Assembly: GCF_004944975.1 (NCBI RefSeq)
Contig: NZ_SPQG01000004.1
Location: 21,867 to 58,091, forward strand
Reading direction: 5' to 3'
Length of the DNA: 36,225 nt
DNA from: Halorhabdus amylolytica
Lineage (GTDB): Archaea; Halobacteriota; Halobacteria; Halobacteriales; Haloarculaceae
Position 1 is the stretch's first letter. Every line of letters begins with the position of its first letter. Shown here one piece after another: positions 1-36,225 of the stretch. Made by a program: the position numbers and the translations under genes. Under the pieces are notes generated by a model. The model saw only the letters and a list, made by a program, of their open reading frames with translations, searched no databases and had not been told where the DNA came from.

Positions 1-199
1 AGCTCTCGCTTACCCCTCCTCACCGTGAGGCTGCGCGGGCTGCCGGGCTTTCGTGCTGTTTCCTTCGCTCGTCGGCTTCCGGAAACGGATATCACTGCGC
101 GCGGCTTTGAGGTACTGCCTCCGGCGCTGCGCGCCGTCGGCCCGCTCGCTTTACTGTGGACTCCATGAAAATGAAAAATGATTCAATACTCAAATCGAG

Positions 200-868
200 C
201 TATGAGAACCGAACCTCATTAAGATAAATTCGGAGAACTTTTTCACCATCCTCGTCCGTAGTGACCTCTTCACCTTCCTTTTCAAATCTATACAACAAGC
301 CGGCTTCCGAAGTGAGATCATCATCAGTGAGTTGATTAGCTAATTCATCGGCCGCTTCCGCTACCGAGGTCCAACTTTCCAAAACCACACCTGTGTGTTC
401 TTCTGGATCATAGGCTGCCTGAAAATAACCCTCTAAATTATCCTTTATATCTGTTTCACGACCAACAAATGTTCTAACAAACGAGTCTTCATTATGTATC
501 AAAACTGACTTTTCTTCAGTCTCCTCTTCTTCATCGGATCTTTTCTCTTGCTCTGCTTCAATCTCTTCCCACAGACGGTCAATATGGCTTGTCGCGATTT
601 CATGCCGCCTCTCTTCAGAGTCTTCAGGAGTGATCTGTATACTAAACGTCTTATCGCCATGGAAAAGAATTAGACCGATAGTAGCCGCTCGATACAAGCT
701 AGAATATAGCGAACTTTCATCAGAAACGTTCTCTGGTTCAGTACTCTGCTTAAGTAACTCATTTCTTAGTTCTTCTGGAGTGAACTTTTCCTCATCAAAG
801 TGCTCTCATGCATCAAAGTACGTTTCTCTGAGATGATCGACTCCGGGAAGTCTGCCACTATCACTCAT
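200..868 (-). pseudogene. Hypothetical acidic protein, interrupted by an in-frame TGA
   Basis: Read from ATG at 868, the frame gives MSDSGRLPGVDHLRETYFDA, then a TGA at 808-806, and then continues open for about 200 residues to 200. The whole frame looks like one protein: it is rich in Glu and Asp before and after the stop and has no second disruption. Only a TTG at 697 offers an internal restart, giving about 165 residues. Base use is much richer in A/T than the neighbouring genes, which suggests recent transfer. I do not recognise the family; there is no membrane segment or clear motif. It lies just downstream of the replication gene on the same strand, with an A/T-rich gap (869-937) that could hold its promoter. 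A sequencing error or a CGA-to-TGA mutation would both explain the stop. Confidence 0.5.
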
Positions 869-937
869 GGATGGACAATCTAACCCAATGAATATATCAT
901 TAACCCTGTCTAAATTATATTTTAGTTGTAGATTTAA

Positions 938-2797
938 CTATTCCTTGTCAGAATCAGAATCTGCTGACGAAATATACCCAGGCGGATCATTCTCTCGATC
1001 GACTACGGGTAACTCGTCATCATCCTGGGCCACATCCTCGACAGCTTCGAGGTCGCGCGGTTGTGGGCCGAGCGACCCGTTCGGCATGTCCCAGACGGCA
1101 TACGCACCGAGGTAGTCGATCAGACACCGATACGACGGGTCTTCGGGCAGCGTCGAGCGAACGCCAGGCCGTTCAACCTCGGTGATCGCTCGTTCTATCG
1201 CGGCTTCGAGATCGTCGAGATTGTCCCATCGACGCCGTCCGAGTTCGTCACGGATCGGCGTCTCACAGGCGTTCTTTACCGAGTCGAGCGAACACCACCG
1301 GACGGCCTCACGCACGTCCGGATCGCGGGTGTGTTCGTTCGGCTTGATCCCTTCGGTGATAGCCTTCGAGCACGACCAGAAGCGCCGGTTCGTCGCCCAG
1401 TACAGCGCCAGCTTCCACGTCGCCGCTTTGTCCGCGTACGTCTCTCGCTCGGCGTCGTCGGGCTCCTCGAACGACTCGGTAGCGTCCAGCAGCGAACCGA
1501 ACGTCACGCTCAGGTACTTGCCGAGGTAGCCGCCGGCGGTCGCTTCCATCTCGTCGGCGTCGTCGCCGAACTCGATCAGGTCGTGAGCCTGGGTTCGGTC
1601 TCGAATCCACGCTTCGCCGTGATCGTGGTCGCCGAAGCGGTACCAGTCGACGAAACCTTCGTCGCTCTGGAACTCGGGTTCCAGGTCGGCGAGATCGTCG
1701 CGATAGACCAGCGGGTACATATCGACGATCTCCGCCTGTCCGTAGTCCATCCACTTCGCTTTCAGTTCGCCTTTGTCGCACAGCCACGGCATCCCGTCTT
1801 TGTCGCGGGTCGGCACGTCGAAGAACAGCACGTGCAGATGCGGATACCCTTTCTCGGAGAACTCCAGCGCCTTGATGTACTCCGGTCGCTTGCGCGGTCG
1901 CCCGGTCACCTCATCGTCGAGTTCGGGACGCCAGCCGACCGTGCCCTCGTCGCGGGTGTCGCCTTTCGTCGACGGGTCACTGTCGAAGTACGACAGCAGC
2001 CGGTTGAAGTTCTCGTTGATCGATTCGATTCCGTCGAGCAACGAGTCCTGACGCTTCGGGTCGGTCGTCAGCGTACACAGCACGGCGTTCTCGGCGTGTT
2101 CGTAGCCGTATTCCAGCGCGTCGTTGAATCGGGCAAACTGTTTCGAGATCCGGCCCTGGTCGTTGAAGCGGGTCTTGTACCGCTTCGTCATACGACGCGT
2201 CGATTCAGCGCCGCGACCGTCGACCATGTACACGTCGAACAGTAGCCGGTAGTCCTCAATGCGATTCAGGTAGGATGTAAAACCGTCTTCGAGCAGGTCA
2301 CGAAGCCGGTCATCCACTGAATCGACCATTGAGAGCCTGTTCCGCAGAAACTCGCGGTCGTACAGGAGATCGTCGGAGTTGGCCGTTTGAGTAATGCCTT
2401 CTGTAATCAAGTCAAGAAGCCGCAGGGTGGGCGTGACCATCAGAACGCCCGACGGCTCCGACTTGCGCACGTACGGCTCCTCGGGTTCGGCGAGATCGTT
2501 CACGAACCTATACGCAAACTGATAGTCAGCGTCGGAACCTTCGACACGTTCGCACTGCTCCGGCGAGACGCCTTTCACTGCGTACGAGACAACGTGCGTC
2601 AGCGGCGTTCCCTCGGGATGTTCCGCGAGGAACTTCGCTATCCGCACTCGTTGCTCGTCACGCTCAGTGAGCGTCCCGTCGATCAGCGGACCGTAGCCGA
2701 GCAAGTCGCGCTCGTCCAGCAGGTCCGCTAACTCGGGAGTGTTACATCTGGCGAGGTCGAGCCCGCCCAGGTGTCCGGGAGGCTCGACAACACTCAT
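938..2797 (-). CDS. HUH-type rolling-circle replication initiator (RepA-like)
   Basis: This 619-residue protein shows the three motifs of rolling-circle initiators in order. Motif 1 is CTLTTDP near residues 241-247. Motif 2 is the metal-binding HLH at 320-322, within KGYPHLHVLFFD. Motif 3 is YLGKYLS at 424-430, carrying the candidate nicking tyrosines Y424 and Y428. Such proteins cut one strand at the double-strand origin and stay bound through the tyrosine. The size and motif spacing fit the haloarchaeal RepA group known from virus SNJ1 and related plasmids, which is distantly like IS91 transposases (family knowledge, not searched). The start is the ATG at 2797; the hairpin-rich segment just upstream could be the origin. 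The N-terminal 230 residues are of unknown function. The C-terminus is strongly acidic. Confidence 0.85.
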   Translation of the reverse strand: MSVVEPPGHLGGLDLARCNTPELADLLDERDLLGYGPLIDGTLTERDEQRVRIAKFLAEHPEGTPLTHVVSYAVKGVSPEQCERVEGSDADYQFAYRFVNDLAEPEEPYVRKSEPSGVLMVTPTLRLLDLITEGITQTANSDDLLYDREFLRNRLSMVDSVDDRLRDLLEDGFTSYLNRIEDYRLLFDVYMVDGRGAESTRRMTKRYKTRFNDQGRISKQFARFNDALEYGYEHAENAVLCTLTTDPKRQDSLLDGIESINENFNRLLSYFDSDPSTKGDTRDEGTVGWRPELDDEVTGRPRKRPEYIKALEFSEKGYPHLHVLFFDVPTRDKDGMPWLCDKGELKAKWMDYGQAEIVDMYPLVYRDDLADLEPEFQSDEGFVDWYRFGDHDHGEAWIRDRTQAHDLIEFGDDADEMEATAGGYLGKYLSVTFGSLLDATESFEEPDDAERETYADKAATWKLALYWATNRRFWSCSKAITEGIKPNEHTRDPDVREAVRWCSLDSVKNACETPIRDELGRRRWDNLDDLEAAIERAITEVERPGVRSTLPEDPSYRCLIDYLGAYAVWDMPNGSLGPQPRDLEAVEDVAQDDDELPVVDRENDPPGYISSADSDSDKE

Positions 2798-2857
2798 TGG
2801 AGAGCAGTGAGGAAGCCGGGGGCATGCTGGGGAGTGGCGTTGCTACTCGTGAACGGC

Positions 2858-2922
2858 GAGCCGACCCCCGTCGAGGGGGCCGGCTCTCCGGTCGACCCAC
2901 TATCGACGCGGTGGGTGGGTCG
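2858..2922. repeat. Cluster of inverted repeats upstream of rep, candidate replication origin
   Basis: Two hairpins lie side by side in the 157-base gap before the rep start. The first pairs 2858-2869 with 2875-2886 (12 bp, one mismatch, 5-base loop). The second pairs CGACCCAC at 2893-2900 with GTGGGTCG at 2915-2922 (8 bp, perfect). More CCACC/GGTGG symmetry follows to about 2940. Rolling-circle replicons usually carry their nick site in such a structure near rep. It could also be a terminator of the small-gene run or a rep operator. Confidence 0.4.
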
Positions 2923-2954
2923 GTGAGTGGACCACCCAGGTGGCCCGGTGCGCA

Positions 2955-3293
2955 TCAGTCACCGGAGCCGGATACCGGGAGTTCCTCCCGGTGGTCCTTG
3001 TCCTGGTGTCGCCAGTGAGCGACGACACCGATGTTTTCGGGCGTGTTCAGCCAGGGGATCGGACAGCGGTGATACGTGTGGCAGGCGTCGCCGAACACGT
3101 CGTGCGGATCAGCGCCGTCAGCGATCGCGCACAGTTGGTGAATGTAGATCGTATCATACCGGCCGTCAAACCGGCAGCGGACGAACTCGTACCCGAGTCC
3201 GTTCGTCGAAACGGTGGGGATCAGAACCGGACCGGGACCCATGACGGGACTGCCGTCCAGCCGCCGGAACTCAGTCGACCGATCACTACTCAT
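2955..3293 (-). CDS. HNH-like small protein (paralogue of 3865-4206)
   Basis: This 112-residue protein has a core reading IYIHQLCAIADGADP, then VFG, an HTYHR cluster, WLNTPENIGVV and HWRHQDKDH. It follows the layout of HNH endonucleases: an entry helix with HQL, a histidine cluster near 72-75, an Asn at 83 or 87, and a last His near 96-101. Whether it cuts DNA is uncertain, because the first His pair is spaced H-T-Y-H rather than the usual HH. I chose the ATG at 3293 because it overlaps the previous gene's stop by 8 bases; a longer upstream frame to 3479 is GC-rich run-on. It is the last of five overlapping genes and lies just before the rep gene. Its sister is gene 3865-4206. Confidence 0.6.
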   Translation of the reverse strand: MSSDRSTEFRRLDGSPVMGPGPVLIPTVSTNGLGYEFVRCRFDGRYDTIYIHQLCAIADGADPHDVFGDACHTYHRCPIPWLNTPENIGVVAHWRHQDKDHREELPVSGSGD

Positions 3294-3672
3294 CGGTCTC
3301 CCTCCCTGGGAACCGAGTCGTTCGCTCACGATCACCGCACCGCAGTCGAGAACCCCCCTCACCCTCCGGGTTCGGGGGATGCGCTCGGGCTTCCGGGTCG
3401 CCCCGCGAGGGGGCGCTTCCAGTCTGTCGAGCCGGTGCGGACCGCGATTGGCGCTCGCGGTCCGGTCCGGGATGCTCACTCCGCTGCGCTTCCGGGCCTG
3501 CCGGCTCTCCCTCGCCCTCGCTTGTGACGGCTATCCAACCGCGAGAAACACCGAGCACGTCCGAGCAGGTACGACACAGCGTGTTCTCTGTCGTCACTGC
3601 ATCAACGTGATTGATGCACTCCTCGCCGCAGCAGGCACAGAAGTACCGGACGAACTGTGACCAGTCCGTCAT
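3286..3672 (-). CDS. Small zinc-ribbon protein
   Basis: The 128-residue frame begins with about 45 residues holding two CxxC pairs (CACC near 12-15 and CRTC near 33-36), the pattern of a zinc ribbon. The remaining 80 residues are Arg-, Pro-, Glu- and Ser-rich and look disordered or poorly conserved. The true end could be shorter if a frameshift has occurred. Its ATG overlaps the stop of the gene before it by 4 bases, and its stop overlaps the start of the next by 8, so it is probably co-translated. Small zinc-finger proteins of this size are common in haloarchaeal viruses and plasmids and may bind DNA or other proteins. No precise function can be given. Confidence 0.5.
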   Translation of the reverse strand: MTDWSQFVRYFCACCGEECINHVDAVTTENTLCRTCSDVLGVSRGWIAVTSEGEGEPAGPEAQRSEHPGPDRERQSRSAPARQTGSAPSRGDPEARAHPPNPEGEGGSRLRCGDRERTTRFPGRETDE

Positions 3673-3872
3673 TGACCATCACCGTCCTCGACGAGTGCGG
3701 ATTGACAGGTAGCCGTACCTAGTCGAGACGACCGCTCTGCGTGGCGTAGGTGCCGAATGAAAGCGTTCTTCGAGAGTGTCCGAACCGGGCGCGAGTGAGA
3801 CGCCTCACGGACCTCAGCGTACAGATCAACGAGGTCCGGGACGAGTTCGACCAGCAGCACCGTCTCAGTCAT
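3669..3872 (-). CDS. Unrecognised 67-residue protein of the element
   Basis: This small gene starts at ATG 3872, within the 3' end of the gene before it (stop at 3865), and ends in an ATGA overlap with the zinc-ribbon gene. Both overlaps support translation. The N-terminal half (TETVLLVELVPDLVDLYAEV) is likely helical and hydrophobic-amphipathic; the middle is basic with Arg and His. I recognise no family. A GTG at 3881 would add three residues. It could be a small DNA-binding or regulatory protein, but this is not shown by any motif. Confidence 0.4.
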   Translation of the reverse strand: MTETVLLVELVPDLVDLYAEVREASHSRPVRTLSKNAFIRHLRHAERSSRLGTATCQSALVEDGDGQ

Positions 3873-4206
3873 CGTCACCACCTCGAAGGTTCTCCTCGCG
3901 GTGTTCCCAGCGAAGGGTTACCTCGACGGACTCGGGCGTGTCGATCGCCGGAATCTGCTGATCGCCAACCTCGATCGGCGCTGGTGGCACCTCGTCGTCG
4001 AGATCGAGCCACTCGTCCAGCGGGCGGTGATGGACGTCGGTCAGCTCCGAAAAGACCCACTCGGGATCAGCACCGCCGGCAATCGCACACAACTGATGAA
4101 CGTACACAGTCTCGTCCTCACCGCCGTACCACGACCGTGCGTAGGCGTAGCCGTGTCCGGTCAGCGTGATCGACGGCGGCTTTTGCCGGCACGCATCAGT
4201 GATCAT
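3865..4206 (-). CDS. HNH-like small protein (paralogue of 2955-3293)
   Basis: The 113-residue product shares with its neighbour the block VYVHQLCAIAGGADP, then VF, a VHHRP histidine pair, WLD, DTPESVEV and a final RWEHREENL. Unlike the sister it keeps the adjacent His-His of classical HNH enzymes. It has an extra stretch of about 20 residues (DEVPPAPIEVGDQQI) between the His pair and the DTPE segment. HNH proteins bind a metal in a beta-beta-alpha fold and nick or cut DNA. In small elements they may aid recombination or replication, or act as selfish nucleases. The start ATG at 4206 overlaps the stop of the gene before it (ATGA). Confidence 0.6.
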   Translation of the reverse strand: MITDACRQKPPSITLTGHGYAYARSWYGGEDETVYVHQLCAIAGGADPEWVFSELTDVHHRPLDEWLDLDDEVPPAPIEVGDQQIPAIDTPESVEVTLRWEHREENLRGGDDD

Positions 4207-4409
4207 CGACGATCACCCTCCTCGAAGGATTCGACCGCCTGGCGAACCTCCTCGTCGGTCGCACTATCGTCGACGAGACGGGACGCACGAACGAACTCAC
4301 ACGGGCCGAACGGCCACGCTTCGCGGCGGGAAACCTCAACGATATGATGCAGTCTGCGAACCGAGAGGTCGGGGTTATTGGTGCTACTTAAAGACCGACT
4401 TAATTGCAC
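4203..4409 (-). CDS. Unrecognised 68-residue protein, first gene of the element's small-gene run
   Basis: The C-terminal part (HHIVEVSRREAWPFGPCEFV, then a Glu/Asp-rich helix ending in EEGDRR) looks like real protein and ends in an ATGA overlap with the next gene. The open frame extends back through the tRNA to 4688, which cannot be coding. The only usable start between the tRNA and the conserved-looking part is GTG at 4409, giving 68 residues. A TATA-like stretch inside the palindrome at 4437-4462 would place a transcript start near 4420, which fits. Another TATA-like site (4384-4393) lies inside the frame but has no start codon behind it. The function is unknown. Confidence 0.4.
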   Translation of the reverse strand: MQLSRSLSSTNNPDLSVRRLHHIVEVSRREAWPFGPCEFVRASRLVDDSATDEEVRQAVESFEEGDRR

Positions 4410-4436
4410 CTCAACGTCCGCAGGAAGTTGGCCGCT

Positions 4437-4462
4437 CGCACACCTAAACGTGTAGGTGTGCG
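4437..4462. promoter_or_regulatory. 10-bp palindrome overlapping a TATA-like element
   Basis: CGCACACCTA at 4437-4446 is followed by six bases and then its exact complement TAGGTGTGCG at 4453-4462. On the minus strand the centre reads CGTTTAGG, a plausible haloarchaeal TATA element about 27 bases before the expected start of the small-gene run. A perfect inverted repeat over a promoter is the usual form of a repressor operator. It could instead form a terminator hairpin after tRNA-Pro, but the T-run lies before it, at 4471-4474, not after it. Confidence 0.45.
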
Positions 4463-4470
4463 GATCTGTC

Positions 4471-4480
4471 AAAAGTTTGA
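4471..4480 (-). terminator. T-run after tRNA-Pro
   Basis: Directly after the tRNA-Pro 3' end the minus strand reads TCAAACTTTT. Short oligo-T runs end tRNA transcription in archaea without a hairpin. Confidence 0.45.
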
Positions 4481-4481
4481 G

Positions 4482-4552
4482 TGGGGCCGCCGAGATTCGA
4501 ACTCGGGTCCGACGCACCCCATGCGCCGAGGATACCGCTACCCTACGGTCCC
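4482..4552 (-). tRNA. tRNA-Pro (GGG), attachment-site tRNA
   Basis: The minus strand folds as a 71-base tRNA. The acceptor is GGGACCG with CGGCCCC, the D-arm is GGGT..TCCT, and the anticodon stem GGCGC/GCGTC encloses the loop ATGGGGT (anticodon GGG at 34-36). The T-arm CCGAG-TTCGAAT-CTCGG is perfect, and the discriminator is A. CCA is not encoded. The acceptor stem has one A4-C69 mismatch, which would be healed if base 4486 were A on the plus strand. The odd base lies in the 3' part that an integrating element would supply. Base 32 is A, where a pyrimidine is usual. A TATA-like CCTTAACTC lies about 28 bases upstream (4576-4587). Confidence 0.85.
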
Positions 4553-4690
4553 GCGATTCGAGCAACGAGAGAGCGGGAGTTAAGGCCTTCGTTTCGTCCG
4601 GGCGGGACGAGCGATACACGGATCCGACAATCAGAAAGAGACAATGGAAATCCTCCGGATAGCTGATCGCGCCACCAGTCAACACCAAAC

Positions 4691-4713
4691 TGTGACAAGC
4701 CGGCCGTCACAGC
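4691..4713. terminator. Inverted repeat after cbf5, possible terminator
   Basis: CTGTGAC at 4691-4697 pairs with GTCACAG at 4707-4713 around a 9-base loop, eight bases beyond the cbf5 stop. No strong T-run follows, so the terminator role is weak. The rest of the 168-base gap to tRNA-Pro holds only the tRNA promoter region. Confidence 0.25.
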
Positions 4714-4720
4714 CGGTCTT

Positions 4721-5605
4721 TCAGACCAGCACGCGTTCGAGATCCACGACAGTTCCCTCCTCGACCGCCGGATCCTCAATCAATCGCCCCAGACACACCG
4801 CCGCCCCGTTCGGCGTGTAGCAGGTCACGAGCGGCTCGGCGTCCGGATCGAGGCCCTCGTCGGCGTCGACAACTCCGGGGGCATAGACGGGTGCGCCTTC
4901 CGCGACCGACTCCGCAGCACTCTCGGCGATGATCACCGACGGTACGTCTACCAGCGCATGTTCGGCGGGCTGGACGACGTCTTCGAGCGCTTCGGGGTCG
5001 TCGTCCTCGCGCCACCACGAAAGTGCGTCGACAAAGTCATGGAGGGTTGCCAGATCCCGATCGTCGAAGGGGTCGGTTCCGACGCGCCGGAGGTCGCCCA
5101 TGTGTGCGCCAGTCCCCAGCGCCAGCCCGAGGTCGTGACAGAGTTTCCGGATGTACGTTCCGCTCTCACAGCGCACGCGGAGCAAGGCCTGGCGGTCCTC
5201 GACCTCCAGCACGTCGAGTTCGTGGATCTCGCGAGTCCGGAGTCGGCGCACGACGGCGCTCTTTTTCGGCGGTTTCTGGTAGATCTCACCCTCGAAGTCG
5301 GCGGCGACCCGTTCGAGATCGTCCGTCCGTCCGCGATCGTGGAGTTCCAGCACCGCGACGTACTCCTTCTCGCTGTCGTCGAAGACCTGGGCCATTCGCG
5401 TGGCGTCGCCCAGCAGCATCGGCAGACAGCCGGTCACTTTCGGATCGAGTGTCCCGGCGTGGGCGGCTCGTTTGACTCCCGCTAGTTCGCGCACCCAGGC
5501 GGCGACCTGGTGGGCGGAGGGGCCGGGCGGTTTATCGAGATTGATCACACCGAACTTGAGCAGTTCGGCGGGCGAGCGCTCGGCGGGCGGGCCACGCAGT
5601 ACCAT
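4721..5605 (-). CDS. truB: Archaeal tRNA/rRNA pseudouridine synthase Cbf5 (TruB family)
   Basis: This 294-residue enzyme converts uridine to pseudouridine. It is the catalytic protein of archaeal H/ACA guide RNPs (with Nop10, L7Ae and Gar1) and also acts on tRNA U55. The catalytic aspartate is D54 in HAGTLDPKVTG. The N-terminal LDKPPGPSAHQV motif and the RCESGTYIRKLCHDLG substrate-binding segment are typical. A PUA domain closes the protein from about residue 215. I chose ATG 5605 because it overlaps the cmk stop by one base (TGATG) and begins close to the conserved domain; the open frame to 5713 is run-on through cmk. It is co-transcribed behind cmk. The spacer-free junction implies coupled translation. 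Confidence 0.95.
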   Translation of the reverse strand: MVLRGPPAERSPAELLKFGVINLDKPPGPSAHQVAAWVRELAGVKRAAHAGTLDPKVTGCLPMLLGDATRMAQVFDDSEKEYVAVLELHDRGRTDDLERVAADFEGEIYQKPPKKSAVVRRLRTREIHELDVLEVEDRQALLRVRCESGTYIRKLCHDLGLALGTGAHMGDLRRVGTDPFDDRDLATLHDFVDALSWWREDDDPEALEDVVQPAEHALVDVPSVIIAESAAESVAEGAPVYAPGVVDADEGLDPDAEPLVTCYTPNGAAVCLGRLIEDPAVEEGTVVDLERVLV

Positions 5606-6183
5606 CAGAAATCGTAGGAGACGCCCTCGACGGGGGCTTTGCCTTCGTCGCTGTTCTGGTCGTAAGACTCGACGGCGTGGAGGACGACGCTCAACACGCC
5701 TTGGGGGCCCCACCGGGCAGTGTTGATCGCCAGGTCGTAGATCGAGAGGTCGTCGATGTCGATGCCGTAGTACTCTTGATATCGCTGGGCCTCGCTCTCA
5801 CCCCGCTCTCTCGTCTCGGTTTTGGCCTGTTCGATCGGTTTGTTCTCCCGCTGGGCGATCCGGTCGGCACGGACGGCGACCGGTGCATCCAGCCAGAGCT
5901 TTAGGTCGGCGTGGTCGCTGGCCATCCAGCCGGCCAGTCGCGATTCGAGAACGAGATCGTCGCGATCCCGGGAAATCGTCCGCAGACGTCGATCGAGGTC
6001 CAGATCGATCTCTTCGTCCTCTTCGGCCTGTTTGTTCAGTTCGAGCGGGGTCATGTCGCGTTCCTCGGCGAGCGATCGAAAGATGTCACCGCCGCTTACG
6101 TGCTCGTAGTCCAGAGCGTCGGCGAGACTCTCCGCGAGTGTGCTCTTGCCGCTGCCGGCGGGGCCCGAGACGGTGATCAACAT
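5605..6183 (-). CDS. cmk: Cytidylate kinase
   Basis: The 192-residue protein phosphorylates CMP and dCMP with ATP. The P-loop GPAGSGKST is at residues 7-15. The [13 protein letters not shown] segment is the substrate-binding region typical of archaeal Cmk, and the ARWGPQGV segment lies near the C-terminus. Two ATGs are possible, at 6192 and 6183. A TATA-like ctttttac at 6204-6213 is centred 26 bases before 6183, exactly right for a leaderless transcript starting at the second ATG, so I prefer 6183. The gene overlaps cbf5 by one base. It sits 89 bases after the DUF106 gene with its own promoter. Confidence 0.93.
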
Positions 6184-6203
6184 ACCCGACATGGGAACGG
6201 CGC

Positions 6204-6213
6204 GGTAAAAAGC
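6204..6213 (-). promoter_or_regulatory. TATA element of cmk-cbf5
   Basis: The minus strand reads GCTTTTTACC here. Its centre is 26 bases before the second ATG of cmk, which supports a leaderless transcript and that start. Confidence 0.45.
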
Positions 6214-6272
6214 GGTGCGTCTCGCGTCAGGACGACGGTTACTTTCCGGCGGCCAAGGCGGTGTCTCGTCGC

Positions 6273-7151
6273 TCAGGTCGGCGAGGTCTGGACGTTCAAC
6301 GCTTTCCGGACGATCTGGCTGAACGAAAGTGAGCAGACGAAGTACCAGAACAGCCAGGCGGGCCAGGGGCCGAGCGTCCCGGCGTTCCAGTTGCTAACCT
6401 CGCCGAACAGCGGCATGACGATCGCGGTTTGCGATTCGCCAGTGATTCCGAGTCCAGTTTGCCAGTACAGCCACAGGAAGATCGGGATGGTAAAGAGCAT
6501 GATCCAGACCATCGGGCGGATCTGCTGTTTGAACATGCCCATCTGGTCGCTCATCATCTCCATCTGTTCTTGCTGGATGCGGTCGAGTTCCTCCTCGTTG
6601 CCCTCCTCTTTGGCGCGTTCGCGGCGCTCTTTGAGTTCTTGCATCTTCTCCTGGTGGTCGCCCATCCCACTCATGTCCATGAGATTGTCCTGCAACAAGG
6701 CCGACCAGAGTCCGGTCAACGTCGCCAGTACCAGGATCACCATGTAGAAGGGCATCATCGACTCTATCGGTCCGAGGACGGTGTCCAGAACGGTTCCGAC
6801 GGTGTTCTTGATCGACGGAATCGAGTAGCCGGCGATCAACGCGACGGCGCCGACGCCGGCGAGCTTGTCCCAGGTCGACCAGCCGCCGTCATCGTCCTCG
6901 TCGGGGTCGGCGTCTTCCAGGGCGTCGTGGACGCCCTCGGGGTCGTCGACGACGAACCCGTCGCCGTCTGCGTCGACCAGCAGCCCCGTCTCGATGAGTC
7001 GGCCCCACTGGCCGCTCGTGAGCTCGTCGCTGACGTCGCCCCACGAGACGCTGCCCTGCTCTTCAGCCGTCGAGAGCACCGCCTCGATGGCTCTCTCCAT
7101 GCTCGCATCCTCGGCCACGAGCCGGTCTATCTTCTCGCCTGTCCGTGCCAT
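6273..7151 (-). CDS. DUF106 (EMC3/TMCO1-like) membrane protein, YidC/Oxa1 superfamily
   Basis: The 292-residue protein has an N-terminal soluble part of about 90 residues that may form a winged helix, ending in an acidic linker. About four membrane segments follow: [45 protein letters not shown] and [15 protein letters not shown]. Between the second and third lies a charged coiled coil ([18 protein letters not shown], then [14 protein letters not shown]). This arrangement matches archaeal DUF106 proteins, relatives of YidC that insert membrane proteins near the ribosome. I chose ATG 7151 over an upstream start at 7184 because a TATA-like element at 7171-7181 is 25 bases before it. It stands between adk and cmk, a common haloarchaeal order. 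Confidence 0.88.
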
Positions 7152-7170
7152 CGATGTGTTCTCTAGGGAC

Positions 7171-7181
7171 CGCAGGTAAAT
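7171..7181 (-). promoter_or_regulatory. TATA element of the DUF106 gene
   Basis: The minus strand reads GTTGATTTACC, centred about 25 bases before ATG 7151. This fits a leaderless message and decides the start. Confidence 0.45.
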
Positions 7182-7231
7182 CAACTTTGTATTTGCACGA
7201 CGCTCCGGATCGAGACGTCTGGGTCACCCCG

Positions 7232-7876
7232 TCAGGCCACCTCGTCGACGGTCGCCTGCAGGTCCGCCCAGACGCCTTCGAGGGACTGCTCGCCGTCGAT
7301 CTCGACGAACTCCTCACGGTCGCTGTAATACTCGATGACGGGTTCGGTATTCTCGGCGAACACCTCCAGTCGGTTGCGCACCGCCTCCTCCCGATCGTCC
7401 TCTCGCTGGATCAACTCGCCGCCACACGCATCACAGACGCCCGCTTCCTCGGGCTGATCGAATTCGACATGGTAGTTCTCCCCACACTCCGAACAGACCC
7501 GGCGGCCGGTGAGTCGGTCGACGAGTTCGTCCTCGGAGACCGACAGCGAGACGATCACGTCCAGGTCGGTCATCGACTCGAGTTCCTCGGCCTGGTCGAG
7601 GTTTCGGGGATACCCGTCCAGAACGAACCCGTCGGCGCTGGTCAGGGCCTTCTCGACGATGGCATTGACGACGTCGTCAGGGACGAGCTCGCCGCGGTCC
7701 ATGTACTCGCCGGGTGTGTCGTACTCCAGGCCGAGATCGGAGATATCCATCTCCTTGTTCGCCCGGAGTGCGTCGCCCGTCGTGACGTGCTCGACGCCGA
7801 ACTCGGAGACGAGATTCGAACTCTGTGTCCCTTTGCCTGCACCTGGCGGTCCCAACAACAGAATTTTCGGATTCAT
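7232..7876 (-). CDS. adk: Adenylate kinase, zinc-LID type
   Basis: The 214-residue enzyme interconverts ATP + AMP with two ADP. The P-loop GPPGAGKGT is at 9-17, the AMP-site motif TTGDALR near 32-38, and the DGYPRN signature near 87-92. The LID carries four cysteines (C128, C131, C148, C151) that bind structural zinc, as in the long bacterial type of Adk. This differs from the short trimeric archaeal AdkA, as is usual in haloarchaea. The ATG at 7876 lies 30 bases after a TATA element. It is the first gene of the adk-DUF106-cmk-cbf5 series, and an 80-base gap separates it from the DUF106 gene. Confidence 0.96.
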
Positions 7877-7900
7877 ACGTCACCGTTGGCCGGGCCAGGT

Positions 7901-7911
7901 TATTTATGTGG
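7901..7911 (-). promoter_or_regulatory. TATA element of adk
   Basis: The minus strand reads CACATAAATAACC, centred about 30 bases upstream of the adk ATG. The spacing fits a very short or absent leader. Confidence 0.5.
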
Positions 7912-8069
7912 CGTTTGGCGACGAGAGTTCCACAGCTATCGAAGGACTGGTTTGCGTGATCGACTGGTTTTTCGGCTGCACGAACCGTCCAGTTCCGTCG
8001 GCTTTCCTGTCCTTGTCAGGCGGTCAAGGCGACTGCCCCGGGGAGGATGTCAAGATCGGGCGATGCCGA

Positions 8070-8453
8070 TCACTGGTGTTCGTCGAGCACCGCCGCGGCG
8101 TCCTCGACTGTTTCGGCCTGGAAAATTTCGTACCCCGTTTCGGACGCCGCTTCTTCACCGACCCGTTCCCACTGGAACTCGGCCGTGATTGATTCACCCG
8201 TGACGCGGACCACAGTCCCCATGCCGAGTTGACCCGCTTTCTTCGCTCCTTCTTTGAGACGCTCCTCCGCGTTCTCCGTCGCCGGTTTGTACGAAGAGAT
8301 GTCGTTTATCAATCCCCAGCCGTCGTCGAGTTGTGCTGCGCCTTCAGCTACCGCATCGACCACCTCCGCGAGTTCCGATTCGTCAAGTTGCCCCGCCAGT
8401 TTGAGTTCCATCCGGTTGTTCGTCGGGTCCACTTCGATGTTGTAACTACCCAT
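8070..8453 (-). CDS. Small STAS/SpoIIAA-like protein of unknown role
   Basis: The 127-residue protein starts MGSYNIEVDPTNNRMELKL, followed by GQLDESELAEVVDAVAEGAAQ and GWGLINDISS. The alternation of two beta strands, a helix and the strand ending in NDIS resembles the STAS/SpoIIAA-like fold, in which a short strand ends at a regulatory residue. The family assignment is an inference from pattern only. No membrane segment or signal peptide is present. ATG 8453 is preferred to 8495 because an A/T-rich TATA stretch at 8482-8495 precedes it by 30-35 bases. It is a single gene, divergent from hemE. Confidence 0.6.
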   Translation of the reverse strand: MGSYNIEVDPTNNRMELKLAGQLDESELAEVVDAVAEGAAQLDDGWGLINDISSYKPATENAEERLKEGAKKAGQLGMGTVVRVTGESITAEFQWERVGEEAASETGYEIFQAETVEDAAAVLDEHQ

Positions 8454-8481
8454 TATGGCTGTTTTTAATGAGTTATAAAAT

Positions 8482-8495
8482 ATATAGTTTCGCAT
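8482..8495 (-). promoter_or_regulatory. TATA region of the STAS-like gene
   Basis: The minus strand reads CTATATATTTTATAAC, among the strongest TATA-like runs in the window. It is centred a little over 30 bases upstream of ATG 8453. Confidence 0.55.
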
Positions 8496-8560
8496 TCTGA
8501 ATATTCTTCCGCGTATTCATCCGGTTCAGAAAGGAGACCGATCGACAGAAGTGCAGGGGA

Positions 8561-8570
8561 ATTCCTAAAC
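8561..8570 (+). promoter_or_regulatory. TATA-like element of hemE
   Basis: ATTCCTAAAC is centred about 28 bases before the hemE ATG, as expected for a leaderless haloarchaeal message. Confidence 0.35.
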
Positions 8571-8593
8571 CACATTCGACCGTACACCCGTCG

Positions 8594-9601
8594 ATGAGTG
8601 ACCTACTCGTGCGGGCTGCCCGCGGCGAACGCACCGAACGGCCGCCGGTGTGGCTGATGCGCCAGGCGGGCCGACATCTCCCCGAGTATCGCGAACTCCG
8701 TGTGGAGTACGACTTCCTCGAGGCCGTCACGACCCCCGAGGTGGCCACTGAGATCACGCTGCTCCCCTGGGAACGGTACCGACCCGACGGACTCGTCATG
8801 TTCTCGGACATCCTGACCATCCTCGAACCGCTCGGGTTCTCCTACCACATCGAGTCCGGGAAGGGCCCGGTCATCGCCGACCCCGTTTCCGACCCGGCGG
8901 ACATCCCGGACACCTACGAGGACGTGGAAACTGCTCTGGACTACGTCGGTGAATTGCTCGATCGGCTCGACTCCCGGGTCGGCGAAGAAACCGGGCTCAT
9001 CGGTTTCGCCGGTGGCCCGTTCACCCTCGCCTCCTACGCGATCGCCGGCCATCCGACCCGCAATCACTATCCGGCTCGCCAGTTCAAGGCTCGCAATCCC
9101 GAAGCGTTCCGCGATTTACTCGAGACGTTCGCCGAGGCCGTCCGCGAGTTCCTGGCCTATCAGATCGAGCACGGCGCGGACGTCGTTCAGCTGTTCGATA
9201 CCTACGCCGGCGTGTTGCCGCCCGCGGACTATCGGGAGTTCATCCAGCCTCTGCACCGCGAGATCCTGGCGGACATCGACGCGCCGACGATCGTCTTCGT
9301 CCGCAACATGGGTGGCCGTCTCGGCCAGCTCGCGGCGACTGGGGCGGACGTGGTCAGCCTGGACTGGACCGTCGAGATGGCCGACGCCCGCGAACAACTG
9401 GACGATCGAGCCGTTCAGGGGAACCTCGATCCGTCCGTCCTCTTTGCCGATCCGGAGACGATCCGCGAGCGGACGCGGGACGTGATCGAGGGTGCCGGCC
9501 CCCATGGACACGTGCTGAACCTCGGCCACGGTGTCCACAAGGACACGCCCGTCGAAGGCGTCGAGGCGTTCATCGAGACGGCCAAGTCGATCGAGCGGTA
9601 A
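8594..9601 (+). CDS. hemE: Uroporphyrinogen decarboxylase
   Basis: The 335-residue enzyme removes four carboxyl groups from uroporphyrinogen III to give coproporphyrinogen III. The signature WLMRQAGRHLPEYR at 20-33 carries the substrate-binding arginines R23 and R27. D72 in MFSDIL corresponds to the catalytic aspartate. The C-terminal LNLGHGVHKDTPVEGV contains the conserved His. Length and motifs are complete. With hemH at 10086-11132 it indicates a haem route through coproporphyrin(ogen), not only the siroheme-based route used by many archaea. Whether coproporphyrin or protoporphyrin is the iron acceptor cannot be told here. The CsaA-like gene follows 51 bases later. Confidence 0.96.
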   Translation: MSDLLVRAARGERTERPPVWLMRQAGRHLPEYRELRVEYDFLEAVTTPEVATEITLLPWERYRPDGLVMFSDILTILEPLGFSYHIESGKGPVIADPVSDPADIPDTYEDVETALDYVGELLDRLDSRVGEETGLIGFAGGPFTLASYAIAGHPTRNHYPARQFKARNPEAFRDLLETFAEAVREFLAYQIEHGADVVQLFDTYAGVLPPADYREFIQPLHREILADIDAPTIVFVRNMGGRLGQLAATGADVVSLDWTVEMADAREQLDDRAVQGNLDPSVLFADPETIRERTRDVIEGAGPHGHVLNLGHGVHKDTPVEGVEAFIETAKSIER

Positions 9602-9652
9602 GCTGTCCCCGACGGAAGGGCCTTTCACGTCTCTCCGTCTACTGGCGATCGC

Positions 9653-9976
9653 ATGACAGAGAGCCCCTTCGACGTGACGATCCGCGTCGCGGATGTCCGG
9701 AAGGTCGAACCGTTCGAGGCGGCGAACAAGCCCGAGATGGTCAAGCTGTGGCTCGACGTCGGGAAGGAGACGTTGCAGTCGGCGGCTCAGCTCGGCTACC
9801 ACCACGACCCGACGGAGCTGACCGGCGAACAGGTGCTCTGCGCAACGGACCTCGGCAGTGTCCGGATCGCCGGCTTCGAGTCCGAGGCGCTGACGGTCGG
9901 TGTCCCCGGCGGAGACGGCAATCCCGTCCTCGTGACGCCCGACGAACAGGTTCCCGTCGGCGGCGAACTGTACTGA
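9653..9976 (+). CDS. CsaA-like tRNA-binding OB-fold protein
   Basis: The 107-residue protein is a single EMAP-type tRNA-binding domain. It shows FDVTIRVADVRKVEPFEAANKP, a VKLWLDVGKE strand and a QVLCATDLGSVRIAGFESEAL core. This fits the CsaA family, which binds tRNA-like structures and in bacteria helps protein export. The basic residues expected on the OB face are few, as is usual in acidic haloarchaeal proteins. It lies between hemE and hemH, follows hemE on the same strand, and may be co-transcribed with it. I cannot say whether its role is related to haem. Confidence 0.8.
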   Translation: MTESPFDVTIRVADVRKVEPFEAANKPEMVKLWLDVGKETLQSAAQLGYHHDPTELTGEQVLCATDLGSVRIAGFESEALTVGVPGGDGNPVLVTPDEQVPVGGELY

Positions 9977-10085
9977 TCGCACCCGGTGCTATTCCGCTCC
10001 TGGAGAGAAAGCCACAGAGGTTGTGCCGACGGTGAACGATGCCGAACTCACCCCTCGTGGGGGGTGACGTTACCGGACCGCCGTC

Positions 10086-11132
10086 TCAGTCCAGCGGCGC
10101 GTTCAGACACATCGTTCCCGGTTCGTCCCGGCACTCACACTGCCGGAACTGGTAGACTGCGGGGTCGAAGTCGGCGACGAAGGGTTCGACGAGATCCTCC
10201 AGCACGCCGACGAAACGCTCGTCGTCGTGGGGGACAGGGACCCGATAGAAATCGAGGCCGACCGTCTCGGCCTCTTCTTTGAGCTCCACGTCGAGTTCAG
10301 AGAGAGTCTCACTTTGCTCGTGGATGAAGCTGATCGGCTCGACCACCACGCGCTCGGCATCGACGGTCTCGATAACCTCCTCGATCTCGGGTTCTGTCCA
10401 GGGGATATCCCGGTTCTCGTGGTTCTGATATCCCAGTTCGTAGGAATCGATGTCGAGCAATCCCGCCACAGTCTCGACGTATTCCCTGACGTAGGTGTCA
10501 TAACGGCTGCCTTCCTCTGTGAGGTAGTACTGTGGCGTGCCGTGGGCGGAGAAGACCAGTGCAGTGTCGGGATCGTGCAGGTCGACGCCCTGCTCGTCCG
10601 CGAACGCCTGGATGTTGTCCACACGAAGGCGTGGGTAATCCGGGTGGCGGTGCCAGCCCGATATCTCCTGGAGTGCGTCGAACTCCCGCTCGTCGGCTGC
10701 CGCTCGCAGTTCTGCCAGCGCGTCGACGGTCGTCGAGGGGCCACAGAGTGGATAAATCGGGAGGCCGATGATCCGGTCGTGGCCCGCATCGATGGCCGCG
10801 TCGAGTGCGTCGTCGATGAACGGCTCGGTGAACTGCATCCCGATGTAGGTCTCGACGTCACGACCACGTGCGCGAAGGCGCTCTTCCAGTACATCGGCCT
10901 GGTCGCGGGCCTGGCCGTTCAACGGCGACCCGCCGATCTCTTCGTATTCCTCGATCAGCGGTCCGGCGCGGCGCTCGGCCAGTTCCCGGGAGCGCTCGCG
11001 GGCCTCGGCCTCGGTCGTGTCGCCCTCGATCTCGCGGTTGTTGAAGAAAATGCGTTCGAGATACGAGACGACGGCCTCGCGTTCGGGCGTGGCCGGTTCG
11101 CCGAAATTCAACAACAGGATTGCGGTGGACAT
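10086..11132 (-). CDS. hemH: Ferrochelatase with candidate iron-sulfur cysteines
   Basis: The 348-residue enzyme inserts ferrous iron into a porphyrin. The N-terminal LLLNFGEPATP, H197 in SAHGTP and the catalytic signature FIHEQSETLSELDVE (H271, E275) are all present. The protein has just four cysteines: C130 in IYPLCGPSTT, and C332, C334 and C342 at the extreme C-terminus. In animal ferrochelatases one internal and three C-terminal cysteines hold a [2Fe-2S] cluster, and C130 sits at the equivalent internal place. The substrate may be coproporphyrin III (CpfC-type) or protoporphyrin IX. It faces the CsaA-like gene tail to tail across a 109-base gap. A CCTTTTCC stretch 26 bases upstream of ATG 11132 may be its TATA element. 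Confidence 0.95.
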   Translation of the reverse strand: MSTAILLLNFGEPATPEREAVVSYLERIFFNNREIEGDTTEAEARERSRELAERRAGPLIEEYEEIGGSPLNGQARDQADVLEERLRARGRDVETYIGMQFTEPFIDDALDAAIDAGHDRIIGLPIYPLCGPSTTVDALAELRAAADEREFDALQEISGWHRHPDYPRLRVDNIQAFADEQGVDLHDPDTALVFSAHGTPQYYLTEEGSRYDTYVREYVETVAGLLDIDSYELGYQNHENRDIPWTEPEIEEVIETVDAERVVVEPISFIHEQSETLSELDVELKEEAETVGLDFYRVPVPHDDERFVGVLEDLVEPFVADFDPAVYQFRQCECRDEPGTMCLNAPLD

Positions 11133-11198
11133 GGCCCGACGTTGGGGCTGGATCGGAAAAGGGGTTTGCCTGCCGGCGGAGCGATCCGCTCGAGTGAC

Positions 11199-11354
11199 TC
11201 ATCTTGGGCGGACAGTCAGTGACGGAAAATACGACCCGTAAAACCCTTCGTCGAACGTGATTAGGGCGTCGGCGTCTGTCACCGCATGACCGCCGATGAG
11301 AAAGTCAGCAGCGACGTGCTGGCGGGGGACAGTGACGTCCCGCAGTGCTCGCAC
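11199..11354 (-). pseudogene. Remnant of a PIN-domain (VapC-like) toxin gene
   Basis: On the minus strand this stretch encodes about 51 residues including VTVPRQHVAADFLIGGHAV, TDADALITFDEGFY and YFPSLTVR. That is the usual C-terminal half of haloarchaeal PIN-domain RNases, with the acidic residues of AADFLIGGHA and TDADAL. The N-terminal half with the first catalytic Asp is missing, and the frame upstream meets a TGA. A GTG at 11354 could start it, but the product would be half a domain. Upstream (to about 11470), in two other frames, are pieces ending in a CxxC-x7-CxxC zinc ribbon, so the site looks like fused debris of two genes. The gap between hemH and trkH (11133-11496) holds nothing else I can support. 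Confidence 0.5.
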
Positions 11355-11496
11355 TCGACTGTCTGTTCAGTCCCACAGGACGGACACTGCGACCGTCCGG
11401 TCGCCGATCGACGTAGTCGCGGAACCGCTCGCCAGCCACGAATAGGGCCTGACGTGGCGGCTCGACGAGTCGGATACTATTACTCCAGATACGCCC

Positions 11497-13035
11497 TCAC
11501 GACCGCCAGTAGGCCCGGGTCAGGAGGACAAGCACGGGGAAGATCTCCAGGCGGCCGATCCACATCAGGAAGACCATCAGGAGTTTCGACGTGTCGGGGA
11601 ACAATTCGTAGTTCTCCATCGGGCCAACGACGCCAAAGCCCGGCCCGACGTTGCCGATCGTCGCGGCGACAGCGCTCAACCCGTCCAGGACTGCGAGATC
11701 CATCCCGACCCGGCCGGCGTCAAGCATGAGGACGACGACAGCCAGGAAGAACAGCGCGAGATACAGCAGCGTGAAGGCGTGGATCCCGCGGATGGCCGAC
11801 TCGTCCAGCGCCCGGCCGCCCAGCCGGACGGGACTGACCGCCTCGGGGTGGACGGTGGTGAACAGCTCCCGTTTGATCGACTTGGCGATGACCAGCCAGC
11901 GGACCATCTTGATCGCGCCGCCGGTCGACCCGGCCGAACCGCCGAGGAACATCCCGAACAGCAGCAGGTACTGTGCGGTCGATGTCCAGTCGTTGAAGTC
12001 GATGCTGGCATAGCCCGTCGTCGTCACGATCGAGACGACCTGGAAGAGGCCGTGCCGAAGGGCTTTCTCGATGCCCGTTAGCCCGGCACTACCGGGCAGA
12101 CTCGGACCCACGAAGAGCACGACCGTCACGACGGCGGTCAGCGTGGCCATGACGCCGGCGTAGAAGCGAAACTCCTCGTCTCCGGGCAGCGTGAAGGGAT
12201 CGCCCCGGAGGACGCCCCAGAACAACGCGAAGTTCGTCCCCGCGACGACCATAAAGGGGATGATCGCCCACTGGACGGCCGCCGAGAACGCCTCGATCGA
12301 ATAGGCTTCCGGGGAGAAACCGCCGGTCGGCAGCGTCGTCAGGCCGTGGGAGATAGCGTTGAACAGCGTCATGTCGGGGGCAAACCCGACGAGATGCAGG
12401 CCATAGAGCAAGATCATCTCGGCGACAGTGAAGGCGAAGTAGGCGATCCAGAGGACGCGTGCCGTCTCGGCGATTCGCGGCGTGAGCTTCTCGATGCCAG
12501 GTCCCGGAGCCTCCGCGTCCATCAGTTGTGCGCCACCGACCGAGAGTTCGGGGAGGATCGCCACTGCGAGGACGACGATCCCCATCCCACCGAGCCACTG
12601 GGTGAGCTGTCGCCACAGCAGGAGTGCGTGAGAGTGATGCTCGACGCCGATCTGACCCATCACCGTCGCGCCCGTGGTCGTAAATCCGCTCATCGACTCG
12701 AACAGCGCGTTCGGCACATGGGGCCAGGTAAGCGTCGAAGCCGTGCCATGCTCCGCGAGCAGATACGGGATCGCCCCGACCAGCGCGACCGCGAGCCACG
12801 TTGCCGCGACCATCAGAAACCCCTCGCGGGCGCCCAGATCGTGCTCTTCGTCGAGTTGGGTGAGCGCGAACCCGGCGACGGCCGTCACGGCGATCGTGAC
12901 GAGGAACGGAATCCATCCCTCGCCGTAAATGAACGCCGTAACGAGCGGGATCGAAAGTGGCACCGCGAGGTACAACAGGACCCGGCCAGTCAGCGCGAGA
13001 CTCGCCCGCCAGTCCACGCGGACGTACCCGGTCAT
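11497..13035 (-). CDS. trkH: Trk-type potassium uptake membrane subunit TrkH (copy 1)
   Basis: The 512-residue protein has eight or more membrane helices arranged as four M1-P-M2 repeats of the TrkH/KtrB channel family. The four selectivity loops are visible as SGFTTTGAT, LTTLPTGGFS, TTTGYAS and TIGNVGPGFG, each with the central glycine. It conducts K+ across the cytoplasmic membrane, gated by the cytosolic TrkA ring. Its ATG overlaps the trkA stop by 4 bases (ATGA), so the two subunits are translated as a pair. The C-terminal MWIGRLEIFPVLVLL is characteristic. High potassium is essential for this group of organisms. Confidence 0.95.
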   Translation of the reverse strand: MTGYVRVDWRASLALTGRVLLYLAVPLSIPLVTAFIYGEGWIPFLVTIAVTAVAGFALTQLDEEHDLGAREGFLMVAATWLAVALVGAIPYLLAEHGTASTLTWPHVPNALFESMSGFTTTGATVMGQIGVEHHSHALLLWRQLTQWLGGMGIVVLAVAILPELSVGGAQLMDAEAPGPGIEKLTPRIAETARVLWIAYFAFTVAEMILLYGLHLVGFAPDMTLFNAISHGLTTLPTGGFSPEAYSIEAFSAAVQWAIIPFMVVAGTNFALFWGVLRGDPFTLPGDEEFRFYAGVMATLTAVVTVVLFVGPSLPGSAGLTGIEKALRHGLFQVVSIVTTTGYASIDFNDWTSTAQYLLLFGMFLGGSAGSTGGAIKMVRWLVIAKSIKRELFTTVHPEAVSPVRLGGRALDESAIRGIHAFTLLYLALFFLAVVVLMLDAGRVGMDLAVLDGLSAVAATIGNVGPGFGVVGPMENYELFPDTSKLLMVFLMWIGRLEIFPVLVLLTRAYWRS

Positions 13036-14378
13036 AGTTTGGCGAGTGTCTCGTCCAGTACCGCGGCTTCGACGAAGACGACGACGTGGTCACCGGGCTC
13101 GACGATTGTGTCACCGCGTGGACGGACGAACTCGCCGTCGCGCGTGATCGCGCCCACGACGACGCCGTCGGGCAGGTCGGCGGCCACCTCCCGGATCGGC
13201 CGCCCGTCGAAGATACTTTCATCCTCGATCTCGACCTCGATGACTTCCGCCCGGTCGCTGCCGATGATGGCGACGTTCTCGGCGTGTTGCTCGCGGGTGA
13301 ACCGCGTTATCTCCTCGGCAGCCACCTCACGGGGCTGGACGGCCACGTCGATCCCGACAGTCTCGAAGAGATCCACGTACGAGCGATCCTCGACGACGGC
13401 GATCGCCCGATCGGCACCGAGACGTTTGGCAAGCAGTCCCGCCAGCAGGTTCCTCTCGTCGGACTCCAAGGTCGTGACGACGACATCCACCGCGTCGATG
13501 TTCTCGCGTTCGAGGAAGTCCCGGTCGGTGGCATCGGCTTCGAGGACTGTCGTCCCTGAGAGCGCTTCGGCGAGGAATTGTGCCCGTTCGGGGTCGCGTT
13601 CGATCAACTTCGGGCGAATCCCCCGCTCCTGGAGTAATCGGGCCGTCTGGTAGCCGACCGAACTGCCGCCGACGATCAGGACATCGTGGTAGTCGTCGTC
13701 CGGCGCGACGGCGTGGCTGAACGCCGTCACTGCCTCGTCGGTCCCGATGACGACCACCTCGTCACCCGCCGACAGCGTCGTGTCGCCACGAGGGATGACG
13801 ATCTCGTCGGGCTCGCCGCCCTCGTCGGGGCAGAGAATCGCCGCGAACGTGAGGTCCTCGAAGCGATCTGCCTCGGCGACAGTCTGGCCGGCGACCGGAC
13901 TGTCCGCGGCGAGTTCGAACTCGGCCATCTGGATTGTCCCCTCGGCGAAGGTGTCGACATCGCGGGCGGCCGGCAGGCCGATCATGCTGGCGATCTTGCG
14001 GGCCGTCAGCAGGTTCGTCCCGACCATGACGTCGACGCCGAGTGCCCCTTCGGCGTTGTTCCAGGTGTCGAGGAACTTCGTGTTGCGGACGCGTGCGATC
14101 GTTGTGACGTCCGCGAGCGTCTTGGCGGTCCCACAGGAGACGATGTTCGTCTCGTCGTCGTCGGTCACGGCGATCAGGAGGTCGGACTGTTCGAGACCGG
14201 CCTCCCGTAGCGTTTCGATCGCCGCACCGTCGCCCTCGATGGCCAGCACGTCCAAGTCGTAGGTCAGCGCCTCGACGCGATCGCCGTCGACATCGACGAC
14301 GACGACCTCGTGCATGTCGGCCAGACTCGCGGCCACACTCGAACCGACCTCGCCCGCGCCGATGACGATTACGCGCAT
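13032..14378 (-). CDS. trkA: Potassium uptake regulatory subunit TrkA, two-lobed
   Basis: The 448-residue protein holds two tandem RCK units. The first NAD-binding motif is VIGAGEVG at 5-12 and the second is LIVGGSSVG near 234-242. Each Rossmann domain is followed by a TrkA-C (RCK_C) segment, with PRGDTTLSAGDEVVV closing the first half and RPRGDTIVEPGDHVVVF closing the second. A ring of these domains gates TrkH in response to NAD(H) or nucleotides. ATG 14378 is chosen because it directly begins the Rossmann motif and has a GGAGG about 8 bases before it; an upstream frame to 14477 is run-on. It lies 95 bases behind the Lrp-RCK_C gene and overlaps trkH. Confidence 0.94.
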   Translation of the reverse strand: MRVIVIGAGEVGSSVAASLADMHEVVVVDVDGDRVEALTYDLDVLAIEGDGAAIETLREAGLEQSDLLIAVTDDDETNIVSCGTAKTLADVTTIARVRNTKFLDTWNNAEGALGVDVMVGTNLLTARKIASMIGLPAARDVDTFAEGTIQMAEFELAADSPVAGQTVAEADRFEDLTFAAILCPDEGGEPDEIVIPRGDTTLSAGDEVVVIGTDEAVTAFSHAVAPDDDYHDVLIVGGSSVGYQTARLLQERGIRPKLIERDPERAQFLAEALSGTTVLEADATDRDFLERENIDAVDVVVTTLESDERNLLAGLLAKRLGADRAIAVVEDRSYVDLFETVGIDVAVQPREVAAEEITRFTREQHAENVAIIGSDRAEVIEVEIEDESIFDGRPIREVAADLPDGVVVGAITRDGEFVRPRGDTIVEPGDHVVVFVEAAVLDETLAKL

Positions 14379-14473
14379 CCGCGCTCCTCCATCATTGTCC
14401 CGAGATATCCCCGCCGTCCGGAAGTGTGTTTTCCCCCCCGGAAGTAGTGACTCGTCCGGGACTCCGGGAAGAC

Positions 14474-15217
14474 TCACTGCCCGGTAAACGCCGACAACGT
14501 CTCCTCGGAAATGCCGGATCGGGAGTGCACGGTGACAAAGTCGCCAGCCTGAATGGTCGTCTCACCGGTCGGCGAGATTGACTCCCCGTTCCGGTTGATC
14601 CGAACCACGAGGAGATCCGACGTCAGGAGCCCCTCTTCGTTGGCTTCCTGCAGGGTCGTGCCCACGATCGGCGTCTCCTCCTCGACGATCAACTCGACGA
14701 CGTTGGCGTCGCCCGTCAACCCGGCGACGCCCGAGACCGGCGAGATCGGCTCCTCGTCGCGTGGCCCGAACGGGGCGTAGGGCCGGAAGTACTCCCGATA
14801 GCCCAGGTCCTCGTCGTCGATCTCGATACCCAGCGAGATGAGGTCCTGGGCGATACGCGTCAGATCGTCGGTGTCGGTCCCGACCACTTTGATCCTGAGG
14901 TCGCCCCGCCCTGAGAGGATCTCCCTGACGTTGACGACCCCCGAAATCTCCAGGGCCCGGCGGGCGAGTTCCTCCCGGTCGCGGTCACCCGTCGAACAGA
15001 CGTAGTGGTTGACCAGTCGCCCCTCGACCTTCTCGTAGTCGATGTGGGCGTGATACCCCTGGATGATGCCGTCCTCCTCCAGTTGGCGGATCCGGTTGCG
15101 GACCGTCGGTGCCGAGACGTCGACCTGCTCGGCGATGTCCGGCGCGGACGTGTGGCGGGCCTCCTGGGCGAGATAATACAGGATCTGCTCGTCGATCGCG
15201 TCGATTCCCCCTGGCAT
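14474..15217 (-). CDS. Lrp/AsnC-type regulator fused to an RCK_C (TrkA-C) domain
   Basis: The 247-residue protein opens with an AsnC-type helix-turn-helix (IDEQILYYLAQEARHTSAPD, then VSAPTVRNRIRQLEEDGIIQGY). An Lrp-type middle domain follows to about 140. It ends with an RCK_C domain (about 165-245: ANVVELIVEEETPIVGTTL, TSDLLVVRINRNGE, TTIQAGDFVTVHS) like the one in TrkA. It is probably a DNA-binding regulator whose ligand domain senses the same signal as the potassium channel gate. It is the first gene before trkA-trkH and faces the usp-APC-trkA-trkH unit across 304 bases, so it may control both. RCK_C domains in some bacterial K+ transporters bind c-di-AMP; that is a possibility here, not shown. 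Confidence 0.88.
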   Translation of the reverse strand: MPGGIDAIDEQILYYLAQEARHTSAPDIAEQVDVSAPTVRNRIRQLEEDGIIQGYHAHIDYEKVEGRLVNHYVCSTGDRDREELARRALEISGVVNVREILSGRGDLRIKVVGTDTDDLTRIAQDLISLGIEIDDEDLGYREYFRPYAPFGPRDEEPISPVSGVAGLTGDANVVELIVEEETPIVGTTLQEANEEGLLTSDLLVVRINRNGESISPTGETTIQAGDFVTVHSRSGISEETLSAFTGQ

Positions 15218-15245
15218 GTGTGTCTTCGAAATCGATCCGGTAGTC

Positions 15246-15257
15246 CCTTTTAGTTTC
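15246..15257 (-). promoter_or_regulatory. TATA-like element of the Lrp-RCK_C gene
   Basis: The minus strand reads AAACTAAAAGGG about 34 bases upstream of ATG 15217. The spacing suggests a short leader. The 15218-15447 region between the divergent units otherwise holds A/T-rich stretches near 15381-15394 and 15413-15423. Confidence 0.35.
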
Positions 15258-15412
15258 CGTTACGGATTCTGACTGCTCGCCTTGCCTTCTGCTCAAACTA
15301 ACACGTGGATCTATCGAGGATCGACCCAGATCCGAACAATACCGCCAACTGACTGGCGATGAACGAACCCATAGTTGCGGTCATATAATATACGGGAGCG
15401 TTCGCAGTTCCG

Positions 15413-15423
15413 ATATATATTAA
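15413..15423 (+). promoter_or_regulatory. TATA element of the usp-APC-trk unit
   Basis: ATATATATTAA is a strong TATA-like run centred about 30 bases before the ATG of the 25-codon micro-ORF at 15448. It is about 100 bases before usp. The spacing points to a leaderless transcript that begins with the micro-ORF. A second A/T run (TCATATAATATACG, 15381-15394) lies further up. Confidence 0.5.
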
Positions 15424-15447
15424 CCGTTTCGGGCTATGGGTCCGGGC

Positions 15448-15525
15448 ATGAGCGGCGTGTTCAGCGGCTTTCCACTCGATCGTGTAATGCGACCGGGACG
15501 AGAAACGGAGGGTTCGATCGGATGA
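15448..15525 (+). CDS. Micro-ORF (25 codons) leading into usp, ATGA-linked
   Basis: The frame begins ATG AGC GGC GTG TTC (MSGVF...) and ends GGA TGA, with the TGA overlapping the usp ATG as ATGA. The start codon is 30 bases after a strong TATA element, so it would be the first codon of a leaderless message. It has no known domain. The peptide is mixed, with several Arg and Gly. It may be a leader whose translation delivers ribosomes to usp. It could also be chance in GC-rich DNA. Confidence 0.35.
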   Translation: MSGVFSGFPLDRVMRPGRETEGSIG

Positions 15526-15938
15526 CCGAGACGCTGACGGCGCACCTGGCCGTTCCGGTCGCGAACGACGAGGACGCACGCGCAACGGCTGGGGCACTCC
15601 AGGCCTACGAGTTCGACCGCGTCACGGCAGTCCACGTCGTCGAGAAGGGCGGCGGCACGCTAGACAAAATCCCACTCGAACAGGCCGAGGAACAGGCCGA
15701 AGAGGCCTTCGAAGCGTTCCGAGACGTGATCCCCGACGCCGAGTCAGCGGTCGTCTATCACACAGACATTGTCGAAGGCATTTTCGAGGCGGCGACGGAC
15801 CTCTCGGCGAGTGCGATTGCATTCCATCCCCGAGGCGGCAGTCGACTCACCCAGTTCCTCGAGGGGGATCCGGCCCTGAAACTCGTCACAGAGGCGGACC
15901 GACCGGTAATCGCACTGCCGGAAGAACACGACGAATGA
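15522..15938 (+). CDS. Universal stress (UspA) family protein
   Basis: The 138-residue single-domain protein has the Usp alpha/beta layout, with a start strand LTAHLAVPVANDEDA, the VTAVHVVEKGGG strand, a helix with QAEEQAEEAFEAF, and a SAIAFHPRGG end. The classical ATP-binding motif G-2x-G-9x-G-S/T is poorly kept, so nucleotide binding is doubtful. ATG 15522 is chosen because the domain begins there; the open frame back to 15375 has no better start. It is the first full gene of a unit with a permease that carries two Usp domains, so it may modulate that transporter. Confidence 0.85.
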   Translation: MTETLTAHLAVPVANDEDARATAGALQAYEFDRVTAVHVVEKGGGTLDKIPLEQAEEQAEEAFEAFRDVIPDAESAVVYHTDIVEGIFEAATDLSASAIAFHPRGGSRLTQFLEGDPALKLVTEADRPVIALPEEHDE

Positions 15939-15994
15939 TCGTCGAAACGACTGCACAAACGGCCGTGCCGTATCGAGGAGGGAACCGCCAATGA
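15935..15994 (+). CDS. Micro-ORF (19 codons) bridging usp and the permease gene
   Basis: The ATG overlaps the usp stop as ATGA (15935-15938), and the frame runs 19 codons (MIVETTAQTAVPYRGGNRQ). Its TGA overlaps the permease ATG as ATGA (15991-15994). It therefore fills the 52-base gap exactly and would pass ribosomes from usp to the permease. There is also an AGGAGGG sequence about 8-14 bases before the permease ATG, so direct initiation is possible too. No domain is recognisable. Confidence 0.35.
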   Translation: MIVETTAQTAVPYRGGNRQ

Positions 15995-18369
15995 GTGAGA
16001 GCGAACAGGAACTGGCCCGGGACCTGGGCTTTCTGGAAGCCTACACGATCGGGCTGGGGACGATGATCGGTGCGGGTATCTTCGTGTTGCCCAGCATCGC
16101 TGCCGATGCCGCCGGGCCGGCGGCGATGGTCTCGTTCGCCCTCGGTGGCGTCGTCTCGCTACTCGCGGCCCTCTCGCTGTCGGAACTCGCCACGGGGATG
16201 CCCAAAGCCGGCGGGAGCTACTACTACGTCAACCGGGCGATGGGCCCGTTCTTCGGCAGCATCGTCGGCTGGGGCATGTGGGCCGGGCTGACCTTCGCAA
16301 GCGCCTTCTACATGCTCGGGTTCGGCCAGTATCTCCTGCCATTGCTGACGCCGCATATCGACTTCCTCGCGTCGATGTCCGGGGTCGGCAAGAGTGTCGC
16401 GGCACTGGTGATGGCTGCCCTGCTGACGGGCGTCAACTACTACGGTGTCAAGGAGACCGGTGACCTCCAGAACGTTATCGTGATAACCCTCGTCGTGTTG
16501 ATCGTGGGCTTTCTCTCGCTTGGCTTGTTCAGCGGCCCGACGATCGGTGAGTTCAACCCCCACGGCTGGCCGGCGGTCGCCGCGACAGTCGGAACGGTCT
16601 ACGTCTCTTTCATCGGCTTCGAGGTGATCGCGACCAGCGCCGAGGAGATCAAGAACCCGAGTCGGAACTTGCCGCTATCGATGATCGCCGCGGTCGTCAC
16701 GCCGACGATCCTCTACGTCGGCGTCATGTTCGTCTCGACGGGGACGATTTCGCTGGATGTCCTGGCAAATTCGGAAGTGCCGGTCAAAATCGTGGCCGAA
16801 GAGATTCTTCCCGGGTTCGCGTCGTTCGTCCCCGGGCTGTCACCGTCGTTGCTCGCAGCTATCGGCGGGACGGTAATGATCCTCGGGGCCGTCCTGGCGA
16901 CGATCTCCAGCGCGAACGCGTCGATCCTCTCGGCGGCCCGGGTCAACTTCGCGATGGGCCGGGACAAGATCCTCATCGACTGGCTCAACGAAGTTCACAG
17001 CCGCTTCCGGACGCCCTACCGCGCGATCACAGTGACTGGAATCATCACTCTCGTCCTGATCGCTGTCGGGGTCGGGATCGGGACCCTCGCCGAGGTGGCG
17101 AGTTTCATGTATCTCGTGACGTATGCTCTCGTTCACGTCGCCGTCGTCGTCCTGCGACGGGCGAATCCCGACTCCTACGAACCGACGTTCGAGATCCCGT
17201 CGGTGCTGTACCCCGTGGTTCCGATCCTCGGGGCGGCGGCCTGTCTTGGCGTCCTCGTGCAGATGTCGACGAATATGGTTCCGTACACGCTTGCGGTCGG
17301 GAGCCTGAGTGTGACCGTCCCGTTCCAGTTGACGGTCGTCGGGATGATCGGGATCGTGCTGATCGCATTCGGTGTCACCTGGTACTATCTCTACGCCCGT
17401 GATCGGGCGCCATCACAGAGTCTCGTCGGCGACGCGATCGCGCCAGCACCGACGACTGCCGCGGACGGTGACGGCGTTTACCGGGTGGTCGTCTCTATCG
17501 CGAACCCCGAGACTGAACGCGATCTCCTTCGGAAAGCAGCAGCGAGCGCTCACGCACACGATGGAGATGCCGAGATCGTCGCCGTCAACGTCATCGAGGT
17601 GCCCGACCAGACCTCACTCGCCCAGGATCTCACCTTCGAGGAGGAACGCGTCGACCGTCAGCAGGAACTGTTGGAGGCCGCCCGGGACGTGGCGACGGAT
17701 CTCGATGTCGGCCTACGGACGCGGGCGATCGTCGGCCGCGATGCCGCGTCGGCAGTTCTCAACGTCGTCGAGGAGGAGAACGCCGATCAGGTACTACTCG
17801 GCTGGACCGGCAAGCGCAGTCGCCGTGACCACGTGCTCGGATCGACTATCGATCCCGTCGTGAGTCGCGCCACGTGTGACGTCACGCTCGTCAAACGCGG
17901 GGCGGCGGCCGACAGCGACGAAGAAGTCATGGTCCTGGCCGGAGAGGGGCCACACGCTCCTGTCGCCGCCCAGCGGGCCGCCGAGTACGTCGATGCCACC
18001 GATGGAGCGTCCCTGACGCTGTTGAACGTCCAGCCGCCGGCTGAGGGGGACGAAGCCGCCGCTTCGCCGGTCGAAGAGGGCGAAGCATTGATCGAGAACC
18101 TCATCGAGCGAGCCGATTTGACCGAGACGACCTACGAGACCCGCGTCGTCGTCGAGGAGGATGCCGAGGACGCGATCATCGAGGCGGCCGCGGAGTACGA
18201 TACCGTCTGTGCCGGCGCGACCCGGGAGAGTGCGATCTCCCAGGCCCTGTTCGGTTCGCTGCCGGAACGCCTCGGGACGGAGCTCGATCGAACGGTCGTC
18301 GTCGCGCGGGGATCGGAACGTTCACCCATGTCGATCCGGGACGCTATCATCAAACGACTGGAGGGATAG
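15991..18369 (+). CDS. APC-family amino-acid permease fused to two Usp domains
   Basis: The 792-residue protein begins with a permease of about 12 membrane segments (about residues 15-475). The first carries the APC motif GLGTMIGAGIFVLPS, and a GFEVIATSAEEIKNPSRNLP loop is typical. It is probably a cation/amino-acid transporter of the cytoplasmic membrane. Two Usp domains follow, at about 490-640 (VYRVVVSIANPETERDLL...VTLVKRG) and 645-780 (MVLAGEGPHAPVAAQRAA...RTVVVARG). The first keeps LLGWTGKRSRRDHVLGSTID, close to the nucleotide-binding G-S motif; the second is more degenerate. Such fusions let nucleotide state or stress control transport. The next gene, trkA, starts 5 bases after the stop. 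Confidence 0.9.
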   Translation: MSESEQELARDLGFLEAYTIGLGTMIGAGIFVLPSIAADAAGPAAMVSFALGGVVSLLAALSLSELATGMPKAGGSYYYVNRAMGPFFGSIVGWGMWAGLTFASAFYMLGFGQYLLPLLTPHIDFLASMSGVGKSVAALVMAALLTGVNYYGVKETGDLQNVIVITLVVLIVGFLSLGLFSGPTIGEFNPHGWPAVAATVGTVYVSFIGFEVIATSAEEIKNPSRNLPLSMIAAVVTPTILYVGVMFVSTGTISLDVLANSEVPVKIVAEEILPGFASFVPGLSPSLLAAIGGTVMILGAVLATISSANASILSAARVNFAMGRDKILIDWLNEVHSRFRTPYRAITVTGIITLVLIAVGVGIGTLAEVASFMYLVTYALVHVAVVVLRRANPDSYEPTFEIPSVLYPVVPILGAAACLGVLVQMSTNMVPYTLAVGSLSVTVPFQLTVVGMIGIVLIAFGVTWYYLYARDRAPSQSLVGDAIAPAPTTAADGDGVYRVVVSIANPETERDLLRKAAASAHAHDGDAEIVAVNVIEVPDQTSLAQDLTFEEERVDRQQELLEAARDVATDLDVGLRTRAIVGRDAASAVLNVVEEENADQVLLGWTGKRSRRDHVLGSTIDPVVSRATCDVTLVKRGAAADSDEEVMVLAGEGPHAPVAAQRAAEYVDATDGASLTLLNVQPPAEGDEAAASPVEEGEALIENLIERADLTETTYETRVVVEEDAEDAIIEAAAEYDTVCAGATRESAISQALFGSLPERLGTELDRTVVVARGSERSPMSIRDAIIKRLEG

Positions 18370-18374
18370 CGAGT

Positions 18375-19064
18375 ATGTATATCATCATCGTCGGCGCGGG
18401 CGACATCGGGACGCCGTTGATCGACATCGCGACGCGCTCGGGAAACGAGGTCGTCGTCATCGAACGAAACAACGAGCGGGCGAACCGCGCCGCCGACCGG
18501 TTCGACTGCCTCGTCCTCAACGCCGACGCGACGACCAAGGACACGCTGGCTGACGCCGGTGCCGAGCAGGCCGACGCCATGATCTCGACGACCGACCGGG
18601 ACGCGACGAACATCATGGTCTGTCTGCTTGCAAAGGAGTTCGATATCCCGGCGATCCTCTCGGTCGTCCACACCCCCGAACACATGAACCTCTTCGAGCA
18701 GATCGGCGTCAACACGATGGAAAACCCCCAGCAGCTCATCGCCGAATATCTCTACCGGGCTGTCGCGCGGCCGGCGATCGTCGACTACATGCGCATCGGC
18801 GAGGATGCCGAGGTCTTCGAAATCTCCGTCACGGAAAACGCACCTATTGCCGGCAAGACACTCCAGGAGACAGCCGACGAGGATCTGTTGTCGGACGACG
18901 TGCTCGTCGTCGCGATCGAACGCGAGAGCGCCAGCGAACCCATCACCCCGCGCGGGAACACGACGATCCACGCTGGCGATCTCCTGACTGTCTATTCGGC
19001 TGTCGGCGCAGAGCCGGAAATCACGGACATCTTCGGGCACTACGAGGACCGGACGGTCGAGTGA
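18375..19064 (+). CDS. Single-lobe TrkA potassium channel regulator (copy 2)
   Basis: The 229-residue protein has one RCK unit. A Rossmann domain (YIIIVGAGDIGTPLIDIA, with GAGDIG at about 7-12) covers about 1-135. An RCK_C domain follows at about 145-225 (VFEISVTENAPIAGKTL...PRGNTTIHAGDLLTVYS). It is half the length of the copy at 13032-14378, so a ring would need twice as many chains. It starts 5 bases after the permease stop and is 35 bases before trkH, so all are one transcript. It probably gates the TrkH of the same unit, and it may also act on the permease. Confidence 0.9.
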   Translation: MYIIIVGAGDIGTPLIDIATRSGNEVVVIERNNERANRAADRFDCLVLNADATTKDTLADAGAEQADAMISTTDRDATNIMVCLLAKEFDIPAILSVVHTPEHMNLFEQIGVNTMENPQQLIAEYLYRAVARPAIVDYMRIGEDAEVFEISVTENAPIAGKTLQETADEDLLSDDVLVVAIERESASEPITPRGNTTIHAGDLLTVYSAVGAEPEITDIFGHYEDRTVE

Positions 19065-19099
19065 TCTGAAGCGTCGCCCCGAATCGATACCACATAGCC

Positions 19100-20641
19100 A
19101 TGAACGGAACGACAGCAACGGTCGGACGCGACGTCGGTCGCATCCTCGAAGCACTCGGCGGGCTGATGATCGTCTCGATCGTCGTGTCACTCGTCTGGAG
19201 GGAGTGGTTCGGCGCCGTCGCCTTCGGTGCCTCGGCACTCGTCCCGTTGGCTGTCGGCTACGGACTCCACCGTCGCTTCGCGGATGCTGACTCGCCCTCG
19301 CGCTTACACGGGATGGTCGTCGCCGCCACGGGTTGGCTTCTCGTGGGTGTGTTCGGCTCGCTCCCGTTTCTCCTGGTCGCCTGGGGCGTCCACCTCGGCC
19401 TTCCGACGACGATCGAGGGGACGCCCACCCTCGCGGCTTTCCGGGATCCACTCAACGCCGTCTTCGAGTCGACGAGTGGCTTCACCGGAACCGGCCTCAC
19501 GATGACTGATAACGAGGAAGTACTTCCCCGCAGTCTCCAGTGGTGGCGAACGTTCATCGAGTGGATCGGCGGCGTCGGGGTGATCGTCCTCACGACGGCG
19601 ATCCTCGCCCGGCCCGGCAGTGGCTCGCTGACGCTGTACGAGAGCGAGGCCCGATCCGAAAAGATCCACCCGAGCATCGTCTCGACGGTCCGGACGATCT
19701 GGTGGATCTTCCTCCTGTTTACCTTCGTCTCGATCCTCGTCCTCTGGCTGGTCGGGATGCCCATGTGGGACGCGATCAACCACGCCATGACCGCCCTCGC
19801 GACCGGCGGGTTCTCGGTCACGGACAACTCCATCGCGACCTACGACAGCGCCGCCATCGACGCGGCCCTGATCCCCATCATGTTGCTGGGCTCGATCGCC
19901 TTTCCCGTTCACTACCTGATTCTCCAGGGCGACCTCCGGAACTTCTATACGGACTTACAGACCCGCTGGGTGTTCATCTACATGAGTGCCGGATCGGCGT
20001 TGCTGTGGGCGTTCCTGTACGTTGGGCCCTACGACTCGCCGCTCCGGGCGGTGCGCTATGGCGTCTTCCAGTTCGTCTCGGCGGCGACCTGTACGGGCTT
20101 TCAGACGGCTGTCGACGCAACGAACGTCGCACTCGGGGCGTGGCCGGCCCAGGCTCAACTCCTCGTTGCGTTCGGCATGTTCGTCGGTGGAGCAGCCGGG
20201 TCGACCGTCGGCGGGATCAAAATCATCCGCGGGCTGACTCTGATCAAGGGTATCCGCTATCACGTCGCCGACGTCTTCTATCCGGACAGTGCTGTCCGTC
20301 GGCTGAACATCAACGGACGTCGCCTGACCGAGACGGAAGCCAACCGAGAGTTCGTCGAGGCGACGATCATCGCCGTGCTCTGGACGACCTTCCTCGTCGT
20401 CGGCACCGTCCTGCTGTTGGTCATCCTGCCGACCGAGAAGTTCTCGCTGGCGAACGCCGTCTTCGAGGTTGCGAGCGCCCAGGGTAACGTCGGGCTCTCT
20501 TCAGGCATCACTGGCCCTGACTCGCTGCCGACGGTCGGGAAAGTCGCCTTCCTCGGACACATGTGGATCGGTCGTCTCGAGATCATCCCGATTCTCGTCG
20601 CGTTGCGGACGCTGCTCAATCGTGGGGGAATGTACCCATGA
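19100..20641 (+). CDS. Trk-type potassium uptake membrane subunit TrkH (copy 2)
   Basis: The 513-residue membrane protein has the four-repeat TrkH architecture. The selectivity loops read TSGFTGTGLT, MTALATGGFS, ATCTGFQT and AQGNVGLSS, with the central glycine in each. The final MWIGRLEIIPILVAL is typical. Loop 1 has TGTG where copy 1 has TTTG, and loop 4 has NVGLSSG against NVGPGFG, so conductance or ion preference may differ. The stop overlaps the ATG of a 67-residue membrane protein by four bases. The 35-base gap after trkA contains no obvious Shine-Dalgarno sequence. Confidence 0.93.
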   Translation: MNGTTATVGRDVGRILEALGGLMIVSIVVSLVWREWFGAVAFGASALVPLAVGYGLHRRFADADSPSRLHGMVVAATGWLLVGVFGSLPFLLVAWGVHLGLPTTIEGTPTLAAFRDPLNAVFESTSGFTGTGLTMTDNEEVLPRSLQWWRTFIEWIGGVGVIVLTTAILARPGSGSLTLYESEARSEKIHPSIVSTVRTIWWIFLLFTFVSILVLWLVGMPMWDAINHAMTALATGGFSVTDNSIATYDSAAIDAALIPIMLLGSIAFPVHYLILQGDLRNFYTDLQTRWVFIYMSAGSALLWAFLYVGPYDSPLRAVRYGVFQFVSAATCTGFQTAVDATNVALGAWPAQAQLLVAFGMFVGGAAGSTVGGIKIIRGLTLIKGIRYHVADVFYPDSAVRRLNINGRRLTETEANREFVEATIIAVLWTTFLVVGTVLLLVILPTEKFSLANAVFEVASAQGNVGLSSGITGPDSLPTVGKVAFLGHMWIGRLEIIPILVALRTLLNRGGMYP

Positions 20642-20841
20642 ACGTCCGGGACCTCCCAATCGTCAGGACGATCTACGAATCGGGTGCCGACGACCGGGTG
20701 TTCGACGGGTTGCTGCTGGCCGGCCCGTTCGTCGTGGTCCTGATCGCGGGACTGGGTCGCTCGTTCGTCACGGAATTGCTCGCAGTGGCGTACGTCGGCG
20801 TCTTCCTCGGGTACGTTCTGTATCGCGGAATACGTGGCTGA
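20638..20841 (+). CDS. Small two-helix membrane protein linked to TrkH
   Basis: The 67-residue protein has a short charged N-terminus (MNVRDLPIVRTIYESGADDR). Two hydrophobic segments follow, GLLLAGPFVVVLIAGLG at about 24-40 and LLAVAYVGVFLGYVLYRG at about 47-64. It starts by ATGA overlap with trkH, so it is made together with the channel and could be an accessory subunit. I do not recognise a family. It was chosen from ATG 20638 because the frame further upstream lies inside trkH. Confidence 0.7.
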   Translation: MNVRDLPIVRTIYESGADDRVFDGLLLAGPFVVVLIAGLGRSFVTELLAVAYVGVFLGYVLYRGIRG

Positions 20842-21017
20842 TCCTGGCGGACTTGCCACGACGATCTATCGTCACGTTGCACTTCGACGGGTTCTTTGAA
20901 AACGCTCCGCCGCCGTTCGTGGATGGTCCGAGAGGCGCTTGGTCCTCACGGGACCCACCCACATCGATACCGGCGACTACCGAGAGGAGCTGTCTGTCCG
21001 GACGCTTCGATACACCT

Positions 21018-21042
21018 CGAAAAAACCCGTCGACGAAAAATC
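21018..21042 (-). terminator. Oligo-T terminator after secY
   Basis: On the minus strand a T5 (21040-21036) and a T6 (21025-21020) run follow the secY stop by 16 and 31 bases. Archaeal RNA polymerase stops at such tracts. The rest of the convergent gap 20842-21055 shows nothing I can name. Confidence 0.6.
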
Positions 21043-21055
21043 GATAGGACAGAAG

Positions 21056-22528
21056 TCAGCCGAACATCTGGCGCATCATCGGGTGCATCTCCATGAGCTG
21101 TTCCTCGGCGATCTCCTCGTAGAGCTTGTAGGTAATGCTCACGGTTAGCAGCAGGCCCGTCCCGGTAACGCCACCGATCGTGCCGAGCATGTTCGCCAGG
21201 ACGGCGAGCAGGCCGACCAGTGCGCCGCCGATGACCGTCACCTGTGGGATGTACCGCTCGAGGACCTTCTCAAGGACCCCGGGGTTCTGTCGGAAGCCGG
21301 GGATCTGCATACCGGAGTTCTGGATCTGTTGAGCCGTCGCCTCCGGCCCCATATCGGTCGTTTCGACCCAGAAAATGGCGAAGATCGCCCCACCGACGAT
21401 CATGACGGTGAGGTCGACCCCGACTCGGAGCAGTACCTTCCAGACCGGCTGAGACACCCCTCCGAGGAACCAGGCCCACTGGTCGATCGACTGGATGGGC
21501 GCCAGGTAGTAGAACAAGCCGCCGGTCACCTGGAGGCCAGCTTCAGTCTGCGTATACGTCCCGAGTAACGCTGGCATCGAATCCCCCAGCTGTGAGCGGA
21601 GGATCCGTCCGAACAGCTGAATGTTCATCTGGAGCGCCCGGACGAGAATCATCGGCAGGACGCTCGCGTAGATGAGCTTCACGGGGAAGCGACCGCGGGC
21701 CCCCTTCACGCGGGCGTGACTGAGGGGGATCTCGACACGGACCGACTCCGCGTACACGACGATCACGAAGATCGAAACGGTCGTGAGCAGAGCGACGATC
21801 TGACCCTGTCCGAAGAGCAGTCCGAGGAGTCCCTCGGTGGTCAACACCGAGGGAATGTCGCGGTACCCCAGTGCCATCGCGATCCAGGAAGGGATAAATC
21901 CCCAGTCGTTGGTCGGCGAGAGCTGTGGGATGGCGATCAACCCGCCCATGAGGCTCTGGCTGACGCCGGCGATGATGAACAGGCCGATCCCGCTGCCGAC
22001 GCCCCACTTGCTGATCACCTCGTCCATGTAGAGGATGAGGACACCGCCGACGGCGATCTGTGCGAACATGAGCCACTTCGTCCCCGTCGTGCCGAGTCCC
22101 AAGACTGATTCTGCCGGCAGGAAGTCGGCGGCGAACACCATCGGGAGCCCGGTCAAGAAGATCATCACGAGTACCAGCACCTTCTGGAGGCCCTGATAGA
22201 GCACCTGATCGCGCGGATTGTTCTGGGTGTCCAGTCCCAGCAGGTCCGCGCCGCCAAGCAACTGCAGGACGATGCTCGCCGTGACGATTGGCCCGATGCC
22301 GAGTTGCATGATCGTCCCCTGTCCGCCGGCGAGGATCGATCGGAACTGACCGAACGCGTCCGAGCCGCCGGTGCCGAGTCCGAACAGATAGACGTTGGTC
22401 AGGAAGAAATACAGCACCAAGACGCCGGCCGTCCAGCCCAGCTTGCGCTTGAACGGGACGTGTCGCTCCGGACGAGCGACTGACGGCATCCGCGTCAGCA
22501 GTGGTTCGGCGGTGTCCTTCCAGCTCAT
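21056..22528 (-). CDS. secY: Preprotein translocase subunit SecY
   Basis: The 490-residue protein is the pore subunit of the Sec translocon, with about ten membrane segments. The first follows RHVPFKRKLGWTAGVLVLYF. The QLGIGPIVTASIVLQLLGG segment is the conserved lateral-gate region near helix 2. The loop with SHARVKGARGRFPVKLIYAS is the ribosome-binding cytosolic loop. It is the last gene of the ribosomal protein run, starting 2 bases after L15, as in other archaea. Oligo-T tracts follow it. Confidence 0.97.
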   Translation of the reverse strand: MSWKDTAEPLLTRMPSVARPERHVPFKRKLGWTAGVLVLYFFLTNVYLFGLGTGGSDAFGQFRSILAGGQGTIMQLGIGPIVTASIVLQLLGGADLLGLDTQNNPRDQVLYQGLQKVLVLVMIFLTGLPMVFAADFLPAESVLGLGTTGTKWLMFAQIAVGGVLILYMDEVISKWGVGSGIGLFIIAGVSQSLMGGLIAIPQLSPTNDWGFIPSWIAMALGYRDIPSVLTTEGLLGLLFGQGQIVALLTTVSIFVIVVYAESVRVEIPLSHARVKGARGRFPVKLIYASVLPMILVRALQMNIQLFGRILRSQLGDSMPALLGTYTQTEAGLQVTGGLFYYLAPIQSIDQWAWFLGGVSQPVWKVLLRVGVDLTVMIVGGAIFAIFWVETTDMGPEATAQQIQNSGMQIPGFRQNPGVLEKVLERYIPQVTVIGGALVGLLAVLANMLGTIGGVTGTGLLLTVSITYKLYEEIAEEQLMEMHPMMRQMFG

Positions 22529-22530
22529 CC

Positions 22531-23016
22531 TTACTCGCTGTCGGCGTCGGCGTCCTCTTTATCCTGTCGTTGTTCGCCGCGCTCGCTCAACTCCGCACTC
22601 CCGCCGGCTGCCTCGAGTTTCTCTCTAGCACCGGCCGAGAACGCGTCGGCGACGACGATTAGCTCGTTGCGGACCTGGCCGGCACCGAGCACCTTCACGA
22701 CGTCGGCCTCGTGACCGTCCTCGACGACCTCGCGGGCGTCGATTTCGTACCCATCACCGGTTTCTTCGGCGAGACCGTCGGCGGCCAGCAGGGCCGCGTC
22801 CTCGTCCAGCGTCCGGACGTCGATCTCACGGACGTCCTCCTGGGCCTTCTCGGGACGCGTGAACCCGCTCTTGCCGAGCGCCGGGTGGTTGTGCATCTCG
22901 TGTTTGTCGCGACCGGCCGCTCCGCGGCCGCCGCGATGGCCCGCACCGCGACGGTTCTTGTGCGTTCCGCCGCCGTGCGTGCGCGAACCGCGCTGGCGCT
23001 TTTTCTTGTTGGTCAT
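22531..23016 (-). CDS. rplO: Ribosomal protein L15 (uL15)
   Basis: The 161-residue protein begins MTNKKKRQRGSRTHGGGTHK, the basic glycine-rich N-terminal tail that threads into 23S rRNA. It continues with GRGAAGRDKHEMHNHPALGK and a globular C-terminal part ending in an acidic stretch. The ATG at 23016 overlaps the L30 stop by one base (TAATG). The longer open frame to 23235 is run-on. It is a late-assembling large-subunit protein and precedes secY. Confidence 0.96.
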   Translation of the reverse strand: MTNKKKRQRGSRTHGGGTHKNRRGAGHRGGRGAAGRDKHEMHNHPALGKSGFTRPEKAQEDVREIDVRTLDEDAALLAADGLAEETGDGYEIDAREVVEDGHEADVVKVLGAGQVRNELIVVADAFSAGAREKLEAAGGSAELSERGEQRQDKEDADADSE

Positions 23017-23480
23017 TATCGCATCGCCTCCAGCAGATCGTCGATCTCCTCGGTCGTGTGATCGCCGAGCTGTCCGCCCTCCGTGGTCGGGTGCTTGATG
23101 CCGTCGTGGCCCTTCCGTGGCGGGTGAAGCCGTAACGTCGGCGACAACCCCGCCTCCTGCAGGGTCGTCTCCTCTTCGAGGAGCGCCTCGGCGAGCGCCG
23201 AGACGTCGTCGTAGTTCGTGTTCCAGCCGACCCACTCGTCGTCGATATCTTCCTCACCCTCAGCGGGTTCGGCCCGCCGTTCGAGGAGGAGTTCGACCGT
23301 CTCCACGGAGGGTTCTCCGTGGGCGACGACGTCGTGGACCTTCGTGATCATGCCGCCGTAGGCGTCGGTCTCGGGCACGAACGTCGCGTGATTGACGCGG
23401 CCGAGATTGAGCATCTCCAGCGTGTCGACGACATCGTCGCTGACATCGACCTCACCGCGCAACTGAACGAGCGCTTCCAT
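23016..23480 (-). CDS. rpmD: Ribosomal protein L30 (uL30), archaeal long form
   Basis: The 154-residue protein has the L30 ferredoxin-like core ([40 protein letters not shown]). It carries the long C-terminal arm with LRLHPPRKGHDGIKHPTTEGGQ found in archaea and eukaryotes. I chose ATG 23480 instead of the GTG at 23483 because it forms the TGATG overlap with the S5 stop. It is part of the spc cluster between S5 and L15. Confidence 0.96.
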   Translation of the reverse strand: MEALVQLRGEVDVSDDVVDTLEMLNLGRVNHATFVPETDAYGGMITKVHDVVAHGEPSVETVELLLERRAEPAEGEEDIDDEWVGWNTNYDDVSALAEALLEEETTLQEAGLSPTLRLHPPRKGHDGIKHPTTEGGQLGDHTTEEIDDLLEAMR

Positions 23481-24115
23481 CACTCGATCACCTCGCGCTC
23501 TTCGAAGGCATGCTCGGGAACGCGCGCCTCTGCGGTGTTGCGCAGAGCGTTGAACGTCGCCTTCGCGAAATTGACCGTCGTCCGCGTGTTCCCGCTACTT
23601 CGCGTCCAGATGTCTTCGATTCCGGCCAATTCCAGGACGTGCCGGACGGTCTCTCCGCCGGCCAGCCCCAGACCGCGCGGTGCAGGCTGGAGTTCGACCT
23701 CGACGCTGCCGGCCTTGCCCATGGTGCGCAGTGCGACCGTGTGTGGTCGCCCGCAGCCACATTCCCACGAGCCACAGCCCCGAGAGACGTCGATCAGGTT
23801 CAGCTTCGCGACCTCGATAGCCTTCTGGATCGCACCGCCGACCTGGTCGTCACGCCCCTCGGCGTAGCCGACGAGGCCGTCGCGGTTGCCCACCACGACG
23901 ACACACCGGAACTTCACCCGGCGGCCAGAGTCGGTCATTCGCTGGACCATGTTGATATCCAGTACTTCGTCTTCCAGCCCGGGGACGAGCTGGTCGACGA
24001 TCTCCGGTTCCTTCAGCGGCAGCCCGGCGTTCAGGGCGTCTCGCATCGAGTCGATCTCGCCCTCGACGACCTGTCGGCCGAGCCGCGTTCGTGGTTGCCA
24101 TCCGTCTGCGCTCAT
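23480..24115 (-). CDS. rpsE: Ribosomal protein S5 (uS5)
   Basis: The 211-residue protein is complete, with the double-stranded RNA-binding N-domain ([21 protein letters not shown]) and the C-domain ([21 protein letters not shown]). A cysteine cluster [14 protein letters not shown], seen in archaeal S5, lies in the loop between them. It takes part in decoding accuracy in the 30S subunit. The start overlaps L18 by four bases (ATGA). Confidence 0.97.
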
Positions 24116-24675
24116 AGTTCGATGTCACCTTCGAGTAACGTCTCCCGCAGCTCGTCGAAGTGCGCGGGCAGTTCTGTCGCGTCGAAATCCCCACTATACA
24201 GCGGCTCCTCGCGCATCTCGGCGTACTCGGCGATATGCTCGCCGCGAGTCCGCTCCCAGGCGGCCAGCACGTCGTCGTTGTGGGGGATCTCCAGGCCGGC
24301 GTCGATCGCACCCTCCTGGATCGCGAATACTTTACTTCCTGGCGTCGGCGTGTTGAGTCCGATGTCCAGCACGGCCTCCTCGTAACCGGCCTCGATCGCC
24401 CGTTGCCCGGCGAGCAGCCCGGTGAGATACGCGGCGGGCAGGTTGCCCGTCGGTGCCTCCCAGCCGTACTCGTCGAGATCGTTCGATTCGGCGGCCGCAG
24501 CAGTCTCGTCACCTTCGGGACCGGTCGTCACCAGCTGCGCCCTGGCCTGGCTGTTCGAGAGCCGCGCCACGAGGCGTGGCTTGCCGGATTTCAACAGGCG
24601 CAACCGCTGATGGTAGTCCGTCCTGGATTCGCGGCGCCGACGCATCGGCACCTTGTATCGTGGTCCTGTCGCCAT
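24112..24675 (-). CDS. rplR: Ribosomal protein L18 (uL18)
   Basis: The 187-residue protein binds 5S rRNA. It has the basic start [20 protein letters not shown], the [18 protein letters not shown] segment and the archaeal C-terminal extension ([20 protein letters not shown]). Its ATG directly abuts the L19e stop, without a gap or overlap. It overlaps S5 by four bases. Confidence 0.97.
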
Positions 24676-25125
24676 TCACTGATCACCGTATTGGTCGTCG
24701 ATGTATCGCGTCAGGTCACCGACGTCGTCGAATTCGCCGCCGCTGGCCTGATCGTACAGTTCGCGATACTCCGTCGGCGTCAACTCGCCGTCGTCACGGA
24801 GTTCGCGTAGACGCTCGCGCTGGGCACGGATGCGCGAGGTCCAGTCTTCTTTCTCGTTCTGTCGGGCACCTGCGGCACCCTTCCGGGACCCGTGTCCCTT
24901 CCCGTGGCCGTAGGCGCGTTTCTCCTGGCGCTCTCTGGCCCGCCCGCGGGAGTTGCCGTCCGGTTCCTCGGCACGGATGATGCCCTGATCGACGAGATCA
25001 CGCAGATCCGCCCGCGTGATCGCCTCGGCGATCTCCTCTTGAGCCTCGGGATCGAACCAGACGCGATTCTTCCCGACGTCCAGAATGTCGGCGGCCATCC
25101 GTTTCTGTGCACTCAGATCAGTCAT
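24676..25125 (-). CDS. rpl19e: Ribosomal protein L19e (eL19)
   Basis: This 149-residue archaeal/eukaryal protein starts [20 protein letters not shown]. It has the basic glycine-rich RKGAAGARQ and GHGKGHG segment in the middle and a helical end ([20 protein letters not shown]). It bridges large and small subunits. Its start overlaps the L32e stop by 8 bases. Confidence 0.97.
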
Positions 25126-26104
25126 CCTCGGTCACCTCGACTTCGACGTAGGTGGGGTTGAGCACGCGGATCCCTTCGTCCTCGGCGACTTCTTCGATGC
25201 GCTCGCGCTTGCGGGCGCCGACCTTCGAGGCGATCCGGACCGCCTCGCGATCGCCGTCCACGCCGTCGAGATCGTCGACGTTGTGGACGCGGACTTCCTC
25301 GAAGCCGGAGGGGTGCAGTCCCCGAACGGCCTCGGGGGTCCGGAACCCGGCTTCGACGGTGTCGCCCTTGCCCTTGATGCCGCGGCGCTGCTTCGAGAGG
25401 CCGCCGCGGGGCCGTCGCCAGGACGTCGGGACGCGCTTTTTCTTGTGGTAATCCTGCCGGTTGAACTGCGGCTTGCCCTCGCGTCGTCGCTGGACGAGTA
25501 GGCGTGCCTCCTCGTCGCTCAACTCTGGCGTCTTCTCTGCGTGCCCGCGCGGGCGCAGTTCCGTCTCGACATCCTCGGCCGCTTCGGGCGCCTCGCCGGC
25601 TTCCTCGACTTCGGCGGTCTCGGCTGCCGAAACGTCGAGTTCGCCGATATCGGCCTGAATCCGGGCCGCCAGGGCGTTACCGATCCCCTCGACGTCAGTC
25701 AGGTCCGACTGCTCGGCACGGGCGACGTCTTCGACCGTCTCGAATCCCGCCTCCCGGAGCGTCTCGGCTTTCTCCTCGCTGACTCCGCTGATGTCCGTCA
25801 GTTCCTCGTAGGACTCGACGGATTCTGCCGCCTCGTCAGCGCTGTCTTCGACCGTCTCGTCCGCGTCGGCCGCGGACTCCTCGATGACGTCCGCCTCGAC
25901 GTCCTCGTCAGGTTCGACGTCACCGACGTCGGCCTTGATCCGGGCGGCCAGCGCGTTGCCGATGCCGTCGACTTCGGTGAGTTGTGCTTCCGTCGCTTCC
26001 CGCAGGTCGGCGACAGTCTCGAAGCCTGCCTCACGAAGTGATGCAGCCGTTCCGTCGCCGATCCCGCTGACGTCCGTCAACTCGGTTCGTTCGTCGTCGG
26101 CCAT
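25118..26104 (-). CDS. rpl32e: Ribosomal protein L32e (eL32) with two N-terminal helix-hairpin-helix modules
   Basis: The C-terminal 140 residues are canonical L32e ([54 protein letters not shown]). The N-terminus carries two near-copies of a HhH module. Copy A is residues 8-63 ([20 protein letters not shown]...[16 protein letters not shown]) and copy B is 101-156 ([20 protein letters not shown]...[16 protein letters not shown]). An acidic linker without basic residues (64-100) joins them. From memory, Haloarcula L32e is about 240 residues with one such module, so this 328-residue form looks like an internal duplication. The frame and the junctions with L6 (one-base overlap) and L19e are intact, so it should be expressed. 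Confidence 0.95.
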
Positions 26105-26640
26105 CAGACCTCACCTCGGTTCGGTTTCTCGGTGATATAGACGCCGTCCTGGAAGACACGGACGTCCTTGTCCGTGACGCGGGTCAGCTGCTCGACGTCC
26201 GCGGCCGTCTGGCCGACGTCCTCGATGCTGGGCCCGCGCAGCGTCATCCGTTCCTCGTCGATCTCCACCTCGGTGTCCCCGTGGATCGGGGTCCGTCGCG
26301 GCGCGCGCTCGCCGAGGAAGTTCTCGATGACGATCTCGCTCTCCTCGGCGCGCACCTGCATCGGGAAGTGAGAGTAGAAGACTTCCATCTCGTACTCCCA
26401 GCCCTCGGTGACGCCGTGGAACATGTTCTGCACGTGGCTCTCGAAGGTCCCGACCGTCGACATCGTCTTTGCATCGTCGGCCTCGGACTCGATGACGACC
26501 GCGTCGTCGGTCACCTCGACGGTGACGTCCGGATACCACAGTCGGCGTGTCACGCTGCCTTCGGGGCCCTCGACGGTGAGCTCGAGATGGTCCATCTCGG
26601 CGCTCACGTCCTCCGGTAACTGTAGTTCTGTGCGTGGCAT
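26104..26640 (-). CDS. rplF: Ribosomal protein L6 (uL6)
   Basis: The 178-residue protein shows the two L6 repeats. It begins [20 protein letters not shown], has [20 protein letters not shown] in the first half, and ends with [20 protein letters not shown]. It lies at the factor-binding site of the large subunit. ATG 26640 is taken because the homologous start follows S8 by 2 bases; the long open frame to 27138 is run-on through S8. Confidence 0.96.
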
Positions 26641-26642
26641 TG

Positions 26643-27035
26643 TCAGTATACGTAGGCGATCACCTGGCCACCGACGCCCTCCTCGCGGGCCTCGTAGTGG
26701 CTCATGATCCCGTGGCTGGTGGTCACGACGAGTGTCCCGTAGTCCCGGGCAGGGAGGAACCGCTTCTCCCACTGCTCGAACTCCTCGGCTCCCGCCGAAT
26801 AACGGGGTTTGACGGGACCGCACTCGTTGATCGCACCTTTCAGTTCGACCTCGAACTTGCCGGCCTTGCCGTCCTCGATGTGTTCGAAACCGTCGATGTA
26901 GCCGCGGTCGTAGAACACTTCGAGGACGTTGCCGATCTCGTTCGAGGCGGGCTCGACCGTGTGTGTCAGCTGGCCGACGCTCTCTGCGTTGTCGATCTCT
27001 GCGAGCGCCGCACTGAGTGGATCGTTTCCTGTCAT
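26643..27035 (-). CDS. rpsH: Ribosomal protein S8 (uS8)
   Basis: The 130-residue protein binds the central domain of 16S rRNA. The N-terminal NDPLSAALAEIDNAESVGQL and the C-terminal DYGTLVVTTSHGIMSHYEAR, which carries the conserved TSHG rRNA contact, are complete. ATG 27035 follows S14 by 2 bases; earlier in-frame starts lie in S14. Confidence 0.97.
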   Translation of the reverse strand: MTGNDPLSAALAEIDNAESVGQLTHTVEPASNEIGNVLEVFYDRGYIDGFEHIEDGKAGKFEVELKGAINECGPVKPRYSAGAEEFEQWEKRFLPARDYGTLVVTTSHGIMSHYEAREEGVGGQVIAYVY

Positions 27036-27037
27036 CG

Positions 27038-27232
27038 TTAGCTGTACTTCTTGAATCCCATGTCGCGGGCGATCTCGCGGAAGCACTGTCGGCACAGGTA
27101 GATGTCGTACTTCCCGACCAGCCCCTGTTCGCGCCCACAGCGCTGGCAGGCCTCTAGCTGGCCGGTCCGTTTGGTGGCCTGCTCGCCGGTCGCCTCCGCG
27201 CCCGCGTCGCTGTCTGTCTCGCTCTCGCTCAT
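27038..27232 (-). CDS. rpsN: Ribosomal protein S14 (uS14), zinc form
   Basis: The 64-residue protein has an acidic N-terminal 20 residues, then [20 protein letters not shown] with a second CxxC (C29, C32, C47, C50). It ends in [12 protein letters not shown]. It is the zinc-binding short form usual in archaea and sits in the 30S head. Its ATG overlaps the L5 stop (ATGA). Confidence 0.97.
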
Positions 27233-27756
27233 TCGCTCACCTCCACGTCGAAGGTCGACTCGACGAACGCGATGGCGTCCTCCGGGTCGAGTCGATGGTT
27301 GGCGGGGATCGACCGGGAGGCCTTGTCGCGCTTGGTGACGCGATAGCCCGGCCGCGTCAGGTTCACCGTCACGTCCAGTCCGTAGATCCCGATCGTCGGG
27401 TCGTACTCCTGGCTGGGGAAATCAGTGTGTTCCTCGACGCCGAAACTGAAGTTGCCGGTCTCGTCGAACTGCGACGCCTCGATGTCGACGAACTCCAGGG
27501 CAGTCTCGATGAACTCCTCGGCGTCGTCGTCCCGTAGCGTGACCTTCGTCCCGACGGGGTCACCCTGCCGAATCTCGAACTCGCCGACGGTCTCCCTGGC
27601 GTTGGTCCGGACGGGCTGCTGGCCGGCGATCTCCGCGAGGATCTCCTCGGCGTCCGCCAGCTCCTGGCCACCCTGGCCGATACCCATGTGGACGACGACC
27701 TTCTCGACCGACGGTTCGCGCATCGGGTGGAACCCGGCCTCGGTCTCGGAACTCAT
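27229..27756 (-). CDS. rplE: Ribosomal protein L5 (uL5)
   Basis: The 175-residue protein binds 5S rRNA with L18 and contacts the P-site tRNA. It shows [37 protein letters not shown] and the [19 protein letters not shown] segment. ATGA overlaps occur with both S4e upstream and S14 downstream, so translation is coupled. Confidence 0.97.
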
Positions 27757-28643
27757 TCGTCGTCACCTCCGTCGTCGGATTCGGCCGCTGCCTCCTCGGC
27801 TTCGGTTTCGTCGTCCGTGGATTCCTCGTCGTCCGCTTCGGACGCTTCTTCGTCCTCGTCGTCAGCTTCTTCCTCGTCGGACTCGGCGTCCGCAGGCTCT
27901 TCTTCGGCCTCAGCCTCGTCGGCTTCGTCCGAGGCCTGATCGGCGTCGTCACTAGTGAAGTTCTCGTCGATGACGACGACGTACTCCTCGACAGTTTCGA
28001 CGGTCGAACCGTCCTCACGCTCGATGATGACGTTGTTGTCGGCGCTGCCGGGGGTGACTTGAATCTCTTCGATCGTCCCGATCTCGCCTGCGTGCTGGCC
28101 GTCGACGGCTGTCACCAAGGCCCCTTCCTCGTACTCGAAGTGGGCGACGACTTCCTCGCTCTCGTTGGCGACGACGATCGAGTCGTTGCCGTCGTACGGC
28201 GTATCGTCCTCGACCAGTAGCGTCTCGCCGTCGTGCAGTGTCAGCTGAAGGTCACCACCGGGGATGTTACGCTTCGCAATGATCTTACCCAGCTTCGACT
28301 GTGCCGCGTCCTCGTCGATGGGGGTCAGCGCGAGCCGACCGCCCTCGCCGGGGAACACGCGGTAGAACTCCTCGCGCTCCGTGAAGGCGAGGATGTCGAA
28401 CATCCCCACCGGGCGGGTCTCGTCGCTGACGGGATCGCCGTTGATCAAGATCTGGTCCTGATCGAGCGCGAACCGGGCCTCCTTGCGGCTGTCGACGTAT
28501 CCCAGAACGTCCCGAAGGACGATCAGCAGGGGCACGCCAGCCTCGCCGTGCGGGCCGGCGTCGGCCTTGACGGTGAAGGTCTCGGTCTTGCGCTCGACCG
28601 GCCAGCGTTCCGGTACCGAGAGTCGTTTCTGGTGGTTGCTCAT
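27753..28643 (-). CDS. rps4e: Ribosomal protein S4e (eS4) with long acidic tail
   Basis: Residues 1-230 are a standard S4e. They have the S4-type RNA-binding region ([20 protein letters not shown]), the central domain with [18 protein letters not shown], and the KOW segment [13 protein letters not shown]. Residues 231-296 form a tail in which 40 of 66 residues are Asp or Glu and no Lys, Arg or His occurs. From memory most haloarchaeal S4e stop near 235 residues, so the tail is an extension. It may stabilise the protein at high salt or be disordered. The gene overlaps L24 and L5 (ATGA). Confidence 0.95.
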
Positions 28644-28996
28644 TGGTCGTCCTCCTCGAGTCGCTGCCGTCGCACGTCGTCGGACAGATCGAGATCCGTC
28701 ACGCGGACGTTGCTCGCCTCCAGACGGCGGGGAGTTTCCTCGCCGTCGGCGGTCTCGACGGTGACGTCCTCGACGCTGATCGTCGCGTCACGGAGGTCGA
28801 CATCGATCACTTCGCCTTCCTCGCCGGCGAAGTCGCCGCGCATGACCTCGACCGTGTCGCCCTCGTTGACGCGGACGCGACGGGTATTGTACTCCTCGCG
28901 GAGTTCGTCGGTCAGCGTCGCATGGACCTGCTTGTGTCGCTCGTGCAACGGAGCGCGCTCGGTCTCGTTGCGCTGTTTGGTTGGTTGCTCACTCAT
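28640..28996 (-). CDS. rplX: Ribosomal protein L24 (uL24)
   Basis: The 118-residue protein carries the KOW motif ([20 protein letters not shown]) that binds 23S rRNA and starts large-subunit assembly. The basic N-terminus [20 protein letters not shown] is typical of archaea. It starts 2 bases after the L14 stop and overlaps S4e by four bases. Confidence 0.97.
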
Positions 28997-28998
28997 GT

Positions 28999-29397
28999 CT
29001 ATACGATCATCGTGGCTGCCGAGGCGATTGAACCGAAGCGTTCGGCCACTTCTCGGGCGATCGGCCCGCGAAGTTCGGTGCCCCGGGGATCCTCGTTCTC
29101 GTCGACGATGACGGCCGCGTTGTCCTCGAACTTCACGCGCGTGCCGTCGGGTCGACGGATCGGCTTGCGCTGGCGGACGACGACCGCCTCCAGCACCTGC
29201 CGTCGCATCTCCGGGGTGCCCTTGGTCACCGAGACGGTGACTTTGTCACCCAGGCCCGCCTTCGGGTGGCGGTTCTTCGTCCCGGAGTAACCCGCGACGC
29301 TAATGACCTTGAGTTCACGCGCGCCCGTGTTGTCCGCACACGTGACGAGCGATCCCTTCTCTAAGCCCTGCGTGACGTCGGCGTTGAGGGCCTCCAT
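28999..29397 (-). CDS. rplN: Ribosomal protein L14 (uL14)
   Basis: The 132-residue protein is a beta-barrel at the subunit interface. It has the [20 protein letters not shown] start, [20 protein letters not shown] and [20 protein letters not shown], all complete. The start overlaps the S17 stop by one base. Confidence 0.97.
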
Positions 29398-29723
29398 CAG
29401 GCCTCACCTCCGTGTTTCTCGACCACTACGTGGGACTTCGTCTTCGAGAGTGGTCGGGTCTCTGCGATCGTGACCGTGTCGCCCTCATCCAGATCCACAC
29501 ACGGGGGTGCGTGGGCCGGGATGCGACTCCGCCGTTTCATCAGGCGGTCGTATTTCGGCACCGGGACGTCGTACTCGCGCTCGACGACGACGGTCTTCTC
29601 CATGTCTGTGGACGCGACCGTGCCTTCGACCGTCTGCCCGCGCACCGAAAGGGTGCCATGGAACGGGCAGTTGGGGTCGTCACAGGTCGCCTCCGGCTGT
29701 CGTACGTTCAATCCTAACGCCAT
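29397..29723 (-). CDS. rpsQ: Ribosomal protein S17 (uS17)
   Basis: The 108-residue OB-fold protein shows [20 protein letters not shown] and [20 protein letters not shown], the archaeal consensus. Cysteines C14 and C19 of [11 protein letters not shown] may hold a metal. Its start lies inside the Rnp1 frame, a 10-base overlap. It is an early 16S rRNA-binding protein. Confidence 0.97.
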
Positions 29724-30031
29724 GTGGAATCACCTCTCCGCTCGGTCCGTCTGGCCGGCCGCGCCACGAGTCGCTTCCCCTCGACGGTGACGACGGCGGA
29801 CCCACTTGCGTCGGGGTCGTCCGCCTCACTATCGGGGAGTTCGAACTCGAAGGTCGCGACGGCCTTCGGGACCTGCCACGTCCGCCCGCCAACCCCGATC
29901 ACGAGGGTGTTGGTCGTCTCGTCGAGGACCGTTCCCTCGATGCCAACGAGATCGGGGTCGGTCGCGTCGCTGACGCGAACGGCGAGCCCGATCAGTTCGT
30001 GGCGCGGGAGTTGGGCGGCGGTTCGTGGCAT
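29714..30031 (-). CDS. rnp1: Ribonuclease P protein component 1 (Rnp1/Rpp29)
   Basis: The 105-residue protein is one of the archaeal RNase P proteins that help the RNA cut 5' leaders from pre-tRNA. The RHELIGLAVRVSDATDPDLV segment and GIEGTVLDETTNTLVI, followed by the RTWQVPKAVATFEFEL strand, match the Sm-like barrel of Rpp29. It sits between L29 and S17, the usual archaeal place, and overlaps both by 1 and 10 bases. Confidence 0.95.
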   Translation of the reverse strand: MPRTAAQLPRHELIGLAVRVSDATDPDLVGIEGTVLDETTNTLVIGVGGRTWQVPKAVATFEFELPDSEADDPDASGSAVVTVEGKRLVARPARRTERRGDSTWR

Positions 30032-30240
30032 TACGCAGTCTCCTCAGCTTCCTCAGCTTCGATCGTCTTGATCCGCGCGATTGCCCGGCGGATCTCCTTG
30101 ATGCGCCCGGGGTTGTCCGGGGCACCACCCGTCGCCTGGACGGCGCGGGCGTTCAGCAACTCCGTCTGGAGATCCTCGAGTTCGGCCTCGCGCTCGGCGG
30201 GCGTCATGTCGCGGATCTCCGTCGGGTGGAGGATCGTCAT
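30031..30240 (-). CDS. rpmC: Ribosomal protein L29 (uL29)
   Basis: The 69-residue two-helix protein starts [20 protein letters not shown]. It has the conserved [17 protein letters not shown] region and an acidic C-terminus. It lies at the peptide exit tunnel. The start overlaps S3 by four bases (ATGA). Confidence 0.96.
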
Positions 30241-31220
30241 TTGTCATCCCCCTCCTCGTCGGCATCGTCTTCGTCTGCGGTCGCGTTTTCGTCGTCTGCT
30301 TCGTCTCCGTCTTCCATTTCATCGAGGAGTTCCTCGGCCGCTTCTTCTGTCTCCTCGTCGAGTTCCTCGTCGACTGCCGACTCGAGTTCGTCGAGGTCTT
30401 CCTCGACACCCGAATCGTCCGGGACGTCGACATCTTCGAACTCCTCGGCCTCGTCGGCCTCTTCGAGGACTTCCTCCTCGGGAGCTCCCTCGCCGTCAGC
30501 TGTCTCCTCGTCAGCCTCGGGCGGCGCGCCCGTCGTCGGCTCTCCTTCGCCTTCTTCGGGCTCGCCGGCGAGCAGTTCTTCGACTGAGTCGCCCTCGACC
30601 TCTTCGACGTACTCGCTCACGTCGACGTCCTCGTAGATCTCGAAGTCGTCGGGCAACACGGCATCCGGTGGGATGATCTTGACGTCCACGCCGATCGTTC
30701 CGAGCTTCATGACGGCGACGCCCTGACCGTGGTCGACGATGTCCTCGGCGGGTTCGCCGTTGTGCTTGATGTACCCGCGATTGAACTTCTCGACGCGAGA
30801 GCGTGCGCCCGTGACCTTCCCGCTCAGCACGATCTCCGCACCCTTCGCGCCGGCCTCCATGATCCGGTCGATCGTGGTGTGGCCAGCCTTCCGGAAGTAC
30901 CAGCCACGTTCTAAGGCGTTGGCCAGGCGGTCGGCGACGATCCGGGCGTTGAGGTCCGGCTCCTCGACCTCCTGAACGTCGACTTGCGGATCTTCGAGGT
31001 CGAACTCCTCCTCTAAGGTCGTGGTGATCTTGCGGATGTTCTTCCCGCCCTTGCCGATCACCATGCCGGGCTTTTCGGCCTTGAGAACGATCTGGGTCCC
31101 CATCGGCGTCTTGGCGACTTCCATGCCGCCGTAGCCTGCTCGACCGAGCTCTTCGGCGAAGAACTCGTCGATCTGGGTGCGCTGGAGGCCGTCCTCGATA
31201 AACTGCAGTTCGTCGGCCAT
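30237..31220 (-). CDS. rpsC: Ribosomal protein S3 (uS3) with acidic C-terminal tail
   Basis: The 327-residue protein has a KH domain ([20 protein letters not shown] at about 52-71) and the S3 C-domain ([20 protein letters not shown]). From residue 182 to 326 no Lys, Arg or His appears and Asp/Glu dominate, a long acidic tail of about 135 residues. Haloarchaeal S3 proteins commonly have such a tail, though its length varies. ATG 31220 overlaps the L22 stop by one base. S3 forms part of the mRNA entry channel. Confidence 0.97.
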
Positions 31221-31696
31221 CAGGCACCACCCTCCTCGGCGTCGGGTTCTACCAGGATGAGTTCGACATCGACCTCCGGCGTGTTCCACTCGTTGGCTCG
31301 ACCCATCGCACGGGGCTGGCGACCGCGCTGTTCGCCGACCTTGTGGGCGGCGACGTGCATGATCTCCATGGACTCGCCGTCCATGCCCGCGTACTCGGCG
31401 TTGCCGATGGCGTTTTCGAGCAGATCGAGGAAGGCCTCACTGGCCTTCTCGGGGTAGCGGCCGGCGTCCCAGCCGTCGATGTCGTTGCGATGGCCGACGC
31501 CCGAGTTGTGGGACTTGAAGGGCACCGACTGCTCGCCCTCGATGACGTCCGCTAAGTAGGCGACCGCCGCCTCGGCGGTCATGCCCTTGATCTCCCGGGC
31601 GATAGCCTTGCTGTGCTTGTGGCTCATCTGACGCTCCCGGAGCATCGCTTTTGCCGTGGTGTCCGGGTCCGCGTCGACTGAGTAGCTGATTCCCAT
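31220..31696 (-). CDS. rplV: Ribosomal protein L22 (uL22)
   Basis: The 158-residue protein begins [20 protein letters not shown]. It has the tunnel-lining hairpin region (GQRRGRQ in [20 protein letters not shown]) and a C-terminal [11 protein letters not shown] strand. It starts 3 bases after S19 and overlaps S3 by one base. Confidence 0.97.
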
Positions 31697-31699
31697 GGA

Positions 31700-32125
31700 T
31701 TACTTGAGGGGCACGAACTTCGAGGAGCGGGTCGCCCCGATCCCGGCCTGTCCGTGCTCGACGCTCGTGCGCGTGAGCTGGAACTCTCCCAGATAGTGGC
31801 CGAGCATCTCCGGCTCGACTTTCACGCGCTCGAAGCTCTGGCCGTTGTGGACCGCGAAGGTGATCCCGACGAACTCGGGGAGGATCGGCATGTCCCGCAG
31901 GTGTGTCCTGATCGGGTCGTTAGCCGTCTCTTCCTCGCCGGCTTCGCGGGCCGCCTCGAGCAGTTGTTCCTTCTCGTAGGACAGGCCGCGCTCGATACTT
32001 CGCCGCTGCCGTGCGGGGAGCAGTTCCGCGACTTCCTCGATCGACATCTCCTGCAACTCCTCTAACGTGTGGCCACGGTAGGTGAACTCGCCCTCGTGGC
32101 CGATCTGGTACTCACTGGAACTCAT
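31700..32125 (-). CDS. rpsS: Ribosomal protein S19 (uS19)
   Basis: The 141-residue protein has the archaeal N-terminal region ([20 protein letters not shown]) and the S19 core ([40 protein letters not shown]). It binds the 16S head. Its ATG overlaps the stop of the bridging micro-ORF at 32122-32184. It is preceded by GGAGG about 8 bases upstream, so it may also initiate by itself. Confidence 0.97.
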
Positions 32126-32184
32126 CCGTCGTCACCTCCGGTGATGATGAGATTGTCGCGCGCACGATGTGCGACAGAACTCAT
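32122..32184 (-). CDS. Micro-ORF (20 codons) bridging L2 and S19
   Basis: ATG at 32184 overlaps the L2 stop as ATGA. The frame encodes [20 protein letters not shown], and its TGA overlaps the S19 ATG as ATGA. The gap L2-S19 (55 bases) is by far the longest in the ribosomal run, where all other junctions lie between -10 and +7. About 20 bases around each junction are near-copies exactly 60 bases apart, so a small tandem duplication that kept the frame probably made it. It has no known domain. Confidence 0.4.
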
Positions 32185-32909
32185 TCGTCCTCACCTCGCC
32201 CGGTGCGTCGCGAGGAGATGTCGCCCACCTTCCGACCCGGTGGGGCGTTGCGCGAGATGGACTTCGGTTTCCCGGGATGCTGGCGGCCGCCGCCACCGAA
32301 GGGGTGGTCGACGGCGTTCATCGCGACCCCACGAACCCGCGGCCACTTCGTCCCGCGGGAAGCCATCTTGTGATACTTGTTTCCGGCCTTCACGAAGGGT
32401 TTCTCCGTCCGGCCGCCGCCAGCGACGACGCCGATCGTCGCCCGGCAGTCCGGATCCAGTCGCTTGACCTCGTCGCTGGGCAACTGGACGACTGCCACGT
32501 TTCGGTCGTGGGCCATCAACTGGGCCGAGACACCCGACGCGCGGGCGAACTGCCCACCGTCGCCAGGGTTGGCCTCGACGTTACAGATCTGGATCCCTTC
32601 GGGGATCTCCGCCAGGGGCAGCGTGTTGCCCGGTTCGATCGACGCCGTGACACCGACCTGGATCTCGTCGCCGACACCGACGCCTTCCGGCGCCAGCACC
32701 AGTCGTTGGTCGCCATCCTCGAACTCGACGGCCGCGACGGGTGCCGATCGGGCCGGATCGTGTTCGAGATCCACGACCGTGCCCGCGATGACGTCGCCGT
32801 CACGCGCTTCGGTGCTCCGGTGTGAGAGATCGGACTTGTAGCGGTGGGAAGGCGCCCGGAACGTGGGCGTCCCGCGACCGCGTCGTTGTCCCTGAATGCG
32901 TCGTCCCAT
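32181..32909 (-). CDS. rplB: Ribosomal protein L2 (uL2)
   Basis: The 242-residue protein is a central part of the peptidyl-transferase region. It starts MGRRIQGQRRGRGTPTFRAP and has the VAMNAVDHPFGGGGRQHPGK loop with the conserved histidine that contacts the catalytic centre. It ends in an arginine-rich tail that turns acidic (RGEDE). It starts 2 bases after L23. Confidence 0.97.
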   Translation of the reverse strand: MGRRIQGQRRGRGTPTFRAPSHRYKSDLSHRSTEARDGDVIAGTVVDLEHDPARSAPVAAVEFEDGDQRLVLAPEGVGVGDEIQVGVTASIEPGNTLPLAEIPEGIQICNVEANPGDGGQFARASGVSAQLMAHDRNVAVVQLPSDEVKRLDPDCRATIGVVAGGGRTEKPFVKAGNKYHKMASRGTKWPRVRGVAMNAVDHPFGGGGRQHPGKPKSISRNAPPGRKVGDISSRRTGRGEDE

Positions 32910-32911
32910 TT

Positions 32912-33175
32912 TCAGAACACCCCGATTCGCGAGGCGATCTCCTCAGCGTCGTCGTCAGCCGAGAGAGTGACCTCTGCCTTTTTATTGCCGTTCATGGTGA
33001 CCTGTGTGTTCACGCCGATGACCGTCACGTCGAATTGCTGTTCGACGGCCTCACGCACGTCCTCTTTGGCTGCATCCGTCTTGACGATGAACTGGAGCTT
33101 ATTCTGGAAGTCCATCTTGTCCATCGCCTTCTCGGTGACGTGCGGGTGCTCGATGACGTCGATCGGATCGGTCAT
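32912..33175 (-). CDS. rplW: Ribosomal protein L23 (uL23)
   Basis: The 87-residue protein at the tunnel exit starts MTDPIDVIEHPHVTEKAMDK, with LQFIVKTDAAKEDVREAVEQ and VTVIGVNTQVTMNGNKKAEV. It is the docking place of SRP and other nascent-chain factors. ATGA overlap with L4. Confidence 0.97.
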   Translation of the reverse strand: MTDPIDVIEHPHVTEKAMDKMDFQNKLQFIVKTDAAKEDVREAVEQQFDVTVIGVNTQVTMNGNKKAEVTLSADDDAEEIASRIGVF

Positions 33176-33915
33176 CGGTCAGCCACCTCCGCGAGGGCGC
33201 TCTCGGTCCAGACGGTCAGTCGGCCGGCCGTCGCGCCAGGGGCGAGGTCTTCCGCGTTGACCTCGCGTGCGGTCGTCACGTCCGCGCCCGCGAGATTGCG
33301 GGCGGCCGTCGAGGGTTCCTCGCTCGTGACGAACAGGATCGACGTCGGCGTGCGGTACTTCCGGCCCCGGGTCGTTCCCTGGCCGGCCCGCACAGTCCGG
33401 TCGTCGGCCCGTTCGATGTCCGCGTGGACACCGAGGCTCTCGAGCACGTCGACGACGTCCTGGGTTTTGACCAGATCCTCGAAGTCGTCGGAGACAACCA
33501 GCGGCAGGTCGACCTCGTCGTCGAACTCGTGGCCGCGCTCTTCGACCAGTTCGGCGTCTGCCGTCGCGGCGATCGCCGACCGGGTCGCGAGCTTGCGCTC
33601 CTTGTCGTTGAGGTCGGGCGCGGGATCCTTCTCGGCCTTCGGCGGGTGTGCCTGTCGACCACCGACGGTCTGGGGCACGCGTCGTGCCTGCCCGTCTTGC
33701 TGGGGGACGTGGGCCTGCCCGCGGCCACTCCCCATCGACTCGGCGGGCGTCCGCAGCCCCGCGTACTCGTCGGCTCCGTACTTCTGTTTGCGGTTTGCCT
33801 GGGCGGCGAGCACTGCCGTCTTGATGAGGTCGGGCCGGTAGGGCGTCTCGAAGACGTCCGGGAGCTCGACCTCGCCGTCGGCGTCGCCGTCCAGGTCGTG
33901 TAGTGTTGCCTGCAT
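33172..33915 (-). CDS. rplD: Ribosomal protein L4 (uL4)
   Basis: The 247-residue protein has the tunnel loop (GSGRGQAHVPQQDGQARRVP, then TVGGRQAHPPK) and the globular region (NDKERKLATRSAIAATADAE). The C-terminal half has LVVSDDFEDLVKTQDVVDVL. It starts 5 bases after L3 and overlaps L23 by four bases. Confidence 0.97.
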   Translation of the reverse strand: MQATLHDLDGDADGEVELPDVFETPYRPDLIKTAVLAAQANRKQKYGADEYAGLRTPAESMGSGRGQAHVPQQDGQARRVPQTVGGRQAHPPKAEKDPAPDLNDKERKLATRSAIAATADAELVEERGHEFDDEVDLPLVVSDDFEDLVKTQDVVDVLESLGVHADIERADDRTVRAGQGTTRGRKYRTPTSILFVTSEEPSTAARNLAGADVTTAREVNAEDLAPGATAGRLTVWTESALAEVADR

Positions 33916-33920
33916 TCATC

Positions 33921-34931
33921 TCACCCCTGGTTGGACTCCGTCGAAACGTACCGCACCTCGGGGTCGAGACGCGGCTGGTCGGTCGGCCGGACGGCCGGGC
34001 GCAGGCGAACCAGACGCTCCTCGGGCCCGGGAACCGAGCCCTTCACCAGCGCGTACTCCCCCTCGACCTCGCCGTAATTGACGAAGCCACCGTCGGGGGT
34101 GATCTCGTCGTCGCCGAGGTCGATGAGGCGCTTGTTGAGTTCGGTTCGCTGGTGGTAGCCGGTCTGTCCCTGCTGGGGCACCGTCGAGCGAACCCGCGAG
34201 GGGTTCCACGGGCCCAGGTTGCCGATCCGGCGTCGCCAGCCCTGGCGGGCGTGTTTGCCCTTTCGCTTTTGGACGCCCCAGCGCTTGACGGGGCCCTGGG
34301 TGCCCTTGCCCTTGGTGACGCCCGCCACGTCGGCATACTCGCCGGCGCGGAAGACATCGGTCATGGCGTACTCGCCAGCCTCAAGCAGTTCGAGGCCGTG
34401 ATCGAGTCGATCGGCCAGCGAACCACCGCCGACGCGAGTCTCCATGACGTCCGGTTCGTTCTTGGGAACGCTCGGGAGTTCGCCCGGGACCGTGTGCGTG
34501 ATGAGGCGCACGTCCCCGAGACGACCGTCCTCCAGTGCGTCCCTGATCTGTTCCTCTGTAGCGTCGCGGTCCTGGCCCTCCGGGAGGTCGATGGCCCGAT
34601 CGAGATCCGGGTGGAACTCGTCGGTCCAGACCTCCGTGAGGGGGCGCAGGCCGTACGGCGTGTCTTCGTAGGCTCGCAGAGCCACCGCCCGCATCGGCGG
34701 CGTCTCGACGACAGTGACGGGCACGGTCTCCTCCATACCCTCCCGCGGGGAGTCGGGCTCGTCGTTGATGACGACGACGTGGCTCATGCCGGCCTTGTAG
34801 CCGGCAAAGCCCTGTACGCCCGGCTGGCCCGCGTCGTCGGGCCAGGTGTTGAACCGCGGCGTCTCACTGGTCGCGCGCTTGCGCGGACTGTAGGCCAGCG
34901 AGCCTTTGCGTGGTCTGCTTGGTTGTGGCAT
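33921..34931 (-). CDS. rplC: Ribosomal protein L3 (uL3)
   Basis: The 336-residue protein starts MPQPSRPRKGSLAYSPRKRA. It has the peptidyl-transferase arm GVTKGKGTQGPVKRWGVQKR and WNPSRVRSTVPQQGQTGYHQ. It assembles early. It begins 7 bases after the SPOUT methyltransferase and 5 bases before L4, so both are probably one transcript. Confidence 0.97.
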   Translation of the reverse strand: MPQPSRPRKGSLAYSPRKRATSETPRFNTWPDDAGQPGVQGFAGYKAGMSHVVVINDEPDSPREGMEETVPVTVVETPPMRAVALRAYEDTPYGLRPLTEVWTDEFHPDLDRAIDLPEGQDRDATEEQIRDALEDGRLGDVRLITHTVPGELPSVPKNEPDVMETRVGGGSLADRLDHGLELLEAGEYAMTDVFRAGEYADVAGVTKGKGTQGPVKRWGVQKRKGKHARQGWRRRIGNLGPWNPSRVRSTVPQQGQTGYHQRTELNKRLIDLGDDEITPDGGFVNYGEVEGEYALVKGSVPGPEERLVRLRPAVRPTDQPRLDPEVRYVSTESNQG

Positions 34932-34938
34932 CGGATTC

Positions 34939-35853
34939 TCACTCCGTGAGTGTCAGGGGGCCGAGGGTGGCGAACATCGCTTCCTCCGTTCGCACGACCT
35001 CGCTTCCCTGGTTGGGAACCGTGTTCAGCCAGAGGTCGAACCGGGTTCCGTCCGGTCCTGATCCGGTGACCGCGTCTTCTGCGTCGACGTCGTCCTCCGT
35101 GTCGTCGGTAGTCGCCAGCTCCGCCACGGTGGCCGAGCCAACGGACTCCGTATCGACGCCGAGGATAGCCGGCAAACCGCGCTCGGGCGCCCCGAAGACG
35201 ACTGTCATGTCGCCACCGGCCCCATCGACGGTCCCGATCAACTGTTCCAGCCGCCCGGATGTGAGCGGCTGGCCGTGACGGGACGCGGCGATGGTGACGC
35301 CGGCAGTGGAGCGTTCGAGCGCCGTATCGAGGTCCGTGCGATCCACGTCGAATCCTGGTGGGGATTCGTCAGTGAGTTTCGCGCGGACCGGTCGTCTCGA
35401 AGAGACCCTGACGGTGACACGCTCTCTCTCCCGAACGTTCCGGTCGTCCGGAACGGGCAGAGAGATCGGGTGTTGCAGGCCGCAATTGACCCGGACGCGC
35501 CCATCAGGTCCGACCTCGGTCACGATTCCCTGTCTCAACGACCCCGAATCGTCCGATCCGGAGCCGGTCCGTGTCGCGACGCGGAGCGGCGGCAGGACGC
35601 CGACACACTCCAGTTCGTCCCGCCTGTCCCATACCGCCTTTCGGAGGTAGGGGGGTGTGGCGGCGTACCGCAGCACGGTTTCGACGAACCCGTCGCCCCA
35701 TCTCCCCGCCCCGTCTGGGTCGGGGAAGACGGTCAAGCGGTCGACCCCGAAGACAGTGGCCGCACGGGCCACGTAGCCGATCTTCCGGGTCGCCTCGCGT
35801 TTGTCCTCCGCCTCGCGGCAGAGTGACGACGGCACGAGTGCGTTGAGCGTCAT
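34939..35853 (-). CDS. SPOUT-type RNA methyltransferase (putative uridine-N3 class)
   Basis: The 304-residue protein belongs to the SPOUT family with a trefoil-knot C-terminus (MTVVFGAPERGLPAILG). Its N-terminal half reads LVPSSLCREAEDKREATRKI, then YVARAATVFGVDRLTVFPD. A beta-rich OB-like insert lies between. In haloarchaea such genes lie directly before L3 and are often labelled putative RNA uridine N3-methyltransferase. The target here is not shown, though the place implies rRNA. I chose ATG 35853 (MTLNALVP) over GTG 35874 because the conserved start begins there. It is the first gene of the S10/spc run. Confidence 0.8.
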   Translation of the reverse strand: MTLNALVPSSLCREAEDKREATRKIGYVARAATVFGVDRLTVFPDPDGAGRWGDGFVETVLRYAATPPYLRKAVWDRRDELECVGVLPPLRVATRTGSGSDDSGSLRQGIVTEVGPDGRVRVNCGLQHPISLPVPDDRNVRERERVTVRVSSRRPVRAKLTDESPPGFDVDRTDLDTALERSTAGVTIAASRHGQPLTSGRLEQLIGTVDGAGGDMTVVFGAPERGLPAILGVDTESVGSATVAELATTDDTEDDVDAEDAVTGSGPDGTRFDLWLNTVPNQGSEVVRTEEAMFATLGPLTLTE

Positions 35854-35909
35854 GCCGTGACGCTTCCAGGCCACGCCACTAGACTGTGCCGATTACTCCC
35901 GGGCCGAGT

Positions 35910-35920
35910 CCTAAAAGGAT
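35910..35920 (-). promoter_or_regulatory. TATA-like element before the ribosomal gene run
   Basis: The minus strand reads ATCCTTTTAGG, about 62 bases before ATG 35853, implying a leader of about 35 bases. A closer GTAATCGG near 35893 is a weaker alternative. Confidence 0.35.
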
Positions 35921-36018
35921 GCCGCTTTGACCCGGTCGTGAGACGCTCTCTCAGGGGATTGCGGTGCATGGGTGTGGGTGGCGAGAGTCATTCGCGTTCG
36001 GGCGTCCGATTCGGAAGC

Positions 36019-36027
36019 CTTATATTT
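36019..36027 (+). promoter_or_regulatory. TATA element of tRNA-Gly
   Basis: CTTATATTT lies about 34 bases upstream of the mature tRNA 5' end, which leaves a short leader for RNase P to remove. It is within the 203-base gap to the SPOUT gene, which otherwise holds only the ribosomal promoter. Confidence 0.5.
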
Positions 36028-36056
36028 CTCTCACGCCCGATTTTGAGATGCACCGT

Positions 36057-36127
36057 GCGACGGTGGTGTAGTGGTATCACAGGACCCTGCCACGGTCCTA
36101 ACCCGAGTTCAAATCTCGGCCGTCGCA
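36057..36127 (+). tRNA. tRNA-Gly (GCC)
   Basis: The 71-base fold is complete. Acceptor GCGACGG pairs with CCGTCGC at all seven positions. The D-loop is GTAGTGG-like. The anticodon stem GGACC/GGTCC encloses CTGCCAC (anticodon GCC), and the T-arm is CCGAG-TTCAAAT-CTCGG. The discriminator is A followed by CC, so CCA is not fully encoded. Confidence 0.95.
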
Positions 36128-36150
36128 CCTTCTTCAACTCAAATTCACGA

Positions 36151-36172
36151 GCGACGCGTTTCATCGCGTCGC
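36151..36172. repeat. 8-bp inverted repeat after tRNA-Gly
   Basis: GCGACGCG at 36151-36158 pairs perfectly with CGCGTCGC at 36165-36172 around a 6-base loop. It lies 24 bases after the tRNA and may be a terminator stem, although no T-run follows directly. Confidence 0.35.
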
Positions 36173-36225
36173 GATTCCTGATGTTGTGTAGTGCGTAATA
36201 GAGATTTGAACTACGCGAGTCGCAG

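Follow-up and report, generated by a model that had tools for sequence, protein, structure and literature searches.

Ribosomal proteins are generally regarded as conservative markers that evolve slowly. In the 2.4 Å structure of the Haloarcula marismortui 50S subunit, eL32 (1s72_Y) is modeled at residues 95–238 of a 240–241-residue chain, and its single helix-hairpin-helix (HhH) module is absent from the model, which suggests that the module has no fixed position there. The eL32 module is not known to have a partner, and a search of PMC texts, with most subscription papers outside its scope, found no paper on the N-terminal HhH module of haloarchaeal L32e/eL32.

Comparable modules occur in NusA, a transcription factor that carries its repeats at the C-terminus, whereas those of eL32 are N-terminal. 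The AR2 repeat of NusA is a dual helix-hairpin-helix and binds SuhB (PMC6614801), and a 2025 paper reports that it binds the C-terminal domain of the RNA polymerase alpha subunit (PMC12297416). For haloarchaea, transcription-translation coupling has been reported on the basis of RNA polymerase subunits co-isolated with ribosomal proteins, in a report whose main text does not name L32 (PMC8576121). Here, we describe an eL32 with two such modules, encoded in a 36,225-nucleotide stretch of Halorhabdus amylolytica DNA (the window), and follow its module number through the class Halobacteria.

Results

The eL32 Gene and Its Internal Repeat

The gene lies on the minus strand in a ribosomal protein operon, between uL6 (before) and eL19 (after) (Table 1). 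Its core passes PF01655 (Ribosomal_L32e, residues 211–316; 122.2 bits, cut-off 25), and the protein also passes NF006332 (152.4 bits, cut-off 120) and the haloarchaeal eL32 model NF009401/PRK12766 (507.2 bits, cut-off 239). Where PRK12766 specifies a single N-terminal module, the window protein has two: Pfam HHH_5 is found twice ahead of an ordinary eL32 core, at 55.3 and 54.1 bits when scored per copy (cut-off 27).

Table 1. Positions of the eL32 gene and its parts in the window.
Feature	Position	Strand	Basis
Whole eL32 gene, 328 aa plus stop	25118..26104	minus	
eL32 start codon (ATG) and stop codon	ATG at 26104; stop at 25118-25120	minus	
GAGGTGA, Shine-Dalgarno-like, before the eL32 ATG	26111..26117	minus	sequence
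TGATG, uL6 stop overlapping eL32 start	26102..26106	minus	sequence
Copy A, dual HhH module, residues 8-63, hairpins GIG and GIG	25916..26083	minus	
Acidic linker, residues 64-100, 37 aa, net charge -18, predicted disordered	25805..25915	minus	
Copy B, dual HhH module, residues 101-156	25637..25804	minus	
Acidic tail, residues 157-180, net charge -10, predicted disordered	25565..25636	minus	
eL32 core, residues 181-328	25121..25564	minus	

The two copies align without gaps and are identical at 34 of 56 residues. Their local alignment scores 183, whereas 1000 shuffles gave a mean of 30.3 (s.d. 6.1) and a maximum of 62, which rules out a chance repeat. An assembly error was likewise ruled out, since the complete, single-contig Halorhabdus genomes G003, G004, and G006 also encode two modules. 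At the DNA level the copies share 113 of 168 nucleotides and only 23 of 56 third codon positions; third positions are thus nearly unrelated, and the duplication must be old. The first-pass annotation had placed an L32e protein at exactly these coordinates, with a repeated HhH module and a 37-residue acidic linker, and all of this is borne out. One refinement is needed, as each module is a dual-HhH domain made of two HhH motifs. Three of the four G-h-G hairpins are typical (GIG); the first hairpin of copy B departs from the pattern (GVS, followed by GIG in the second), and a lysine that is constant in single modules is a glutamine in this copy. In many two-module proteins the acidic tail behind copy B resembles, by eye, the start of the linker behind copy A, so that the duplicated unit was probably module plus acidic tail.

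The start of the gene is well supported, because both the overlap of its ATG with the uL6 stop and the GAGGTGA motif, presumably the ribosome-binding site, recur in all six Halorhabdus loci inspected. The window frame contains no in-frame ATG, GTG, or TTG between codons 11 and 197, and 40 of 44 two-module eL32 proteins have no internal ATG. A one-module isoform made from an internal start is therefore unlikely, and the translation starts lend no support to a removal of copy A, which the first-pass annotation had raised.

AlphaFold gave both modules pLDDT values of mostly 81–94, with linkers below 50. The low pTM (0.26 for whole eL32, 0.38 for the two-module part) points to independent domains on loose tethers, without a fixed arrangement; the modules are accordingly predicted to fold independently on disordered acidic tethers.

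We also considered whether a different HhH gene had supplied copy A, the genome having 16 HHH_5 matches in all, 14 of them besides copies A and B. A copies are 48–81% identical to their own copy B (lineage means) and up to 79% identical to eL32 modules of other lineages. In this comparison, which covered eL32 modules, such closeness would make borrowing less likely.

Distribution in Halobacteria

The class was represented by an even sample of 391 genomes, 388 with an eL32 match and three without. A profile of two-module proteins gave 33 full-length matches at 491 bits or more, the next match scoring 453 bits. Closer scoring added four short-linker genomes first scored as single, and a second profile, built on the two modules alone, picked up one further genome, whose gene was read as confirmation, while missing two of the 33. 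Two-module eL32 is thus present in at least 38 of the 391 genomes, which fall into 12 of the 86 genera and represent four families, and in all seven Halorhabdus genomes examined. Examples include Halorhabdus salina, Halorientalis, Halovenus, Halomarina, and Salinarchaeum laminariae; names were assigned through identical eL32 proteins for L007/L032 (Halorhabdus salina), L024/L053 (Halomarina rubra), and L017/L045 (Salinarchaeum laminariae). Halorientalis is split, H. salina having one module and H. persicus and H. pallida two. The linker between A and B ranges from 10 to 79 residues, and at least one HhH module was found in every Halobacteria eL32 locus read. In L019, L031, L139, L144, and L146, eL32 has an additional acidic N-terminal extension of roughly 45–110 residues before the first module.

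Haloarchaeal eL32 was expected to have one module as a rule, and it does in most of the 391 genomes. The uniqueness implied for the window protein was wrong. Whether two modules are common in the group has a divided answer: they are universal in the Halorhabdus genomes sampled and a minority in the class, with repeated changes on the tree. Far from being a one-off, the doubling is a variation that recurs in the evolution of a known ribosomal protein.

Outside the class, eL32 has one recognizable module in 6/6 loci read, and among the matches listed no row from outside Halobacteria reached the copy A part of the two-module profile. One module would then be the older state, and we infer that duplication went from one to two. 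The outside-class module is neutral to basic in four of the six loci and the next 25 residues are basic in five; in L171, L173, and L174 the single module is followed by a strongly basic stretch, whereas the tail in Halobacteria is acidic.

Phylogeny of Loci and Modules

A tree of loci was built from six proteins (uL6, uS8, eL19, uL18, uS5, and the eL32 core). L002 and L167 (not eL32 or truncated) and L177–L182 (duplicates or other proteins) were dropped beforehand; 174 loci were reduced to 139 by identity, and 31 of these, mostly close relatives, were thinned to leave 108. Module number changes at least 12 times on this tree. A module tree was built from 72 of 152 modules over 57 columns, and on it the label A needs eight changes.

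The L023 genome falls with Haloferacaceae in the six-protein tree, and the parts of its eL32 (L023:1495-2427) disagree with each other. Copy A and linker are identical to the Halomarina-type L028 at 60 of 81 positions, and the tail matches Halomarina-type sequences at 19–25 of 27 (25/27 for L024). The core, in contrast, shares 121–129 of 145 residues with Haloferacaceae types and 105–109 with Halomarina types. L023 is thus a chimera, with a Halomarina-like N-terminal block on a Haloferacaceae-like core, and inter-family recombination is the best explanation for it.

Conservation of the Two Copies

Within lineages, dN/dS was 0.12–0.36 for copy A, 0.14–0.27 for copy B, and 0.09–0.25 for the core. 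Both modules are thus kept as protein, and both copies are under purifying selection. The reference set of 58 single modules comprised the 54 from Halobacteria loci numbered below L165 plus L165, L166, L169, and L170. First hairpin glycines are intact in 58/58 single modules, 28/44 A copies, and 38/44 B copies; second hairpin glycines in 53/58, 28/44, and 42/44, respectively. Six positions constant in 54/54 single modules, chosen after the conservation table had been seen, survive as a complete set in 36 of 44 B copies and in two of 44 A copies. The lysine and arginine in the helix of the second hairpin are likewise constant in 54/54 single modules.

Halorhabdus reverses this pattern. There copy A, not B, better keeps the ancestral conserved residues, with five of the six positions retained in every member, while copy B has lost the K in 6/6 and a hairpin G in 4/6. 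In 43 of 44 two-module proteins, one or both modules have two intact hairpins. This is not clearly above independence, under which both copies would be broken in roughly 3/44 (1/44 seen), the rows being related. The pattern looks like redundancy, in which one intact module would suffice and the other would be freed.

HhH Modules on Other Proteins

An eL32-type HhH module is also present at the C-terminus of uS3 in 11 of the 18 genomes of the family to which G237 belongs (L199:1501-2901 and the related loci L200–L209). By genus code these are all ten g37 genomes and the one g154 genome; none was seen in three g48 or four g81 genomes, one of the four being truncated. In four cases compared, the uS3 module was 63–70% identical to the nearest eL32 modules, which belong to other genera, and the idea that it derives specifically from copy A in the eL32 of those genomes is therefore unsupported. 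Separately, L180:655-2112 is a 486-residue frame with one eL32-like HhH module at 319–375 and only HhH matches in Pfam.

Discussion

We propose, with a probability of about 0.62, that the second module arose by tandem duplication within the gene, that this has recurred in Halobacteria, and that the modules are flexible docking hooks of which one intact copy suffices. An ordinary large-subunit eL32 would have had its N-terminal dual-HhH module and acidic tail tandemly duplicated. Module number may still be changing, by gains and probably some losses through recombination between the repeats, and the N-terminal block would have moved between families at least once. The modules would leave the ribosome surface as folded hooks on floppy acidic tethers and make weak, short-lived contacts. 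Their G-h-G hairpins could touch a nucleic-acid backbone, or the modules could bind a protein partner in the manner of the acidic NusA repeats. A second hook could add reach or avidity. If one intact hook is enough, the other copy would be released from constraint, usually the distal A and in Halorhabdus the proximal B. The hook function would follow by analogy, from likeness of fold to RadA/Rad51, NusA AR1-AR2, and topoisomerase V together with protein binding by NusA AR2.

The history could have been different: the module would have been duplicated once, in an early ancestor of most Halobacteria, and copy A then lost many times by recombination between the repeats, a mechanically easy step. 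An AU test on the 57-column module alignment did not reject a single clade of all A copies (p = 0.314), 12 of 22 sampled A copies cluster (support 93/75), and the six-protein tree can be fitted with one gain and 19 losses, all of which leaves room for an old duplication lost many times. Equal-cost reconstruction, however, gives 12 gains and no losses. Copy A is nearer to its own B than to the B of other lineages in 11 of 13 lineages (equal in Halorhabdus, lower in Halovenus), the two copies in L048 share 81% identity, and L168 is a lone, recent-looking two-module case amid its single-module sisters L169 and L170. On the other side, when its own group is set apart, copy A is in many cases nearest to single modules rather than to its own B, Halorhabdus included. 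Taken together, we consider one ancient duplication somewhat unlikely, and in our reading the trees and identities suggest repeated gain of the second module.

As to function, the N-terminal region might be a largely dispensable tail whose copy number drifts without benefit. Its patchy distribution inside genera, the variable linkers, and the lack of ordered density in Haloarcula would all fit. Purifying selection on both modules, the invariant K and R in the helix of the second hairpin, and the occurrence of a module in all Halobacteria loci read argue against it, and we regard it as unlikely. Purifying selection on copy A can also be taken, with the residues that A copies share within lineages such as Halovenus, as a sign that the second module acquired a new specific job at another rRNA site or with an external partner, as the first-pass annotation proposed. 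But most A copies show relaxed conservation of the hairpin glycines and of further residues that are otherwise constant, linkers of 10–79 residues disfavor a fixed second site, and even the single module is unordered on the Haloarcula 50S model. A new job is thus quite improbable. The reading in which either copy can serve as a flexible hook is the one that we prefer. Its widest extension, in which dual-HhH modules move about as attachments to haloarchaeal ribosomes (eL32, the L023 block, and uS3) and serve as docking hooks, for example in NusA-like transcription-translation coupling, is speculative and very doubtful.

Within one class, a domain added to a core ribosomal protein thus changes its copy number repeatedly, and it appears to have spread at least once as a chimera. 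Sister species with one and two modules provide a natural experiment on the role of the haloarchaeal eL32 N-terminal module.

Outside the ribosome, the closest solved fold to copy A is the N-terminal domain of RadA/Rad51 (VIA Z 10.1 over 62 residues, rmsd 2.1 Å; profile E 5.7e-9). RadA differs in having one such domain, joined to an ATPase. The two-module profile covers residues 625–748 of the tandem HhH region of topoisomerase V (E 8.7e-8), which is a DNA enzyme. Escherichia coli NusA likewise has two acidic dual-HhH domains in tandem, AR1-AR2, and the profile covers its residues 367–478 in one stretch (E 1e-4). This is a likeness of layout and not of membership, and no NusA N-terminal, S1, or KH domain is among the Pfam matches of the window eL32. 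The nearest described system is the one-module haloarchaeal eL32 (NF009401/PRK12766, Haloarcula marismortui 1s72_Y). Core, module, and acidic tail are alike, residues 90–326 of the window protein align to 1s72_Y, and what sets the window protein apart is an extra module and tail at the N-terminus.
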